Shown here: piece by piece, positions 1 through 64,000 of the stretch
Position numbering within the stretch: position 1 is the stretch's first letter
Layout of the letters: each line of letters begins with the position of its first letter
Source of the DNA: Pseudomonas sp. B6002
GTDB lineage: Bacteria; Pseudomonadota; Gammaproteobacteria; Pseudomonadales; Pseudomonadaceae
DNA length: 64,000 bases
NCBI RefSeq assembly: GCF_013385985.1
Contig: NZ_JACAOY010000010.1
Span: 297,151-361,150 of the forward strand
Reading direction: 5' to 3'
The notes under the pieces: model-generated
Seen by the model: only the letters and a program-made list of their open reading frames with translations
The model's database searches: none
What the model was told of the DNA's origin: nothing
Program-made: the position numbers and the translations under genes

Positions 1-825
1 CGCCGGCAACCGTGCGCCTTTGCGCTCCTTGAGGCAGTACAGATACTCCGGAATCTGCGGCGCATTCTCGATGGTCAGCACCCGCAACTGCGGGTCATGG
101 GGCACTTCCTGGCGCGCAATGATGCTGATGCCGATATTGCGCAACACCGCCTCGCGGATCGACTCGCGGCTGCCGATCTCCAGCAGCGGCCCATAACTCA
201 CACCGGCGCCCTGCAACATTTCCTCGGTCAACCGCCGCGTGGTGGAGCCGCCTTCGCGCATCAACAAGGTGTGACCGGCCAACGCATTGAGCGGCACATG
301 GTCGAGCTTGGCCAGTGGGTGGTTGCGATGCACCGCCAGCACCAGCGGGTCGGTGCCGAGCACGCGGCGGATCAGACGCGGGTCTTCGAGTAACTGTGAC
401 GAGGCGGCGACGTCGACGCGGTAATCATCCAGCGCTTCGAGGACCTGTTGGGAGTTGCCGATTTCCACCGACACCTCCACGTGGGGCAGGCGTTCGCGGA
501 AGGCTTTGACCAGGTCGAGGATGTAATACGGCGCCGTCGCGGCAATCCGCAATGCGCCCTGGACCTGGCCGGTGTTGCGCAGGAAAAACTCGATATCCGC
601 TTCCTGCTGCAACAGCGTCTTGACCATCGGCAGCAAGCGCGCGCCGTCGTCACTGACGGTGAGGCGACGCCCGCCGCGATAGAACAGCTCAACGCCGTAA
701 TGGCTTTCCAGGTTGCGGATCTGGGTGGTGACCGTGGGTTGGCTCAAGCCGAGTTTTTTCGCCGCCTGGGTGATGCTGCCCAGGCGGGCGACCATGAAAA
801 AAGCCTTCAGCTCGGCACTCAGCAC
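1..825 (-). CDS. LysR-family transcriptional regulator (3' end cut by window edge)
   Basis: This is a LysR-type DNA-binding regulator. The N-terminal winged HTH is visible in the first ~60 residues (SITQAAKKLGLSQPTVTTQI), followed by a periplasmic-binding-like effector domain. About 275 codons are present; the family is usually near 300, so only a short C-terminus is missing beyond base 1. I chose the GTG at 825 because MLSAELKAFF is the expected LysR N-terminus and a purine-rich GAGAGGG lies just upstream; the ATG at 838 is out of frame. The gene starts 16 bp after the stop of cadA on the same strand, so it could be co-transcribed with it. The effector is unknown, and nothing in the sequence ties it to metals. 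Confidence 0.85.
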   Translation of the reverse strand, partial: MLSAELKAFFMVARLGSITQAAKKLGLSQPTVTTQIRNLESHYGVELFYRGGRRLTVSDDGARLLPMVKTLLQQEADIEFFLRNTGQVQGALRIAATAPYYILDLVKAFRERLPHVEVSVEIGNSQQVLEALDDYRVDVAASSQLLEDPRLIRRVLGTDPLVLAVHRNHPLAKLDHVPLNALAGHTLLMREGGSTTRRLTEEMLQGAGVSYGPLLEIGSRESIREAVLRNIGISIIARQEVPHDPQLRVLTIENAPQIPEYLYCLKERKGARLPA

Positions 826-841
826 ACCACCCTCTCATCGT

Positions 842-3106
842 TTATTTGCGCAACAGGCGCAGGCCATTGAACACCACCAGCAGGCTGACGCCCATGTCGG
901 CGAACACCGCCATCCACATGGTCGCCATGCCTAGGAAGGTGACGGCCAAGAAGATCGCCTTGATCACCAGCGCCAGGGCAATGTTTTGCTTGAGGATACT
1001 CGACGTTTGCCGCGAGAGCCGAATGAAAGCCGGAATCTTGCGCAAATCATCGTCCATCAACGCCACGTCGGCGGTTTCGATGGCCGTGTCGGTGCCGGCT
1101 GCGGCCATGGCGAAGCCAATCTCGGCGCGGGCCAAGGCCGGGGCGTCGTTGATGCCGTCGCCGACCATGCCCACGCGGTGGCCTTGGCCGTAGAGGGTTT
1201 CGATAGCGTGCAGTTTGTCGGTGGGCAACAGGTCGCCCTGGGCCTGATCGATGCCGACCTGGGCGCCAATTGCCTGGGCAGTGTGGGTATTGTCGCCGGT
1301 GAGCATCAGGGTCTTGATGCCCAACGCATGCAGCTGCTGGATGGCTTCTCGGCTACTGTCTTTCACGGTGTCAGCCACGGCAAACAGCGCCAGCGGGCCG
1401 GACTTGTCGAGCAGCAACACCACGGACTTGCCTTGTTTCTCCAGAGCGAAGAGTTTTTCTTCCAGCGCCGGCGAGCACAGGCCGAGGTCTTCCACCAGGC
1501 GGTGGTTGCCCAGGTGATAGGTCTGGCCATTGATATCGCCGCGCACACCCCGCCCGGCCAGGGCTTCGAAGTTATCCACAACGTGCGTCGGCAGGTTTTT
1601 ATCCACAGCCGCGTTGGCGATGGCCAGGGACACCGGATGGTCGGAACGCCCGGCCAAACTGGCGGCCAGGGCCGGCGCGCTGTCCTCGACGTTGGGGAAC
1701 AGTGGCAAGTAGTCGGTTTGCACCGGCTTGCCGTGGGTGATGGTGCCGGTCTTGTCGAGGGCCAGGTAGTCGAGCTTGTAACCGCCCTCCAGGTACACGC
1801 CGCCCTTGATCAAGATGCCTTTGCGCGCCGCTGCCGCCAGGCCGCTGACGATGGTCACCGGGGTGGAAATCACCAGTGCACAAGGGCACGCGACCACCAG
1901 CAGCACGAGGGCGCGGTAGATCCAGTCAAACCAGGCGCCAGCCATGAACAGCGGCGGGATCACTGCCACGCCCAGGGCAAACAGGAACACGGCCGGGGTG
2001 TAGACCTTGGAGAAGCTGTCGACAAAGCGCTGGGTCGGCGCCCGTGCGCCTTGGGCCTGCTCCACGGCGTGGATGATACGCGCCAGGGTGGAGTTGTTGG
2101 CCGCAGCCGTCACCTTGTATTCCAGGGAGCCGGCCTGGTTGATGGTGCCGGCGAAGACTTTATCGCCCACGGTCTTTTCAATCGGCAGGCTTTCACCGGT
2201 GATCGGCGCCTGGTCGATGGTGGACTGGCCGGCGGTGACTTCACCGTCCAGGCCGATGCGTTCGCCGGGTTTTACCCTCACGATTGCGCCAATCTCAATA
2301 CTTTTGACCTCCTGTTCAGCCCACGAACCGTCCGCCTGGCGAACCGTGGCCTGTTCGGGCGTCATCTGCATCAAGCCGCTGATGGCGTTGCGTGCACGGT
2401 CCAGGGACTTGGCTTCGATCAGCTCGGCCACGGTAAACAGGAACATCACCATGGCGGCTTCCGGCCACTGGCCAATCAGCACGGCGCCGGTGACGGCAAT
2501 GCTCATCAAGGCATTGATGTTCAGGTTGAGGTTTTTCAGGGCGATCCAGCCCTTTTTGTAGGTGGTAAGGCCGCCGCTGAGGATCGACACCAGCGCCACC
2601 ACAGCAATCACCCATGTCGGTGCGGCACTGGTGAAGTGAAGCACTTCGGCGCCCAACGCGCCGACGCCAGACACCGCCAACGGCCACCAGTGTTTCTTGG
2701 CAGGCGGCTCGGCGGCGGGAGTGCCTTCTTCGATGGGGTCGGCTTGCATGCCGAGGGATTTGATCGCGTCGATGATCGGCGCAGTATTCGGCAGGTCATG
2801 GGTGACGCCGAGAATGCGGTTGATCAGGTTGAATTCCAGCTGCTGCACGCCGGCGAGCTTGCCCAGTTTGTTCTGGATCAGCGTTTGTTCGGTGGGGCAG
2901 TCCATGGCTTCGATGCGGAAGGTGCTCAGGCGCGAGCCGGCGGTGGGGGCTTCGCTCAGTTGCACCACCGCAGGGGCTGGCGTACCGGAACAGCAGGAAC
3001 CGCCGTGGCCGTGGTTGTGCACAGGCGTGAGTTTCTTCGGGGCATGATCGTGATCATGGTCATGACCGTGGTCGTGCTTGTGTGGGGTGTGCAGGGAATC
3101 GCTCAT
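842..3106 (-). CDS. cadA: Cd/Zn/Pb-translocating P1B-type ATPase CadA
   Basis: Inner-membrane heavy-metal efflux ATPase that exports Cd(II), Zn(II) or Pb(II) from the cytoplasm. With the start at 3106 the protein has 754 residues. It opens with a His-rich tail (KHDHGHDHDHDH) and a His/Cys patch near GGSCCSG. An HMA-like domain follows, in which the usual CxxC is MDCPTE (residues 68-73). Then come the TGES actuator motif, the membrane CPC (C407-P-C409), the phosphorylation motif D451-K-T-G-T, an HP motif (SDHP) and the hinge GDGINDAP (649-656). Longer in-frame starts exist upstream but would run into the promoter. It is divergent from cadR, and the MerR-type operator between them should make it metal-inducible. 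ZntA is an equivalent name in other species. Confidence 0.95.
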   Translation of the reverse strand: MSDSLHTPHKHDHGHDHDHDHAPKKLTPVHNHGHGGSCCSGTPAPAVVQLSEAPTAGSRLSTFRIEAMDCPTEQTLIQNKLGKLAGVQQLEFNLINRILGVTHDLPNTAPIIDAIKSLGMQADPIEEGTPAAEPPAKKHWWPLAVSGVGALGAEVLHFTSAAPTWVIAVVALVSILSGGLTTYKKGWIALKNLNLNINALMSIAVTGAVLIGQWPEAAMVMFLFTVAELIEAKSLDRARNAISGLMQMTPEQATVRQADGSWAEQEVKSIEIGAIVRVKPGERIGLDGEVTAGQSTIDQAPITGESLPIEKTVGDKVFAGTINQAGSLEYKVTAAANNSTLARIIHAVEQAQGARAPTQRFVDSFSKVYTPAVFLFALGVAVIPPLFMAGAWFDWIYRALVLLVVACPCALVISTPVTIVSGLAAAARKGILIKGGVYLEGGYKLDYLALDKTGTITHGKPVQTDYLPLFPNVEDSAPALAASLAGRSDHPVSLAIANAAVDKNLPTHVVDNFEALAGRGVRGDINGQTYHLGNHRLVEDLGLCSPALEEKLFALEKQGKSVVLLLDKSGPLALFAVADTVKDSSREAIQQLHALGIKTLMLTGDNTHTAQAIGAQVGIDQAQGDLLPTDKLHAIETLYGQGHRVGMVGDGINDAPALARAEIGFAMAAAGTDTAIETADVALMDDDLRKIPAFIRLSRQTSSILKQNIALALVIKAIFLAVTFLGMATMWMAVFADMGVSLLVVFNGLRLLRK

Positions 3107-3137
3107 TCTGTCGCGTCCGTAAAGGTGCCTGTTGCCA

Positions 3138-3168
3138 AGTAAAGACCCTGTAGCCACTATAGGGTCAA
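3138..3168 (-). promoter_or_regulatory. MerR/CadR-type cadA promoter with 21-bp operator
   Basis: On the minus strand, TTGACC (3168-3163) and TTTACT (3143-3138) form -35 and -10 boxes with a 19-bp spacer. That overlong spacer is the hallmark of MerR-family promoters that are untwisted by the metal-bound regulator. The near-perfect dyad at 3145-3165 (ACCCTRTAG arms) fills the spacer and is the CadR operator. It lies between the cadA and cadR start codons. Confidence 0.9.
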
Positions 3169-3191
3169 GCACCCATTTGGAGATTGCTGCG

Positions 3192-3632
3192 ATGAAGATC
3201 GGCGAACTGGCCAAACTGACCGACTGTCAGGTGGAAACCATCCGGTATTACGAGAAAGAAGGCCTGCTGCCACCCCCGGCCCGCACGGACGCCAACTACC
3301 GCGTGTACACCCAGGCACACACCGAGCGGCTGATCTTTATCCGCAATTGCCGCAGCCTCGACATGACCCTGGAAGAAATCCGCAGCCTGCTGGGCCTGCG
3401 CGACAGCCCCCAGGACCAGTGCGAAAGCGTGAATGCGTTGATCGACGAACATATCCACCACGTGAAAGCGCGGATTGACGGGCTGTTGGCGTTGCAGGAG
3501 CAGTTGCTGGACCTGCGCCAGCGCTGCGGCGGTGGGGAGCAGTGCGGGATTTTGCAGCGGCTGGAAGTCAGCGGAAGCGTGCAGGCCAGTGAGGCTGAGC
3601 CTTCACATGTGGGCAGAAGCCACGGGCATTGA
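3192..3632 (+). CDS. cadR: MerR-family Cd(II)-responsive regulator CadR
   Basis: Metal-sensing MerR-family activator of cadA, 146 residues. The start at 3192 gives the canonical MKIGELAKLT helix-turn-helix; the frame is open further upstream but that would cross the operator. The three metal-ligand cysteines of CadR are present as C77, C112 and C118 (P. putida CadR has C77, C112, C119), and the protein ends in the His-rich SHVGRSHGH tail. Oddity: the last third of the gene is duplicated across the Hachiman island. The codons from C112 to four codons before the stop are base-for-base identical to the remnant at 7379-7476, so the present 3' tip of this gene was probably supplied by the island. 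The reading frame is intact and the protein should work. Confidence 0.95.
   Translation: MKIGELAKLTDCQVETIRYYEKEGLLPPPARTDANYRVYTQAHTERLIFIRNCRSLDMTLEEIRSLLGLRDSPQDQCESVNALIDEHIHHVKARIDGLLALQEQLLDLRQRCGGGEQCGILQRLEVSGSVQASEAEPSHVGRSHGH
3525..3622 (+). repeat. 98-bp perfect direct repeat, left copy (candidate att site)
   Basis: These 98 bases inside the cadR 3' end are identical to 7379-7476. The two copies are 3854 bp apart and bracket the hamAB genes. Sequence on both sides of the core still encodes the same cadR residues but with different synonymous codons, so identity is limited to the core. This is the layout of an integrated element flanked by attL and attR. Confidence 0.85.
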
Positions 3633-3932
3633 GCCCAAGAGCCAAATTTAAAAGCATCAATCTTATTCATACGGCGCCCGAAAAACTGATGCAAGTCATA
3701 CTTTAAACTGCATTCAAAGTACTCACTTAGCCCCCTCCTTTTATGATTACTGTTTTTATATACAGTGCCGATTTTATTTAAGGTCACCGGCCTCTGTTTA
3801 GGAAAAATCTAATATTTCGTAGAAAGCTGCAGCTGATGGTTGCAATTTGCCATCAAAGAGTGGTTAATTTGCCATCAGTGAATTCATATATGTATATCTA
3901 GACAACAGCAATTGTTATTCATGGAATAGAAT
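3633..3932 (+). promoter_or_regulatory. hamA upstream region with repeated AATTTGCCATCA boxes
   Basis: No gene is supported in these 300 AT-rich bases. The 12-mer AATTTGCCATCA occurs at 3844-3855 and 3866-3877, with starts 22 bp apart, about two helical turns. A reverse-oriented TGATGG at 3834-3839 pairs with the first box. One candidate promoter uses TTGCCA (3869-3874) with TATATC (3893-3898, 18-bp spacer); another uses TTGCAA (3840-3845) with an extended TGgTTAATT (3861-3869). In either case the boxes overlap promoter elements, which is how an operator would be placed. The assignment is inference only. Confidence 0.45.
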
Positions 3933-4814
3933 ATGGACGCCGCATTAAAAACAAGAGTTGCTAATCAAATATTCAAGTTTGAAACAAACTTCACAACAAA
4001 AAAAACAGATGACTCCTCCTTTACTTTAGACTACGAAGGTGGCAGATATCGCCAATCAGAATTAGTCGGATTAATCAGAGATACTGTTCCATTTTTTGCG
4101 CTGACCTCAAAAGAAATTTCTTCAATAGATAGATCTGACTGGAACAAACAAAGCTTCACGCGAATTTCAGACGCGAATATTAACTCAAAAGGAGATTATG
4201 GAGAGTTATTATTATATTTAGTTCTTTCCGTATTTTATGATGTTCCAAAATTTGTAACAAAGGCTAGACTCAGATCAACCACGAGAGAACAAATAAAGGG
4301 TTTCGACTGTGCCCATTTTTCTGTGGAAAATTCGAAAGTAACACTTTGGCTTGGGGAAGCCAAGTTTCACAAAAGTGTTTCGGGGGCCGTGAACTCCGCT
4401 CTAAAATCCTTAAACGAACATCTAAATGATGCCGAAAAAATCAAATCAGAATTAAAGCTTTTAGGCGGTGAAATAGAGATCAATAAAAAACTTGAGCCAG
4501 AAAAATATGATCTCTTAAAACAATATGTCGCAGGAGGGAAATCACTAGACAAGGTCAATATCGCGGTACCAGTCTTGATAACCTATGATAGTTCCTGCAT
4601 TAAAAAGCATTGTAATACTGGGATCGGCGACATTGAAGACGATACTCTTAGAAATGAACTTGAGTCGGAACTAGAATCACATTTCAAAAAAATCTATAAA
4701 AAATCCTGGCCAGCGCATAAAAATATAAAAATAGTTTTCTTTGCAATCCCACTAGAGTCAGTATCCAATCTAAAAAGCATGATCGGGCAAGTAGAAGCCG
4801 CGATGAAGTTTTAA
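3933..4814 (+). CDS. hamA: Hachiman antiphage protein HamA (DUF1837, PD-(D/E)xK-like nuclease)
   Basis: Effector subunit of the Hachiman defence system, 293 residues. The DUF1837 pattern shows as KGDYGELLLYL (86-96), GFDCAHF with D125, and LGEAKFH with E142 and K144. D125...E142-x-K144 reads as a PD-(D/E)xK nuclease core. In characterised systems HamA is a DNase held in check by the helicase HamB and released when damaged or phage DNA is sensed. The start at 3933 has only a weak Shine-Dalgarno (GGAA about 9 nt upstream), but there is no better in-frame start nearby. hamB follows 12 bp after the stop, so the two form one operon. Base composition and codon use (many AAA, ATA, TTA) differ sharply from neighbouring genes, which points to horizontal transfer. 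Confidence 0.88.
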   Translation: MDAALKTRVANQIFKFETNFTTKKTDDSSFTLDYEGGRYRQSELVGLIRDTVPFFALTSKEISSIDRSDWNKQSFTRISDANINSKGDYGELLLYLVLSVFYDVPKFVTKARLRSTTREQIKGFDCAHFSVENSKVTLWLGEAKFHKSVSGAVNSALKSLNEHLNDAEKIKSELKLLGGEIEINKKLEPEKYDLLKQYVAGGKSLDKVNIAVPVLITYDSSCIKKHCNTGIGDIEDDTLRNELESELESHFKKIYKKSWPAHKNIKIVFFAIPLESVSNLKSMIGQVEAAMKF

Positions 4815-4826
4815 AGGAGCACTATT

Positions 4827-7052
4827 ATGATTTCATCAATCAAGTCAATGCTTGCTGACATCAAGTCTAAGGAAGACATTAGTACAAGCACCATCGAGCA
4901 AATGCTCATCAACACTTATCGCCTACTCGATTCTGAAGATGAAGAAAATTACAATCTTTGCCTTTCAAGTATATGCCATGTGGCAAACATTAATCATAGT
5001 GACCTTATGGTCCAGCAGTTACTTCACGACTGCATTATCAAATCAAGAATTTTTCTCTATGATGGGCTTCTTCAATCAATAAGACCCGAATATGCTCCTT
5101 ACATCTCCGCCCAAGACAGCATATTGCAAAATTTTTACACTAGTCGCAAAACCAACACCACCTTGACAAAACCTCAAAAAGAAGTTTTTGACTTATTTCA
5201 AAAACATCGTCGACTAATAGTAAGCGCTCCCACATCCTTCGGCAAAACGCGAATAATTCGAGAAATAATATCGTCAAATGACTACAAAAAAATCGCGCTA
5301 ATAATGCCTACTGTGTCCCTGCTATCAGAGCAATATCAAGACATTAAAAAAAGCATCCCCGGGTATACAATAGTCAAATCCTCTAAAGTTAAAATTGATG
5401 AAGATGAAAACTATATACTGGTGCTTACGCCTGAACGAATGAGTGCGTTTATGGATGAAAATCCAAAATTCCAAATTGACTTTTTTGTCATGGATGAAAT
5501 TTACAAAACTGACTACAAGCTAGATGATGACCGATACAAAGTATTTTCAGACATTCTCTATCGCCTCGCCAAACAAAACACGCACTTTTATCTAATTGGT
5601 CCTTATATATCAGATTTCAGTGAAAAATTTCGAGAAAAGTTTAATGCAAAATTTAAGCGATTTGAGTTGGAAATCGTACAAAAAGACTATTACAAGTTAG
5701 ATAAAATAAAAAACAAAGGTACTCATTTCATTGAAAATAGCCCTTTGAAAATTATTGGCAACCCATATAAAAATCTGTACAGAATAATTTCTCAGAAAAA
5801 TATCGACGGAAAGTTTTTAATATACCGCTATCAAAAACAATATGTTGAAGATACAGCAAAAAAACTTGCCAACACTTGGCAAGTCAAACCTCACAATGAG
5901 GAATTGGTCGATTATTTATCTCAGTCTGTCTCAGCTGATTGGGACCTCATAGACTGTATAAGAAAGGGCGTAGCGTTCCATCATGGAGCAATGCCCAGAC
6001 ATATTCAGGATTTAATCGTAGATGAGTTCAACGACAATTCCCCAACAGGAATAAACTATTTATTTTGCACAACCTCCTTAACCGAAGGCATAAATTCAGC
6101 GGCAAAAAATGTTGTTATATATGATAAAAAGATAGGAAAGGGAGATACATTAGGCACACTAGACAGGAAAAACATAGAAGGTAGAGCCGGAAGATTTATG
6201 CAACACTTTATTGGGCGAGTTTTTTACCTTGAAACTGACGATAAAAAAGATAAAGAATCTATAGTTGAAATTGAATATTTAGATAAACCAAGACCTGCCA
6301 TCGAATCACTTCTGCAGTTAGATAAAAATGATATCCCAGAAGACCGAAACAATCTTCATAACGACTTTCTAAGCAAAATCGGCAAGCTAGAAATCCCTGA
6401 GTCTTTAATCAAGGCAAACAGATTTGTATCTGTAGATGGTCAAATTGCGCTAATTCAACACTTGCGTCATTTTAGTGCTGAATATTTCTTCGAAGATCAT
6501 TATCCAGACAAACCAATTCAAACAAAAATTCTTTCATCAATTTATGACTTTTTATTCACGGAAAACGACAAAGGTCGTAACTTTGACAATGAAGCTGGCA
6601 AGTCAATCCTTATCCAACTCACAAACTATTATGCTTTTTTAAAGCCTTCATTCAAACAACTCTTAGAGTCGGACACTATAATCAGGCAACGGAAAGAACA
6701 AAGCTCACGAATTCGTTACGTTTTCGACTTGACCACAAAATACTTTGAATTCGTATGGCCTAAGTATATTAAGGCATTTGAAAATATTTACAATTTTGTT
6801 GCCGTTGAGAAATCAGCAGATATTATCCGACTAGACATGTTAATAGCACAGCTTGAATACGGAACCACCAAACCTCATGAGATTATTCTTAGAGATTCTG
6901 GCCTTCCGAATGAAATTATTGGAAAAATCTCGAAGTTCTTCAAAGATTGCAAAACATTTGAAGATATACAGAAAATCACCTCATCACACAGAATAGAAAT
7001 AAATAGAAAAATTCACTCAATAGAATCAAAAGTTCTTGATAAGTACATTTGA
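4827..7052 (+). CDS. hamB: Hachiman antiphage helicase HamB (SF2, DEAD/DEAH-like)
   Basis: Superfamily 2 helicase/translocase of the Hachiman system, 741 residues. Visible motifs are Walker A SAPTSFGKTR (133-142), the Walker B-like box MDEIY (222-226) in place of a strict DEAD/DEAH, and motif VI GRAGRF (452-457). Motif Ia-like sequence (IMPTVSLLSEQ) lies between the first two. The N-terminal ~115 residues and the C-terminal ~250 residues are helical and have no recognised domain; they are probably the HamA-binding and DNA-sensing parts. AAAGGAG sits 7-8 nt before the ATG. It is co-transcribed with hamA and ends before a good intrinsic terminator. AT-rich like hamA. The pairing with DUF1837 makes Hachiman the best call over a generic helicase. 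Confidence 0.88.
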   Translation: MISSIKSMLADIKSKEDISTSTIEQMLINTYRLLDSEDEENYNLCLSSICHVANINHSDLMVQQLLHDCIIKSRIFLYDGLLQSIRPEYAPYISAQDSILQNFYTSRKTNTTLTKPQKEVFDLFQKHRRLIVSAPTSFGKTRIIREIISSNDYKKIALIMPTVSLLSEQYQDIKKSIPGYTIVKSSKVKIDEDENYILVLTPERMSAFMDENPKFQIDFFVMDEIYKTDYKLDDDRYKVFSDILYRLAKQNTHFYLIGPYISDFSEKFREKFNAKFKRFELEIVQKDYYKLDKIKNKGTHFIENSPLKIIGNPYKNLYRIISQKNIDGKFLIYRYQKQYVEDTAKKLANTWQVKPHNEELVDYLSQSVSADWDLIDCIRKGVAFHHGAMPRHIQDLIVDEFNDNSPTGINYLFCTTSLTEGINSAAKNVVIYDKKIGKGDTLGTLDRKNIEGRAGRFMQHFIGRVFYLETDDKKDKESIVEIEYLDKPRPAIESLLQLDKNDIPEDRNNLHNDFLSKIGKLEIPESLIKANRFVSVDGQIALIQHLRHFSAEYFFEDHYPDKPIQTKILSSIYDFLFTENDKGRNFDNEAGKSILIQLTNYYAFLKPSFKQLLESDTIIRQRKEQSSRIRYVFDLTTKYFEFVWPKYIKAFENIYNFVAVEKSADIIRLDMLIAQLEYGTTKPHEIILRDSGLPNEIIGKISKFFKDCKTFEDIQKITSSHRIEINRKIHSIESKVLDKYI

Positions 7053-7084
7053 AGTAAAGTTTCGAACTGCATCTCCACCTAGAG

Positions 7085-7110
7085 AGAGAGGTCAGTTCGG
7101 CCTCTCTTTT
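7085..7110 (+). terminator. Intrinsic terminator of hamAB
   Basis: AGAGAGG (7085-7091) pairs perfectly with CCTCTCT (7101-7107) around a 9-nt loop and is followed by a T-run. It lies 33 bp after the hamB stop. Confidence 0.75.
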
Positions 7111-7297
7111 CTATTGTATGTCACACTGCCATTGACGCTGTCAGCGGCGCACGGCGCTCATATCCTGCTAGCGAGAAATCGCTAGGTTCGGTCAACTTTA
7201 ACCACTTTGACTGATATATCCCTGTCTTCGCAAACTCCGGCACACGGTCACTGATGACGAGCTTCGGCACAGCAAGCTGCTCGCGCTTGAACTGTTC
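7111..7297. other. Right end of the Hachiman island, no recognised gene
   Basis: GC content rises again here. On the minus strand an open frame runs from the cadR junction to a TGA at 7121-7123 (residues such as KLVISDRVPEFAKTG). It has no start codon of its own within the island: its only start lies inside the duplicated cadR tail. It could be a 5'-truncated remnant of an older gene. I do not recognise the family, and chance cannot be excluded. A short inverted repeat TAGCGAgaaaTCGCTA occurs within it. Confidence 0.35.
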
Positions 7298-7486
7298 ATT
7301 GACCACATCCACCACGTCAAGGCGCGGATCGATGGGCTGTTGGCGTTACAGGAACAACTGCTGGACCTGCGCCAGCGGTGCGGCGGTGGGGAGCAGTGCG
7401 GGATTTTGCAGCGGCTGGAAGTCAGCGGAAGCGTGCAGGCCAGTGAGGCTGAGCCTTCACATGTGGGCAGAAGCCATGGCCATTAG
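7298..7486 (+). pseudogene. cadR: Promoterless cadR 3'-end remnant (second copy)
   Basis: The frame reads IDHIHHVKARIDGLLALQ and continues to the same SHVGRSHGH end as intact CadR, with a TAG stop at 7484-7486. It covers the last third of the gene, including the C112 and C118 equivalents, but lacks the HTH and any start. Compared with 3441-3632, one codon (GAA) is missing near the 5' end. Ten single-base differences fall within the 25 codons at 7304-7378, all synonymous; then follow 98 identical bases and again synonymous changes in the last three coding codons (cac/cat, ggg/ggc) plus tga/tag. The silent pattern means this tail evolved as part of a functional cadR. It marks the right junction of the island. 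Confidence 0.85.
7379..7476 (+). repeat. 98-bp perfect direct repeat, right copy (candidate att site)
   Basis: Identical to 3525-3622 inside intact cadR. Followed by TTGGGTgaaaACCCAA (7489-7504), a hairpin that is absent behind the left copy and was probably the original hairpin downstream of cadR. Confidence 0.85.
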
Positions 7487-7510
7487 CCTTGGGTGAAAAC
7501 CCAATCAAAC

Positions 7511-7614
7511 TGTGGGAGCTGGCTTGCCTGCGATAGCGGTACATCAGACACCTATCAGGTGCTGACACTCCGCGATCGCAGCGGTGCGACGACTCGACAA
7601 GCCAGCTCCCACAG
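7511..7614. repeat. REP doublet (REPIN), subtype A, right arm degenerate
   Basis: Left REP has core GGGAGCTGGCTTGCCTGCGA; the inverted right arm keeps aagccagctcccaca but has lost the tcgcaggc part. Lies between the cadR remnant and the 3' end of thyA. Confidence 0.8.
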
Positions 7615-7632
7615 TTTTGATCGAGGCGGGCT

Positions 7633-8466
7633 TCAGATCGCGACGTCGGCCTTGATGCTCGGGTCGGCGTCATAACCCACAATCTCGAAATCTTCGAACT
7701 TGTAATCGTAGATCGACGCAGGCTTACGCTTGATCACCAGCTCCGGCAGCTTCTTCGGCGTACGCGCCAGTTGGGTGCGGATCTGTTCCATGTGGTTGCT
7801 GTAGGCGTGGGTGTCGCCGGTGGTGACGATGATCTCGTGGGGGATCAGGTCGCACTGCTGGGCCAGCATGTGGGTAAGCAATGCCAGGGCGGCGGTGTTG
7901 TATGGCAGGCCGAGGAAGACGTCGGAGCTGCGGATATACAACTGCATCGACAGGTGGCCGTCGTGCACAAACGCCTGGTACAGCAGGTGGCACGGCGGCA
8001 GGGCTTGCTTGCCGTCGAGTGCGTTTTGCTGCGGGCTCTTGGTTTCGTCGGGCAGGTATTCGACGTTCCAGCCGTGGAACAGGATGCGTCGGCTGTTGGG
8101 GTTGTTCTTCAACGTATCGACCATGTAGTCGATCTGGTTGATCGTGCCGCCGTCCTTGGTCGGCCAGGCGGTCCACTGCTCGCCGTACACCGGGCCGAGG
8201 TCGCCGTCTTCGGTGGCCCATTCGTCCCAGATACGCACGCCGTTTTCGTTGAGCCACTTGATGTTGGTGTTGCCACTCAACATCCAGATCAATTCGTTGG
8301 CGATGCTTTTGAAGTGAAGCTTCTTGGTGGTCAGCAGCGGGAAGCCGTCGGCCAAGTTATGCCGATACTGACGGGCAAACACGGCCTTGGTGCCGGTGCC
8401 AGTGCGATCGCCCTTGGTCAATCCATTGGTCACGACGTCGTTCAGTAGTTCGAGATATTGCTTCAT
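7633..8466 (-). CDS. thyA: Thymidylate synthase ThyA
   Basis: Converts dUMP to dTMP with methylene-tetrahydrofolate, in the cytoplasm. It has 277 residues from the ATG at 8466 ([10 protein letters not shown]); an upstream in-frame start would overlap the lgt intergenic region and is not conserved-looking. The active-site cysteine is C159 in LPPCHLLYQ, and the substrate-binding segment [12 protein letters not shown] is present, as is [12 protein letters not shown] near the C-terminus. It lies 51 bp downstream of lgt on the same strand, the usual lgt-thyA operon of gammaproteobacteria. Confidence 0.98.
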
Positions 8467-8517
8467 GTGTGTACCTGTATCAAAGAAGCCGGGGCTCGCA
8501 AGCCCCGGCATTCGAAT

Positions 8518-9330
8518 TTAAAGCGCGGCGTTCTTCAACGGCTGCGGGCGATTGTACGCCCACCACAGCAGGCCCAGGCCGCCCAGGATCATCGGCAGGC
8601 TGAGGATCTGACCCATGGTCACCCAACCCCACGCCAGGTAGCCCAGCTGTGCATCCGGCACGCGGACGAACTCGACGATGAAGCGGAAGATGCCGTAGAA
8701 CAGCGCGAACATGCCGGACACGGCCATGGTCGGGCGCGGCTTGCGCGAGAAGATATAGAGGATAAGGAACAGCGCCACGCCTTCCAACGCGAATTGGTAA
8801 AGCTGCGACGGGTGGCGCGGCAGCTGCGCCGGGTCGCTGAACGGCGGGAACACCATGGCCCACGGCACGTCGCTTGGCTTGCCCCACAACTCGGCGTTGA
8901 TGAAGTTACCGATACGCCCGGCGCCCAGGCCGATCGGCACGAACGGCGCGACGAAGTCCATCAACTGGAAGAATGACTTGCCGTTGCGACGGCCGAACCA
9001 CCAGGCGGCGATCATCACGCCGATAAACCCACCATGGAACGCCATGCCGCCCTTCCACACCTCGAAGATCAGCGTCGGGTTGGCAATGTAGGCCGACAAA
9101 TCGTAAAACAGCACATACCCCAGGCGTCCGCCGACGATCACCCCCATCGACATCCAGAACACCATGTCGGAGAGTTTCTCCTTGGTCCAGGTCGGGTCGA
9201 AGCGGTTCAGGCGCCGGGAGGCCAGCACCCAGGCACCACCGATGCCGATCAGGTACATCAACCCGTACCAGTGGATTTTCAGCGGACCGATGGCCAAGGC
9301 CACCGGGTCGATCTGCGGGTAAGGCAGCAT
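8518..9330 (-). CDS. lgt: Prolipoprotein diacylglyceryl transferase Lgt
   Basis: First enzyme of lipoprotein maturation: transfers diacylglycerol from phosphatidylglycerol to the lipobox cysteine at the inner membrane. 270 residues with several membrane segments (for example near 20-35, 55-75, 90-115, 205-220). The Lgt signature region [15 protein letters not shown] is present, with the conserved HGG (AFHGGFIG) upstream of it. The ATG at 9330 is preceded by GAGGAG. Essential in most proteobacteria. Confidence 0.98.
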
Positions 9331-9543
9331 TGCGACTCCTCGTTAAATCATTAGTCATGACGCACCGGACCATGCCGGTGTGCGATTAAGCCTGCGTTAC
9401 AGCCGCTATTTCAAATTAAGAAGTTCACACGCACCGAATCGCTTGGCATGTTAACGGATGGAAGGCACGCGACCCAACTGGATACGATGGATCGCCTCTG
9501 CCCGAGTGGGTAGAGTGGCAAGAAACACAAAAGGGATCGCCTG

Positions 9544-10290
9544 ATGTGCCTGATTGTTTTCGCCTGGCGGCCGGGCCACGCCCAGCCGCTGATCGTCGCG
9601 GCCAACCGTGATGAATTCTACGCCCGCCCCAGCCTGCCCCTGGCCCAGTGGCCGGATGCGCCCGAAGTCTACGCCGGCCGCGACCAGGAAGCGGGTGGCA
9701 CCTGGCTGGGGGTGAGCGCCGATGGGCGTTTTGCCGCCCTCACCAACATCCGCAACCCGCACCAGCCGCCGGCACGCAAGTCCCGGGGGGAGCTGGTGGC
9801 GCGCTTTCTCAGCGGTTCTTTACCCATTGATGAGTATTTGGCCGACGTTAACGGACGTTCGATTGAATATGCCGGGTTCAACCTGCTGGTGGGCACGCGG
9901 GAAGAGCTGTGGCATTACAACGCCAATGACACCGAGCCCACGCGGTTGAAGGCCGGGGTTTATGGGCTGTCGAATGCCGGGCTGGATACGCCGTGGCCCA
10001 AGTTGCTCAAGGCCAAGGCGGCGTTGAATGCCGTGCTGGATGATCCGCAGCCGGAGGCCTTGCTGGGGATTCTGAGTGATCCACAGACCGCCCCCTTTGC
10101 CGAGCTGCCGGATACCGGGGTGGGGTTGGCGACGGAAAGTCTGTTGTCGAGCGTGTTTATTGCCAGCCCCAGTTATGGGACGCGGGCCAGTACGGCGTTG
10201 ATTGTGAATGCCGACGGGACGCGGCGGATGGTGGAGCACAGTTTCGGGCCGCATGGCGGGCGGCTTGGCGAGGTAGAACTGCATATTTGA
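9544..10290 (+). CDS. NRDE-family (TANGO2/DUF833-like) protein
   Basis: 248 residues. The N-terminal MCLIVFAW and the NRDE motif (AANRDEFYARP, about residues 20-30) followed by GGTWLGVSADGRFAALTN define the NRDE/TANGO2 family. The second residue is a cysteine, as usual in the family. The molecular role is unsettled; eukaryotic TANGO2 has been linked to Golgi organisation and haem handling, and bacterial members are uncharacterised. It stands alone, convergent with ptsP, with a REPIN in between. AAAGGGA precedes the start. Confidence 0.85.
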   Translation: MCLIVFAWRPGHAQPLIVAANRDEFYARPSLPLAQWPDAPEVYAGRDQEAGGTWLGVSADGRFAALTNIRNPHQPPARKSRGELVARFLSGSLPIDEYLADVNGRSIEYAGFNLLVGTREELWHYNANDTEPTRLKAGVYGLSNAGLDTPWPKLLKAKAALNAVLDDPQPEALLGILSDPQTAPFAELPDTGVGLATESLLSSVFIASPSYGTRASTALIVNADGTRRMVEHSFGPHGGRLGEVELHI

Positions 10291-10309
10291 CGGCGCTTGG
10301 ACCGGCCTC

Positions 10310-10375
10310 ATCGCAGGCAAGCCAGCTCCCACAGTTGGAATGCATTTCAACTGTGGGAGCTGGCTTGCCTGCGAT
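10310..10375. repeat. REP doublet (REPIN), subtype A
   Basis: Two subtype-A REPs in inverted orientation separated by a short loop with GTTGGAATGCATTTCAAC symmetry. Sits between the convergent NRDE gene and ptsP and could fold at both 3' ends. Confidence 0.9.
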
Positions 10376-10389
10376 GGCCGCGCCTCGGT

Positions 10390-12669
10390 CTAGAGGGTTT
10401 TCGCAGAGGCCGGGTTGATCATGCGCGTCAGCCCCAGGTTCTTCAGCGCCAACTGCAGCGAGCTGTGGATAACTTGCGGGTTGTCGATGGTCATCAACTC
10501 CGCCAGCAACTCCTTGGCCATGCCCAGTTCAACCTGGCGCAGCATCCACTTCACCTTCGGCAAGTTGGTGGCGTTCATCGACAGGCTGTCAAAGCCCATC
10601 GCCATCAACAGCACCGCGGCCGCCGGGTCACCGGCCATTTCACCGCAGATACTCACTGGCTTGCCTTCGGCATGGGCGTCGCGCACCACATGTTGCAGGG
10701 CTTGCAGCACCGCCGGGTGCAGGTAGTCGTAGAGGTCGGCCACCCGTGGGTTGTTGCGGTCCACGGCCAGCAGGTATTGGGTCAGGTCGTTGGAGCCTAC
10801 CGAGAGGAAGTCCACCTGCCGCGCCAGCTCTTTAGCCTGGTACACCGCTGCCGGGATTTCGATCATCACGCCAATCGGCGGCATCGGTACGTCGGCGCCT
10901 TCGTCGCGCACTTCGCCCCAGGCGCGGTGGATCAGGTGCAGCGCCTCTTCCAGCTCATGGGTGCCGGAGATCATCGGCAGCAGGATGCGCAGGTTGTTCA
11001 GGCCTTCGCTGGCCTTGAGCATGGCGCGGGTCTGCACGAGGAAAATTTCAGGGTGGTCGAGGGTGACGCGAATGCCGCGCCAGCCGAGGAAGGGGTTGTC
11101 TTCCTTGATCGGGAAATACGACAGTGACTTGTCGCCGCCGATGTCCAGGCTGCGCATGGTCACCGGCAACGGGTGGAAGGCGGACAGTTGCTCGCGATAG
11201 ATCGCCAGCTGCTCCTTCTCACTCGGGAAACGCTGGTTGATCATGAACGGCACTTCGGTGCGGTACAGGCCCACCCCTTCGGCGCCGCGCTGTTGCGCGC
11301 GGGCCACATCGGCCAGCAGGCCGGTGTTGACCAGCAGCGGCACACGGTGGCCGTCGAGGGTCACGCACGGCAGTTCGCGCAAGGAATCCAGGCCCAGGGC
11401 CAGTTGTTTCTCTTCCTCAACCACTTCGCCGTATTGCTTGCGCAGCACGTCGCTGGGGTTGGTGTAGACCTCGCCGCGATGGCCGTCGACGATCATGTCG
11501 ATGCCGTCGACCTTGGCATACGGCAGGTCCACCAGGCCCATCACCGTCGGAATGCCCATCGCACGCGCCAGGATGGCAACGTGGGAGTTGCCCGAACCGA
11601 GTACCGAGACCAGGCCTACCAGCTTGCCTTCCGGTACTTCGCCGAGTTGGGTGGCCGTCAGTTCTTCACTGACCAGAATGGTGTTGTCAGGGAACACCAT
11701 GTTGGTGCTCCGGTCTTCCTGCAGGTAGGCCAGCAGGCGGCGACCAAGATCGCGCACGTCCGAAGCCCGCTCGCGCAGGTAGTCGTCGTCCATCATTTCA
11801 AAGCGGTTGACGTGATCGGTGACCACCTGGCGCAGCGCGCCCTGGGCCCACTGGCCGGTCTTGATCACGGTCTTGACTTCATTACCCAGGGACGCGTCGT
11901 CGAGCATCATCTGGTACACGTCGAACAGCGCGCGCTCTTCGGGGCGCAGCTGGGTGGCCAGCTTGTTCGACAGGTTGCGCATGTCGGCGCGCACGCCTTC
12001 CAGGGCCGTCTTGAACAGTTTGATTTCGGCGTCGATGTCCGTGACGGTCTTGTCCGGCACCACGTCCAGGTCTGCCGGCGGCAACATGACCACCGCCGTA
12101 CCGACCGCAGCGCCCGGCGAGCCCGGTACGCCAACAAACTTGGCTTCCTGGATGCCCTTGCCTTCACGGCCCAGGCCGCGAATCGAGCCGGTGGCTTCGG
12201 CGTGGGCAATTACCCCGGCCAATTGCGCGCTCATGGTCACGAGGAAAGCTTCTTCACCTTCATCGAACTGGCGGCGTTCTTTTTGCTGGATGACCAACAC
12301 GCCAACGACGCGGCGGTGGTGAATGATCGGTGCGCCGAGGAACGAGGCGTAACGCTCTTCGCCGGTTTCGGCAAAGTAGCGGTAACGCGGGTGATCGGCC
12401 GCGTTTTCAAGGTTCAGGGGTTCTTCACGCGTCCCCACCAGGCCCACCAGACCTTCATTGGGCGCCATGCTGACCTTGCCGATGGAGCGCTTGTTCAAGC
12501 CCTCGGTGGCCATCAGCACAAAACGGTTGGTCTCGGGGTCCAGCAGGTAAACCGAGCAGACCTGGCTGCCCATGGCTTCCTTGACGCGCAACACAATAAT
12601 CCCCAACGCCGCCTTGAGATCCTTGGCGGAGTTAACTTCCTGGACGATCTTGCGCAGCGTATTGAGCAT
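10390..12669 (-). CDS. ptsP: Phosphoenolpyruvate-protein phosphotransferase PtsP (EI-Ntr)
   Basis: Enzyme I of the nitrogen phosphotransferase system: autophosphorylates from PEP and passes phosphate to NPr (PtsO). 759 residues. An N-terminal GAF sensor domain (about 1-165) is followed by the EI N-domain, the swivelling phosphohistidine domain with H363 in GSGNSHVAIL, and the C-terminal PEP-binding TIM barrel (LYRTEVPFM, GSNDLTQYLLAVDR). It lies 22 bp downstream of rppH in the conserved rppH-ptsP pair. In Pseudomonas it influences PHB/PHA, virulence and stress phenotypes. Confidence 0.97.
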   Translation of the reverse strand: MLNTLRKIVQEVNSAKDLKAALGIIVLRVKEAMGSQVCSVYLLDPETNRFVLMATEGLNKRSIGKVSMAPNEGLVGLVGTREEPLNLENAADHPRYRYFAETGEERYASFLGAPIIHHRRVVGVLVIQQKERRQFDEGEEAFLVTMSAQLAGVIAHAEATGSIRGLGREGKGIQEAKFVGVPGSPGAAVGTAVVMLPPADLDVVPDKTVTDIDAEIKLFKTALEGVRADMRNLSNKLATQLRPEERALFDVYQMMLDDASLGNEVKTVIKTGQWAQGALRQVVTDHVNRFEMMDDDYLRERASDVRDLGRRLLAYLQEDRSTNMVFPDNTILVSEELTATQLGEVPEGKLVGLVSVLGSGNSHVAILARAMGIPTVMGLVDLPYAKVDGIDMIVDGHRGEVYTNPSDVLRKQYGEVVEEEKQLALGLDSLRELPCVTLDGHRVPLLVNTGLLADVARAQQRGAEGVGLYRTEVPFMINQRFPSEKEQLAIYREQLSAFHPLPVTMRSLDIGGDKSLSYFPIKEDNPFLGWRGIRVTLDHPEIFLVQTRAMLKASEGLNNLRILLPMISGTHELEEALHLIHRAWGEVRDEGADVPMPPIGVMIEIPAAVYQAKELARQVDFLSVGSNDLTQYLLAVDRNNPRVADLYDYLHPAVLQALQHVVRDAHAEGKPVSICGEMAGDPAAAVLLMAMGFDSLSMNATNLPKVKWMLRQVELGMAKELLAELMTIDNPQVIHSSLQLALKNLGLTRMINPASAKTL

Positions 12670-12691
12670 GGCTCGGGGTCGAACTCCGTCG

Positions 12692-13171
12692 TCAGTCGCG
12701 CGCTAAAAGGCGCGGGGCAAGCTCTTTGAGAGCGCGACGATAAACTTCGCGCTTGAATGTCACCACCTGGCCCAACGGGTACCAATAGCTGACCCAGCGC
12801 CAGCCATCGAACTCCGGTTTACCGGTCAAATCCATCCGCACCCGCTGCTCGTTGGAGATCAGGCGCAGGAGAAACCATTTCTGCTTCTGGCCGATGCACA
12901 GCGGTTGGCTGTGGGTACGCACCAGGCGTTGCGGCAAACGATAGCGCAACCAGCCACGGGTGCAGGCCAGAATTTGCACATCTTCGCGCTCCAGGCCGAC
13001 TTCTTCATTCAACTCACGGTACAAGGCGTCTTCAGGGGTTTCGTCGGGGTTGATTCCGCCTTGAGGAAACTGCCAGGCATCTTGGTTGATTCGGCGAGCC
13101 CATAGCACCTGTCCGGCATCATTCGTAAGAATAATCCCGACATTAGGACGGAAACCATCGGGGTCGATCAC
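12692..13171 (-). CDS. rppH: RNA pyrophosphohydrolase RppH (Nudix)
   Basis: Removes pyrophosphate from 5' triphosphorylated mRNA and so triggers RNase E decay. 159 residues from the GTG at 13171, which has GAGG 8 nt upstream and gives the canonical [13 protein letters not shown] start; the ATG at 13231 would add a poorly conserved 20-residue tail. The Nudix box GX5EX7REUXEEXGU runs from G39 to L60 (ELNEEVGL). The family is normally 155-165 residues. First gene of the rppH-ptsP unit and divergent from the HAD gene. Confidence 0.96.
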
Positions 13172-13314
13172 GGCAACAACCTCGCAAACGCATGTCGCCG
13201 CATTGTTCCACAAAGGTTGATCAAGCGGCAACGAGGCTTCTTACCTTATGTGCACTCTTGTGAAAAGACCGTATTCTGGACGCCTTTTTACAGACTTTTC
13301 AGCGAGTAACTGCA

Positions 13315-13971
13315 ATGCGCCTGGCTTTATTCGACTTGGACAACACCCTCCTCGGCGGTGACAGCGATCACGCCTGGGGCGATTACCTCTGTGAACGCGG
13401 GATTCTCGACCCGGTGGCCTACAAGGCCCGCAACGACGAGTTCTATCAGGATTACCTGGCCGGCAAGCTGGACAATGCCGCCTACCTGAACTTCAGCCTG
13501 GAAATCCTCGGCCGCACCGAAATGGACCAGCTTGATGAGTGGCACAACGACTTCATGCGCGACTGCATCGATGCGCTGATGCTGCCCCTGGCCGCAGAAC
13601 TGCTGGCCAAGCACCGCGCCGCCGGCGACAAGCTGGTGATCATCACCGCCACCAACCGTTTCGTCACCGCGCCGATCGCCGCACGCCTGGGCGTGGAAAC
13701 CCTGATCGCCACCGAGTGCGAGATGGAAAACGGCCGCTACACCGGGCGCAGCACCGACGTGCCGTGCTTCCGCGAAGGCAAGGTGACACGCCTGAACCGT
13801 TGGCTGGAAGAGACCGGGTACAGCCTGGAAGACAGCTACTTCTATAGCGATTCGATGAATGACCTGCCGTTGCTGGAGCAAGTGGCCCATGCAGTGGCGG
13901 TGGATCCGGACCCGAATCTGCGGGCAGAAGCCGAGAAGCGTGGCTGGCCGGTGATTACCCTGCGTAGCTGA
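13315..13971 (+). CDS. HAD superfamily IB hydrolase (SerB-like phosphatase)
   Basis: 218-residue cytoplasmic phosphatase of HAD subfamily IB. Motif I is FDLDNT with nucleophile D7 and D9; motif II is the threonine in VIITATNRF; motif III/IV is [12 protein letters not shown] helical cap lies between motifs I and II. Relatives include phosphoserine phosphatase and the Pseudomonas histidinol-phosphatase of this family; the substrate cannot be read from the sequence. Divergent from rppH, as seen in other pseudomonads. Confidence 0.88.
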
Positions 13972-13978
13972 GGGCCCC

Positions 13979-14042
13979 ATCGCCGGCAAGCCGGCTCCTA
14001 CAGAAGATCGCATAACCCTGTAGGAGCCGGCTTGCCGGCGAT
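13979..14042. repeat. REP doublet (REPIN), subtype B
   Basis: Core AGGAGCCGGCTTGCCGGCGA in inverted arms with a ~20-nt loop. Lies between the convergent HAD and DUF2269 genes. Confidence 0.9.
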
Positions 14043-14064
14043 GAAGCCACCTCGGTCCCACGCC

Positions 14065-14532
14065 CTACATCGGCTTGGCCACCATCAGATAGAAAATCCC
14101 CACAAACGCCAAAAACGCCGGCCATCCCAGGCCAAACCACCAGCGCATGTAGGTCGCCGCCTTGATCGGCATCGCCGTGCCATCACGCAGCGCCTGCTCC
14201 GCCATTTTGTGTACGCGAATCTGCAGCCACACCACCGGCAGCCAGCAGATACCGGCCAGTACATACAGGCCGAACGTCCACTGCAACCAGCTCTGCTGCA
14301 CCGACCAGCCCGCCAGATGCATCAGGCCGATCCCGCTCAATGGCTGGAACACCGCCGTGGTGGCGGTAAAGGCCCAGTCGGCGAAGATCAGGTGCTTGAA
14401 GGTCACGGCGATCACCTCGACCTTGCCGGTGCGCCAGGCACGCAACGCGTAGTAGGCCGAGCCCGCACCCAAGCCGAACAGGATGGTGGAGGACAGGATG
14501 TGCAGGGTTTTCAGCAGCAGGTAGGCGCTCAT
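14065..14532 (-). CDS. DUF2269 integral membrane protein
   Basis: 155 residues with four hydrophobic segments (about 5-28, 50-70, 80-100 and 130-150), matching DUF2269. Conserved histidines occur in LLLKTLHILSS and TFKHLIFADW, and the family has been suspected to bind a cofactor, but the function is unknown. Its ATG overlaps the stop of the SDR gene by ATGA, so translation is coupled. Third gene of a three-gene unit that also contains a second DUF2269 protein at 15795. Confidence 0.8.
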   Translation of the reverse strand: MSAYLLLKTLHILSSTILFGLGAGSAYYALRAWRTGKVEVIAVTFKHLIFADWAFTATTAVFQPLSGIGLMHLAGWSVQQSWLQWTFGLYVLAGICWLPVVWLQIRVHKMAEQALRDGTAMPIKAATYMRWWFGLGWPAFLAFVGIFYLMVAKPM

Positions 14533-15779
14533 CGACGGGGTTCAGTCCAAAACAGCCATAAAGTGGCCACCATCAACACCAGGTTCTTGGCGACGGCGGC
14601 GTAGGGGTCAAACCAGTAGTGAGGCAGGATCAGGCTGATGAACAGGGTGTATCCCGCCATCAGCGCCAACTGCAAGATCAAGGTCTGGCGCCGCCAGCGC
14701 TTGATCATCAGCCCCAGGCCCAGCAGGGCATCGCACAATGAGCCACCGATCACGGCCAATGCCGCCCAGACGCCCTGTACACCGGCCTCGGCCATGATGC
14801 GCAGGCCCCAGTCGTAACCCGGACCGAGGCACACCGCTGCGGTGCCCAACCAGATCAGCACCATCACCGCCAGCATCAGCGGGCGGATCGTGCGCTGGCT
14901 GCTCACGGCCGCCGTGGGCCAGTCCTGCAGGCGCGCTGGCAGCGGCGCGGCGGTGTAGCCGCAGACCGAGGCCAGCACGTCGGGGTCGGCCACGTTGTCT
15001 CGTTGCGCCAGGGCAATGCTTTGCCGATTCAACGCACGCCAGCCCAATCGATCCCCCAGCCAGCCGCCCAGCCCCAACAGAGGTACCTGCACGTATCGGC
15101 CGGGCCCCCAGCCCTGGGCGGCGCGCAGATGGTCAATGACGTTAGACAGGCGCATCGGCTGCGGCCCCACCAACGGCAACACCAAGGATTCGGTGGGCCA
15201 GCGGCGCATCAAGGTCAGCACCGCTCCGACCACATCATCTATATGCACGGGTTGCAGTTGGGCCTTGAGGTCCAGCAAGGGAATCAACGGCCAAGGCGAC
15301 AGCCCGACCAGCCAGGCGCTGCTGGTTCCGCCCTCGCCTATTACCAATGAAGGCCGCAGCACTACGGAGTTCAGGTTGAGGCCAAGTAGATAATCGTCAG
15401 CGGCGCCTTTGCTGGCCAGAAACGGCAGGTCCGATTGAGCGGAGGCTCCCAAGGCCGAAACCTGCAGCACCCGGACACCCCGCTGAGCCGCCAGATCAAA
15501 CAGCGCACGAGCGCCCTGATCCTGTACACGGCTTAATTGGGCCGCATCCACGCTCAGCAAGCCCGCCGCATTGATCAATAAATCGACAGCATCAGGAAAT
15601 ATGAAGTGCTCGGGATCGGCCGCCAACAGACTCAGGTCCAGCGACCGCCACTCCACCCCAGGCGCGCTCGGCTGCTTAGGTTCGCGACAGGTGGCAATCA
15701 CGCGGTGCCCGGCTTGCTGCAAGGCACGCAACAGATGGCGGCCCACAAACCCTGTGGCACCGACCAGAAGAACGTTCAT
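14529..15779 (-). CDS. SDR/NAD(P)-epimerase fused to a DoxX-like membrane domain
   Basis: 416 residues. The N-terminus is an atypical SDR with the Rossmann motif VGATGFVGRHLL (6-17), running to about residue 290. The C-terminal ~130 residues hold four hydrophobic segments of the DoxX-like type (for example LMLAVMVLIWLGTAAVCLG and LVLMVATLWLFWTEP). This SDR-DoxX fusion is found in many pseudomonads and is uncharacterised; NAD(P)H-dependent redox chemistry near the membrane is the reasonable inference. AAGGATC precedes the ATG. It lies between two DUF2269 genes with 15-bp and -4-bp spacing, so the three form an operon. Confidence 0.83.
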   Translation of the reverse strand: MNVLLVGATGFVGRHLLRALQQAGHRVIATCREPKQPSAPGVEWRSLDLSLLAADPEHFIFPDAVDLLINAAGLLSVDAAQLSRVQDQGARALFDLAAQRGVRVLQVSALGASAQSDLPFLASKGAADDYLLGLNLNSVVLRPSLVIGEGGTSSAWLVGLSPWPLIPLLDLKAQLQPVHIDDVVGAVLTLMRRWPTESLVLPLVGPQPMRLSNVIDHLRAAQGWGPGRYVQVPLLGLGGWLGDRLGWRALNRQSIALAQRDNVADPDVLASVCGYTAAPLPARLQDWPTAAVSSQRTIRPLMLAVMVLIWLGTAAVCLGPGYDWGLRIMAEAGVQGVWAALAVIGGSLCDALLGLGLMIKRWRRQTLILQLALMAGYTLFISLILPHYWFDPYAAVAKNLVLMVATLWLFWTEPRR

Positions 15780-15794
15780 GAAGATCCTTTTCGA

Positions 15795-16208
15795 TTAAAC
15801 CGGCTTGGCACCCATCAGCCCGGCAATCGCCACAAACCCCACCAGGCTGACCACCGCCAGCACCAAGGTGAAGTTCAGGCTACCGCCCTCGCCCTTGCGC
15901 AGGCGGTTGAGCCGCGCCACCAGCCAGAACCAGGCCAGCGCGGCCACGGTATAAAGGATGCTGGAGCCCAGGATCCAGGTCTGCCCCAACGGCCAGCCGA
16001 TCAGGTGCACCAGCCACCAGCCGGTAAACGGCATGCTGACCACGCACACCCCCATCAACAGCCACACGAACGCCCAAGGGCGCTGCACGGTCGCCGCCGG
16101 GCCAGCGCTGCGTTTGCGCCAGGCCAGCAGCGCCAGGCCGAGGCCACTGAGCAGCAGCAACGCCGTGGCCGCGATGTGAAAAACTTTCAGGGTGGTCAGG
16201 GTTTCCAT
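15795..16208 (-). CDS. DUF2269 integral membrane protein (second paralogue)
   Basis: 137 residues, four predicted membrane segments (about 8-27, 45-65, 78-98 and 115-133). Shares with the 14065 protein the N-terminal L-K-x-x-H-I-x-x-(S/T) pattern (LTTLKVFHIAATALLL) and a central G-W-x-(L/V)-x-x-x-W segment. GGAAG precedes the ATG. First gene of the DUF2269 / SDR-DoxX / DUF2269 unit. Function unknown. Confidence 0.78.
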   Translation of the reverse strand: METLTTLKVFHIAATALLLLSGLGLALLAWRKRSAGPAATVQRPWAFVWLLMGVCVVSMPFTGWWLVHLIGWPLGQTWILGSSILYTVAALAWFWLVARLNRLRKGEGGSLNFTLVLAVVSLVGFVAIAGLMGAKPV

Positions 16209-16249
16209 GTGTCGTCTTCCTTATAGGCCGCCCCAATCAGCGTAGTCGC

Positions 16250-17764
<1,515 letters not shown>

Positions 17765-17902
17765 CGGCGGGCTTCTACTTTCACGGTTTGGCAGGGCCAA
17801 GGAGTCTAACCCGGCTTTTGGCCGGGCGACCACACGAATCCCGAGGTTTTGTTGGGTTATACTCGCCGCCCTCGATAACTCCCCGCCCGTTCCGGAGCCC
17901 GC

Positions 17903-18574
17903 ATGACCCAGGATCAACTCAAACAGGCAGTGGCCCAGGCCGCCGTCGATTTAATCCTTCCTAAACTCGACGACAAGAGCATCGTCGGTGTCGGCACCGG
18001 CTCCACCGCCAACTGCTTCATCGATGCACTGGCCCAGCACAAGGGCGCCTTCGACGGCGCCGTGGCCAGCTCCGAAGCCACCGCCGCACGCCTCAAGGGC
18101 CACGGCATTCCGGTGTATGAGCTCAACACCGTGAGCGACCTGGAGTTCTACGTCGACGGCGCCGATGAAAGCGACGCGCACCTGAACCTGATCAAAGGCG
18201 GCGGCGCAGCCCTGACCCGCGAGAAGATCGTCGCAGCCGTGGCCAAGACCTTCATCTGCATCGCCGACGCCAGCAAGCTGGTGCCGGTACTCGGCGCGTT
18301 CCCGCTGCCGGTAGAAGTGATCCCAATGGCCCGCAGCCATGTGGCCCGCGAGCTGGTGAAACTGGGCGGCGACCCGGTGTACCGCGAAGGCGTGTTGACC
18401 GATAACGGCAACATCATCCTCGACGTGTTCAATATGCAGATCACCAACCCGGTGGAGCTGGAGACCCAGATCAACGCGATCGTGGGCGTGGTGACCAATG
18501 GTTTGTTCGCGGCGCGTCCTGCTGACGTGTTGCTGCTGGGGACTTCCGAAGGCGTGAAAACCCTCAAGGCCTAA
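17903..18574 (+). CDS. rpiA: Ribose-5-phosphate isomerase A
   Basis: Interconverts ribose-5-phosphate and ribulose-5-phosphate in the pentose phosphate pathway. 223 residues. Family motifs are [13 protein letters not shown] (30-42), [15 protein letters not shown] and [12 protein letters not shown] with the catalytic D/E/K residues. The GGAG before GCATG at 17903 acts as ribosome-binding site. Divergent from ilvA, the normal Pseudomonas arrangement. Confidence 0.98.
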
Positions 18575-18593
18575 GCAAATACGCTGTGCTTTA

Positions 18594-18680
18594 TGTGGGA
18601 GCTGGCTTGCCTGCGATAGCATCACCCCGGTGCTACTGAAAGACCGAGGTGCTTGCATCGCAGGCAAGCCAGCTCCCACA
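18594..18680. repeat. REP doublet (REPIN), subtype A
   Basis: Perfect subtype-A arms around a ~35-nt loop containing inverted CACCCCGGTGC / ACCGAGGTGC-like sequence. Between convergent rpiA and the SdiA-regulated gene. Confidence 0.9.
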
Positions 18681-18696
18681 GTTGGCCGGCGGCGTT

Positions 18697-19611
18697 TCAG
18701 GGGCTGGGTTTCTTGAAGACGTAGAACAGGTTCGGCTCACTGGTCAGGTACAGGTTTCCATCGTCGTCCATCGCGATGCCTTCCGCCTGCGGCACGCGCT
18801 TTTTGAGGCCGTGGCGCCCGGCGAGCAAAGACAGGCTGCTCAACGGGCGACCGTCAATATCCAACTCCAGCACCAGGAACGACTCATCCGACAGCGCAAG
18901 CAAGTGGCCGCTGCGCTCGTCGTATTGCAGGCTCGACAGGTCCCGTACAAACAGCCCCGCGTCCCGCTTGGGGTTGTTGATCACGTGGACCGAGTAGGTT
19001 TTTTCCGGTTTGAAATGGGGAAAACCGTGCACCTCGTAGATCAGCATCGGGTCACGCTCCTTGGCCACGAACAGACGCTTGCCCAGTGAGTCATACGCCA
19101 GGCCTTCAAAGCCTTTGTTGCCACCAATATGCACACCCAGGGTCATCTGCTCCGCATCGGCGGCATCGAGAAACTGCGTGTCGTTGTCCACATGCACCTT
19201 GATCAGCCGTTGCTGGCGCTCATCGCTGATCACATAGATGTTGTCGCTGATGAACTCCACTGCCTCGGCATCGCCAAAGCCCACCAACGGAATACGCCGC
19301 AGGATCTTGCCTTCCAGGGACAGCTCGATCAGCTCGGGCTTTTTGTTGGTGACGGTAAACAGGCTTTTGCGGACCGGGTCGTAGGTGAGGGCCGACACAT
19401 CGTCGTCGAGGCCGTCGATCACGCTGGCCTCTACCGCGACACGATAATCCGCCAGGCCGATGGAACGCTCATCCATAGGCTGGCGCCACGCCTGCCAGTT
19501 GAACCACGCACGCTCGAACAAGCGAAAGTGCTGTGCAGCGGCCCCGGCGCTGACCAAGGCGATCAGCGCAAGTATGAATAGAAGGAATTTGGGGCGGGAA
19601 AATCGACGCAT
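18697..19611 (-). CDS. SdiA-regulated (YjiK-like) beta-propeller protein
   Basis: 304 residues with an N-terminal membrane anchor (FLLFILALIALVSAGAAA) and an extracytoplasmic beta-propeller of the SdiA-regulated/YjiK family. Repeating blade-like signatures such as DVSALTYDPVRKSLFTVTN and AVEFISDNIYVISDERQ are visible. The fold resembles esterase-like phytases, but no catalytic activity has been shown for these proteins. It has a paralogue 120 bp upstream on the same strand, with similar length and domain order. Confidence 0.82.
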   Translation of the reverse strand: MRRFSRPKFLLFILALIALVSAGAAAQHFRLFERAWFNWQAWRQPMDERSIGLADYRVAVEASVIDGLDDDVSALTYDPVRKSLFTVTNKKPELIELSLEGKILRRIPLVGFGDAEAVEFISDNIYVISDERQQRLIKVHVDNDTQFLDAADAEQMTLGVHIGGNKGFEGLAYDSLGKRLFVAKERDPMLIYEVHGFPHFKPEKTYSVHVINNPKRDAGLFVRDLSSLQYDERSGHLLALSDESFLVLELDIDGRPLSSLSLLAGRHGLKKRVPQAEGIAMDDDGNLYLTSEPNLFYVFKKPSP

Positions 19612-19731
19612 CGGACAGGCTCAAAATCAAAAGTGGCGAATAAATATCACGCCCGTCTGAATTTAAACTTAAACGCTGCCGAGTGCCTGGTGAATGCCGC
19701 TAATAGAGACTTATCCGACGTAATTGGCGGG

Positions 19732-20655
19732 TTATTTCTGCTTTTCGAAGCGATAGAACAGGTTGGGTTCACTGACCATATAGAGGGTGCCATTTTCATC
19801 CATGGTCACGCCTTCGGCGCGGGGTATGGTGTTCTTCAGGCCGTTGAAACCGCCAAGCAAGGTCATAAAGCTGACTTGCTCGCCCTTTTCATCCAGCTCC
19901 AGCAGCAGGTGGGAGTCGGCCGATAGCACCAGTAAATGGCCGGTGCGCGGGTCGACAGCCAGCGCGGAGAGGTTGCGCATGTCCAGCTCAGTGCTGGCGA
20001 CTTTTTGCTTATCGCCGGTCAGCGTGCTGCCATCGCTTTTCCAGGTGAACAGCGCGGGTGGGCGTTCTTCGCCGAGCACGATGTGTTGGTTTCGCTTGTC
20101 CCAGGTGACACCTTCAAAGGCTTTGTTCTGGTCCTTGGAAGGGCCGAGGTCGTAGCTTTTGAAGTCAGCGATGTTCAGTTGTTGGGTGCTGGCGTCGACC
20201 TTGACCACCGTCAGGGTGTGCATGCGCTCATCGACAATGGCCATCTGGCCGTTTTCCATCACCGTGACGCCTTCCGGGTTGTTCCAGCCATTGAGCGGCA
20301 TCTTGCGCAACACATCGCCTTGCAGGCTCAGCTCAACGAGGAAAGGGTTCTTGCCCATGACGGAAAACAGGGTTTTGGTCTGCGGGTTATAGGACACATC
20401 CGAGGCCTCATCCTTCTCCATGCCGGGCAGCAACTTGCCATCGATGACCGCGTGGTAATCCGGCAGCCACACGCTTTCCTGGCGTTCTGCCTGGGTTTCG
20501 AAGCGCTCCATCACCCACAACGCGCCGCGATCATCCCAATGCATCGCCCACGACACGCCATAGACGATCGCCCCCACCAGGAACAGCCAGGAATACCATC
20601 GCAGGGCAAAACGGGAACGGGGCTTGGGTGTGGCGGAAGGCAAAGGCACGGCCAT
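19732..20655 (-). CDS. SdiA-regulated (YjiK-like) beta-propeller protein, paralogue
   Basis: 307 residues from the ATG at 20655, which has GGAAAAG upstream; frames extending to 20784 lack a sensible N-terminus. A short basic Pro-rich tail precedes a membrane anchor (WYSWLFLVGAIVYGVSW), followed by the same propeller as its neighbour: DVSYNPQTKTLFSVMG, EGVTVMENGQMAIVDER and LSALAVDPRTGHLLVL. Likely arose by tandem duplication. Function unknown. Confidence 0.82.
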   Translation of the reverse strand: MAVPLPSATPKPRSRFALRWYSWLFLVGAIVYGVSWAMHWDDRGALWVMERFETQAERQESVWLPDYHAVIDGKLLPGMEKDEASDVSYNPQTKTLFSVMGKNPFLVELSLQGDVLRKMPLNGWNNPEGVTVMENGQMAIVDERMHTLTVVKVDASTQQLNIADFKSYDLGPSKDQNKAFEGVTWDKRNQHIVLGEERPPALFTWKSDGSTLTGDKQKVASTELDMRNLSALAVDPRTGHLLVLSADSHLLLELDEKGEQVSFMTLLGGFNGLKNTIPRAEGVTMDENGTLYMVSEPNLFYRFEKQK

Positions 20656-20789
20656 TGAGCGCTTTTCCAGAAAGTCAGCTTTAGGTGATAGCACAGGATC
20701 AACGGGCCCGCGTGCTGAAGGCTGAGGATTATCCGGATGGCGTGTGAAAAAAATGCAAAGAACGATGCTTTGGGATGAACACAAACCCC

Positions 20790-20876
20790 TGTGGGAGCTG
20801 GCTTGCCTGCGATGCGGACGACTTGGTGTGTCAGTTACACCGAGGCGATGCTATCGCCGGCAAGCCGGCTCCTACA
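20790..20876. repeat. Hybrid REP doublet: subtype A left arm, subtype B right arm
   Basis: The left arm has the GGGAGCTGGCTTGCCTGCGA core, while the inverted right arm is tatcgccggcaagccggctccta, the other subtype. The arms can still pair but not perfectly. Confidence 0.85.
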
Positions 20877-20889
20877 AAGGGGGAAGGGT

Positions 20890-21555
20890 TCAGCGAACGT
20901 GGCTTTCGAAGCGGCTGACGCCTGGCAGCTCCAGCACCAGCTCGTCGCCGACATTCAGCGGGCCCACGCCCACCGGGGTACCGGTGAGGATCACGTCGCC
21001 GGCCTGCAGCGAGAAGCAACCGGCCATGTACTGGATCATCGGGATGATCGGGTTGAGCATGATCGCGCTGTTGCCGTCCTGGCGAACTTCACCGTTGATG
21101 GTCAGGCGAATGCCGATATCGGTCACGTCCGGGAAAGTGCTGCCCACCACGAACGGTGCAATCACCGCCGCGCCGTCAAACGACTTGGCGATTTCCCACG
21201 GCAGGCCCTTGGCTTTCAGCTCGGCCTGCTTGTCGCGCAGGGTCAGGTCCAGGGCCGGGGCGAAGCCGGAGATGGCGTCCAGCACTTCTTCACGGCTCGG
21301 CTTGGTCGACAAGGGCTTGCCGATCAGTACCGCGATTTCCGCCTCGTAGTGCACCGAACCGCGTTCGGTTGGAATGGCAAAGCCACCTTCCAGCGCGACC
21401 ACACAGCTGCCAGGTTTGATGAACAGCAGCGGCTCGGTCGGTACCGGGTTGTCCAGCTCCTTGGCGTGTTCGGCGTAGTTACGCCCGATGCACACCACTT
21501 TGCCCAGGGGAAAGTGGATGTTGGTGCCGTCGACATACTTGTGCTGGTAGCTCAT
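20890..21555 (-). CDS. Fumarylacetoacetate hydrolase family protein
   Basis: 221 residues, a single FAH C-terminal domain. VCIGRNYAEHAKEL, the metal-ligand glutamates in HYEAEIAVLIGK and the TGTPVGVGPL near the end place it with YcgM-like acylpyruvases/oxaloacetate decarboxylases. GGAG precedes the ATG. It follows the FAD-linked dehydrogenase gene by 21 bp and is probably its operon partner. Exact substrate unknown. Confidence 0.88.
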   Translation of the reverse strand: MSYQHKYVDGTNIHFPLGKVVCIGRNYAEHAKELDNPVPTEPLLFIKPGSCVVALEGGFAIPTERGSVHYEAEIAVLIGKPLSTKPSREEVLDAISGFAPALDLTLRDKQAELKAKGLPWEIAKSFDGAAVIAPFVVGSTFPDVTDIGIRLTINGEVRQDGNSAIMLNPIIPMIQYMAGCFSLQAGDVILTGTPVGVGPLNVGDELVLELPGVSRFESHVR

Positions 21556-21576
21556 GGAACGACTCCTTCAGGGCGA

Positions 21577-22971
21577 TTAAACAGCGAAGATCTTGCCAGG
21601 GTTCATGATCCCGTTCGGGTCGAACACGGCTTTCACGGCTTTCATGTACTCGATTTCCACCGGCGAACGGCTGTAGGTCAGGTAATCGCGCTTGGTCATG
21701 CCCACACCGTGTTCGGCGGAGATCGAACCGTTGTACTTCTCGACGGTTTCAAACACCCACTTGTTCACAGTGGCGCACTTGGCGAAGAACTCGTCCTTGC
21801 TCAGGTTTTCCGGCTTGAGGATGTTCAGGTGCAGGTTGCCGTCGCCGATGTGGCCGAACCAGACGATTTCGAAGTCTGGGTAGTGTTCGCCGACGATTGC
21901 GTCGATTTCCTGCAAGAACGCCGGGACTTTGGAGACAGTGACCGAAATATCGTTCTTGTACGGAGTCCAGTGGGAAATGGTCTCGGAGATGTACTCGCGC
22001 AGCTTCCACAGGTTGTGCAGCTGGGTTTCGCTCTGGCTCATCACGCCGTCCAGCACCCAGCCCTGCTCCACGCAGTGCTCGAAGGTTTCCAACGCGTGGT
22101 TGGCGACTTCTTCCGTGGTGGCCTCGAATTCCAGCAACGCGTAGAACGGGCATTCGGTCTCGAACGGCGCCGGTACGTCACCACGGCCGAGGACCTTGGC
22201 CAGGGCCTTGTCGGAGAAGAATTCAAACGCAGTCAGGTCCAACTTGCTCTGGAACGCGTGCAATACCGGCATGATCGAGTCGAAGTCGGTGGTACCCAGC
22301 ACCATGGCGGTGAGATTCTTCGGTGCCCGGTCCAGGCGCATGGTGGCTTCCACCACAAAGCCCAGGGTGCCTTCGGCGCCGATGAACAGCTGGCGCATGT
22401 CATAGCCGGTGGCGTTCTTGATCAGGTCGCGGTTCAGTTCCAGCACATCACCCTTGCCGGTGACGACCTTCATGCCAGCCACCCAGTTACGGGTCATACC
22501 GTAGCGAATAACCTTGATTCCGCCGGCATTGGTGCCGATGTTGCCGCCAATCTGGCTCGAACCGGACGACGCGAAGTCCACCGGGTAGTACAGGCCTTTT
22601 TCTTCGGCGACGTTCTGCAACTGCTTGGTGACCACGCCCGGCTGGCACACGGCGGTGCGGTCGGTGAGGTTCACGTCGAGAATCTGGTTCATGTAGTCGA
22701 ACGACACCACCACTTCGCCATTGGCCGCCACAGCGGCTGCCGACAGGCCCGTACGACCACCGGACGGCACCAGCGCCACCTTGTGTTCATTGGCCCAACG
22801 GACGATGGCCTGCACCTGCTCGATGGTCTTGGGGAAGACGATGGCCGTGGGTGCGGGGGCGAAATGCTTGGTCCAATCCTTGCCGTAAGCCTCCAGGGAG
22901 TCTGCATCGGTCAGCACTTTGCCAGGCTCAACCAGGGTCTTTAGCTCATCAATCAGGGCAGGATGGGTCAT
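21577..22971 (-). CDS. FAD-linked D-2-hydroxyglutarate dehydrogenase-like oxidoreductase
   Basis: 464 residues from 22971 (MTHPALIDEL); ATGs at 22995 and 23001 are also possible and have a slightly better Shine-Dalgarno. The FAD-binding PCMH fold shows as VPSGGRTGLSAAAV and SSGSSQIGGNIGTNAGG. The C-terminal FAD-oxidase domain ends with HIGDGNLHLNI and EHGVGMTKR, which carry the metal/substrate histidines. Its position divergent from serA matches the pseudomonad D2HGDH gene, whose product re-oxidises the D-2-hydroxyglutarate that SerA makes from 2-oxoglutarate and so pulls serine synthesis forward. Glycolate oxidase GlcD is a paralogue but is usually encoded with glcEF, which are absent here. 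Confidence 0.85.
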   Translation of the reverse strand: MTHPALIDELKTLVEPGKVLTDADSLEAYGKDWTKHFAPAPTAIVFPKTIEQVQAIVRWANEHKVALVPSGGRTGLSAAAVAANGEVVVSFDYMNQILDVNLTDRTAVCQPGVVTKQLQNVAEEKGLYYPVDFASSGSSQIGGNIGTNAGGIKVIRYGMTRNWVAGMKVVTGKGDVLELNRDLIKNATGYDMRQLFIGAEGTLGFVVEATMRLDRAPKNLTAMVLGTTDFDSIMPVLHAFQSKLDLTAFEFFSDKALAKVLGRGDVPAPFETECPFYALLEFEATTEEVANHALETFEHCVEQGWVLDGVMSQSETQLHNLWKLREYISETISHWTPYKNDISVTVSKVPAFLQEIDAIVGEHYPDFEIVWFGHIGDGNLHLNILKPENLSKDEFFAKCATVNKWVFETVEKYNGSISAEHGVGMTKRDYLTYSRSPVEIEYMKAVKAVFDPNGIMNPGKIFAV

Positions 22972-23176
22972 CGACAGAACTCTCGAACAATTCATGGTCA
23001 TCCTGAGAACGCTTCACGTCGCAGGAATGAGTGTTTAGCGGGGCGCGTATGCTAGCATACCGCCCCCGCAGGACAGAGCCCAAGGGCGTTTCTGCGGTGA
23101 CGGCTTTCCTGCCGTCCGGGTCAGCTTAAGCGATCCGATTCCCTGCCATTTTTCTCCGGGATACAGGTTTACGCAG

Positions 23177-24406
23177 ATGAGCAAGACTTCTCTCGATAAG
23201 AGCAAGATCAAGTTCCTTCTTCTGGAAGGCGTCCACCCATCGGCTGTCGACGTTCTGAAAGCCGCCGGGTACACCAGCATTGAGTACATCACCAGTTCTC
23301 TGCCGGAAGCCCAGTTAAAGGAAAAGATCGCCGACGCGCACTTTATCGGCATTCGCTCCCGCACTCAGCTGACCGAAGAGATCTTCGATCACGCCAAGAA
23401 ACTCGTGGCGGTTGGCTGTTTCTGCATCGGCACCAACCAGGTCGACCTCAACGCAGCGCGCGAGCGCGGCATCGCGGTGTTCAACGCACCGTACTCCAAC
23501 ACCCGCTCCGTTGCGGAGCTGGTGCTGGCCGAGGCCATCCTGCTGTTGCGCGGCATCCCTGAGAAGAACGCTTCCTGCCACCGTGGCGGCTGGATCAAGA
23601 GCGCGGCCAACTCCTTCGAAATCCGTGGCAAGAAGCTGGGTATCGTCGGTTACGGCTCGATCGGTACTCAACTGTCGGTCCTGGCTGAGGGCCTGGGCAT
23701 GCAGGTGTTCTTCTACGACACCCTGACCAAGCTGCCATTGGGCAACGCCACCCAAGTGGCCAGCCTGACCGAACTGCTGGGCATGTCCGACATCGTCACC
23801 CTGCACGTTCCGGAAACCGCCGAGACCCAGTGGATGATCGGCGAGAAGGAAATCCGCGCCATCAAGAAAGGCGGCATCCTGATCAACGCAGCACGCGGCA
23901 CCGTGGTCGAGCTGGACGCCCTGGCCGACGCGATCAAGGACAAGCACCTGATCGGCGCCGCCATCGACGTGTTCCCGGTGGAGCCACGCTCCAACGATGA
24001 CATCTTCGAAAGCCCGCTGCGTGGCCTGGACAACGTGATCCTGACCCCGCACATCGGCGGTTCCACCGCTGAAGCCCAGGCCAACATCGGCCTGGAAGTG
24101 TCGGAGAAGCTGGTCAAGTACAGCGACAACGGTACCTCGGTATCGTCCGTGAACTTCCCGGAAGTGGCCCTGCCGGCTCACCCTGGCAAGCACCGTCTGC
24201 TGCACATCCACCAGAACATCCCTGGCGTGATGATGGAGATCAACAAGGTCTTCGCGGAAAACGGCATCAACATCTCCGGTCAGTTCCTGCAGACCAACGA
24301 GAAGGTCGGCTACGTGGTGATCGACGTCGACGCCGAGTACTCGGACCTGGCGCAAGAGAAGCTGCAGCACATCAACGGCACGATTCGTAGCCGCGTGTTG
24401 TTCTAA
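23177..24406 (+). CDS. serA: D-3-phosphoglycerate dehydrogenase SerA
   Basis: First committed step of serine synthesis. 409 residues, the E. coli-like length with one C-terminal ACT domain. The Rossmann loop is GYGSIGTQLSVLAEGLG (about 157-173); catalytic-domain landmarks include NAARGTVVELDALA and TPHIGGSTAEAQANIG. The ACT domain begins at HIHQNIPGVMMEINKVF, which suggests serine feedback inhibition. It ends before a strong terminator and is divergent from the D-2-hydroxyglutarate dehydrogenase gene. Confidence 0.98.
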   Translation: MSKTSLDKSKIKFLLLEGVHPSAVDVLKAAGYTSIEYITSSLPEAQLKEKIADAHFIGIRSRTQLTEEIFDHAKKLVAVGCFCIGTNQVDLNAARERGIAVFNAPYSNTRSVAELVLAEAILLLRGIPEKNASCHRGGWIKSAANSFEIRGKKLGIVGYGSIGTQLSVLAEGLGMQVFFYDTLTKLPLGNATQVASLTELLGMSDIVTLHVPETAETQWMIGEKEIRAIKKGGILINAARGTVVELDALADAIKDKHLIGAAIDVFPVEPRSNDDIFESPLRGLDNVILTPHIGGSTAEAQANIGLEVSEKLVKYSDNGTSVSSVNFPEVALPAHPGKHRLLHIHQNIPGVMMEINKVFAENGINISGQFLQTNEKVGYVVIDVDAEYSDLAQEKLQHINGTIRSRVLF

Positions 24407-24428
24407 GGTTTCAACGCCGCATAAAAAA

Positions 24429-24455
24429 GGGAGCCCCGAGGGGCTCCCTTTTTTT
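24429..24455 (+). terminator. Intrinsic terminator of serA
   Basis: GGGAGCCCC pairs with GGGGCTCCC (24429-24448) with a two-base centre, preceded by an A-run and followed by seven Ts. Being A/T flanked on both sides, it can also serve the convergent DUF4399 gene. Confidence 0.95.
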
Positions 24456-24469
24456 CATCTGAACAAATC

Positions 24470-24910
24470 TTACTTTACGTTAACCGTGATCACTTTGGAC
24501 GCTACAGTCGGGTTGAACTGCATGTGCAGTTTGTCGCCCGCCACCAGTTGCAAGGTGTGCTTGCCTGGGGTGAGGGTCAGTTCGGTTTCAGTCTGGGCCT
24601 TGCCGTAGTGGATCACGGTGTCAGTGGCCGGGATCGGCACGCTGGCGTCAGGCAGTTCTTTCTGGTCGACCAGCAGGTGGTGGTGGCCGGTGCCTGGGGT
24701 CTGGTCAGTGGCCGGAGCCAGTTTCAGGCCTTCCATGCCGAATTTGACGGTGAAGGTCTTGTCGACGGTGGCGCCGTCTTTTGGCGAAACGATAAACACC
24801 TTGGCGCCTTCAGGTGGAGCACTGCGCGGGATACCGTCGGCGGCGGTGGCCAACATTGAAGCACCCAGCAGCAGGCTGGCAATCGTTGCACGGGACAAAA
24901 GGGCTTTCAT
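24470..24910 (-). CDS. DUF4399 secreted protein
   Basis: 146 residues from the ATG at 24910, which has GGAG upstream. A clear signal peptide (MKALLSRATIASLLLGASML...ATA, cleavage near residue 23) is followed by a single DUF4399 beta-sandwich. Its hallmark TGHHHLLVD lies about residues 75-85 and GKHTLQLVAGD further on. The histidine cluster suggests a metal site, but no function is known. Convergent with serA. Confidence 0.85.
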   Translation of the reverse strand: MKALLSRATIASLLLGASMLATAADGIPRSAPPEGAKVFIVSPKDGATVDKTFTVKFGMEGLKLAPATDQTPGTGHHHLLVDQKELPDASVPIPATDTVIHYGKAQTETELTLTPGKHTLQLVAGDKLHMQFNPTVASKVITVNVK

Positions 24911-25046
24911 TCGCTTCTCCAGTTTTTCCAGGAAATCTGTTGGGTTATGACAACTTCGCGGCAAATTGCTGTCCAAGGCACTCAACACACCATAGCAAAG
25001 CGATGCTGAACGGCGCCTCGCACAGATGAATACTTTAGGAGTGACC

Positions 25047-25538
25047 ATGCGCCTTTCGCCTGGCCTTGTACTTTTGCTTTCCTTCCTGAGCCCTCTGGCT
25101 CATGCCGAGTTGATCGACGATGTGTTCGATCGCGGCGAACTGCGTATCGCCCTCGAAGCCAACACCCCACCCTTTAACTTCAAGGACGGCGACAAACTCA
25201 CCGGCTTTGAAGTGGAGCTGGGCGAACAACTGGCCAAGGAAATGGACGTGCGCCCCTCATTCATCACCACCGACGACAGCGACCTGCTACCCGGCGTGGA
25301 AACCGGCAAGTACGACGTGGCCATCAACCATATCGCTATGACTGCCGAGCTGCGGGATCGGTTCGATTTCAGTGAGGCTTATAAGGAAACACCTGAACTG
25401 GCGATTCCATTCCATAAAGGCAACCCGGCGTTCAAAAATAGCCTGGACAAGGCGCTGCAGCACATCAAGGCCGATGGCCGCCTGAAGGCGCTGACGCAGA
25501 AGTGGTTTGAAAGCGAGCCCGTCGCCAAGACCCAATAA
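25047..25538 (+). CDS. Short family-3 solute-binding-like protein, lobe II truncated
   Basis: 163 residues with a signal peptide (about 1-20) and then a typical amino-acid SBP N-lobe: RGELRIALEANTPPFNFKD, GFEVELGEQLAKEMDV, and YDVAINHIAMTAELRDRFDFS. Right after FSEAY the sequence jumps to the C-terminal end of the fold (IPFHKGNPAFKNSLDKALQ, LKALTQKWF). The central ~80-90 residues of the second lobe, present in normal 240-260-residue members, are missing, with no frameshift. The ATG at 25047 has AGGAG upstream; no permease or ATPase gene is adjacent. It is either a decayed orphan SBP with an in-frame deletion or a genuine mini-SBP. Confidence 0.75.
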   Translation: MRLSPGLVLLLSFLSPLAHAELIDDVFDRGELRIALEANTPPFNFKDGDKLTGFEVELGEQLAKEMDVRPSFITTDDSDLLPGVETGKYDVAINHIAMTAELRDRFDFSEAYKETPELAIPFHKGNPAFKNSLDKALQHIKADGRLKALTQKWFESEPVAKTQ

Positions 25539-25543
25539 CACCC

Positions 25544-25627
25544 TGTAGGAGCCGGCTTGCCGGCGTTGGCGGCCTCAGGTTGTTCGCAAACCTTAAGGGC
25601 CTCATCGCCGGCAAGCCGGCTCCTACA
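25544..25627. repeat. REP doublet (REPIN), subtype B
   Basis: Inverted subtype-B arms with a loop that itself contains the imperfect palindrome ggcctcaggttg...aaccttaagggcc. Between convergent genes. Confidence 0.9.
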
Positions 25628-26105
25628 GGTTGTTGAGTGCCTGGGCGGCCTGGGGGAGTTCCAGCTCGCTGAAGACGTGCACGCCATGGCGCTTGAGCAG
25701 CGCCGCCGTTACACCTTCGCCGCTCACCTTCACACCCGAGAACGTGCCGTCATAGGTCAGCAGGTTGCCGCACGACGGGCTATTGGCCTTGAGAATGGCG
25801 ATACGGATGTTGTGCTGCTGCACCAGCGCAAGGGCCTGGCGGGCGCCGTCCAGAAAAGCCTCACTGAAATCCTCGCCGTCGGCGGTCAGCACCCGGGCAC
25901 GGCCTTCCCATACGTCCACCCCCTGCCCGCCCGGAATTTCAGCCGCAGGCCTGGGGGTGGGCAACCCGCCGGACACTTCCGGACAGATCGCCACCACCCG
26001 CCCCTCGGCCTGCCATGCGGCCAACTGATCGAACGGCCCGCTGCCGGCGCCGTCATAACGCACCTTGTGCCCGAGCAGGCAGCGGCTGACGAGGATCTTT
26101 TCCAT
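25623..26105 (-). CDS. DUF523 protein
   Basis: 160 residues. The DUF523 signature is complete: SRCLLGHKVRYDG at the start, CPEVSGGLPTPR in the middle and KANSPSCGN later. The conserved cysteines (in CLLG, CPE and SPSCG) suggest an iron-sulfur or zinc site; the family is reported to act in tRNA/2-thiouracil metabolism in some species, which cannot be confirmed here. Its 3' end touches the REPIN. It follows the 2OG-oxygenase gene by 2 bp, so they are co-transcribed. Confidence 0.85.
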   Translation of the reverse strand: MEKILVSRCLLGHKVRYDGAGSGPFDQLAAWQAEGRVVAICPEVSGGLPTPRPAAEIPGGQGVDVWEGRARVLTADGEDFSEAFLDGARQALALVQQHNIRIAILKANSPSCGNLLTYDGTFSGVKVSGEGVTAALLKRHGVHVFSELELPQAAQALNNL

Positions 26106-26107
26106 CG

Positions 26108-26740
26108 CTAAAACGGCTCGTTGCCGCGCCGGCGAAACCAGCCCGTGAGGGACAGCCGCTCACGCGTCGCCGGCAAGACTTCGTGGGGCACTTCGCCCGA
26201 CAGGAACACCACCAGGCAACCGCCGTTGGGGTCCACGTCGTACTCCGCGCCGTCCTTGAGGTACATGCGCAACTGGCCGCCGTGTTCGGGCAGCCAGGCA
26301 TCATTCAAATAGACCACCGCTGACACCATGCGCCGGTCATCGTCGCGAAAGCGGTCCACATGCTTCAGGTAGAACGCCCCGGGCGGGTACATTGCGAAGT
26401 GGCTTTCGAAATCCTCAAGGCCCAGGAACAGATCGCGATTCATCGCCTGGCGCAGGCCGTCCATCAAGCCCATGTAGGTGCCGCAGACAGCAGCATCACC
26501 CTCTTCCAGCCACTGGATGTGGTCACCGCGAATCCCCTCGCGGATCTCCTGGGCCGGGCCGCGCCCGACCGCAGCCGGCGCCAGCTCACCTTCGGCTTTA
26601 CGTTTACGGCACTCAGCCGCCAATTCCAGGGTCAGAGCCTGGGGCAGGAAGCCGTCCTGCCGGGACCAGCCTTTTTCGGCGAGGTCGTCGACAATACGTT
26701 GCAACAGCGAGTGATCGAGGGGAATTTGCATGGCGCGCAT
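26108..26740 (-). CDS. 2-oxoglutarate/Fe(II) oxygenase (PiuC/prolyl-4-hydroxylase-like)
   Basis: 210 residues from the ATG at 26740; starts at 26731 (MQIPLDHSLL) or 26749 are equally possible because none has a strong ribosome-binding site. The double-stranded beta-helix ligands are visible: HVDRF gives the H-x-D pair, and the distal part PHEVLPATRERLSLTGWF gives the second histidine and the arginine that holds 2-oxoglutarate. Hydroxylates an unknown substrate, protein or small molecule. Coupled with the DUF523 gene. Confidence 0.83.
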   Translation of the reverse strand: MRAMQIPLDHSLLQRIVDDLAEKGWSRQDGFLPQALTLELAAECRKRKAEGELAPAAVGRGPAQEIREGIRGDHIQWLEEGDAAVCGTYMGLMDGLRQAMNRDLFLGLEDFESHFAMYPPGAFYLKHVDRFRDDDRRMVSAVVYLNDAWLPEHGGQLRMYLKDGAEYDVDPNGGCLVVFLSGEVPHEVLPATRERLSLTGWFRRRGNEPF

Positions 26741-26871
26741 AGTATCCATACGCCTGTGAATCCGACAGAGCCGCCGAGCGTCTGAATACACTTTAGTCAG
26801 GTGACCGATAGGATTTCTCGACAAATCCTACGCCCGACACGGACAATAGTGGCCGACTGACAGGAGTCCAT

Positions 26872-27624
26872 ATGCGTCGTTTGTTTTTTTCCGTGCTGAT
26901 GTTCTGCGTTTTGCCCGCTTGGGCAGACGGCCATGACCAGTTGTACAAGGTCGCCGGCTGGGCCGAACAACGTGCGCATTTCAATGACGCCCTGAGTGCC
27001 GCCCAGCAACGCTACCGCAATAGCCTGCCGCCAGCGGTGTACCAAGCGTTGGTGGACAACAGCAATAAACGCTTCGCCGCCCAGGCCGTGGACCAGCGTG
27101 CCGAGGCGCAGCTGCGCAAGAACCTGGCGGACCCCAAGCCCGCCCTGGCGTTTTTCCAGTCGCCCCTGGGCCGCAAGATTGTCGCCGCCGAGCTGCTCGC
27201 CACCCGCCGCGACCAACTGGCAAAGAACGCCCAAGGCCTGCCGAAAATCGAAGCCGACGCCACCCGCAGCCTGATCATCGATCACCTGGCCCAGGCACTG
27301 CCGGCGCGCGAAGCGGGCGCAGAAGTCAGCCTGGCGATTGCCGGGGTGGCGGCCGACAGCCTGAGCCAGATGATCCCCGGCCTGCTGGGGGGCGGTCAGG
27401 CCCAAGGCATGTTGAATGGTCAGCGCGAGCGGTTGATGCAGCAGATCGACAAGGATCTGAACAACACGCTGCTGTACGTCTATCGGGATTTGTCTGACCC
27501 GGAGCTGGAAGAATTCGCCACGTTTGCCGAGTCACCGGACGGCAAGGCGTATTACCAGGCGGCGTTGGCGGCCATTCGCGCCGGTCTCGCCGTGGGCCAA
27601 AGCACCTCAAGCCTGTCGCAATAA
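26872..27624 (+). CDS. DUF2059 secreted protein
   Basis: 250 residues with a signal peptide (MRRLFFSVLMFCVLPAWA, cleavage near 18). The rest is all-helical. The stretch LYVYRDLSDPELEEFATFAESPDGKAYY near the C-terminus, given here in part (YRDLSDPELEEF), is the usual DUF2059 signature. CAGGAG lies before the ATG. No operon partner; divergent from the oxygenase gene. Function unknown. Confidence 0.8.
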   Translation: MRRLFFSVLMFCVLPAWADGHDQLYKVAGWAEQRAHFNDALSAAQQRYRNSLPPAVYQALVDNSNKRFAAQAVDQRAEAQLRKNLADPKPALAFFQSPLGRKIVAAELLATRRDQLAKNAQGLPKIEADATRSLIIDHLAQALPAREAGAEVSLAIAGVAADSLSQMIPGLLGGGQAQGMLNGQRERLMQQIDKDLNNTLLYVYRDLSDPELEEFATFAESPDGKAYYQAALAAIRAGLAVGQSTSSLSQ

Positions 27625-27631
27625 CCTCCCT

Positions 27632-27715
27632 TGTAGGAGCCGGCTTGCCGGCGATGGCGACCTCAGATTATTCGCACATCTTGAGGGCCTCATCGCCGGC
27701 AAGCCGGCTCCTACA
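27632..27715. repeat. REP doublet (REPIN), subtype B
   Basis: Subtype-B arms; loop closely related to the REPIN at 25544 (cctcaga/gttattcgca...cttgagggcctc), so the two are recent copies of one another. Between convergent genes. Confidence 0.9.
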
Positions 27716-27726
27716 CAGGGGTGGTG

Positions 27727-28668
27727 TCAGGTCAGATGGGCTGTCAGGTATCGGAAGTACTCTTCGCGAATCTCGGGAATCTCATTGGCCAGGTGGTGCC
27801 TGCCACGCGGCAGCATCAGCACCTCAGGCTGGTCAAACTTGCCCCGCAGCACCAACAGGTTGTGCTGCCAGTCCACCGTCATGTCTTCCTCCCCCTGGAT
27901 AATCACCGGCCGCCGCGAACTGCGCGGTGCGGCTTCGATGCGTTTGATCCAGCGGGCGAGCGCGCCCACCCAGGCGGTGGGCAGTTGGCGCGGCTGCAGC
28001 GGGTCGGCTTCCAGGAACGGCTTGAACGCGGGGTCGTTGGTGTTCTCGCTGAACCGCCGCGCAATGCCTTTTACAAACGGGCGCAGCAGGTAGTAGCTAA
28101 CCTGCGACCAGCCCCACGCACGCGGCCGCACCAGCGGCGACAGCAGGAAGGTCTTGCCCTGGGCTGGGCTGTCGGCGCCGTGGTTGAGCAGGTGATCCAC
28201 CACCACCGCCCCGCCGGTGCTTTGCCCGAACAGGTGCCAGGGCTGGGGCAATTGCAGTGCTGATGCCTGGGCGAACAGCGCCTGGACCACGTCCTGATAC
28301 ACCGAGAAATCCTCGATGCTGGCCCGCGCGCCACTGGACAGGCCATGGCCCGGCAGGTCGCAGGCGATCACCACGAAGCCCTGGTCCAGCGCCCAGTCCA
28401 CCACGTTGCGGTACAGCCCCATGTGGTCATAGAAACCGTGGAACAGGAACATCGTCGCCACCGGCGCCTTTGGCCACCAGACCTGCGCCACCACCTCAAA
28501 ACCGTCGACCTCGAAGCGCCCCAGGCGGCTCACCGCAGGCACCGTGCGCTTGGCCAGGTCCAGCCCGTAGAAACGCTGGTAGACCCGCGCCTCGGCACTC
28601 AGCGGTTGCGCATCCACCAGGGGGCGCAAGCTGTCGCGCAGATGATCGGGGTCAAAGGTGACGGGCAT
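27727..28668 (-). CDS. Alpha/beta hydrolase (lysophospholipase/monoacylglycerol lipase-like)
   Basis: 313 residues from 28668 (MPVTFDPDHL). The oxyanion-hole segment FLFHGFYDHMGLY, the nucleophile elbow LFGQSTGGAVV (serine of GQSTG) and the late HHLANEIPEI histidine make a complete catalytic triad pattern. Serine-aminopeptidase_S33 type. No signal peptide. Substrate unknown. Divergent from the DUF6436 gene. Confidence 0.85.
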   Translation of the reverse strand: MPVTFDPDHLRDSLRPLVDAQPLSAEARVYQRFYGLDLAKRTVPAVSRLGRFEVDGFEVVAQVWWPKAPVATMFLFHGFYDHMGLYRNVVDWALDQGFVVIACDLPGHGLSSGARASIEDFSVYQDVVQALFAQASALQLPQPWHLFGQSTGGAVVVDHLLNHGADSPAQGKTFLLSPLVRPRAWGWSQVSYYLLRPFVKGIARRFSENTNDPAFKPFLEADPLQPRQLPTAWVGALARWIKRIEAAPRSSRRPVIIQGEEDMTVDWQHNLLVLRGKFDQPEVLMLPRGRHHLANEIPEIREEYFRYLTAHLT

Positions 28669-28767
28669 AAAGGGTTCCAGACTGACGGCGAAGATGAATA
28701 TCGAGCTGCGATATTCATCTGTCAGGACAAGCATGGCAAGCTACGCGACCTTCGAGGATTGATCTGA

Positions 28768-29343
28768 ATGCGACAGCCTTACCGTACCGCCTTGTTCGCC
28801 AGCCTGATCCTGATCATCTGCGCCGGCGTGCTGTGGGCAGCCTACGACTGGTTCCAGGGCCGCTACCTGCGAGCCTTCAGCGAACACACGGCGGTGTTTT
28901 CCGGTGACACCCTGCGCCTGCCCGCCGAGCTGAGCGGCCCGGGCCCGATCCGCCTGGTGCACTTCTGGGACCCGGCCTGCCCGTGCAATGTTGGCAACCA
29001 GCAACACCTGGGCGAGCTGATCGAGCAATACGCGCCCCACGGCGTCGAGTTCTACGCCCTGCAAAAAGCCGGCAGCCACGGCAAGCTGCCCGACAACCTG
29101 CGCCAGATGAAAACCCTCACCGCCCTGTCCGGCGCCGACCAAGTACCCGCCAGCCCCGCCGTGGGCATTTGGGACCGCAGCGGCAAGCTCGCGTATTTCG
29201 GGCCCTACAGCGAAGGGCTGACGTGCAATTCCAGCAACAGTTTTATCGAGCCGATCCTCAAGGCCCTTGAAGCCGGACGCGAGGTGAATGCCACGCACAC
29301 CCTGGCGGTGGGCTGCTATTGTTCGTGGCCTAAGGATCTGTAG
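28768..29343 (+). CDS. DUF6436 thioredoxin-fold membrane-anchored protein
   Basis: 191 residues with one N-terminal membrane segment (about 8-26) and a periplasmic thioredoxin-like domain. The redox motif is unusual: VHFWDPACPCNVGNQQH, with a CPC in place of CxxC. A GLTCNSSNSFI and a terminal CYCSW add more cysteines. A thiol-redox or cytochrome-maturation-like role is inferred from the fold only. It ends 31 bp before the acylase gene and may be co-transcribed with it. Confidence 0.78.
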   Translation: MRQPYRTALFASLILIICAGVLWAAYDWFQGRYLRAFSEHTAVFSGDTLRLPAELSGPGPIRLVHFWDPACPCNVGNQQHLGELIEQYAPHGVEFYALQKAGSHGKLPDNLRQMKTLTALSGADQVPASPAVGIWDRSGKLAYFGPYSEGLTCNSSNSFIEPILKALEAGREVNATHTLAVGCYCSWPKDL

Positions 29344-29374
29344 CCCGTTACCCCACTCTTGGTAAGGAATGTTC

Positions 29375-31729
29375 ATGAAGCGCGTCTTGCAGGTTTTCGC
29401 GGTTCTGGTGGTGCTGCTCGCCCTCGCGGGCGGCTGGTACGTCTACAGCAAGCAACCCACCCGCCAGGGCACGGTCACGCTGGCCGGCCTGCAAGGCTCG
29501 GTCACGGTGCGCTACGACGACCGTGGCGTGCCGCATATCCGCGCCGAGAACGAGACCGACCTGTACCGCGCTTTGGGTTATGTGCACGCCCAGGACCGCC
29601 TGTTCCAGATGGAAATCATGCGGCGCCTGGCCCGGGGCGAACTGGCCGAAGTACTCGGCCCCAAGCTGCTCGACACCGACAAACTGTTTCGCAGCCTGCG
29701 TATTCGCGAACGCGCCTTGAGTTACGTGGAACAGCTGGACCACGACTCGCCTGCGTGGAAAGCGCTGCAAGCCTACCTGGACGGCATCAACCAGTATCAG
29801 GACAGCCACGCCAGCCCCATGGAATTCGACGTGCTGGGCATCCCCAAGCGGCCGTTTACCGCTGAAGACACCATCAGCGTCGCCGGGTACATGGCCTACA
29901 GCTTTGCCGCCGCGTTTCGCACCGAACCCCTGCTGACTTACGTGCGCGACCAACTGGGCAGCGACTACCTGAAAGTCTTCGACCTGGACTGGCAACCCAA
30001 GGGCGCCCTTAACCTGGCTGCCAGCGATTGGCAAAACCTCGGCGCCCTGGCCTCCCTGAGCGAGCAGGCCCTGGCCGAAAATGGCTTGCCGCAGTTCGAA
30101 GGCAGCAACGCCTGGGCCATCAGCGGCAGCCGCACCAAGAGCGGCAAGCCGTTGCTGGCGGGTGACCCGCACATTCGCTTCTCGGTGCCGTCGGTGTGGT
30201 ACGAGGCGCAACTGTCGGCGCCGGGGTTTGAGTTGTACGGCTATCACAACGCGCTGGTGCCGGTGGCGTTCCTGGGGCACAACCTGGACTTCGGTTGGAG
30301 CCTGACCATGTTCCAGAACGATGACCTCGACCTGATCGCCGAGAAGGTCAACCCGGACAACCCCAACCAGGTCTGGTACCACGACCAATGGGTGAACATG
30401 ACCACCAGCGAGCAGCAGATTGCCGTGAAAGGCCAGGCGCCGGTGACCATCACCCTGCGCCAGTCGCCCCACGGCCCGATCGTCAACGACGCGCTCGGCG
30501 AAAACGCCGGCAAGACGCCGATTGCCATGTGGTGGGCCTTCCTCGACACGCAGAACCCGATCCTCGAAGGGTTCTACCAGCTCAACCGCGCCGACACCCT
30601 GGCCAAGGCCCGGGCGGCAGCGGCCAAGGTGTCGGCGCCGGGCCTGAACATCATCTGGGCAAACGCCAAGGGCGATATCGGCTGGTGGGCGGCGGCGCAG
30701 TTGCCGATTCGCCCGGCGGGCGCCAATGCCGGGTTCATCCTCGACGGCAGCACCGCCCAGGCCGACAAGCTGGGTTTCTATCCCTTCAGCGCAAACCCCC
30801 AGGAAGAAAACCCGGCGCGCGGTTATGTGGTGTCGGCCAATGCCCAGCCGGTCTCGCCCACGGGCATGGAGATTCCCGGCTATTACAACCTGCCCGATCG
30901 TGGCCAGCAGTTGAATGCGCAGTTGAGCGACAAGAGCGTGAAGTGGGACGTGAACAACAGCCAGGCATTGCAGCTGGGCACCACCACCGCCTACGGCCCT
31001 CGCTTGCTGGCGCCGCTGTTGCCGGTATTGCGCGACGTGGTCAAGGACCCGGCACAGCTCAAGCTGGTGGAGCAACTGGCCGCCTGGAAAGGTGACTACC
31101 CGCTGGACTCCACCAGTGCCACGCTGTTCAACCAGTTCCTGTTCAACCTCACCGACGCCGCCTTCCATCCCAAACTGGGCGACGCCCTGTTCAAGACCCT
31201 GCTCGGCACCCGCGTGATCGACGCCGCCCTGCCGCGCCTGGCGGCCACGCCGGATTCGCCGTGGTGGGATGGCAAGCGCGCCGACACCGTCAAACTCGCC
31301 TGGGACAACAGCCTGGCGCACCTCAAGGCCACGTTTGGCGATGATCCAACCCAGTGGCAATGGGGCAAGGTGCACACCCTGACCCACGGCCACCCGCTGG
31401 GCATGCAGAAGCCGTTGGACAAGGTGTTCAACGTTGGCCCGTTCCCTGCGCCGGGCACTCACGAAGTGCCCAACAACCAATCCGCGATGATCGGCCCGGC
31501 ACCGTGGCCCGTGACCTACGGCCCGTCGACCCGCCGCCTGATCGACTTCGCCGACCCGGCCCACGCCCTCACCATCAACCCGGTGGGGCAAAGCGGCGTG
31601 CCGTTTGATGCACATTATGGGGATCAGGCGGAGACGTACATCGAAGGGGGGTATGAGCAAGCGCATTTCAGTGATGAGGAAGTGACGGCGAATACGCGCG
31701 GCACCCTGAAATTGCTGCCTGCCCGATAA
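29375..31729 (+). CDS. hacB: Penicillin acylase family Ntn-hydrolase, HacB-like
   Basis: 784 residues from 29375. The ATG six bases upstream (29369) abuts the Shine-Dalgarno AAGGA, leaving no spacing, so the second ATG is preferred. After a membrane/signal segment (about 5-25) comes the alpha subunit, then the autocatalytic cleavage point G243-S244 in EGSNAWA. S244 is the N-terminal nucleophile of the beta subunit (GDPHIRFSVPSVWYE follows). The family cleaves amide bonds in penicillins or acyl-homoserine lactones. In P. aeruginosa, hacB (PA0305) borders the spu polyamine operon, as here (spu starts about 3.4 kb downstream), which supports the HacB call over PvdQ or QuiP. AHL activity is inferred. 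Confidence 0.85.
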   Translation: MKRVLQVFAVLVVLLALAGGWYVYSKQPTRQGTVTLAGLQGSVTVRYDDRGVPHIRAENETDLYRALGYVHAQDRLFQMEIMRRLARGELAEVLGPKLLDTDKLFRSLRIRERALSYVEQLDHDSPAWKALQAYLDGINQYQDSHASPMEFDVLGIPKRPFTAEDTISVAGYMAYSFAAAFRTEPLLTYVRDQLGSDYLKVFDLDWQPKGALNLAASDWQNLGALASLSEQALAENGLPQFEGSNAWAISGSRTKSGKPLLAGDPHIRFSVPSVWYEAQLSAPGFELYGYHNALVPVAFLGHNLDFGWSLTMFQNDDLDLIAEKVNPDNPNQVWYHDQWVNMTTSEQQIAVKGQAPVTITLRQSPHGPIVNDALGENAGKTPIAMWWAFLDTQNPILEGFYQLNRADTLAKARAAAAKVSAPGLNIIWANAKGDIGWWAAAQLPIRPAGANAGFILDGSTAQADKLGFYPFSANPQEENPARGYVVSANAQPVSPTGMEIPGYYNLPDRGQQLNAQLSDKSVKWDVNNSQALQLGTTTAYGPRLLAPLLPVLRDVVKDPAQLKLVEQLAAWKGDYPLDSTSATLFNQFLFNLTDAAFHPKLGDALFKTLLGTRVIDAALPRLAATPDSPWWDGKRADTVKLAWDNSLAHLKATFGDDPTQWQWGKVHTLTHGHPLGMQKPLDKVFNVGPFPAPGTHEVPNNQSAMIGPAPWPVTYGPSTRRLIDFADPAHALTINPVGQSGVPFDAHYGDQAETYIEGGYEQAHFSDEEVTANTRGTLKLLPAR

Positions 31730-31739
31730 CCGTAAACAC

Positions 31740-31810
31740 TGTAGGAGCCGGCTTGCAGGCGATGGCGGTATTTCAGTCACACCGCTATCGCCGGCAAGCC
31801 GGCTCCTACA
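31740..31810. repeat. REP doublet (REPIN), subtype B with mixed left arm
   Basis: Left arm reads AGGAGCCGGCTTGCAGGCGA, a subtype-B arm with one base off symmetry (A for C); right arm is canonical B. Between the convergent acylase and AraC genes. Confidence 0.85.
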
Positions 31811-32720
31811 GGTGATCGGCGTTTGAACGTAGTCGCCCCGGCGCCTCGCCGTAGGTCTCCTTGAATTTCTTGCTGAACGCCGCCTGGGACTGGTAACCCA
31901 CCTGGGCGGCGATATCCAGCAGGCTCAGGCGCGATTGGCGCAGCAGGTTGTACGCCAGCTCCATGCGCAACTGCGTCAACAGCAGCCACGGCGAGACACC
32001 CGCGACTTTCACGAAAGCCCGCATGAAGGTCGCCCGCGACATCGTTGCCACGGCCGCCAGATTGTCGATGGTCCATTCATGCCCAGGCTCGGCCAGCATC
32101 GCTTGCCAGGCCTTGCTCAGTCGCTTGTCAGCCAACAGCGCAAACGTACCGGCGACCGGCGCCTGGCGGTTCAGCCAGGTGCGCAGGATGAGGGTGAAGA
32201 GCGCCGATGACAGCGCATCGATAAAGGTTCGTGCGCCCAGCTGCTGCCCGTCCGCTTCACTGCGCATCAGGGCGATCAGCGCCGCCAGTTGCCCATCGCC
32301 CTGCCACTCGCGGCTGGATACCACCAGGTATTCCGGCAACGCACCGAACAGCAACGACTGGCGGTTGTAGTGAAAGGAGCCACACAGCATATCGATATCC
32401 GGCTGGTTGCCCCCCAGGCGATGCACCTTGAGCAGCCCGCCGTCGATCACCTGCGGCTGGCTCGGCGCACGCCGCGCGCCCTGGCTGCGCAGCAAGTGAG
32501 TGGCGCCACCGGGCATCAGCAGGATATCGCCGGGTTCCAGGGTCACCTGCTGGCCGCCAGACAACTCGGCCCGGCAGGTGCCGCTGAGCACGATGTGGTA
32601 AGGCGCCACGCCCAACGCTTCCGGCGCGTGGTCCATGGCCCAGTCGCCCTGGAACTGGCACCGCAGGTCCAGGCTGCCGCGCAGGTTGGCCAGCGCGATG
32701 AGGGTGTCGATCGAATTCAT
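31806..32720 (-). CDS. AraC-family transcriptional regulator with cupin domain
   Basis: 304 residues from 32720 (MNSIDTLIAL). The N-terminal AraC_binding cupin spans about 10-180 (PYHIVLSGTCRAEL, GDILLMPGGATH), and the C-terminal double HTH about 205-300 (MSRATFMRAFVKVAG; LLDIAAQVGYQSQAAFSKKF). Divergent from the carboxymuconolactone-decarboxylase-family gene by 99 bp, which it most likely controls. Ligand unknown. Confidence 0.88.
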   Translation of the reverse strand: MNSIDTLIALANLRGSLDLRCQFQGDWAMDHAPEALGVAPYHIVLSGTCRAELSGGQQVTLEPGDILLMPGGATHLLRSQGARRAPSQPQVIDGGLLKVHRLGGNQPDIDMLCGSFHYNRQSLLFGALPEYLVVSSREWQGDGQLAALIALMRSEADGQQLGARTFIDALSSALFTLILRTWLNRQAPVAGTFALLADKRLSKAWQAMLAEPGHEWTIDNLAAVATMSRATFMRAFVKVAGVSPWLLLTQLRMELAYNLLRQSRLSLLDIAAQVGYQSQAAFSKKFKETYGEAPGRLRSNADHL

Positions 32721-32819
32721 TTGCGAACATCGGTCAAAAAGATGAGCGGATTGAACAATAACGCCAACCCCGCACGGCACACACTGGCTTCACACCCAAC
32801 CCGTTCAGGAGTTACCGCA

Positions 32820-33173
32820 ATGTTCAATAACTGGTCCGACTTGCTGCCTACCGTGAAGAAAGCCTTTGGCGCACTGGGCAAGAGCAACCCGAAGATGGTC
32901 AAAGCCTACATGGCGCTGGGCGAAGCTGCCGAGGAAAACAACGTCCTCGACGCCAAGACCCGTGAGCTGATCTCCATCGCCGTGGCCATCACCACCCGCT
33001 GCGACGGTTGCATCGGCGTGCATGCCGACGCGGCAATCAAGGCCGGCGCCACCCGTGAAGAAGTCGCTGCGACCCTGGCAACCGCCATCTCGCTGAACGC
33101 CGGTGCTGCGTACATCTACTCGCTGCGCGCCCTGGAAGCCTACGACACCCTCAAACCGGCGCCGCAAAGTTGA
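32820..33173 (+). CDS. Carboxymuconolactone decarboxylase / AhpD-like protein
   Basis: 117 residues with AGGAG 9 nt before the ATG. The AhpD-type redox motif CDGCIGVHADAAIKAGA (C-x-x-C-x-x-x-H) is intact, so it is likely a peroxidase-system or thiol-disulfide protein rather than a true lactone decarboxylase. Its last 23 bases overlap the 3' end of the convergent GlxA-type gene. Probably regulated by the divergent AraC protein. Confidence 0.88.
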   Translation: MFNNWSDLLPTVKKAFGALGKSNPKMVKAYMALGEAAEENNVLDAKTRELISIAVAITTRCDGCIGVHADAAIKAGATREEVAATLATAISLNAGAAYIYSLRALEAYDTLKPAPQS

Positions 33174-34116
33174 GCCGAAACTGTTGTGGCGTCACGCCCA
33201 GCCGGCGGTTGAACACACTGCGCATGTGCTGGGCGTCGCGAAAGCCGCACTGATAGGCCACGGTCTTGAGCGGTGCGGGGCTGCTTTCGAGCATCACCCG
33301 CGCCGCATCCACTCTCGCCCGCTCGACGAACTCGGCGGGCGTTATCCGCGCTTCCCGGGCGAACACCCGGGAGAAGTTGCGCGCACTCATATTGGCCGCC
33401 TTGGCCAAGTCCGCAATGGTCAGGTCCCCCGTCAGGTTCGCCAGCACATACAACTGCACCAACGCCACCGCCGAGGTGGTTTCGGCGTGAGGCGTAAGGA
33501 ACGGGCTGAACTGCGACTGCCCGCCCGAACGCTGGGTGAACACCACCAGGCGCTTGGCCACGCTCAGCGCGACTTCCGGGCCGTGGTCCTGGGCCAGCAA
33601 ATACAGCGACAAGTCGATGCCCGCGGTGACGCCCGCCGAGGTGTAGAGGTTGCCGTCCTGCACATACAGGCGATCGGCCTCGACCTGAGCCGTGGGGCAC
33701 AGGCGCGCCAGGTCAGCGGCGTCGTTCCAGTGGGTAGTCACAGTCTTGCCGTCGAGCAACCCGGCGCGAGCGAGCATGAAGGCGCCGTTGCAGATCGAAC
33801 CAAAACGCTGCGCCCGGGCGGTGGCGCCGCGCAGCCAGTCATCGAACTCGTCACCGAAATCTTCGAACGGCAGTTGCGGGCCGCCCGCCACCAGCAGCAG
33901 GTCGTAGGCCTGCTGGGCTTCGCTGTAATGCCGGTGGGCCTGCAACGACAAACCGTTGGACGCCGCCAGGCTGCCGTGGCCGAAGCCGATCACTTCCAGC
34001 CGGTAGTGATCCTCGGGCGGCAAAAAGCGGTTGGCTTCGCAGAACACATCCATAGGGCCGGTCACGTCCAGTGACTGGACGCCGGGGAAGATCAGGATGG
34101 CGACGGTTCTATGCAT
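33151..34116 (-). CDS. GlxA-family transcriptional regulator (DJ-1/PfpI + AraC HTH)
   Basis: 321 residues. The N-terminal DJ-1/PfpI-like domain (about 5-170; VAILIFPGVQSLDVTGP, SICNGAFMLARAGLLDG with the nucleophile-elbow cysteine in CNGAF) is fused to a C-terminal AraC double HTH (about 215-315; MSARNFSRVFAREA, VAYQCGFRDAQHMRSVF). The DJ-1 part usually acts as a sensor. Overlaps the convergent AhpD-like gene by 23 bp. Target genes unknown; the HD gene divergent to it is one candidate. Confidence 0.88.
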   Translation of the reverse strand: MHRTVAILIFPGVQSLDVTGPMDVFCEANRFLPPEDHYRLEVIGFGHGSLAASNGLSLQAHRHYSEAQQAYDLLLVAGGPQLPFEDFGDEFDDWLRGATARAQRFGSICNGAFMLARAGLLDGKTVTTHWNDAADLARLCPTAQVEADRLYVQDGNLYTSAGVTAGIDLSLYLLAQDHGPEVALSVAKRLVVFTQRSGGQSQFSPFLTPHAETTSAVALVQLYVLANLTGDLTIADLAKAANMSARNFSRVFAREARITPAEFVERARVDAARVMLESSPAPLKTVAYQCGFRDAQHMRSVFNRRLGVTPQQFRLNFAAPV

Positions 34117-34149
34117 GGCGAAACCTTATGACTGGCGGACACGAAACCC

Positions 34150-34236
34150 TGTGGGAGCTGGCTTGCCTGCGATGCAGACACCTCGGTGTATCAGGTATAC
34201 CGAGGTGATGCTATCGCAGGCAAGCCAGCTCCCACA
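34150..34236. repeat. REP doublet (REPIN), subtype A
   Basis: Subtype-A arms; loop contains cacctcggtgta / tataccgaggtg, an inner inverted repeat. Unusual placement: it lies between two divergent genes (GlxA and HD), upstream of both. Confidence 0.9.
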
Positions 34237-34374
34237 TTTGATCGTGTACGCCCATGGCGCGATATGAAGGCAGGTTGGCCGGTATCGCGCCCTCGCGGCG
34301 ATAGCCCCTTCGCGGGCGCGCGACCAGACTGGACTCATCAGCGCCACCCCCGGCGCTTCTTGAGGAGAACGACC

Positions 34375-35016
34375 ATGAGCACCACCATCGCCGGCATCCA
34401 GATCCCGGACAGCGCCCTGGCCAGGGCCACCACTGAATACATCCGCGACGTCGAATCCGACCTGCTGTACCACCACTCTCGCCGGGTGTTCCTGTTCGGC
34501 GCCTTGAGCGGTGAGCGCAAGCAACTGGCCTACAACCCGGAGCTGCTGTACGTCGGCGCAATGTTCCATGACCTGGGCCTGGTCGAAGGTCATCGCAGTG
34601 ACAACGAACGCTTCGAAGTGGACGGCGCCAATGCGGCGGCAGCATTCCTCAAGCCTTACGGGCTGAGCGATGACGATATCGAACAGGTGTGGCTGTCCAT
34701 CGCCCTGCACACCACGCCGGGTGTGCCACAACATTTGCGCCCCACCGTGGCACTGGTGACGGCGGGCGTGGAAATGGACGTGCTGGGCATGGACTACGCC
34801 GCGTTTTCCAGCGTGCAGCGCGAAGCGGTGGTGCATGCGCATCCACGGGGTGAAGGGTTCAAGGAGTGCATCATCTGCGCGTTCGCCGACGGCTTGCGCC
34901 ATCGCCCGCAGACCACGTTTGGCAACGTGAAGACGGATGTGCTGGTGGATCAGGAGCCAGGGTTCAAGCCGATGAATTTTGTGGAGGTGATTCGCAAGTC
35001 GCCGTGGATTGCCTGA
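34375..35016 (+). CDS. HD-domain phosphohydrolase-like protein
   Basis: 213 residues from 34375, with GAGGAGA upstream. HD motifs: H in LLYHHSRRVF (about 35-45), the HD pair in AMFHDLGLV (about 63-71), a further H in SIALHTTPG, and a late D/H region (AFADGLRHRP). It resembles the cyanamide-hydratase-like HD group. Metal-dependent hydrolysis is likely; the substrate is unknown. Stands alone between two REPINs. Confidence 0.83.
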   Translation: MSTTIAGIQIPDSALARATTEYIRDVESDLLYHHSRRVFLFGALSGERKQLAYNPELLYVGAMFHDLGLVEGHRSDNERFEVDGANAAAAFLKPYGLSDDDIEQVWLSIALHTTPGVPQHLRPTVALVTAGVEMDVLGMDYAAFSSVQREAVVHAHPRGEGFKECIICAFADGLRHRPQTTFGNVKTDVLVDQEPGFKPMNFVEVIRKSPWIA

Positions 35017-35047
35017 AACACAACCCCATAAACACCACAAAACCACT

Positions 35048-35136
35048 GTGGGAGCTGGCTTGCCTGCGATGAGGCCGTGCCAGTCGACTCATCTGTCGAC
35101 TGATACGCCGCTATCGCAGGCAAGCCAGCTCCCACA
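35048..35136. repeat. REP doublet (REPIN), subtype A
   Basis: Subtype-A arms; loop has the inner palindrome cagtcgac...gtcgactg. Between the convergent HD gene and spuH. Confidence 0.9.
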
Positions 35137-35158
35137 TTTTTTTACCGCGTTGCGCCAG

Positions 35159-36043
35159 TTAGACCGGTGCAGGCGCACGTCGCTTGTCGGGCTGTTGCCA
35201 GCCGTCCGCCGCCGCTTCTTCGATGGCTTGCTGGATCGCCTTCTTACGCATCTCTTCGGCACGGCGGCTGAAGAACCACACCAGGAAAGTCACCAGCGAC
35301 ACCGCCAGCAGGATCAGGCTGGCCACGGCGTTGATCTCGGGTTTAACCCCCAGGCGCACCGCCGAGAACACTTCCATCGGCAAGGTGGTCGAGCCTGGGC
35401 CCGACACGAAGCTGGCCAGTACCAGGTCATCGAGGGACAGTGCGAACGACATCATGCCGCCCGCCGCCAACGATGGCGCGATCATCGGGATGGTGATCAG
35501 GAAGAACACCTTCCACGGCCGCGCACCCAGGTCCATGGCTGCTTCTTCGATCGACAGGTCCAGCTCACGCAAGCGTGCCGACACCACCACCGCCACATAC
35601 GCCGCACAGAAGGTGGTGTGGGCGATCCAGATGGTGACGATGCCACGTTCCTGGGGCCAACCGATCATTTGCGCCATGGCCACGAACAGCAGCAGCAGCG
35701 ACAGACCGGTGATCACTTCGGGCATGACCAGCGGCGCCGTCACCAGGCCGCCGAACAGCGTGCGGCCCTTGAAGTGGCTGATACGCGTCAGCACGAAGGC
35801 CGCCAACGTACCCAGCGCCACCGCAGCCACCGCCGTGTAGCAGGCGATTTCCAGGGAGCGGGCCACCGAGCCCATCAACTGGGTGTTGTCCAGCAGGCCC
35901 ACGTACCACTTCACCGACCAACCGCCCCACACGGTCACCAGCTTGGATTCGTTGAACGAGTAGATCACGAGGATCAGCATCGGCAGGTAGATGAACAACA
36001 ACCCCGCCACCAGCATGAAGCTTGAGAAACTGACGCGCTTCAT
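35159..36043 (-). CDS. spuH: Polyamine ABC transporter permease SpuH (PotI)
   Basis: 294-residue inner-membrane permease with six membrane segments. The EAA loop, which contacts the ATPase, is visible as LDLSIEEAAMDLGARPW. It pairs with SpuG and is driven by SpuF to import putrescine and spermidine. The start overlaps the spuG stop by ATGA, so translation is coupled. Last gene of the spuABCDEFGH operon and followed by a REPIN that may protect or end the transcript. Confidence 0.95.
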   Translation of the reverse strand: MKRVSFSSFMLVAGLLFIYLPMLILVIYSFNESKLVTVWGGWSVKWYVGLLDNTQLMGSVARSLEIACYTAVAAVALGTLAAFVLTRISHFKGRTLFGGLVTAPLVMPEVITGLSLLLLFVAMAQMIGWPQERGIVTIWIAHTTFCAAYVAVVVSARLRELDLSIEEAAMDLGARPWKVFFLITIPMIAPSLAAGGMMSFALSLDDLVLASFVSGPGSTTLPMEVFSAVRLGVKPEINAVASLILLAVSLVTFLVWFFSRRAEEMRKKAIQQAIEEAAADGWQQPDKRRAPAPV

Positions 36044-36960
36044 ATCTTGCCCTCCATCTCTTTGGCTTGGCTGCGGTTGAACAGGATGATCGGCACGATC
36101 AGGATCGCCAGCATCACCACCGCCAGGGCAGACGCCACCGGCCAGTCACGGTTGTTGAAGAATTCTTGCCACAACACTTTACCGATCATCAGGGTTTCCG
36201 GGCCGCCGAGCAGCTCAGGAATCACGAACTCACCCACCACCGGGATAAACACCAGCATGCAGCCGGCGATGATGCCGTTCTTGGACAGCGGCACGGTGAT
36301 TTTCCAGAAGCTGTTGAAGGTGCTCGAACCCAGGTCGGACGCGGCTTCCAGCAGGCTCTGGTCGTGTTTCACCAGGTTGGCGTACAGCGGCAGGATCATG
36401 AACGGCAGGTACGAGTAGACCACGCCGATATACACCGCGATGTTGGTGTTGAGGATCTGCAGCGGCTCGTTGATCAGCCCCATGGACATCAGGAAGCCAT
36501 TGAGCAAGCCGTTGTTGCTGAGGATACCCATCCACGCATACACGCGGATCAGGATCGCGGTCCAGGTCGGCATCATGATCAGCAGCACCAGCACGGTCTG
36601 CATCTCTTTGCGCGCACTGGCAATCGCGTAGGCCATCGGATAGCCGATCAGCAGGCACAGCAGCGTGCTGAAAAACGCCATCTTCAGCGAGCCCAGGTAG
36701 GCGGCGATGTACAACTCGTCGTCGCCCAGCATCGCGTAGTTGGCCAGGTTGAGCACCAGCTGCAGTTTCTGCTCAACGAAGGTGTAGATCTCGGTGTAAG
36801 GCGGGATCGCGACGTCGGCTTCGGCAAAGCTGATCTTCAAGACGATGAAGAACGGCAGCATGAAGAACAGGAACAGCCAGAGGAAAGGGATCCCGATGAC
36901 CACATGCCGGCCACCGGGTGTTATTCGTTGCAGCTGGCGCTTGAGCTTCTTCATGTTCAT
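36040..36960 (-). CDS. spuG: Polyamine ABC transporter permease SpuG (PotH)
   Basis: 306-residue permease. The ATG at 36960 overlaps the spuF stop as ATGA, which decides the start over 36954 and over the frame reaching 36996. About six membrane segments begin at IPFLWLFLFFMLPFF (near residue 25); the EAA loop is QSLLEAASDLGSSTFNSFW. Partner of SpuH. Confidence 0.95.
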   Translation of the reverse strand: MNMKKLKRQLQRITPGGRHVVIGIPFLWLFLFFMLPFFIVLKISFAEADVAIPPYTEIYTFVEQKLQLVLNLANYAMLGDDELYIAAYLGSLKMAFFSTLLCLLIGYPMAYAIASARKEMQTVLVLLIMMPTWTAILIRVYAWMGILSNNGLLNGFLMSMGLINEPLQILNTNIAVYIGVVYSYLPFMILPLYANLVKHDQSLLEAASDLGSSTFNSFWKITVPLSKNGIIAGCMLVFIPVVGEFVIPELLGGPETLMIGKVLWQEFFNNRDWPVASALAVVMLAILIVPIILFNRSQAKEMEGKI

Positions 36961-38099
36961 GAGCGAAGTACCACGCCGCTGTCGTCTTCCCACCACACGT
37001 ACACCTGGTCACCCCAGGTTGGGCGTTGGCCACGGCGCTCGGCGTTGGCCACGAACGACTGCACCAGCTTGCCGCTGGGCAGTTCCACGTAGAACACCGA
37101 GTGCCCGCCCAGGTAGGCGATGTCGTGCACCTTGCCGCTGGACCAGTTGTGCTCGCAGGTCGGCATTTCGGTGGTCACCAGCAGCTTTTCAGGGCGGATG
37201 GCGTAGGTCACCGACTTGTCTTCCACGGCGGTGGCGATGCCGTAGCCCACGTAGATATCACGGTCCAGGTCCGGGCACTTGAGTACCGCGTGGCCTTCGG
37301 CGTCGTCCACCACCTGGGTGTCGAAGATGTTGACGTTGCCGATGAACTCGCACACCAGGCGGCTGGTGGGGGTTTCGTAGATGTCGATCGGGCTGCCGAT
37401 CTGGGCGATCCAGCCCAGGTGCATGATCGCGATGCGCTCGGCCATGGTCATGGCCTCTTCCTGGTCGTGGGTCACCATCACGCAGGTCACGCCCACGCGC
37501 TCGATGATCTCGACCAGCTCCAGCTGCATCTGCGAACGCAGCTTCTTGTCGAGGGCGCCCATGGGCTCATCGAGCAGCAGCAGTTTCGGGCGCTTGGCCA
37601 GGGAGCGCGCCAGGGCCACACGCTGGCGCTGGCCACCGGACAACTGGTGCGGCTTGCGCTTGGCGAACTGGCTCATCTGCACCAGCTTGAGCATCTCGGC
37701 CACACGGGCATCGATCTCGGCCTTGGGGATCTTGTCCTGTTGCAGGCCGAAGGCGATGTTCTGCGCCACGGTCATGTGCGGGAACAGGGCGTAGGACTGG
37801 AACATCATGTTGATCGGCCGCTCGTAGGGCGGCATGTCGGTGATGTCCACACCGTCGAGGTAGATGCGACCTTCCGTTGGGCGCTCGAAGCCTGCGAGCA
37901 TGCGCAGCAAGGTGGATTTGCCCGAACCCGAACCGCCGAGCAAGGCGAAGATCTCGCCTTTCTTGATTTCCAGGGACACATCGTCCACGGCAATCGTCTC
38001 GTCGAACTTCTTCGTGACCCGGTCGATTTTGACCAACACCTTTTTCGGTGTCTGGTCGCCCTCGAGGGCTTTCTTATAGGCGCCGGAGGCAACTGCCAT
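36957..38099 (-). CDS. spuF: Polyamine ABC transporter ATP-binding protein SpuF (PotG)
   Basis: 380-residue ABC ATPase. Walker A is GGSGSGKSTLLRM (about 54-66), the signature LSGGQRQRVALARSL, Walker B KLLLLDEPMGALD and the H-loop MVTHDQ. The C-terminal ~100 residues form the TOBE/OB regulatory domain typical of PotG/PotA. GGGAG precedes the ATG. Energises SpuG/SpuH. Confidence 0.96.
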   Translation of the reverse strand: MAVASGAYKKALEGDQTPKKVLVKIDRVTKKFDETIAVDDVSLEIKKGEIFALLGGSGSGKSTLLRMLAGFERPTEGRIYLDGVDITDMPPYERPINMMFQSYALFPHMTVAQNIAFGLQQDKIPKAEIDARVAEMLKLVQMSQFAKRKPHQLSGGQRQRVALARSLAKRPKLLLLDEPMGALDKKLRSQMQLELVEIIERVGVTCVMVTHDQEEAMTMAERIAIMHLGWIAQIGSPIDIYETPTSRLVCEFIGNVNIFDTQVVDDAEGHAVLKCPDLDRDIYVGYGIATAVEDKSVTYAIRPEKLLVTTEMPTCEHNWSSGKVHDIAYLGGHSVFYVELPSGKLVQSFVANAERRGQRPTWGDQVYVWWEDDSGVVLRS

Positions 38100-38128
38100 T
38101 TACGAAACTCCCAACAAAAAATTCTGTG

Positions 38129-38143
38129 CGCCCGAGGCGGGCG
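38129..38143 (-). other. Hairpin between spuE and spuF
   Basis: CGCCCG / CGGGCG stem with a 3-nt loop in the 64-bp gap. A T-run follows on the transcribed strand but only after about 8 nt. It may slow 3' decay of the upstream binding-protein mRNA or partly terminate. Confidence 0.4.
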
Positions 38144-38163
38144 AACCTTGGATAGTTTGAGCC

Positions 38164-39270
<1,107 letters not shown>

Positions 39271-39290
39271 TTAAATAGTTGGGCCCAAAG

Positions 39291-39307
39291 TTGTTGCCCG
39301 GCAACAA
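39291..39307 (-). other. Hairpin between spuD and spuE
   Basis: Perfect TTGTTGC / GCAACAA stem with a 3-nt loop, in the 151-bp gap. A second stem, GGGCAG / CTGCCC at 39375-39391, lies just after the spuD stop. Such hairpins commonly raise the amount of binding-protein mRNA in ABC operons. Confidence 0.4.
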
Positions 39308-39409
39308 AACCGGCGCGCAACTTACCCTCGATAAACCGATCCGGCAAAACTTTCTGTCATTTAATGTGTAAGAAGGGCAGTCAACCTGCCCCTCCTACTG
39401 TTTTAAGGC

Positions 39410-40519
39410 TTACTTGCCCGATTTGATCTTGGTCCAGCTGCGTGTCATTTCACGCTGGGTTGCAGCCGGCAAGTCAGCAATGGCGTAGAGCTTGGCCTGC
39501 ACGTCCGCTGGCGGGTAGATGCCCGGGTCGCTGGTGATGTCCTTGTCCACCAGTGCAGTGGCTTTTTCGTTACCGTTCGGGAAACGTACGCTGTTGGTGA
39601 TCCCGGCCATCACTTTAGGCTCGAGCAGGTAGTTCATGAACTTGTAGGCGGCGTCGACGTTTTCGGCATCTTTAGGGATGGCGACCATGTCATAGAAGCT
39701 GCCAGCACCTTCTTTCGGAATGTCGTAGGCCACCTTGACCTTGCCACCGGCCTCAGCCGCGCGGGACTTGGCCTGTTGCACGTCACCCGAGTAACCCACG
39801 GCCACGCAGATGTTGCCGTTGGCCAGGTCCGAGATGTACTTGGACGAGTGGAAGTAGCCGATCGATGGGCGCAGCTTGAGGAACAGGTCCTCGGCTTGCT
39901 TGAGGTCAGCCTTCTTCTGGGTGTCGGTCGGCAGGCCCAGGTAATGCAGCGCGACTGGCAGCATTTCGGTTGGCGAGTCGAGGAAGCTCACGCCGCAGCT
40001 TTTGAGCTTGGCGAGGTTTTCCGGCTTGAGGATCACGTCCCACGAATCGATCTTGTCGATACCCAGTGCGGCCTTGACCTTCTCCGGGTTGTAGCCGATG
40101 CCGATCGAGCCCCACATGTACGGGAAGGCGTGCTTGTTGTCCGGGTCGCTGACCGACACGGCTTTGAGCAGGGATTTGTTCAGGTTGTCGTAGTTGGACA
40201 GTTTGGACTTGTCCAGCTCCTGGTAGACACCGGCCTTGATCTGCTTGGCGAGGAAGTTGTTCGACGGTACGACGATGTCATAACCGGACTTGCCTGCCAG
40301 CAACTTGGCTTCCAGGGTTTCGTTGCTGTCGAAAACGTCGTACACCACCTTGATGCCCGACTCTTTTTCAAAGTTGGCGATGGTGTCCGGTGCAATGTAG
40401 TCGGACCAGTTGTACACGTGCAGCACTTTATTGTCTGCCTGGGCCGCGCCCGCCATTGCGCCCATCAGGGACAAGGCGAGGAGGGTCTTGCCAGCGTTCT
40501 TCAAACCTAATGCCTTCAT
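39410..40519 (-). CDS. spuD: Periplasmic putrescine-binding protein SpuD (PotF-like)
   Basis: 369 residues from the ATG at 40519, which has GGAG upstream; the frame stays open further upstream without a plausible signal peptide. Signal peptide about 1-29 ([16 protein letters not shown]). The same [19 protein letters not shown] and [19 protein letters not shown] landmarks as SpuE, to which it is clearly homologous along its whole length. In P. aeruginosa SpuD binds putrescine. Confidence 0.94.
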
Positions 40520-40698
40520 TTGGTGATGCTCCAATTTTTTCTTTTTTGGGCCACGTTCTTCATCGTTAAGCGGCCCGTCTAAGGGCAACAAAACAGGGCG
40601 ACAGTCTGGCAAGTTCCGAGGCCGGCTTTCAACCAAAGCCTCATTTATCACTGCTCAGCACGCAGCGCCCGAAAGCCGCTGCGCACTGAGCCTAGCAC

Positions 40699-42063
40699 TT
40701 AGCCCTGCAATGCCGCCAAAGTCAGGTCCAGGCAGTGGCGAGCCTTGGTCACCAGCTCGTCGATTTCAGCCTTGCTGATCACCAGCGACGGCGAAATGAT
40801 CATGGTGTCGCCCACGGCGCGCATGATCAGGCCATTCTCGAAGCAGAACGTGCGGCAGATCATGCCCACACCTTTGCCCTCGTAGCGTTTGCGCGTGGCT
40901 TTGTCCTGCACCAGCTCAATCGCACCGAGCATGCCCACACCGCGCACTTCACCCACCAACGGGTGATCAGCCAGTTCCCTCAGACGTTTCTGCAAATACG
41001 GTGCCGTTTCTTCGTGGACACGGCTGACGATTTTTTCATCGCGCATGATGCGGATGTTTTCCAGGGCGACCGCTGCCGCCACCGGGTGACCGGAGTAGGT
41101 AAAGCCGTGGTTGAAATCACCGCCTTCGTTGAGCACGGCAACCACTTCGTCGCGCACGATCAGGCCACCCATGGGGATGTAGCCCGAGGTCAGGCCTTTG
41201 GCGATGGTCATCATGTGGGGCTTGAGGTCGTAGAAGTCGCTACCGAACCACTCACCGGTACGGCCGAAACCGCAGATCACTTCGTCGGCGACAAACAGGA
41301 TGTCGTACTTGGCGAGGATCTCCTTGATGCGCGGCCAGTAGGTGTCTGGCGGCACGATCACGCCACCGGCGCCTTGGATCGGCTCAGCAATGAAGGCACC
41401 GACGTTGTCCACGCCGACTTCCAGAATCTTCTCTTCGAGCTGATTGGCGGCCCAGATCCCGAACTCTTCCGGGCTCATGTCACCGCCTTCGCCATACCAG
41501 TACGGCTGGGCGATGTGGGTGATGCCCGGGATCGGCAAGTCGCCCTGTTCATGCATATAGGTCATGCCGCCCAGGCTGGCGCCGGCCACGGTGGAGCCGT
41601 GGTAGCCATTCTTGCGGCTGATGATGGTTTTCTTGTTCGGCTGGCCCTTGATCGCCCAATAGTGGCGGACCATACGCAGCATGGTGTCGTTGCCTTCCGA
41701 GCCGGAACCGGTAAAGAACACGTGGTTCATGCCGGCCGGTGCGACGTCGGAAATGACCTTGGCCAGTTCCAGTACAGGCGGGTGGGCGGTCTGGAAGAAC
41801 AGGTTGTAGTACGGCAGTTCTTTCATTTGCTTGGCGGCAGCGTCAGCCAATTCGTCACGACCGTAACCGATCGCCACGCACCACAAGCCAGCCATGCCAT
41901 CGAGGATCTTGTTGCCTTCGCTGTCCCACAGGTAAACGCCGTGGGCTTTGGTGATGATCCGTGGGCCCTTCTCTTTCAATTGCTTGAAATCGCTGAACGG
42001 CGCCAAGTGATGATCGCTGCTCAAGGCTTGCCATTCACGGGTTTGCGGGTTGTTGCTGGACAT
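40699..42063 (-). CDS. spuC: Putrescine/polyamine-pyruvate aminotransferase SpuC
   Basis: 454-residue class III PLP aminotransferase. The PLP lysine is K289 in IAKGLTSGYIPMG; FTGSGSEGNDTMLRMVRHYW binds the phosphate and DEVICGFGRTGEWFG holds the Asp that contacts the pyridine nitrogen. Moves the amino group of putrescine (or gamma-glutamyl-putrescine) to pyruvate. Second catabolic step after SpuB in the operon. Confidence 0.95.
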   Translation of the reverse strand: MSSNNPQTREWQALSSDHHLAPFSDFKQLKEKGPRIITKAHGVYLWDSEGNKILDGMAGLWCVAIGYGRDELADAAAKQMKELPYYNLFFQTAHPPVLELAKVISDVAPAGMNHVFFTGSGSEGNDTMLRMVRHYWAIKGQPNKKTIISRKNGYHGSTVAGASLGGMTYMHEQGDLPIPGITHIAQPYWYGEGGDMSPEEFGIWAANQLEEKILEVGVDNVGAFIAEPIQGAGGVIVPPDTYWPRIKEILAKYDILFVADEVICGFGRTGEWFGSDFYDLKPHMMTIAKGLTSGYIPMGGLIVRDEVVAVLNEGGDFNHGFTYSGHPVAAAVALENIRIMRDEKIVSRVHEETAPYLQKRLRELADHPLVGEVRGVGMLGAIELVQDKATRKRYEGKGVGMICRTFCFENGLIMRAVGDTMIISPSLVISKAEIDELVTKARHCLDLTLAALQG

Positions 42064-42121
42064 ACCAATCTCCTAGATGTTTCAGGTGAGGGCGAGCCGT
42101 TCCCACGGCCCGCCCGGCGCA

Positions 42122-43480
42122 TCAGACGGCGAAGAGCAGGAATTCCCGCTCCCATGAACTGATCACGCGCTTGAAGTTTTCATGCTCGGCCCGCTTGACC
42201 GCGACGTAGCCGGTGATGAATTTCTGACCCAGGTATTTCTCGATGGTCTTGCTGTTTTCCATGCGTTCCAGGGCGTCTTCGATGGTCAGCGGCAGGCGCA
42301 GGTTGCGGCGCTCGTAGCCACGGCCGACCACCGGCGCGCTCGGGTTATGGCCTTCGACCATGCCGATGTAGCCGCACAGCAAACTGGCGGCAATCGCCAG
42401 GTACGGGTTGGCGTCGGCGCCCGGCAAGCGGTTTTCCACTCGGCGGTTCTGAGGGCCGGCATCCGGTACGCGCAGGCCCACGGTGCGGTTTTCTTCGCCC
42501 CATTCCACGTTCACCGGCGCCGAGGTGTCCGGCAGGAAGCGGCGGAACGAGTTCACGTTGGGGGCAAACAACGGCAGCAATTCAGGGATGAATTTCTGCA
42601 GGCCACCAATGTGGTTGAGGAACAGCTGGCTCATGGTCCCGTCTTCATTGGAGAAGACGTTTTTGCCGGTAGCGATGTCGATGATGCTCTGGTGCAGGTG
42701 CATCGCGCTGCCGGGCTCGCCGGTCATCGGCTTGGCCATGAAGGTGGCGGCCACGTCGTGCTTGAGCGCGGCTTCACGCATGGTGCGCTTGAACACCAGG
42801 ATCTGGTCGGCCAGGGACAGGGCATCGCCGTGACGGAAGTTAATTTCCATCTGCGCCGTGCCGTCCTCGTGGATCAGGGTGTCGAGGTCCAGTTCCTGCA
42901 GTTCGCACCAGTCGTAGACGTCTTCGAACAGCGGGTCGAATTCGTTGGCCGCTTCTATAGAGAAGGACTGGCGACCAGTCTCCGGGCGCCCGGAACGGCC
43001 AATCGGCGGTTGCAGCGGGAAGTCCGGGTCTTCGCAGCGCTTGGTCAGGTAGAACTCCATCTCCGGCGCCACGATGGGCTGCCAGCCTTTGTCGGCGTAG
43101 AGCTTGAGGACTTTCTTGAGCACGTTGCGCGGCGACAGCTCGATCGGGTTGCCTTGTTTGTCGTAGGTGTCGTGGATCACCTGGGCGGTCGGCTCGATGG
43201 CCCAAGGCACCAGGTACACGGCGTTCTGGTCGGGGCGGCAGATCATGTCGATGTCGGCCGGGTCGAGCAGTTCGTAATAGATGTCGTCTTCGACATAGTC
43301 GCCGGTCACGGTCTGCAACAGAACGCTCTCGGGCAGGCGCATGCCTTTCTCGGCGATGAACTTGTTGGTCGGCGAGATCTTGCCCCGGGTGATGCCCGTG
43401 AGGTCGCCAATCATGCATTCGACTTCTGTGATCTTGTGGTCTTTCAACCAATCGGTGAGCTGGTCGAGGTTGTTACTCAT
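42122..43480 (-). CDS. spuB: Gamma-glutamylpolyamine synthetase SpuB (GS-like)
   Basis: 452 residues from 43480 (MSNNLDQLTD), with AGAGG upstream; the frame to 43513 lacks a ribosome-binding site. Glutamine-synthetase fold: VECMIGDLTGITRGK at the N-terminus, the ATP/metal segment MEINFRHGDALS, MHLHQS and the late NRRVENRLPGADANPYLA arginine/glutamate loop. Ligates glutamate to putrescine or spermidine with ATP. Same family as SpuI, and PauA-type enzymes. Confidence 0.94.
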   Translation of the reverse strand: MSNNLDQLTDWLKDHKITEVECMIGDLTGITRGKISPTNKFIAEKGMRLPESVLLQTVTGDYVEDDIYYELLDPADIDMICRPDQNAVYLVPWAIEPTAQVIHDTYDKQGNPIELSPRNVLKKVLKLYADKGWQPIVAPEMEFYLTKRCEDPDFPLQPPIGRSGRPETGRQSFSIEAANEFDPLFEDVYDWCELQELDLDTLIHEDGTAQMEINFRHGDALSLADQILVFKRTMREAALKHDVAATFMAKPMTGEPGSAMHLHQSIIDIATGKNVFSNEDGTMSQLFLNHIGGLQKFIPELLPLFAPNVNSFRRFLPDTSAPVNVEWGEENRTVGLRVPDAGPQNRRVENRLPGADANPYLAIAASLLCGYIGMVEGHNPSAPVVGRGYERRNLRLPLTIEDALERMENSKTIEKYLGQKFITGYVAVKRAEHENFKRVISSWEREFLLFAV

Positions 43481-43519
43481 AAATGCCTCTGGGCTGGGTT
43501 TCCTGACATCCATTAAAGG

Positions 43520-44299
43520 TCAGGCGTTGGTTGACGCAGCATCCGCGTCGCGTTGCATCGCCCGCTTTCGACAGGCGGTGCCAAATGCCTGGAAGATCGC
43601 TAGGTAGTGCGGGTTAGAGCTTACCTGCCATTCGGGGTGCCATTGCACTCCTAAAGCAAAAGCCTTGCCCTGTTTCACCGAAAAAGCTTCGATCAGGCCG
43701 TCCGGCGCCGTCGCTTCGACCAGAAGCCCAGGCGCCAGGCGGTCGACGCCCTGCCCGTGGATCGAGTTGACCTCAATCGTCTGTGGCAACCCCAGGCTTG
43801 CCAATACCCCATTCGGGGAGATCGCCACGGCGTGCGCCGGGCCGTACTGGACTTCCAGCGGCTGGGTGTCGTCTTCGCGGTGATCCATCATGCCCGGCAC
43901 TTCATGAACCTTCTGGTGCAGGCTGCCGCCAAACGCCACGTTCATCTCCTGGAAGCCCCGGCAGATGCCCAGCACGGGAACGCCTGCCGCCATCGCGGCG
44001 CGCAGCAACGGCAATGTGGTCTGGTCGCGTGCAGAATCATGAGCAGTCCCGGGCGCGCTGGCCGGACCGTCGTAGTGAAAGGGTTCGATATTGGAGGGAG
44101 AACCGGTAAACAGGATGCCGTCCAGACCGTCAAGAATATTGGCCGGGTCGAGCAGATGCCCAAGGGACGGAATGATCAATGGCAAGCCCTTGGCAGCGGT
44201 GGCCACTGCACGGACGTATTTGTCGCCACTGATGTGATAAGCATGCAGACCGACCTGTTTGGAGCAGGCGGTGACGCCGATTAACGGCAGGCGAGACAT
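43520..44299 (-). CDS. spuA: Gamma-glutamyl-GABA hydrolase-type amidotransferase SpuA (PuuD-like)
   Basis: 259-residue class I glutamine amidotransferase/peptidase C26. Nucleophile C113 lies in GICRGFQEMN, and the catalytic His-x-Glu is in VQWHPEWQ. Releases the end product from its gamma-glutamyl carrier. First gene of the spu operon; its start faces spuI across a 278-bp control region. Confidence 0.93.
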   Translation of the reverse strand: MSRLPLIGVTACSKQVGLHAYHISGDKYVRAVATAAKGLPLIIPSLGHLLDPANILDGLDGILFTGSPSNIEPFHYDGPASAPGTAHDSARDQTTLPLLRAAMAAGVPVLGICRGFQEMNVAFGGSLHQKVHEVPGMMDHREDDTQPLEVQYGPAHAVAISPNGVLASLGLPQTIEVNSIHGQGVDRLAPGLLVEATAPDGLIEAFSVKQGKAFALGVQWHPEWQVSSNPHYLAIFQAFGTACRKRAMQRDADAASTNA

Positions 44300-44577
44300 G
44301 AAGCACCCCGGTATTATTGCTGTTATGGGTTTGAATCGAGCTTAGCCTTGTTCATTTTTTTACACAACACCCCCGTAAAAAATACAACACGGCCCGCTCA
44401 AGCCTGCTAGTCCCAAGCCGTCCAAACCCAAAAAACCGCCCCAAAAAGCCCCAAAAAAGCCTTCGAGGCGCTTTTTTAGGGCAAAAAAGGCCTCGCTTGA
44501 CTTCGGCATGCCGTTCGGGTTGACTGAAACCAGAAAAGATCAATGATTGATATTTTTAACAACAAAGGTGTTGCATC
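44300..44577. promoter_or_regulatory. spuA-spuI divergent control region
   Basis: Contains A-rich tracts and a hairpin-like element at 44453-44477 (AAAAAAGCC with GGCgCTTTTTT, one bulge) that looks like a bidirectional terminator or insulator. Near spuI there is a perfect 13-bp palindrome ATCAATgATTGAT (44539-44551), 26 bp before the ATG and about 13 bp after a TTGACT (44520-44525). The palindrome is a candidate operator for a polyamine-responsive regulator. No promoter can be called firmly. Confidence 0.4.
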
Positions 44578-45954
44578 ATGTCGGTACCCCCGCGTGCCGT
44601 TCAGCTTAACGAAGCGAACGCGTTCCTTAAGGATCATCCTGAGGTTCTGTACGTAGACCTTCTAATTGCGGATATGAATGGTGTGGTGCGCGGCAAGCGC
44701 ATCGAACGCACCAGCCTCCACAAGGTTTACGAGAAGGGCATTAACCTGCCTGCCTCTTTATTTGCCCTGGATATCAACGGCTCGACGGTGGAAAGCACCG
44801 GCCTGGGTCTGGACATCGGTGATGCTGACCGAATCTGTTATCCGATCCCCGACACCCTGTGCAATGAACCCTGGCAAAAGCGCCCTACCGCGCAACTGCT
44901 GATGACCATGCACGAACTTGAAGGTGAACCTTTCTTCGCCGATCCGCGCGAAGTGCTCCGCCAAGTTGTAAGCAAATTTGACGACCTCGGTCTGACCATC
45001 TGCGCCGCTTTCGAACTTGAGTTCTACCTGATCGACCAGGAGAACGTGAACGGCCGCCCACAACCGCCCCGCTCGCCGATTTCCGGCAAACGCCCGCACT
45101 CGACACAGGTCTACCTGATCGACGACCTCGACGAATACGTCGACTGCCTCCAGGACATCCTGGAAGGTGCCAAAGAGCAAGGCATCCCGGCCGACGCCAT
45201 CGTCAAGGAAAGTGCCCCGGCGCAGTTCGAAGTGAACCTGCACCACGTGGCCGACCCGATCAAGGCCTGCGACTACGCCGTACTGCTCAAGCGCCTGATC
45301 AAGAACATCGCCTACGACCATGAGATGGACACCACCTTCATGGCCAAGCCTTACCCAGGCCAGGCAGGCAACGGTTTGCACGTGCACATTTCGATCCTGG
45401 ACAAGGAAGGCAAGAACATCTTTGCCAGCGAGGATCCCGAGCAGAACGCCGCATTGCGTCACGCGATCGGCGGTGTGCTCGAGACCCTACCCGCCCAAAT
45501 GGCGTTCCTGTGCCCCAACGTCAACTCCTACCGTCGTTTCGGCGCACAGTTCTACGTGCCGAACTCGCCGTGCTGGGGCCTGGACAACCGCACCGTGGCG
45601 ATTCGCGTACCCACCGGCTCGTCCGACGCGGTGCGTATCGAGCACCGTGTGGCCGGTGCCGACGCCAACCCTTACCTGCTGATGGCTTCGGTCCTGGCAG
45701 GCGTGCACCACGGCCTGACCAACAAGATCGAGCCCAACGCACCGGTGGAAGGCAACAGCTACGAGCAGAACGAGCAGAGCCTGCCGAACAACCTGCGCGA
45801 TGCATTGCGCGAGTTGGACGACAGCGAGGTGATGGCCAAGTACATCGATCCTAAATACATCGATATCTTCGTCGCCTGTAAGGAAAGTGAGCTGGAAGAG
45901 TTTGAACACTCCATCTCCGACCTTGAGTACAACTGGTACCTGCACACCGTGTAA
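44578..45954 (+). CDS. spuI: Glutamylpolyamine synthetase SpuI (GS-like)
   Basis: 458 residues, glutamine-synthetase family. Landmarks: VLYVDLLIADMNGVVRGK, the QFEVNLHHVADP segment, GNGLHVHISILD, and the arginine loop VRIEHRVAGADANPYLLM. Homologous to SpuB but more diverged; in PAO1 SpuI/PauA enzymes divide polyamine substrates. Divergent from the spuABCDEFGH operon and followed by its own strong terminator. Confidence 0.93.
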   Translation: MSVPPRAVQLNEANAFLKDHPEVLYVDLLIADMNGVVRGKRIERTSLHKVYEKGINLPASLFALDINGSTVESTGLGLDIGDADRICYPIPDTLCNEPWQKRPTAQLLMTMHELEGEPFFADPREVLRQVVSKFDDLGLTICAAFELEFYLIDQENVNGRPQPPRSPISGKRPHSTQVYLIDDLDEYVDCLQDILEGAKEQGIPADAIVKESAPAQFEVNLHHVADPIKACDYAVLLKRLIKNIAYDHEMDTTFMAKPYPGQAGNGLHVHISILDKEGKNIFASEDPEQNAALRHAIGGVLETLPAQMAFLCPNVNSYRRFGAQFYVPNSPCWGLDNRTVAIRVPTGSSDAVRIEHRVAGADANPYLLMASVLAGVHHGLTNKIEPNAPVEGNSYEQNEQSLPNNLRDALRELDDSEVMAKYIDPKYIDIFVACKESELEEFEHSISDLEYNWYLHTV

Positions 45955-45973
45955 GGGTTGGTTGTATTGAAAG

Positions 45974-46008
45974 AACGCCGCAGGCTTTTGGCCTGCGGCG
46001 TTTTTTTA
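45974..46008 (+). terminator. Intrinsic terminator of spuI
   Basis: AACGCCGCAGGC (45974-45985) pairs with GCCTGCGGCGTT across a 5-nt loop and is followed by a run of Ts. Confidence 0.95.
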
Positions 46009-46039
46009 TGGGTTTTTCCAGGTAGGCCGAGGTGACTTC

Positions 46040-46121
46040 ATCGCAGGCAAGCCAGCTCCCACAGTTGACCGAGTTCCAACTTTGAAATGCAGTCCACTGT
46101 GGGAGCTGGCTTGCCTGCGAT
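46040..46121. repeat. REP doublet (REPIN), subtype A
   Basis: Outer arms in the opposite order to most copies (right-type arm first). The loop ccgagttccaactttgaaatgc recurs almost unchanged in the REPIN at 46831. Confidence 0.9.
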
Positions 46122-46185
46122 GGCGGCCTTGAAGACAACACCCATTCCTGCTCATACAATGCCCGCTGCCTTGTAGGAGACTTCC

Positions 46186-46815
46186 ATGACCACCCGCCCC
46201 GCCGCTCCTCGCAAACCCCGCGCCCGCAGCCAGGCCCGGATCGACGCGATTCTCGACGCCGCCCGCACCTTGCTGGCCGCCGAAGGCGTGGCCGGTTTGT
46301 CGATCTACAGCGTGGCCGAGCGGGCGCAGATTCCGCCGTCGTCGGTGTACCACTTCTTCGCCAGCGTGCCGGCCCTTCTCGAAGCACTGACCGCCGATGT
46401 GCACGCGGCATTCCGGGCCGCCATCCAGGCACCCATCGACCATGAATCACTCAAGCACTGGCGGGACCTGTCCTATATCGTCGAACACCGCATGCTCACC
46501 ATCTACGAGCAGGACGCCGCCGCCCGCCAGTTGATCCTGGCGCAGCACGGCCTGACGGAAGTGACCCAGGCGGACCGCCAGCATGATCTGGAATTGGGCG
46601 ACTTGATGTTTGCTGTGTTCAACCGCCATTTCAACGTGCCGACACTGCCAACCGATGTGGATGTGTTTGCACTGGCGCTGGAACTGAGCGACCGCGTGTA
46701 CGCGCGCTCGGTGCATCAGCATGGGCTGATCACACCGCGCATGGCGGAGGAAGGGATGCGGGTGTTTGATGCGTATGTGGGGCTGTATTTGCCAGCCTAC
46801 TTGCCCAAGCGCTGA
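46186..46815 (+). CDS. TetR-family transcriptional regulator
   Basis: 209 residues, AGGAGA before the ATG. The N-terminal HTH spans about 17-65 (DAILDAARTLLAAEG, IPPSSVYHFFASVP). The C-terminal ligand domain is not assignable. It is flanked by two REPINs and faces ssuF convergently. There is no divergent partner, so targets cannot be inferred. Confidence 0.9.
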   Translation: MTTRPAAPRKPRARSQARIDAILDAARTLLAAEGVAGLSIYSVAERAQIPPSSVYHFFASVPALLEALTADVHAAFRAAIQAPIDHESLKHWRDLSYIVEHRMLTIYEQDAAARQLILAQHGLTEVTQADRQHDLELGDLMFAVFNRHFNVPTLPTDVDVFALALELSDRVYARSVHQHGLITPRMAEEGMRVFDAYVGLYLPAYLPKR

Positions 46816-46830
46816 GCCTGGACTGGCCTC

Positions 46831-46912
46831 ATCGCAGGCAAGCCAGCTCCCACATTTGACCGAGTTCCAAATTTGGAATGCCTTTAAATGTGGGAGCGGG
46901 CTTGCCCGCGAT
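46831..46912. repeat. Hybrid REP doublet: subtype A and subtype C arms
   Basis: Left arm atcgcaggcaagccagctccca is subtype A; right arm has the C core GGGAGCGGGCTTGCCCGCGA. The loop matches that of the REPIN at 46040. Confidence 0.85.
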
Positions 46913-46935
46913 GAGGGCCTGAGGAACGCCGCCAA

Positions 46936-47151
46936 TCACAACTTGGCGATCGATACCTCGGTGGATTTAACGAAGGCAATCACTTCGCTGCCAATCACCA
47001 GTTCCAGCTCTTTGACCGAGCGAGTCGTGATCACCGACGTGACGATGCCGGACGCCGTCTGCACGTCGATTTCCGACAGCACGTCGCCTTCGACGATTTC
47101 CTTGATGGTGCCTTTGAACTGGTTACGCACGTTGATGGCTTTAATAGTCAT
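46936..47151 (-). CDS. ssuF: Molybdopterin-binding (Mop/TOBE) protein SsuF
   Basis: 71 residues forming one TOBE/Mop domain (NVRNQFKGTIKEIVEGDVLS, SEVIAFVKSTEVSIAKL). The same small gene ends the ssuEADCBF operon of P. putida, where it is needed for growth on sulfonates and sulfate esters. 27 bp after ssuB. Confidence 0.9.
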   Translation of the reverse strand: MTIKAINVRNQFKGTIKEIVEGDVLSEIDVQTASGIVTSVITTRSVKELELVIGSEVIAFVKSTEVSIAKL

Positions 47152-47178
47152 GGTGTTCTTCCTTCAGGGACGAGTGAG

Positions 47179-47985
47179 TTATTGAGCCCAACGCAATTGC
47201 GTAGGCAGCGGTGAAACAGGTTCGGGTTCCGGCGGCGAGCCCGGCAACGACAGCACGCGGTTGAGCACTTCGGCTTCCAGCGCAGCCAGGCGGTGTGAGC
47301 CCCGGGCGCGTGGACGCGGCAGGTCGACGACCAGGTCGAGGCCGATCTCGCCGTCTTCGATCAGGATCACGCGGTCGGCAATCGCCACGGCTTCGCTGAC
47401 GTCGTGGGTCACCAGCAACACGGTGAATCCATGCTTCTGCCAGAGGTTTTCAATCAGTTGCTGCATCTCGATGCGGGTCAGGGCATCCAGCGCACCCAGC
47501 GGCTCATCAAGCAGCAACAGACGCGGCTGGTGGATCAGGGCGCGGGCCAGAGCCACGCGCTGCTTTTGGCCACCGGACAAGGCCGCTGGCCATTCATTCG
47601 CACGTTCGGCCAGGCCCACAGCTTCCAAGGCTTCCAACGCCTGGGGACGCCAGTTGCCCTTGAGGCCGAGGCCCACGTTGTCGATGATCTTTTTCCACGG
47701 CAGCAAGCGCGCTTCCTGGAACATCAACCGCGTGTCTTCAATCGCTTCGCTCAAGGGCGCGGAGCCGGCCAGCAGCTCGCCGCCGGTGGCTTTGTCCAAA
47801 CCGGCCAGCAGGCGCAGCAAGGTACTTTTGCCGCAACCACTGCGGCCGACCACGGCCACGAACTGGCCAGCGGGGATGTGCAGGTCGATCTCTTTGAGCA
47901 CTTCCCGCGTGCCAAACGCCTTGCGCAACTTGCGCACCGCCAGCGGGATGCCTTTCAACAGGCGTGGAGGTTGTTGAGCCGTCAT
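47179..47985 (-). CDS. ssuB: Aliphatic sulfonate ABC transporter ATP-binding protein SsuB
   Basis: 268-residue ABC ATPase: Walker [15 protein letters not shown], signature [15 protein letters not shown], Walker [14 protein letters not shown]-loop [10 protein letters not shown]. The start overlaps the ssuC stop by ATGA. NitT/TauT-type family; energises SsuC for sulfonate import. Confidence 0.95.
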
Positions 47986-48770
47986 GCCGCACCTCCTTTA
48001 TTCACTTGATAAGCCGGGTGCCAGCGCAGCCACACACGCTCCAGGCCGCGTGCCGCCAGGTCGGCCAGCTTGCCGAGGATGGCGTACATCACGATGGCGA
48101 GTACCACCACGTCGGTCTGCAGGAATTCACGGGCGTTCATCGCCAGGTAACCGATGCCGGAGCTGGCCGAGATGGTTTCCGCCACGATCAGCGTCAGCCA
48201 CATGAAGCCCAGGGCAAAGCGCACACCCACCAGGATCGACGGCAACGCGCCCGGCAGGATCACCTGGCGAAACAAGCTGAAACCGGACAAGCCGTAGCTG
48301 CGCGACATTTCCACCAGCGCCGGGTCGACGTTGCGGATGCCGTGGTAGGTATTGAGGTAGATCGGGAACAGCGTGCCGAGGGCGACCAGGAAAATCTTCG
48401 CGGTCTCGTCAATGCCGAACCACAGGATCACCAGCGGGATCAGCGCCAGGTGCGGCACGTTGCGGATCATCTGCACCGAGCTGTCCAGCAGGCGTTCGCC
48501 CCACTTCGACAAGCCGGTGATAAAGCCCAGGGCCAGACCGATGCTGCCACCGATCACAAACCCCAGGCCCGCACGCCAGCCGCTGATCGCCAGGTGCGTC
48601 CAGATTTCGCCGCTGCGTACCAGGTTAATCCCGGCTTCGATCACCGCGCTGGGGGCCGGCAGAATGCGCGTCGACAACCAACCGGCTGACACCGACAACT
48701 GCCAGATCGCCAACAACAGGATCGGCAGCACCCAAGGGGCCACGCGATGGCTTAATTTTTCAAAGTTCAT
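47982..48770 (-). CDS. ssuC: Aliphatic sulfonate ABC transporter permease SsuC
   Basis: 262-residue permease with about six membrane segments, beginning at [15 protein letters not shown]. The EAA-type loop [20 protein letters not shown] is the ATPase contact. 9 bp after the ssuD stop. Confidence 0.95.
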
Positions 48771-48779
48771 GGCGGCGCC

Positions 48780-49928
48780 TCAACTCTGTGACGCAGCTTT
48801 GGGAAGGATGTCGTTGGCGACCATCTCGCCGAACGGGCTGACGTAACCGGCGCTTTTCGGCAGCTCGGAACGCTCGATGTCCAGATGCGGGAACAGCAGT
48901 TCGGCCACCCGATACGATTCTTCCAAGTGGGGATAACCGGAGAAGATAAAGGTGTCGATGCCCAGGGCTGCGTATTCCTTGACCCGCGCCGCAACGGTTG
49001 GGCCATCGCCCACCAGCGCGGTGCCGGCACCACCGCGCACCAGGCCAACGCCTGCCCACAGGTTGGGGCTGACTTCGAGGTTGTCGCGATTGCCGCCATG
49101 CAAGGCCGCCATGCGCTGCTGGCCGACGGAATCGAAGCGCGCCAGGGAGGCCTGGGCACGGGCGATGGTGTCGTCGTCCAGGTGGGAGATCAGTTTGTCA
49201 GCGGCTTTCCACGCCTCGTCGTTGGTTTCACGCACGATCACGTGCAGGCGAATGCCGAAGCGCACGGTACGTCCCAGCTTGGCGGCCTTGGCGCGTACCT
49301 GTTCGATTTTTTCCGCGACGGCAGCGGGCGGCTCGCCCCAGGTCAGCACCATTTCCACTTGCTCGGCCGCCAGGTCCTGGGCGGCTTCGGAAGAACCGCC
49401 GAAGTACAGCGGCGGACGCGGTTGCTGGATCGGTGGGTAGAGCAATTTCGCGCCTTTTACGCTGATGTGCTGGCCGTCGTAATCCACAGTTTCGCCTTCC
49501 AGCACACGGCGCCAGATACGGGTGAACTCCACCGAGGCCTGGTAACGCTCTTCGTGGCTGAGGAACAAGCCATCGCCGGCCAATTCTTCCGGATCACCGC
49601 CGGTCACCAGGTTGAACAGCGCACGGCCACCGGACAGGCGGTCCAGGGTTGCGGCCTGACGCGCCGCTACCGTCGGGGAAATGATCCCGGGGCGCAGGGC
49701 AACGAGGAATTTCAGACGCTGGGTCACCGGAATCAGCGAGGCGGCCACCAGCCACGAGTCCTCGCAGGAGCGGCCGGTAGGGATCAGCACCCCGCCGAAG
49801 CCCAGGCGATCAGCGGCCTGGGCCACTTGCTGCAGGTAACCGTGGTCGACGGCGCGAGCGCCTTCGGCGGTGCCAAGGTAATGGCCGTCGCCGTGGGTAG
49901 GCAGGAACCAGAAAATATTGAGGCTCAT
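48780..49928 (-). CDS. ssuD: FMNH2-dependent alkanesulfonate monooxygenase SsuD
   Basis: 382 residues from 49928 ([19 protein letters not shown]), a luciferase-like TIM barrel. Uses FMNH2 from SsuE and O2 to cleave alkanesulfonates into aldehyde and sulfite. Landmarks: [36 protein letters not shown] and [10 protein letters not shown]. The family length is about 381. Middle of the ssu operon. Confidence 0.97.
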
Positions 49929-49953
49929 GGAGTTGTCTCCTGAAGAAGTCGGA

Positions 49954-50922
49954 TTACGGCGCTTTGGCAACGGCGGCGGGTGGCGTCCAGATGACGTCCT
50001 TGATATTCAAGGGCTTGGGGATCAGTTTGAGTTGGTAGAAGCTGTCGGCGATTTTTTGCTGGGCGGCGACCACTTCCGGGGTCAGGAACAGCGCGCCGTA
50101 GCCCTGGCGTTTCACCGAGGTCAAGGTGATGTCAGCCGGCAGGCCGAGCAGCGGGGCAACTTGTTCGGTGACTTCCTGTGGATTGGCCTTGGACCATTCG
50201 CCCACCGCGCGCACTTCTTCCACCAGTGCCTTGATCACTTCCGGGTGTTTTTCGGCGTAGGGTTTGGTTGCCAGGTAAAACTGGTGGTTGTCGGCAATGC
50301 CGGTGCCGTCACGCAGGGTGCGGGCTTGCAGCTGCTTCTCGGCAGCGGCCTGGTACGGGTCCCAGATCACCCAGGCGTCCACGCTGCCACGCTCGAACGC
50401 GGCACGGGCATCGGCGGGCGGCAGGAATACGGTCTGCACGTCGGAGTATTTGAGGCCGGCGTCTTCCAGCGCACGTACCAGCAGGTAGTGCACGTTGGAG
50501 CCTTTGTTGAGTACGACTTTCTTGCCCTTGAGCTCGGCCACCGATTTGATCGGCGAGTCTTTGGGCACCAGGATCGCTTCGCTGGTCGGCGCTGGCGGTT
50601 CGTAGGCGACGTAGAGCAGGTCCGCACCGGCGGCCTGGGCGAATACCGGTGGGGTCTCGCCGGTGACGCCGAAGTCGATGGAGCCGACGTTCAGGCCTTC
50701 GAGCAATTGCGGGCCACCAGGGAACTCAGTCCACTGCACGTTCACGCCCTGGGCAGCCAGGCGCTTCTCGAGCGTGCCCTTGGCCTTGAGCAGCACCAGG
50801 GTGCCGTATTTCTGATAACCGATCCGCAGGGTTTCGGCAGCGTGGGCTTGAACAATGGCGCCGAAGGACACAGCCGCAGCAAACAGTGCGACCAGACCAC
50901 GACGCAAGATGACAGTGCGCAT
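49954..50922 (-). CDS. ssuA: Sulfonate ABC transporter substrate-binding protein SsuA
   Basis: 322 residues, signal peptide about 1-28 ([19 protein letters not shown]), then the NitT/TauT SBP fold: [40 protein letters not shown] and [14 protein letters not shown]. Captures alkanesulfonates in the periplasm for SsuBC. 25 bp upstream of ssuD. Confidence 0.95.
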
Positions 50923-51016
50923 GGCGCTCTCTCCAAATAGTGCGTTTAGGGGGTTGGCTGCACCTGCTTGGCCGTTGGCGGCTGAGTAAGGTGAGTACTA
51001 CAAAATCCGGTAAGGC

Positions 51017-51610
51017 TTAGATGCTCCAGCGAGCACTCAACAAACGTTCATTCAACACATGGGGGTCCAGCGGTTTCGGGCGACGGGCCATGGCGCTGTA
51101 GAAGGTTTCCAGGGCCTCGTGCAAACGGTGCTCAAGCACCGGCACCAATTGCGCCTGGGCACTGCCTTCGCCATAGGCGATCTGGCTGTCTTCGGCAAAG
51201 ATGCCGTGGAGCAATTCCTGGGCTTTGAGCGCGGACAACACCGGCTTCAGGGCGTAGTCCACCGCCAGCATGTGGGCGATGCTGCCGCCTGTGGCCATCG
51301 GCAAGACGATCTTGTGGGCCAGGGCGCGTTCGGGCAGCAGGTCCAGCACGGTTTTCAGCGCCCCGGAGAACGAGGCCTTGTACACCGGCGTGGCGATCAC
51401 CAGGCCATCGGCGTTGGCGACTTGCTGCAACAGGTCGATGACTTTGGGGCTGTCGAAGCGTGCGTGCAGCAAGTCTTCGGCCGGGAAGTCCCGTATCTGA
51501 TAACTCACCACTTCCACGCCTTTTTGCTGTAGCCACTGACGGGTTTTATCCAGCAAGACCCCGGAGCGGGAACGCTGGCTGGGACTGCCTCCAAGTGTTA
51601 CGACCAGCAT
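51017..51610 (-). CDS. ssuE: NADPH-dependent FMN reductase SsuE
   Basis: 197-residue flavodoxin-like reductase: [13 protein letters not shown] (FMN phosphate loop, residues 5-17) and [21 protein letters not shown]. Supplies FMNH2 to SsuD. First gene of the ssuEADCBF operon; the 94-bp gap before ssuA is normal. Confidence 0.95.
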
Positions 51611-51762
51611 GCAGGTATTCCTTGAGCAAGTGTCGGCGGTTCGCTGTGTGGCGATGTCGCCAAGATGGAACAGACCTTATCAGCACATTTATATATCTAT
51701 AAATCTTATTTTTTCATTTGTTTATTCTTAAAGTGCATATGAGATTCAAGCATCTACAGGCG
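51611..51762 (-). promoter_or_regulatory. ssu operon upstream region
   Basis: AT-rich block with a perfect inverted repeat ATTTATAtatcTATAAAT (51687-51704) and, on the minus strand, AAGAATAAA (51730-51722). Sulfate-starvation control by CysB/SfnR-type regulators is known for ssu promoters; the site itself is inferred. Confidence 0.4.
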
Positions 51763-51787
51763 AAAAAAAAGGCCGTCGAAACGGCCT
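51763..51787 (-). terminator. Intrinsic terminator of lsfA
   Basis: On the minus strand AGGCCGT pairs with ACGGCCT around a TTCG loop (51770-51787), followed by eight Ts. It isolates lsfA from the ssu promoter. Confidence 0.9.
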
Positions 51788-51824
51788 GAAAACCCCTGCT
51801 ATGTGATTCGTCAGAAATATTGCT

Positions 51825-51883
51825 ATCGCCGGCAAGCCGGCTCCTACAGGTGATCGCATTGTAGGAGCCGGCTTGCCGGCGAT
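51825..51883. repeat. REP doublet (REPIN), subtype B, short loop
   Basis: Subtype-B arms with only about 16 nt between them. Immediately follows the lsfA stop. Confidence 0.9.
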
Positions 51884-51890
51884 AGCGATC

Positions 51891-52529
51891 TCAGCGATTA
51901 GGCTGAGGGGTGAGCCGCAGGTACGGCTTCACAGCGCGGTAACCCTTTGGAAAGCGTTTCTTGATCTCTTCCTCGTCCTTGAGCGACGGCACGATCACCA
52001 CCTCATCACCGTCCTGCCAGTTGGCGGGCGTGGCGACCTTGTGGTTGTCGGTCAGCTGCAGCGAGTCGATGACCCGCAGGATTTCGTGGAAGTTGCGGCC
52101 GGTGCTGGCCGGGTAGGTGATGGTCAGGCGGATCTTCTTGTTCGGGTCGATCACGAACAAGGAACGTACGGTAAGGGTGTCGCTGGCATTCGGGTGGATC
52201 AGGTCGTACAGGTCCGACACTTTGCGATCGGCATCGGCCAGGATCGGGAAGTTGACGACGGTGTGTTGGGTTTCGTTGATGTCTTCGATCCACTTGTGGT
52301 GCGAGTCCACCGGGTCGACCGACAGGGCGATGGCCTTGACGCCACGCTTGGCAAATTCATCCTTGAGCTTGGCGGTAAAGCCCAGCTCCGTGGTGCACAC
52401 CGGAGTGAAGTCCGCCGGGTGGGAGAACAGCACGCCCCAGCTATCGCCCAGCCACTCGTAGAAACGAATCTTGCCGGCGCTGGAATCCTGTTCAAAGTCG
52501 GGGGCGATGTCGCCCAGTCTTAGGCTCAT
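51891..52529 (-). CDS. lsfA: 1-Cys peroxiredoxin LsfA (Prx6 type)
   Basis: 212 residues. Peroxidatic C45 in DFTPVCTTEL, with no resolving cysteine, and a C-terminal Prx6 extension (PKGYRAVKPYLR). Reduces H2O2 and organic hydroperoxides. LsfA was described in P. putida as a sulfate-starvation-induced protein and lies beside ssu there as here. Confidence 0.93.
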   Translation of the reverse strand: MSLRLGDIAPDFEQDSSAGKIRFYEWLGDSWGVLFSHPADFTPVCTTELGFTAKLKDEFAKRGVKAIALSVDPVDSHHKWIEDINETQHTVVNFPILADADRKVSDLYDLIHPNASDTLTVRSLFVIDPNKKIRLTITYPASTGRNFHEILRVIDSLQLTDNHKVATPANWQDGDEVVIVPSLKDEEEIKKRFPKGYRAVKPYLRLTPQPNR

Positions 52530-52764
52530 GGTGTGGCTCCTGGTGAGTGCTTATGGAGCCCACTGTGCATGCATTGCGGATTATTTAAAAAGAATAAATA
52601 TCGATTTATCTAGACGATAAAGGAATATTAAAAATCTGTTCACTGGACGCGGGAAAGGCCGAGGATCAACATCCATCACAAGGTTCGAGAAGGCCTTGAG
52701 ACGCTGTACTAGAGGGGATTCGGGAAGGGCTTGCGGGGGTTGAGCCCGACTTGAAAGCAAGACA
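52530..52764. promoter_or_regulatory. lsfA upstream region
   Basis: No gene. Contains a perfect ATAAATatcgATTTAT palindrome (52594-52609) within an A/T-rich block about 65 bp before the lsfA start, similar in style to the palindrome before ssuE. Possible sulfur-regulated site. Confidence 0.4.
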
Positions 52765-52791
52765 CCTTGCCCGGCATTGCGCCGGGCAAGG
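52765..52791 (-). terminator. Hairpin terminator downstream of the OprD-family porin
   Basis: Perfect 11-bp stem CCTTGCCCGGC / GCCGGGCAAGG with a 5-nt loop, 10 bp after the porin stop. The T-tract on the minus strand is poor, so it may be a stabiliser or a weak terminator. Confidence 0.65.
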
Positions 52792-52801
52792 TTTTACGCT
52801 C

Positions 52802-54154
52802 TTACAACAGCGGGATCGAGTAGCTGACGATCAAGCGGTTTTCGTCCTGGGAACGGGTGTTCGCCAGGTCGGTACGCCACATAGCGTTTTTCCACGCTAC
52901 GCCGAGGTTTTTCAGCGGACCTTCTGGCACAACGTAAGCCAGAGTCAGGTCGCGTTCCCACTCGGTTTTATCACCGATGGTGGTGTTGATGTTGTCGCCA
53001 CGCAGGTAGACCACACCAGCCGTCAGGCCAGGTACGCCAACCTTGGCGAAGTCATAGGCGTAACGCGCTTGCCAGGTACGCTCGCCGGCACGGGCGAACT
53101 TCTGGATTTGCATGTCGGTGGTGGTGCTGTTCGACGAGCCATCGCCTTGGTTCAGCCAAGGGAAGTCGCTGTCGCCCTTGGTGTACTGATAACCGCCACC
53201 GAAGGTGTGGCCGTTAACCGAGTACAGCGCCAGGTAGCTGTACAGATCGTTGTCAACCTTGCCGCGAGTCTTGGTGGCAGTGGTCGGGTGATCCGAGTAG
53301 TAACCAGTGGTGTAGTAGCCAGCGGTGTCACCGTTAGCACCGTTGTCGCGGCTGCGGTAGTAACGCAGGTCGCTTTTCAGGACGCCAGGGCCGATAGCCC
53401 AGTTGTGCACCAGACCCAAGAAGTTCTGCGAGTAAAATTCTTTCAGCTCGCCGTGGTAGAACGAGGCGGTCAGATCCTTGGTGATCTTGTAGTCGGCACC
53501 AGCGTAGTAGAATTTGTTGCTGAACTTGCCGGTATCGTAGTTGGAGCTGTTGTTCGCACCCGCAATCGAGAGGTTCTCGTTGTTGCTGGAGTTACGGCCT
53601 TTGACGCTGTCGATTTGACCAGCAGTCAGGGTCAGGTCCTTGATATCGTTGGAAACGATCTCGCCGCCCTGGAAAGTTTGTGGCAGCAGACGACCATCGT
53701 TGAACTTGATGACCGGGTTGTTCGGCTGCAGGGTGCCCAATTTCAGCACGGTCTGGGAGATCTTGACCTTACCGGTCACACCCAGGCTGGCGAAATCATT
53801 GACGGCAGTGTTGCCATCGCTTGGGAACACAGTACCGCCCGAAGCGGTGCCGCTGTAGTTACCGTGGTTGGCACGGCTGGAGTCCAGACGCACGCCGTAC
53901 AGGCCAATAGCGTCAACACCGAACTGAACGGTACCTTGGGTGAAACCCGAGATGAAACGCAGATCGAAGCCTTGGCCCCACTCAGCGTTCTTGCTGCGAG
54001 TGGTGGTGCCTGGGGCGCCATCACGGTTGTCAGTGTTGATGTAGAAGTTACGCAGCCCCAGTGTGGCCTTGCTGTCTTCGACGAAACCGGCGGAGTGTGC
54101 CTGTTGGGCAATTGCAGCCACAGCCACGGCCAACGCCAATGTTGACTTCTTCAT
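52802..54154 (-). CDS. OprD-family outer-membrane porin
   Basis: 450 residues. Signal peptide (MKKSTLALAVAVAAIAQQAHSA, cleavage about residue 22), then an 18-strand OprD-type barrel starting GFVEDSKATLGLRNFYINTD; it ends in an Asn/Ser-rich strand (NRLIVSYSIPLL) with a terminal hydrophobic residue as for outer-membrane sorting. Imports small acids or amino-acid-like solutes. The substrate is unknown; its place between lsfA/ssu and a TauA-like protein suggests sulfonates. Confidence 0.92.
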   Translation of the reverse strand: MKKSTLALAVAVAAIAQQAHSAGFVEDSKATLGLRNFYINTDNRDGAPGTTTRSKNAEWGQGFDLRFISGFTQGTVQFGVDAIGLYGVRLDSSRANHGNYSGTASGGTVFPSDGNTAVNDFASLGVTGKVKISQTVLKLGTLQPNNPVIKFNDGRLLPQTFQGGEIVSNDIKDLTLTAGQIDSVKGRNSSNNENLSIAGANNSSNYDTGKFSNKFYYAGADYKITKDLTASFYHGELKEFYSQNFLGLVHNWAIGPGVLKSDLRYYRSRDNGANGDTAGYYTTGYYSDHPTTATKTRGKVDNDLYSYLALYSVNGHTFGGGYQYTKGDSDFPWLNQGDGSSNSTTTDMQIQKFARAGERTWQARYAYDFAKVGVPGLTAGVVYLRGDNINTTIGDKTEWERDLTLAYVVPEGPLKNLGVAWKNAMWRTDLANTRSQDENRLIVSYSIPLL

Positions 54155-54524
54155 GTACCGCTCCTCTCATTTCTAATTTTTGTATTTCTAAGGTCTCGGG
54201 TCTGACGCCCTTGATCCACAGATGCGCGATTAGCGCCAGATAGTGACTACCAAGTCAATCGTAACCTTGTGTGTCTACTACCTTCGTCTAACCGCAGTTA
54301 ATTTGGTCCCTGCAGGGTAATGAGTTTTTCATACACCCAAAAAGAATTGTTTCATTCTTTTTCATACGATCCAGGAATAAGGCTTTCCATGAAGCGAGCG
54401 AGTCAGCATAGACAAACCGCTCCATAAGCTAATTCCTAAAGGGTATTTACCAGCCTTTTTTTAGATCGATTAGTGTGGCCGTACTGTTGCATACGTCACC
54501 CACGATCAAAAAGGCGACGCCATC
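54155..54524. promoter_or_regulatory. Divergent region between OprD-family porin and tauA-like gene
   Basis: 370 bp without a gene. A perfect inverted repeat AAAAAGAAT / ATTCTTTTT with a 6-nt loop lies at 54339-54362, flanked on each side by TTTTCATAC (one copy overlapping the right arm). An operator serving one or both genes is plausible. The rest shows no structure I can name. Confidence 0.4.
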
Positions 54525-55511
54525 ATGGCCAAACGCACATCCTCCCGTCAATTTGTTACAGTTTTTGTGTCACTAATACTTTCTTTTGGTGTCAAAGCGG
54601 CCGATTTAACCATCGGTTACCAAACCGGTATTGACCCCAGCAAAGTCCCCCAGGCCGACGGCCTCTATGAGAAGGCCATAGGCGAGAAGATCGCCTGGCG
54701 CCGATTCAACAGTGGGCCTGAAGTCGTGACGGCCATCGCCTCCGGCGATGTACAGATCGGCAACCTGGGTTCCAGCCCGCTCGCAGCGGCGGCTTCACGC
54801 AATCTGCCGATCGTGGCGTTTATCGTATCGGCGCAGATCAATGCTTCTGAAGCCTTGGTGGTGCGCAACGGCAGCGGCATCGACGCGCCGCAGGACCTGG
54901 TCGGCAAGACCATCGCCACGCCCTTTGTCTCAACCTCTCATTACAGCCTGCTCGGCGCCCTGAAGCACTGGGGCCTGGACACTAAAAAAGTCAAAGTGGT
55001 GAACCTGCAACCGGCCGAAATCGCCGCCGCGTGGAAACGTGGCGATATTGACGGCGCGTTCGTGTGGTCGCCCGCCTTGGGCGAGATCCGCAAGACCGGA
55101 AAAACCCTGACAGACGCGGCCCAGGTGGGTCAGTGGGGTGCGCCCACCTTTGAAGTGTGGGTGGCTCGCAAGGATTTCGCCGAAAAACATCCTGACGTAG
55201 TGGCCAAGTTTGCCAAGGTCACCCTCGACTCATTCGCCGACTACGCCGCCCATAAAGAGAGCTGGACAGTCGACTCCGAGCCCGTGCAAAAAATCGCTAA
55301 ATTGACAGGCTCAAACGCCGCCGACATTCCTGAGTTGTTGGCCGGCACCACATTCCCCGACGCCAAGGCGCAGCAAACCGACGCACTGCTTAATGGCGGC
55401 ACGGCGAAGGCGATTGGGGAAACAGCGAAGTTCTTGAAGGAACAGGGGAAGGTCGAGACGGTACTGCCGGACTATTCGGCGTACGTAACTGACAAATTCA
55501 TCAAGCCCTGA
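54525..55511 (+). CDS. tauA: TauA-like taurine/sulfonate-binding protein (orphan)
   Basis: 328 residues with a signal peptide (about 1-25). TauA landmarks: LTIGYQTGIDPSKVPQADG, IAWRRFNSGPEVVTAIASGD, VQIGNLGSSPLAAAASRN and WSPALGEIRKTG. TauA normally delivers taurine to TauBC, with TauD next door; here the next gene is argA on the other strand, so there is no tauBCD. It must use a permease encoded elsewhere, or share SsuBC. Weak ribosome-binding site (AAGGCGAC). Confidence 0.85.
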   Translation: MAKRTSSRQFVTVFVSLILSFGVKAADLTIGYQTGIDPSKVPQADGLYEKAIGEKIAWRRFNSGPEVVTAIASGDVQIGNLGSSPLAAAASRNLPIVAFIVSAQINASEALVVRNGSGIDAPQDLVGKTIATPFVSTSHYSLLGALKHWGLDTKKVKVVNLQPAEIAAAWKRGDIDGAFVWSPALGEIRKTGKTLTDAAQVGQWGAPTFEVWVARKDFAEKHPDVVAKFAKVTLDSFADYAAHKESWTVDSEPVQKIAKLTGSNAADIPELLAGTTFPDAKAQQTDALLNGGTAKAIGETAKFLKEQGKVETVLPDYSAYVTDKFIKP

Positions 55512-55521
55512 CACAACACTT

Positions 55522-55587
55522 TGTAGGAGCCGGCTTGCCGGCGATGGCGTCCTTGAAAATGCCATCGCCGGCAAGCCGGCTCCTACA
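55522..55587. repeat. REP doublet (REPIN), subtype B
   Basis: Subtype-B arms around a ~20-nt loop. Between the convergent tauA-like and argA genes. Confidence 0.9.
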
Positions 55588-55597
55588 CAATTGTGGG

Positions 55598-56896
55598 TTA
55601 CAAAGCCTTTTCGAAAATCTTCGAGTTACGCTGGTAGTTGTACAGCGACGCCCGCGCCGACGGCAGGCGGTCCACGCTGCTCGGCTCAAAACCACGCTCA
55701 CGGAACCAGTGGGCGGTACGGGTGGTAAGGACGAACAAGGTTTTCAAACCCTGCGCCCGCGCCCGCGTCTCGATGCGCTCCAGCAACACATCACCTCGCG
55801 CACCATGGCGGTACTCCGGGTTGACCGCCAGGCACGCCAGCTCGCCCGCGTCCGAATCCGCGATCTGATACAACGCCGCACAGGCGATGATCATGCCTTC
55901 GCGTTCCACCACGCTAAATTGCTCGATCTCACGCTCCAGCACTTCCCGCGAGCGACGCACCAGGATGCCCTGCTCTTCCAGCGGGCTGATCAGATCGAGC
56001 AAACCACCGACATCTTCAATCGCCGCTTCGCGTACCTGCTCGAATTGTTCCTGGGCCACCAGCGTACCGCCGCCGTCCCGGGTAAACAGCTCGGTGAGCA
56101 AAGCACCGTCTTCGGCGTAGCTCACGATGTGGCTGCGCCCTACCCCGCCCCGGCACGCCTCGGCTGCCGCGTCCAACAGTTCGGCTTGATAGTTGCTGCC
56201 CAGGCGCTGCAGGTGCGCCGGCACTTGTTGCGGGCGCAACTCGCGCACCAGACGACCATGTTCATCAATCAGGCCTAAATCGGCGCCGAACAGCAGCAGT
56301 TTGTCGGCGCCCAGGTCGATGGCGGCGCGCGTGGCGACGTCTTCGCAGGCCAAGTTGAAAATCTCACCGGTAGGCGAATAACCCAGAGGCGACAACAGCA
56401 CGATGGAGCGTTCATCCAGCAGGCGATTGATGCCCTTGCGGTCGACCCGACGCACTTCGCCGGTGTGGTGGTAGTCCACCCCCTCAAGCACGCCGATCGG
56501 CCGCGCCGTCACCAGGTTGCCGCTGGCCACCCGCAGGCGCGAGCCCTGCATCGGCGAGGAGGCCATGTCCATGGACAGGCGCGCTTCAATGGCAATCCGC
56601 AAGTGGCCGACCGCGTCGATCACACACTCCAGCGTTGCGGCATCGGTGATGCGCAACCCTTCGTGGTAAGCCGGGGTCAGGCCGCGTGCTTCAAGACGGG
56701 TTTCGATCTGTGGGCGCGAACCATGGACCAGCACCAGCCGCACGCCCAGGCTGTGGAGCAACACCAGGTCGTGGACGATATTGCCGAAGTTGGGGTGTTC
56801 CACACCGTCGCCCGGGAGCATGACCACAAAGGTGCAGTCGCGGTGGGCATTGATGTAGGGCGAAGCGTGACGAAGCCAATTTACGTAGTCGGGCAT
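55598..56896 (-). CDS. argA: N-acetylglutamate synthase ArgA
   Basis: 432 residues: amino-acid-kinase-like domain (about 20-290; LLHSLGVRLVLVHGSRPQIE) plus a C-terminal GNAT acetyltransferase (about 295-430; LAVNPEYRHGARGDVLLERIE). Makes N-acetylglutamate, the first step of arginine synthesis, and the kinase-like domain carries the arginine feedback site. 135 bp downstream of argE on the same strand. Confidence 0.97.
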   Translation of the reverse strand: MPDYVNWLRHASPYINAHRDCTFVVMLPGDGVEHPNFGNIVHDLVLLHSLGVRLVLVHGSRPQIETRLEARGLTPAYHEGLRITDAATLECVIDAVGHLRIAIEARLSMDMASSPMQGSRLRVASGNLVTARPIGVLEGVDYHHTGEVRRVDRKGINRLLDERSIVLLSPLGYSPTGEIFNLACEDVATRAAIDLGADKLLLFGADLGLIDEHGRLVRELRPQQVPAHLQRLGSNYQAELLDAAAEACRGGVGRSHIVSYAEDGALLTELFTRDGGGTLVAQEQFEQVREAAIEDVGGLLDLISPLEEQGILVRRSREVLEREIEQFSVVEREGMIIACAALYQIADSDAGELACLAVNPEYRHGARGDVLLERIETRARAQGLKTLFVLTTRTAHWFRERGFEPSSVDRLPSARASLYNYQRNSKIFEKAL

Positions 56897-57031
56897 AACA
56901 CCTGGGCCTGTAATAAAAAGCAGCCGAAAAGGATGAATCGTGAAAGCGCACAGCGGGCTGATGGTTATCGTCGGAACAGGCTTGGCGACACGCTCACTCT
57001 CCTTTCTATGTACGAACAGGTTGGGGTTAAT

Positions 57032-58180
57032 TTATGCGGGTTTCAGGCAGTAGTGTTCGATCAGTTCCCGCAATAGACGCACTGTAGGCGTCAAGCGTGA
57101 CATTTCGAGGTACTCGCCCGGCTGATGGGCACAGGCGATATCGCCAGGGCCAAGCACCAGGGTTTCACACCCAAGGCGCTGAAGATAAGGCGCTTCGGTG
57201 CCGAACGCTACTGCTTCGGCACGATGACCGGTCAAACGTTCGGCCACCCGCACCAGTTCGGCGTCTTCGGGCTGTTCGAACGGGGGCACTTCGGGGAACA
57301 ACGGCGCGTAGTCGATCTTGACCTGATGGCGCTCGGCCAAGGGTTGCAGCTTCTGCCGGATCGCATCGCGCAGCACCTGGGGGTCCATGCCCGGCAGGGG
57401 GCGCAGGTCGAATTCCAGGGAACACTGGCCGCAGATACGGTTGGGGTTGTCGCCACCGTGGATACAACCGAAATTCATGGTCGGCTGGGGTACGCTGAAT
57501 TGCGGGTTACGGTACTCGCGCTGCCAGGCCAGGCGCAGGCCGCGCAGTTCGCCGATGGCGTCGTGCATGGCTTCAAGTGCGCTGTGGCCCAGGCTCGGAT
57601 CCGACGAATGGCCACTCTGGCCCAGAATGTCGATGCGTTCCATCATCACGCCCTTGTGCAGGCGGATCGGCTTGAGGCCGGTAGGCTCGCCGATCACCGC
57701 CGCACGCCCCAGTGGCCGCCCCGCCTCAGCCAGCGCACGGGCGCCGGACATGGAGCTTTCTTCATCACAGGTGGCGAGGATCAACAGCGGTTGCTTGAAC
57801 GGTTGATCCAGCAGCGGCAACACCGCTTCGATGGCCAAGGCGAAAAAGCCCTTCATGTCGCAACTGCCCAGTCCTACCCAGCGGCCGTCGACTTCCGTCA
57901 GCTTGAGCGGGTCGGTCTTCCACAGCGCGGCGTCATACGGAACCGTATCGCTGTGACCTGCCAACACCAGCCCACCCGGGCCACTGCCGAAACTGGCCAG
58001 CAGGTTGAACTTGCCAGGGCTGACCTGCTGGATGTCGATGGCAAATCCCAGGTCGCCCAGCCAACTGGCAAGCAAATCGATCACCGGGCGGTTGGTCTGG
58101 TCGAGAGACGTCTGGGTGCAACTGACCGACGGCGCAGCAATCAGCGCGGCGAACTGCTCTTTCATGGACGGTAATGGCAT
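57032..58180 (-). CDS. argE: Acetylornithine deacetylase ArgE
   Basis: 382 residues from 58180 (MPLPSMKEQF), with GAGAG upstream; a second ATG at 58165 is possible. M20 zinc peptidase: metal ligands in LAGHSDTVPYD and LGSCDMKGFFA, catalytic glutamate in ATCDEESSMSGA. Deacetylates N-acetylornithine. The argE-argA order is typical of Pseudomonas, which also has the ArgJ cycle. Confidence 0.94.
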   Translation of the reverse strand: MPLPSMKEQFAALIAAPSVSCTQTSLDQTNRPVIDLLASWLGDLGFAIDIQQVSPGKFNLLASFGSGPGGLVLAGHSDTVPYDAALWKTDPLKLTEVDGRWVGLGSCDMKGFFALAIEAVLPLLDQPFKQPLLILATCDEESSMSGARALAEAGRPLGRAAVIGEPTGLKPIRLHKGVMMERIDILGQSGHSSDPSLGHSALEAMHDAIGELRGLRLAWQREYRNPQFSVPQPTMNFGCIHGGDNPNRICGQCSLEFDLRPLPGMDPQVLRDAIRQKLQPLAERHQVKIDYAPLFPEVPPFEQPEDAELVRVAERLTGHRAEAVAFGTEAPYLQRLGCETLVLGPGDIACAHQPGEYLEMSRLTPTVRLLRELIEHYCLKPA

Positions 58181-58338
58181 GCGCGGTCTCTCAACTTCCC
58201 GGATGAGCCCCACTATAGAGCCATCTGCACGACACAATAAACCGTTGCGGCACGTTGCCGGGCTCAGTCCTGTACACTGCACGGCCTTGGCAGCCACTCT
58301 TTTCCCCGGCTGCACTCCCGATCCTGGATTTTCCGGCC

Positions 58339-59706
58339 ATGCAGAAAGAAACCGAAATCAAGCTCCGCGTCAGCCGCGAAACACTCGCCGCGCTGCGCGA
58401 GCACCCGCTACTGAAAAAACGCAACAAAAGTGGCTGGGAACGCCGTGAGTTGATGAACCAGTATTTCGACACCCCCGAGCGCGACCTGGCCCAGGCCAAA
58501 GTCGCCCTGCGCCTGCGCAAGGACGGTGACGACATCATCCAGACCCTCAAGACCCGTGGCCAGAGCGTCGCCGGCTTGTCGGAACGCAACGAGTACAACT
58601 GGGACCTGCCCAAAGCCAAGCTCGACGTGAAGAAGCTGGACGGCGAATGCTGGCCCGAGCAACTGGCCGAGCTGGACAAAAAGACCCTTAAGCCGATCTT
58701 CACCACCGACTTCGTGCGTGAGCGCGCCGAAATCGCCTGGGGCCGTGGCAAGGCCAAGGTGGTTATCGAAGCGGCCCTGGACCTGGGCCACGTGGTGGTC
58801 GGCAAGCAGAAAGAAGAAATCTGCGAGCTGGAGCTGGAATTGCGTGAAGGCGAACCGGCTGCCCTGCTGGAACTGGCCGCCGAACTGGCCGCCACCCTGG
58901 CCCTGATGCCCTGCGACATCAGCAAGGCCGAGCGCGGCTACCGCCTGTACGACGCCAGCAGCTACTCCCTGAGCCTGCCGGCACCTGAGCTGCACGCCGA
59001 AATGCCGCTGGACGACGCTTTCGCCGCCATCATGTGGCACCTGCTCGGCAGCAGCCAGCGCCTGGCCGAACAATACCGCTTCAATGGCCACTGGCGCCTG
59101 CTGAAGGACTGGGTCGACAACCTGGGCGAACTGCGCGCCCTGGTCGGCAGCCTCGGTCAAGCTGCACCTCGTCAGTCCACCAGTGAACTGCGCAGCGCAC
59201 TGGATGCCCTGCTGGAAGACTGGCGCCCGCTGGTGCAAGCCGGTGACGACGACGAAGACATCCGCAAAGCCGCGCCTGAGCAATTCATCGAAGAATTGGA
59301 CGACGTGCGTTGGGGCCTGTTCTCGCTGAACGCTTCCCGCTGGTTGCTGGCCCGTACCTGGACCGCCGACCGCAACGTGCGTGGCAATCGCCAGGGCGCG
59401 GCCCAAATCACCAACTGGCTGCCGCGCCTGCTGGCAGACGACGCCGTCGCCCTGCAACTGCCGCGCTACCAGCAGCAGCCGGAAGACCTGGCCGAGCAAC
59501 TGCCGCGTATCGAACGCATCCAGGCCTGGCTGCACCATGCGCGCCATGTGGTGGACATTCCGGAGCTGGACCGTTTGTACGGCGAGCTGAACAAGTTGGC
59601 GCAACTGGCCAACCAGCTGATCACCGATGAGTCGCTGGATGCGCGGATGCATCAGGCGATTGCGGTGTACCAGAACCGGGCCTGGAAGACCCTGCTGCGT
59701 CTGTAA
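58339..59706 (+). CDS. CYTH-CHAD domain protein (YgiF-like inorganic triphosphatase)
   Basis: 455 residues. The CYTH tunnel motif ExExK is E4-T-E6-I-K8 (KETEIKLRV), and further CYTH strands run to about 200. The C-terminal CHAD helical domain (about 220-450) contains histidine/basic helices such as WLHHARHVVD that bind polyphosphate. E. coli YgiF hydrolyses inorganic triphosphate; the same is likely here. Start chosen because earlier in-frame codons lie in the argE promoter. Confidence 0.9.
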   Translation: MQKETEIKLRVSRETLAALREHPLLKKRNKSGWERRELMNQYFDTPERDLAQAKVALRLRKDGDDIIQTLKTRGQSVAGLSERNEYNWDLPKAKLDVKKLDGECWPEQLAELDKKTLKPIFTTDFVRERAEIAWGRGKAKVVIEAALDLGHVVVGKQKEEICELELELREGEPAALLELAAELAATLALMPCDISKAERGYRLYDASSYSLSLPAPELHAEMPLDDAFAAIMWHLLGSSQRLAEQYRFNGHWRLLKDWVDNLGELRALVGSLGQAAPRQSTSELRSALDALLEDWRPLVQAGDDDEDIRKAAPEQFIEELDDVRWGLFSLNASRWLLARTWTADRNVRGNRQGAAQITNWLPRLLADDAVALQLPRYQQQPEDLAEQLPRIERIQAWLHHARHVVDIPELDRLYGELNKLAQLANQLITDESLDARMHQAIAVYQNRAWKTLLRL

Positions 59707-59712
59707 AATCGC

Positions 59713-59801
59713 ATTCGCGGGCAAGCCCGCTCCCACATTGAACTGGGTTTACACATTTACATTTGTGAATACAGTCAGTGTGGGAGCGGGCTTGCCCGCG
59801 A
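59713..59801. repeat. REP doublet (REPIN), subtype C
   Basis: Both arms carry the subtype-C core GGGAGCGGGCTTGCCCGCGA; the loop is AT-rich (ttacacatttacatttgtgaa). Between convergent genes. Confidence 0.9.
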
Positions 59802-59815
59802 AGAGGCCCTCACTG

Positions 59816-60286
59816 TCAGCGCAACACTGGCAGGCTCGTGGTGGACTTGATCTCCGACAACGCCACAATCGAATTGACCTCCTGAATCCCCGGCACCATC
59901 GACAGCTTCTCGAAGAAGAACCGCTCGTACGCTTCGATATCCGCCGTCACGATGCGCAGCAGAAAATCCACCGCCCCCATCAGCACATAGCACTCCAGCA
60001 CTTCCGGAAAACCGCGAATCGCCTCGGTGAATTCAGTGAAGTTGGACCGACCGTGGGCGTTGAGTTTGACCTCGGCGAAGATCTGCGTGTTGAGGCCGAT
60101 CTTCTTGCGGTCCAGCAAGGTGACCTGGCCACGGATCACCCCCTCTTCCTTGAGCCGCTGGATACGCCGCCAGCACGGCGATTGAGACAGGCCCACTTGC
60201 TCGGCGATCTGCGCACTGGACAGCGAGGCGTCCTCTTGCAGCAGGGCCAGGATACGACGGTCGTAGGCGTCCAGCTCGCTATGCAT
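59816..60286 (-). CDS. Lrp/AsnC-family regulator
   Basis: 156 residues: N-terminal HTH (LDAYDRRILALLQEDA, SSAQIAEQVGLSQSPCWRRI) and a C-terminal RAM/ACT effector domain (VLECYVLMGAVDFLLRIVT). Feast/famine-type regulator responding to an amino acid. Divergent from the small hypothetical gene at 60414, a probable target. Confidence 0.92.
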   Translation of the reverse strand: MHSELDAYDRRILALLQEDASLSSAQIAEQVGLSQSPCWRRIQRLKEEGVIRGQVTLLDRKKIGLNTQIFAEVKLNAHGRSNFTEFTEAIRGFPEVLECYVLMGAVDFLLRIVTADIEAYERFFFEKLSMVPGIQEVNSIVALSEIKSTTSLPVLR

Positions 60287-60413
60287 AAAAATACCTTTGA
60301 TAGTCGATATATTGAATTGAGTAATTCATATAGCGGCCAATATGGCTGATCTTAGATAAGAAATCTCCCGTGCCGAATGTAAAAATTTCTCTAGTCGAAT
60401 CTGGAGAGCCAGC

Positions 60414-60752
60414 ATGCACGCCGTCGAAACCGTCCACCCCGCCACCCGCGTCGATGCGTGGGCCGTCAACAGCGCACATTGCCAGGCGCATTACCGCATC
60501 GTCGCCGAAGCTGAGCCGGACGTGCTGTGCCGCGTGCTCAACTATTTTGCACTGCAGTTCCTGACGCCCAGCCAGGTCCAGGTGAACCGCGAGGACGACC
60601 TACTGAGCGTGGATATCGTGATGAATGGCCTAAGCTGGCACCGGGCCCAGGTGATCGGTGAAAAGATTCGAAATGTGATCAGCGTGTGCAGCCTGGAACT
60701 GTGGGCAGCTGATTCCGTGGAGCCTCAAGAGCGGGTAGCCGTCGCGCTGTAA
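60414..60752 (+). CDS. Conserved hypothetical protein, possible ACT-like fold
   Basis: 112 residues, GGAGAG before the ATG. Not recognised with certainty. The alternation of strand and helix (YRIVAEAEPDVLCRVLNYFA, LLSVDIVMNGLSWHRAQVIG, VCSLELW) recalls an ACT domain such as the small subunit of acetolactate synthase, and a stand-alone amino-acid-binding role would fit its divergent Lrp partner. That is inference. Confidence 0.7.
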   Translation: MHAVETVHPATRVDAWAVNSAHCQAHYRIVAEAEPDVLCRVLNYFALQFLTPSQVQVNREDDLLSVDIVMNGLSWHRAQVIGEKIRNVISVCSLELWAADSVEPQERVAVAL

Positions 60753-60837
60753 AAGCCTGCAATACAAGCCGGGAGGCGCTGAGTCATGGGCTGACTAGCC
60801 TTGGGATTACGCCCCAAGCCAGCCCAGGAAACCTGCA

Positions 60838-62523
60838 ATGCCCGTTGATCAACCTTTGGAACTGCATCGGCTGTTACCCGCCATGGTCGACAGCGGCGTG
60901 ATAACACCCGAAACCGCCCGGCAGTTGTCTGCGCTACCCGCCAACAATGCGTTGCACCCCTTGGAGTGCATTGCAGCACAGGGGCCTTGCCTGGAAACCC
61001 TGACGCAATGGCTTGCCCGGCACGTTGGGCAGCCTTATCTGCGCATCGATCCGTTGAAGATCGACGCGGCGACCGTGGTGCCATTGATGTCCCACGCTTT
61101 CGCTTTACGCCACACCATTCTCGCGGTGGCCGTGGACGCGCACACCGTGACCATCGCCAGCGCCCAGCCCGGCATCACCGCCTGGGAAGCCGGCCTGGCA
61201 CAGGTGCTCAAGCGTTCGATCAAACGCGTGGTCGCCAACCCACAGGACATACGGCGCTGCATCGGCGAGTTTTACCGCTTGGCCAAGTCGGTCAGCGGTG
61301 CCGATCAAAAGTCTGCTGTGCCTGGCACTGCCGAACTGCTCAACCTCGGCGCCCACGACAAGGAGCCGGATGCCAATGACGCGCATATCGTCAATATCGT
61401 CGACTGGCTGCTGCAATACGCCTTCGGCCAGCGGGCCAGCGATATCCACATCGAACCCTGCCGCGACCAGGGCCGCGTACGTTTTCGCATCGATGGGTTA
61501 TTGCACGACGTCTACCAGTTCCCGCCCCAGGTCACTATGGCTGTGGTCAGCCGCCTCAAAAGCCTGGGCCGGATGAATGTGGCAGAAAAGCGCAAACCCC
61601 AGGATGGGCGAGTCAAGACCAAGAGCCCCACAGGCACCGAGGTGGAACTGCGCCTGTCCACCTTGCCCACTGCGTTTGGCGAAAAACTGGTAATGCGCAT
61701 TTTCGACCCACAGGTCCTGCTCAAAGGCTTTGACCAGTTGGGTTTGTCTGCAGATGATCAGCAACGCTGGCACGCCATGACGCGCCAGGCCAATGGCATC
61801 ATCCTCGTCACCGGGCCTACGGGTTCGGGCAAGACCAGCACCCTCTACACCACGCTCAAGCAACTGGCGACCCGCGAGGTCAACCTGTGCACGGTGGAAG
61901 ACCCGATCGAAATGGTCGAGCCCGCCTTCAACCAGATGCAGGTACAGCACAACATCGATCTGACCTTCGCCAGCGGCATTCGCGCCCTGCTGCGGCAGGA
62001 CCCGGACATCATCATGATCGGTGAGATTCGTGACCAGGAAACGGCCGAAATGGCGATTCAGGCCGCGTTGACAGGGCATTTGGTGCTGTCAACCCTGCAC
62101 ACCAACGATGCACCCAGCGCCATCAGTCGCTTGCAGGAACTCGGCATTGCTCATTATTTGATCAAGGCTACGCTGATAGGCGTAATGGCACAGCGGCTGG
62201 TGAGGGTGTTGTGCCCTCACTGCAAACGCGCTGTGAAAGACACTGAAGCCCATGAGGCGGTCGGGTGCGCGGAGTGTCGTGACAGTGGCTACCGGGGCCG
62301 GGCCGGCCTCTATGAAATCATGGTGGTGGACGAAGCACTCAAGGGCTTTATCACGCCCGGCGCCGATATACACGCGCTACGCCGCGCGGCGCTTGAACAA
62401 GGCATGTGCAGCCTGCGCATGGCCGGTATCGACAAGATGAACGCCGGCCTCACCACCCTGGCTGAAGTCTTGCGCGTAACGCCTGGGGATTCAGAAACAA
62501 ATCCTTTGATTGTCGGGGCATGA
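60838..62523 (+). CDS. GspE/PilB-type secretion ATPase (isolated)
   Basis: 561 residues. Residues 1-150 form a GspE/MshEN-like N-domain; Walker A is G326-PTGSGK-T333, the Asp box RQDPDIIMIGEIRDQE and the His box TGHLVLSTLHTND follow. A four-cysteine zinc motif is intact (C459, C462, C477, C480). It is a hexameric motor for type II secretion or pilus assembly. No gspF, gspD, pilin or prepilin peptidase gene lies within the window, so its partners are unlinked. Confidence 0.88.
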   Translation: MPVDQPLELHRLLPAMVDSGVITPETARQLSALPANNALHPLECIAAQGPCLETLTQWLARHVGQPYLRIDPLKIDAATVVPLMSHAFALRHTILAVAVDAHTVTIASAQPGITAWEAGLAQVLKRSIKRVVANPQDIRRCIGEFYRLAKSVSGADQKSAVPGTAELLNLGAHDKEPDANDAHIVNIVDWLLQYAFGQRASDIHIEPCRDQGRVRFRIDGLLHDVYQFPPQVTMAVVSRLKSLGRMNVAEKRKPQDGRVKTKSPTGTEVELRLSTLPTAFGEKLVMRIFDPQVLLKGFDQLGLSADDQQRWHAMTRQANGIILVTGPTGSGKTSTLYTTLKQLATREVNLCTVEDPIEMVEPAFNQMQVQHNIDLTFASGIRALLRQDPDIIMIGEIRDQETAEMAIQAALTGHLVLSTLHTNDAPSAISRLQELGIAHYLIKATLIGVMAQRLVRVLCPHCKRAVKDTEAHEAVGCAECRDSGYRGRAGLYEIMVVDEALKGFITPGADIHALRRAALEQGMCSLRMAGIDKMNAGLTTLAEVLRVTPGDSETNPLIVGA

Positions 62524-62600
62524 AACCGTTCTTATCCGTGACGAGACCGTTACAATCGGCCGAACGTCGTTTCACTGACACTTTCAGATAGGGAATCGTT

Positions 62601-63521
62601 ATGCAGATCGGAACCGTACTGCTTCTTTTCGTGGGCCTGGCCGTGGCCATCCTGTTCATGGGCTTCAAGGTGGTGCCCCAGGGCTACCAGTGGACCGTCG
62701 AACGTTTCGGCCGCTACACCAACACCCTCAAGCCCGGCCTCAACATCATCATCCCGGTCATGGACCGCATCGGTCGCAAGATCAATGTGATGGAGAGCGT
62801 GCTGGATATTCCGCCCCAGGAAGTCATCACTGCCGACAACGCCACCGTGCAGATCGATGCCGTGTGTTTCTTCCAGGTGGTCAACACCGCCCAGGCCGCC
62901 TACGAGGTCAATAACCTCGAACATGCCATCCGCAACCTGCTGCAAACCAACATCCGTACCGTATTGGGCTCCATGGAGCTGGACGCCATGCTCAGCCAGC
63001 GCGACGGCATCAACGAAAAACTGCTGAAAACCGTGGACGAAGCCACCGCGCCGTGGGGCATCAAGATCACCCGTATCGAGATCAAGGACATCAGCCCGCC
63101 CGCCGACTTGATGGCCGCCATGTCCGGTCAGATGAAAGCCGAACGGATCAAGCGTGCGCAGATTCTGGAAGCCGAAGGCCTGCGCGCCTCGGCGATCCTG
63201 ACCGCCGAAGGTAAGAAGCAGGCACAGATCCTTGAGGCCGAAGGTAGCCGACAGGCGGCTTTCCTTGAGTCCGAAGCCCGTGAACGCCAGGCCGAAGCGG
63301 AAGCTCGCGCGACGCAGGTCGTGTCGGAAGCCATCGCGTCGGGCAACGTGCAGGCGGTCAACTACTTCGTGGCGCAGAAATACATCGACGCCCTGGGCAA
63401 GCTGGCGTCAGCCAACAACAGCAAGGTCATCCTGATGCCGCTGGACGCCAGCCAGGTGATTGGCGCCGTGGGTGGCATCGGCGAGATCGTCAAGGCCACC
63501 TTCGACAGCAAGAAAGGCTGA
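62601..63521 (+). CDS. SPFH/stomatin-like membrane protein (QmcA type)
   Basis: 306 residues. One N-terminal membrane segment (about 4-22), the band-7/SPFH domain (about 25-190; [36 protein letters not shown]) and then a long coiled-coil with repeated [13 protein letters not shown] units. Forms oligomeric membrane microdomain scaffolds with NfeD proteins and often regulates FtsH-like proteases. The NfeD gene follows after 4 bp. Confidence 0.93.
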
Positions 63522-63525
63522 AGCC

Positions 63526-63972
63526 ATGTGGGAATTCCTGCAGCACCTGTCGTTCTGGGACTGGCTGGCACTGGGCACGGTGCTGCTGATCCTTGAGGTA
63601 TTCGGCGCCGGCGGTTACCTGCTATGGATGGGCATTGCCGCCGCCGCCGTGGGTGTCATCAAGTTTCTGGTGCCACCGCTTGGGCTGGAGTGGCAACTGC
63701 TGTTGTTTGCGGTGCTGTCGATATTGACAGCAGTGTATTGGTGGAAACGCCAACGCAGCAGCGCAAAGGCCAGCGACCAGCCGGGGCTGAACGAACGCGG
63801 TTCGGAGCTGGTGGGGCGTGTCTTCGTGGTGCACCAGGCGATCGTCGATGGCCGAGGCAAGATAAAAGTCGGTGATGGAGTGTGGATGGCAACCGGTCCG
63901 GACAGCCCTGTAGGCGCTCAAGTACGGGTGATTGGTCAGAATGGCGTGGTTTTAACAGTTGAAACTGTTTAG
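63526..63972 (+). CDS. NfeD-family membrane protein
   Basis: 148 residues from 63526, overlapped by no other gene. Two or three N-terminal membrane segments (about 12-70) and a C-terminal soluble OB fold (LVGRVFVVHQAIVDGRGKI, VGAQVRVIGQNGVVLTV). Partner of the stomatin-like protein, translated from the same mRNA (4-bp gap). Short NfeD1b class, without the ClpP-like protease part. Confidence 0.92.
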   Translation: MWEFLQHLSFWDWLALGTVLLILEVFGAGGYLLWMGIAAAAVGVIKFLVPPLGLEWQLLLFAVLSILTAVYWWKRQRSSAKASDQPGLNERGSELVGRVFVVHQAIVDGRGKIKVGDGVWMATGPDSPVGAQVRVIGQNGVVLTVETV

Positions 63973-64000
63973 TCAGTGATGGAACTCGGCTGCGCTTACT

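Follow-up and report, generated by a model that had tools for sequence, protein, structure and literature searches.

How does a two-gene phage-defence system come to stand between cadR and thyA, with no gene for its own mobility beside it? This question is raised by hamAB in the window, by which we mean the whole 64-kb stretch of Pseudomonas DNA analysed here. Both genes of this Hachiman system are complete and look ordinary, and the scar to their right suggests that they arrived by homologous recombination, not through a dedicated integrase. The novelty lies in this scar, not in the Hachiman type, and the acquisition history is modestly interesting; the scar outweighs the system because the movement of a defence system without mobility genes is seldom visible. 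Taken as a whole, we consider it highly probable that a functional-looking, canonical Hachiman system entered this site through homologous exchange of the RecA type within the cadR 3′ end.

Layout and identity of hamAB

The left flank of the island is formed by cadR (3192..3632, plus strand), which encodes a MerR-family regulator of 146 aa. The gene is complete, uninterrupted and placed as in its relatives, contrary to the original prediction, which had put the island inside cadR; its product shares 87–97% amino acid identity with the counterparts in 29 loci of the genus (L003–L031). The name cadR is presumptive, being the label of an earlier reader rather than the outcome of a family search, and the adjoining ORF on the minus strand (842–3214) we take to encode a heavy-metal P-type ATPase. 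On the right stands a type A thyA (7633..8511, minus strand; 292 aa), the sole full thyA found in the genome, whose source assembly comprises 6.68 Mb in 51 contigs. The window also contains a Pseudomonas P1 sRNA, from which we take the genus of the compared genomes to be Pseudomonas.

Between these flanks, hamA (3933..4814, plus strand) encodes a nuclease subunit of 293 aa and hamB (4827..7052, plus strand) a Ski2-type SF2 helicase subunit of 741 aa in a compact, AbpB-like form; both reading frames are intact at full length. As had been predicted, 12 bp separate the hamA stop codon (4812–4814) from the hamB ATG (4827), the latter preceded by the ribosome-binding-site-like AAAGGAG, and a single terminator-like hairpin follows hamB (7082..7110, plus strand). 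The placement of this hairpin does fit, whereas the number of terminator-like sites in 3600–7650 is no evidence, since there are five as against 3.4 ± 1.7 in shuffled sequence. The AT-richness of the island is likewise borne out, with 32–39% GC inside and about 58–65% outside (500 bp windows). No integrase or transposase is present; apart from hamA and hamB, only two ORFs of at least 60 aa lie wholly within 3633–7118, with 63 and 76 aa, and both overlap these genes.

Membership of the Hachiman family, proposed from the reading frames at 3933..7052, is settled by the PADLOC HamA and HamB and Pfam HamA matches. The profile search suggested as a check gave, for HamA, a nearly full-length match to PADLOC HamA (1.9e-110, hmmscan) and a match to Pfam PF08878, known as HamA or DUF1837 (9.2e-41; 140.6 bits, cut-off 25), with no match in NCBIfam; HamB matched PADLOC HamB over residues 6–741 (1.5e-285, hmmscan) and the Pfam families DEAD, ResIII and Helicase_C, while its NCBIfam matches were chiefly Hel308-type models, far under their cut-offs. 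A single-sequence search of the PDB with HamA returned nothing convincing (best E 0.13), and a HamA profile found the HamA domain of AbpA (PDB 8zue_A, residues 302–561) at 4.3e-17, the one sequence match that bears on the putative PD-(D/E)xK fold of HamA. With HamB the best structure was AbpB (PDB 8zue_B), at 2.4e-42 from the single sequence and 1e-199 with a profile of 11 sequences; Hel308-type helicases and ECOR31 HamB were also matched by the single sequence, the latter weakly (PDB 8vx9_B; 2.3e-06 over 103 residues).

The catalytic residues are in place. The predicted HamA core, D125...G141-E142-A-K144, is invariant at D125, G141, E142 and K144 in 10/10 aligned HamAs, a set that leans to intact ones because it was chosen among partners detectable by single-sequence search; the motif (D-E(X)K, or D-GEXK) and the requirement for the helicase are described in PMC12278908 and PMC12799240. 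In HamB the SF2 motifs that had been named are present as SAPTSFGKTR (133), VMDEIYK (221) and GRAGRF (452), and K140 and D223/E224 are invariant in 11/11 sequences; by motif, rather than by residue alignment, they may be equated with Lys128, Asp208 and Glu209 of AbpB, which are required for defence (PMC10732053). Two further suggestions, that the DEIY Walker B box is unusual and that compactness sets this copy apart, did not hold up: among 30 HamB homologues the box reads DE[F/I/V]Y in 27 (25 DEFY, one DEVY, one DEIY) and DEAH in three, so that DEIY differs from the most frequent form by a single letter, and 694–740 aa is the usual size (27/30, the other three having 820–848 aa).

Characterised HamAB is a helicase-nuclease heterodimer. 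Its HamB restrains HamA while the DNA is intact; once free ends or damage activate the system, the DNA of phage and host is degraded (PMC12278908). For AbpAB the reported triggers are phage Gp32 on single-stranded DNA, replication inhibitors and loss of RecB or RecC (PMC10732053). The conserved residues of the Pseudomonas copy point to a nuclease-helicase mechanism of the same kind. By analogy, its HamB would be a Ski2-like DNA helicase restraining the HamA nuclease on intact DNA and would load on a free DNA end or on single-stranded damage, such as that from phage replication; ATP hydrolysis would then activate HamA, and phage and host DNA would be degraded in an abortive infection. That hamAB is expressed and defends its host we infer from its homologues. 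The contrary reading, a decayed or inactive Hachiman remnant, strikes us as very improbable: both frames are full length, HamA and HamB keep their catalytic residues, and we found no point in its support.

Relatives and known systems

Among characterised systems, HamAB of ECOR31 (PMC12278908; PDB 8vx9 and others) is also a hamA-hamB pair, with a DUF1837 HamA bearing D-E(X)K and a Ski2-type HamB. Its solved HamB chain, however, has 1174 aa and the residues DEGH, as against 741 aa and DEIY in Pseudomonas, and no HamA chain of the ECOR31 structure was matched by the Pseudomonas HamA in single-sequence or profile searches of the PDB. The compact helicase AbpB of E. coli K-12 (729 aa; PDB 8zue; PMC10732053), with DEFY as its box in our alignment, is closer to HamB, but its partner AbpA (a chain of 565 aa) carries a Cap4-like nuclease in front of a HamA domain that has lost its active site (PMC12278908), whereas the Pseudomonas HamA stands alone. 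We rejected an AbpAB variant as the identity of the pair, as its HamA of 293 aa is without the N-terminal Cap4-like nuclease and keeps the site.

The closest relatives found are in Luteirhabdus pelagi (L112; HamB 41–42% identical, HamA 41%) and another Pseudomonas (G153, L032; HamB 35–37%, HamA 36%). In both the genes are adjacent and the catalytic motif is kept, as in the window copy, but neither cadR nor thyA adjoins them in the flanking DNA examined. A HamB relative at 1e-30 was present in 28 of 399 genomes of the genus, our own included, the best other being 37% identical; at 1e-60 our own genome was the only one with a match when 398 genomes spread across the phylum were searched. The contig scan of the GTDB collection, which detects close relatives only, added the Luteirhabdus copy (41%) as its one relative. 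In viral contigs, single-protein HamA and HamB queries found no relative and alignment queries distant ones only (five HamA loci at 21–25%; 18 HamB loci at 25–39% over the best segment), and HamB matched four plasmid records (26–30%; E limit 1e-30) and three phage records (27–31%; limit 1e-20). With its closest homologues found at about 40% identity, hamAB is a divergent member of Hachiman.

Partner genes were surveyed by profile search at 29 Pseudomonas HamB loci from 27 other genomes, two of which carry a pair of such loci. A HamA-like partner is encoded at 28 of the 29, L060 having none, and the HamA active-site motif is kept at 10 of these and lost at 18. Compact HamBs (694–740 aa) account for 26 loci, where eight partners have the motif and 18 do not; it is absent from K-12 AbpA and kept in the Luteirhabdus HamA. 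In the window copy the AbpB-like helicase is paired with an intact HamA; at 18 of the 26 compact HamB loci from other genomes of the genus, the HamA-like partner lacks the active-site motif.

The scar beside hamB

To the right of hamB, two gene ends that had been overlooked in the original prediction are fused to one another. The first is a 3′ end of a type B thyA (7119..7305, minus strand), corresponding to about the last 62 codons of a thymidylate synthase of 323 aa; the second is another cadR 3′ end (7301..7486, plus strand), 62 codons long with its stop, which overlaps the thyA-B remnant by about 5 bp. Between it and thyA lies an inverted repeat with perfect arms of 20 nt (7507..7617, assigned to neither strand), which we take to be REP-like.

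The thyA-B remnant looks decayed. It matches Pfam PF00303 at E=0.001, under the curated cut-off, and shares 80% nucleotide identity over 187 bp with the thyA-B end of genome G186. Five positions that are invariant in 86/86 intact type-B ends are changed in it, and its GC content is 0.55, against a mean of 0.63 and a minimum of 0.58 in the intact ends. From those 86 ends it differs by 16.9 amino acids on average; the ends differ among themselves by 6.2 on average, and by 10.2 (maximum 19) in pairs with 34–45 nucleotide differences. The remnant had no match at 1e-6 in 273 other genomes across the class, and a search of plasmids with 7060–7300 found nothing.

The second cadR end, by contrast with the thyA-B remnant, bears the marks of a recently functional gene. 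It matches the intact cadR over 184 nt at 93%, and 14 of the 15 differences between the two ends are synonymous, with the stop kept; the sole nonsynonymous one is in the first codon, at the junction, inside the overlap with the thyA remnant. Because the differences are almost all synonymous, the second end would derive from a gene that worked until recently, and the pattern agrees with two cadR alleles, both functional and each from a different strain, having been joined within the cadR end through homologous exchange. A role of the cadR end as att repeat in site-specific integration was considered and rejected: there is no integrase-sized ORF in the island, the 184 nt repeat consists of two alleles that have diverged, and the island contains a thyA remnant.

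The differences are unevenly spread along the cadR end: 11 fall in the first 78 bp (3447–3524), none in the next 98 bp (3525–3622) and four in the last 10 bp. If 15 differences were scattered randomly across 186 bp, an uninterrupted run of that length somewhere would be expected with a probability of a few in 10,000 (hand arithmetic). Over 3447–3524 the left copy is closer to 22 of 29 relatives and the right copy to one, with six ties, and the relatives L003 and L004 are equally near both copies (7/7 and 8/8 differences). A TGTGGGAG...GGCTTGC-like sequence follows cadR in many of the 29, and what follows the second cadR end looks, by eye, like the relatives' spacer with its REP-like repeat, whereas what follows the first does not.

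Routes of arrival and the cadR-thyA interval

These observations suggest that another Pseudomonas supplied DNA of the form [cadR end - hamAB - old thyA-B remnant], which was inserted behind cadR, where RecA-type homologous exchange in the cadR 3′ end would have left the second cadR end beside thyA; the thyA-B end would already have been decayed when it came with hamAB. Neither a same-species empty site nor the donor was found among the genomes searched, which represent one per species, and either cadR end may be the native one. The DNA may have entered as a circle, through a single crossover, or by homology-facilitated illegitimate recombination (HFIR).

A Campbell-type single crossover, with a circle carrying [cadR end - hamAB - thyA-B remnant] and the exchange falling within 3525–3622, would account most directly for the sequence of difference, identity and difference along the cadR ends, even though it is the middle part that varies more among the 29 relatives (mean pairwise divergence 0.184 in 3525–3620 against 0.129 in 3447–3524). 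The closeness of the left copy to most relatives over 3447–3524 would also follow if the left part were native. On the other hand, no such circle is known, the last differing part is just about 10 bp long, the two nearest relatives tie, and gene conversion yields the same pattern; indeed, the clean 98 bp run could stem from later gene conversion between the cadR copies. We regard this route as a serious possibility that falls somewhat short of probable.

HFIR of a linear fragment, with a left-hand homologous exchange located within cadR or upstream of it and a right-hand join at microhomology, would make the second cadR end wholly the recipient's. The overlap of about 5 bp at the thyA-B/cadR junction agrees with it, as micro-homology of 3–10 bp is found in most HFIR junctions and the process is documented for transformable bacteria including Pseudomonas stutzeri (PMC3240628); it has also been proposed for effector loci of V. 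cholerae (PMC5361080). However, HFIR with its exchange inside the cadR end predicts identity before and difference after, whereas the observed order is 11/78 differing, a clean run and 4/10 differing; since the ends differ in 3447–3524, gene conversion must be added, and with that addition HFIR would explain the pattern nearly as well as the circle. It is moreover less frequent than homologous recombination by a factor of 100 to 10^6 and usually entails a deletion (PMC3240628), and none is seen at the hamAB site. We hold it to be a tentative alternative. A single locus here keeps allele differences that, set against a sister strain, could tell a circle from a linear fragment. The T6SS loci of V. 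cholerae likewise hold leftover parts of displaced genes beside new cargo, with one homologous anchor (PMC5361080), but there the scars involve effector and immunity genes, whereas ours is made up of the ends of the two genes that flank a defence system.

The cadR-thyA interval was compared across the genus, with one genome per species. The cadR end had matches in 167 of 200 genomes, our own included, and 117 of the 166 others were examined (29 + 8 + 80 genomes), the omitted 49 having weaker matches. Behind cadR stands a type A thyA in 28 of the 117 and a type B thyA in 87, while two have none within the stretch; in one genome of each type (G136, A; G073, B) just the 3′ part of thyA follows. 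The median cadR-thyA gap is 133.5 bp for type A and 132 bp for type B, with gaps below 250 bp in 101 of the 117 and of 0.8–3.4 kb in 12. Cargo recognised by Pfam in some of these 12 includes a PAP2 phosphatase, an MFS transporter and a catalase with a cyclopropane-synthase-like protein; three cargo proteins of 278–302 aa had no Pfam match, and four of that sort had no PADLOC match. No relative of hamA or hamB was found at 1e-5 in the 117 stretches, and cadR and thyA are absent beside all 31 HamB/AbpB loci within the short flanks examined. The interval is an occasional cargo site, short of a demonstrated defence hotspot.

When each of the 14 other loci with gaps of at least 250 bp was compared with itself, one similar scar emerged (G137, L177), in which a 426 bp unit of thyA-B end, cadR end and spacer is present as two tandem copies ahead of a whole thyA-B; blastn reported one of its two cadR ends, and a pattern search found both. 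This arrangement favours a third history for the window, in which the segment of cadR and thyA ends was duplicated in tandem in place, hamAB was inserted later, and thyA-B was later replaced by thyA-A beside the second cadR end. The two fragments have different histories, however, the thyA-B end being decayed and the second cadR end differing almost purely synonymously, and we judge such a duplication unlikely.

The known core hotspots of P. aeruginosa, cDHS1 and cDHS2, were rejected as the site of the island, its flanks being cadR and thyA. The hotspots are flanked by merR/ihfA/pheT and DUF4011, or by ssrA and VOC/LysR/RidA genes (PMC10250203), and the words cadR and thyA are absent from the main text of that paper; the cadR of the window was not taken as the merR of a hotspot because its other neighbours differ. 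The titles and abstract openings of the literature searched contain no description of cadR/thyA as an island site. A broader proposal, which we put forward as doubtful, is that the convergent cadR-thyA pair may serve as an integrase-free landing site in Pseudomonas, where cargo would enter by RecA-dependent exchange in the conserved ends and each event would leave a [thyA end / cadR end] scar; if this were true, the scar would record the donor, the recipient and the order of events.

Thymidylate synthase genes at the cadR-thyA locus

Across the genus, two types of thyA were found at the cadR-thyA locus, with an identity of ~34% between them; among the 117 other genomes in which this locus was examined, type A, the type present in the window, is found in 28 and type B in 87, a pattern as would be seen after gene replacement. 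The genome G137 (fetched stretch L177) carries the 3' ends of type-B thyA and cadR in a tandem array of two copies of a 426 bp unit, followed by a whole type-B thyA.

In four other stretches (L126, L135, L139, and L147), proteins of 278–305 aa are encoded between cadR and thyA; a PADLOC search with the four and a Pfam search with three of them gave no match.

A large element interrupting thyA

In two Pseudomonas genomes, G136 (L233, 2183–2803 and 2896–10667; L066, 17294–17575) and G073 (L235 and L236), thyA is interrupted by a large element, reminiscent of the tmk island that P. putida KT2440 carries (PMC10653934). The G136 element is 42 kb in length and its ends contain CTGCACATTAC and GTAATGTGCAG, an inverted match as judged by eye; that of G073 is spread over two contigs. 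Three genes with matches to the phage-integrase family stand at the start of the element in both genomes (one of the six matches falls slightly under the cut-off), and the element itself encodes a whole thymidylate synthase with 71% identity to that of the window.

Also within the G136 element is a gene (L066, 12208–15948) for a KAP-type P-loop NTPase of 1246 aa, with a weak PADLOC likeness to PifA/QatA. Adjoining the split thyA of G073, a protein (L171, 1241–2380) matches the PADLOC models “beta” (2.5e-22) and PD-Lambda-2_C (3.6e-09).

A repeat upstream of hamA

Upstream of hamA, window positions 3844–3877 hold two copies of AATTTGCCATCA, whose starts at 3844 and 3866 lie 22 bp from each other; this repeat is possibly an operator.
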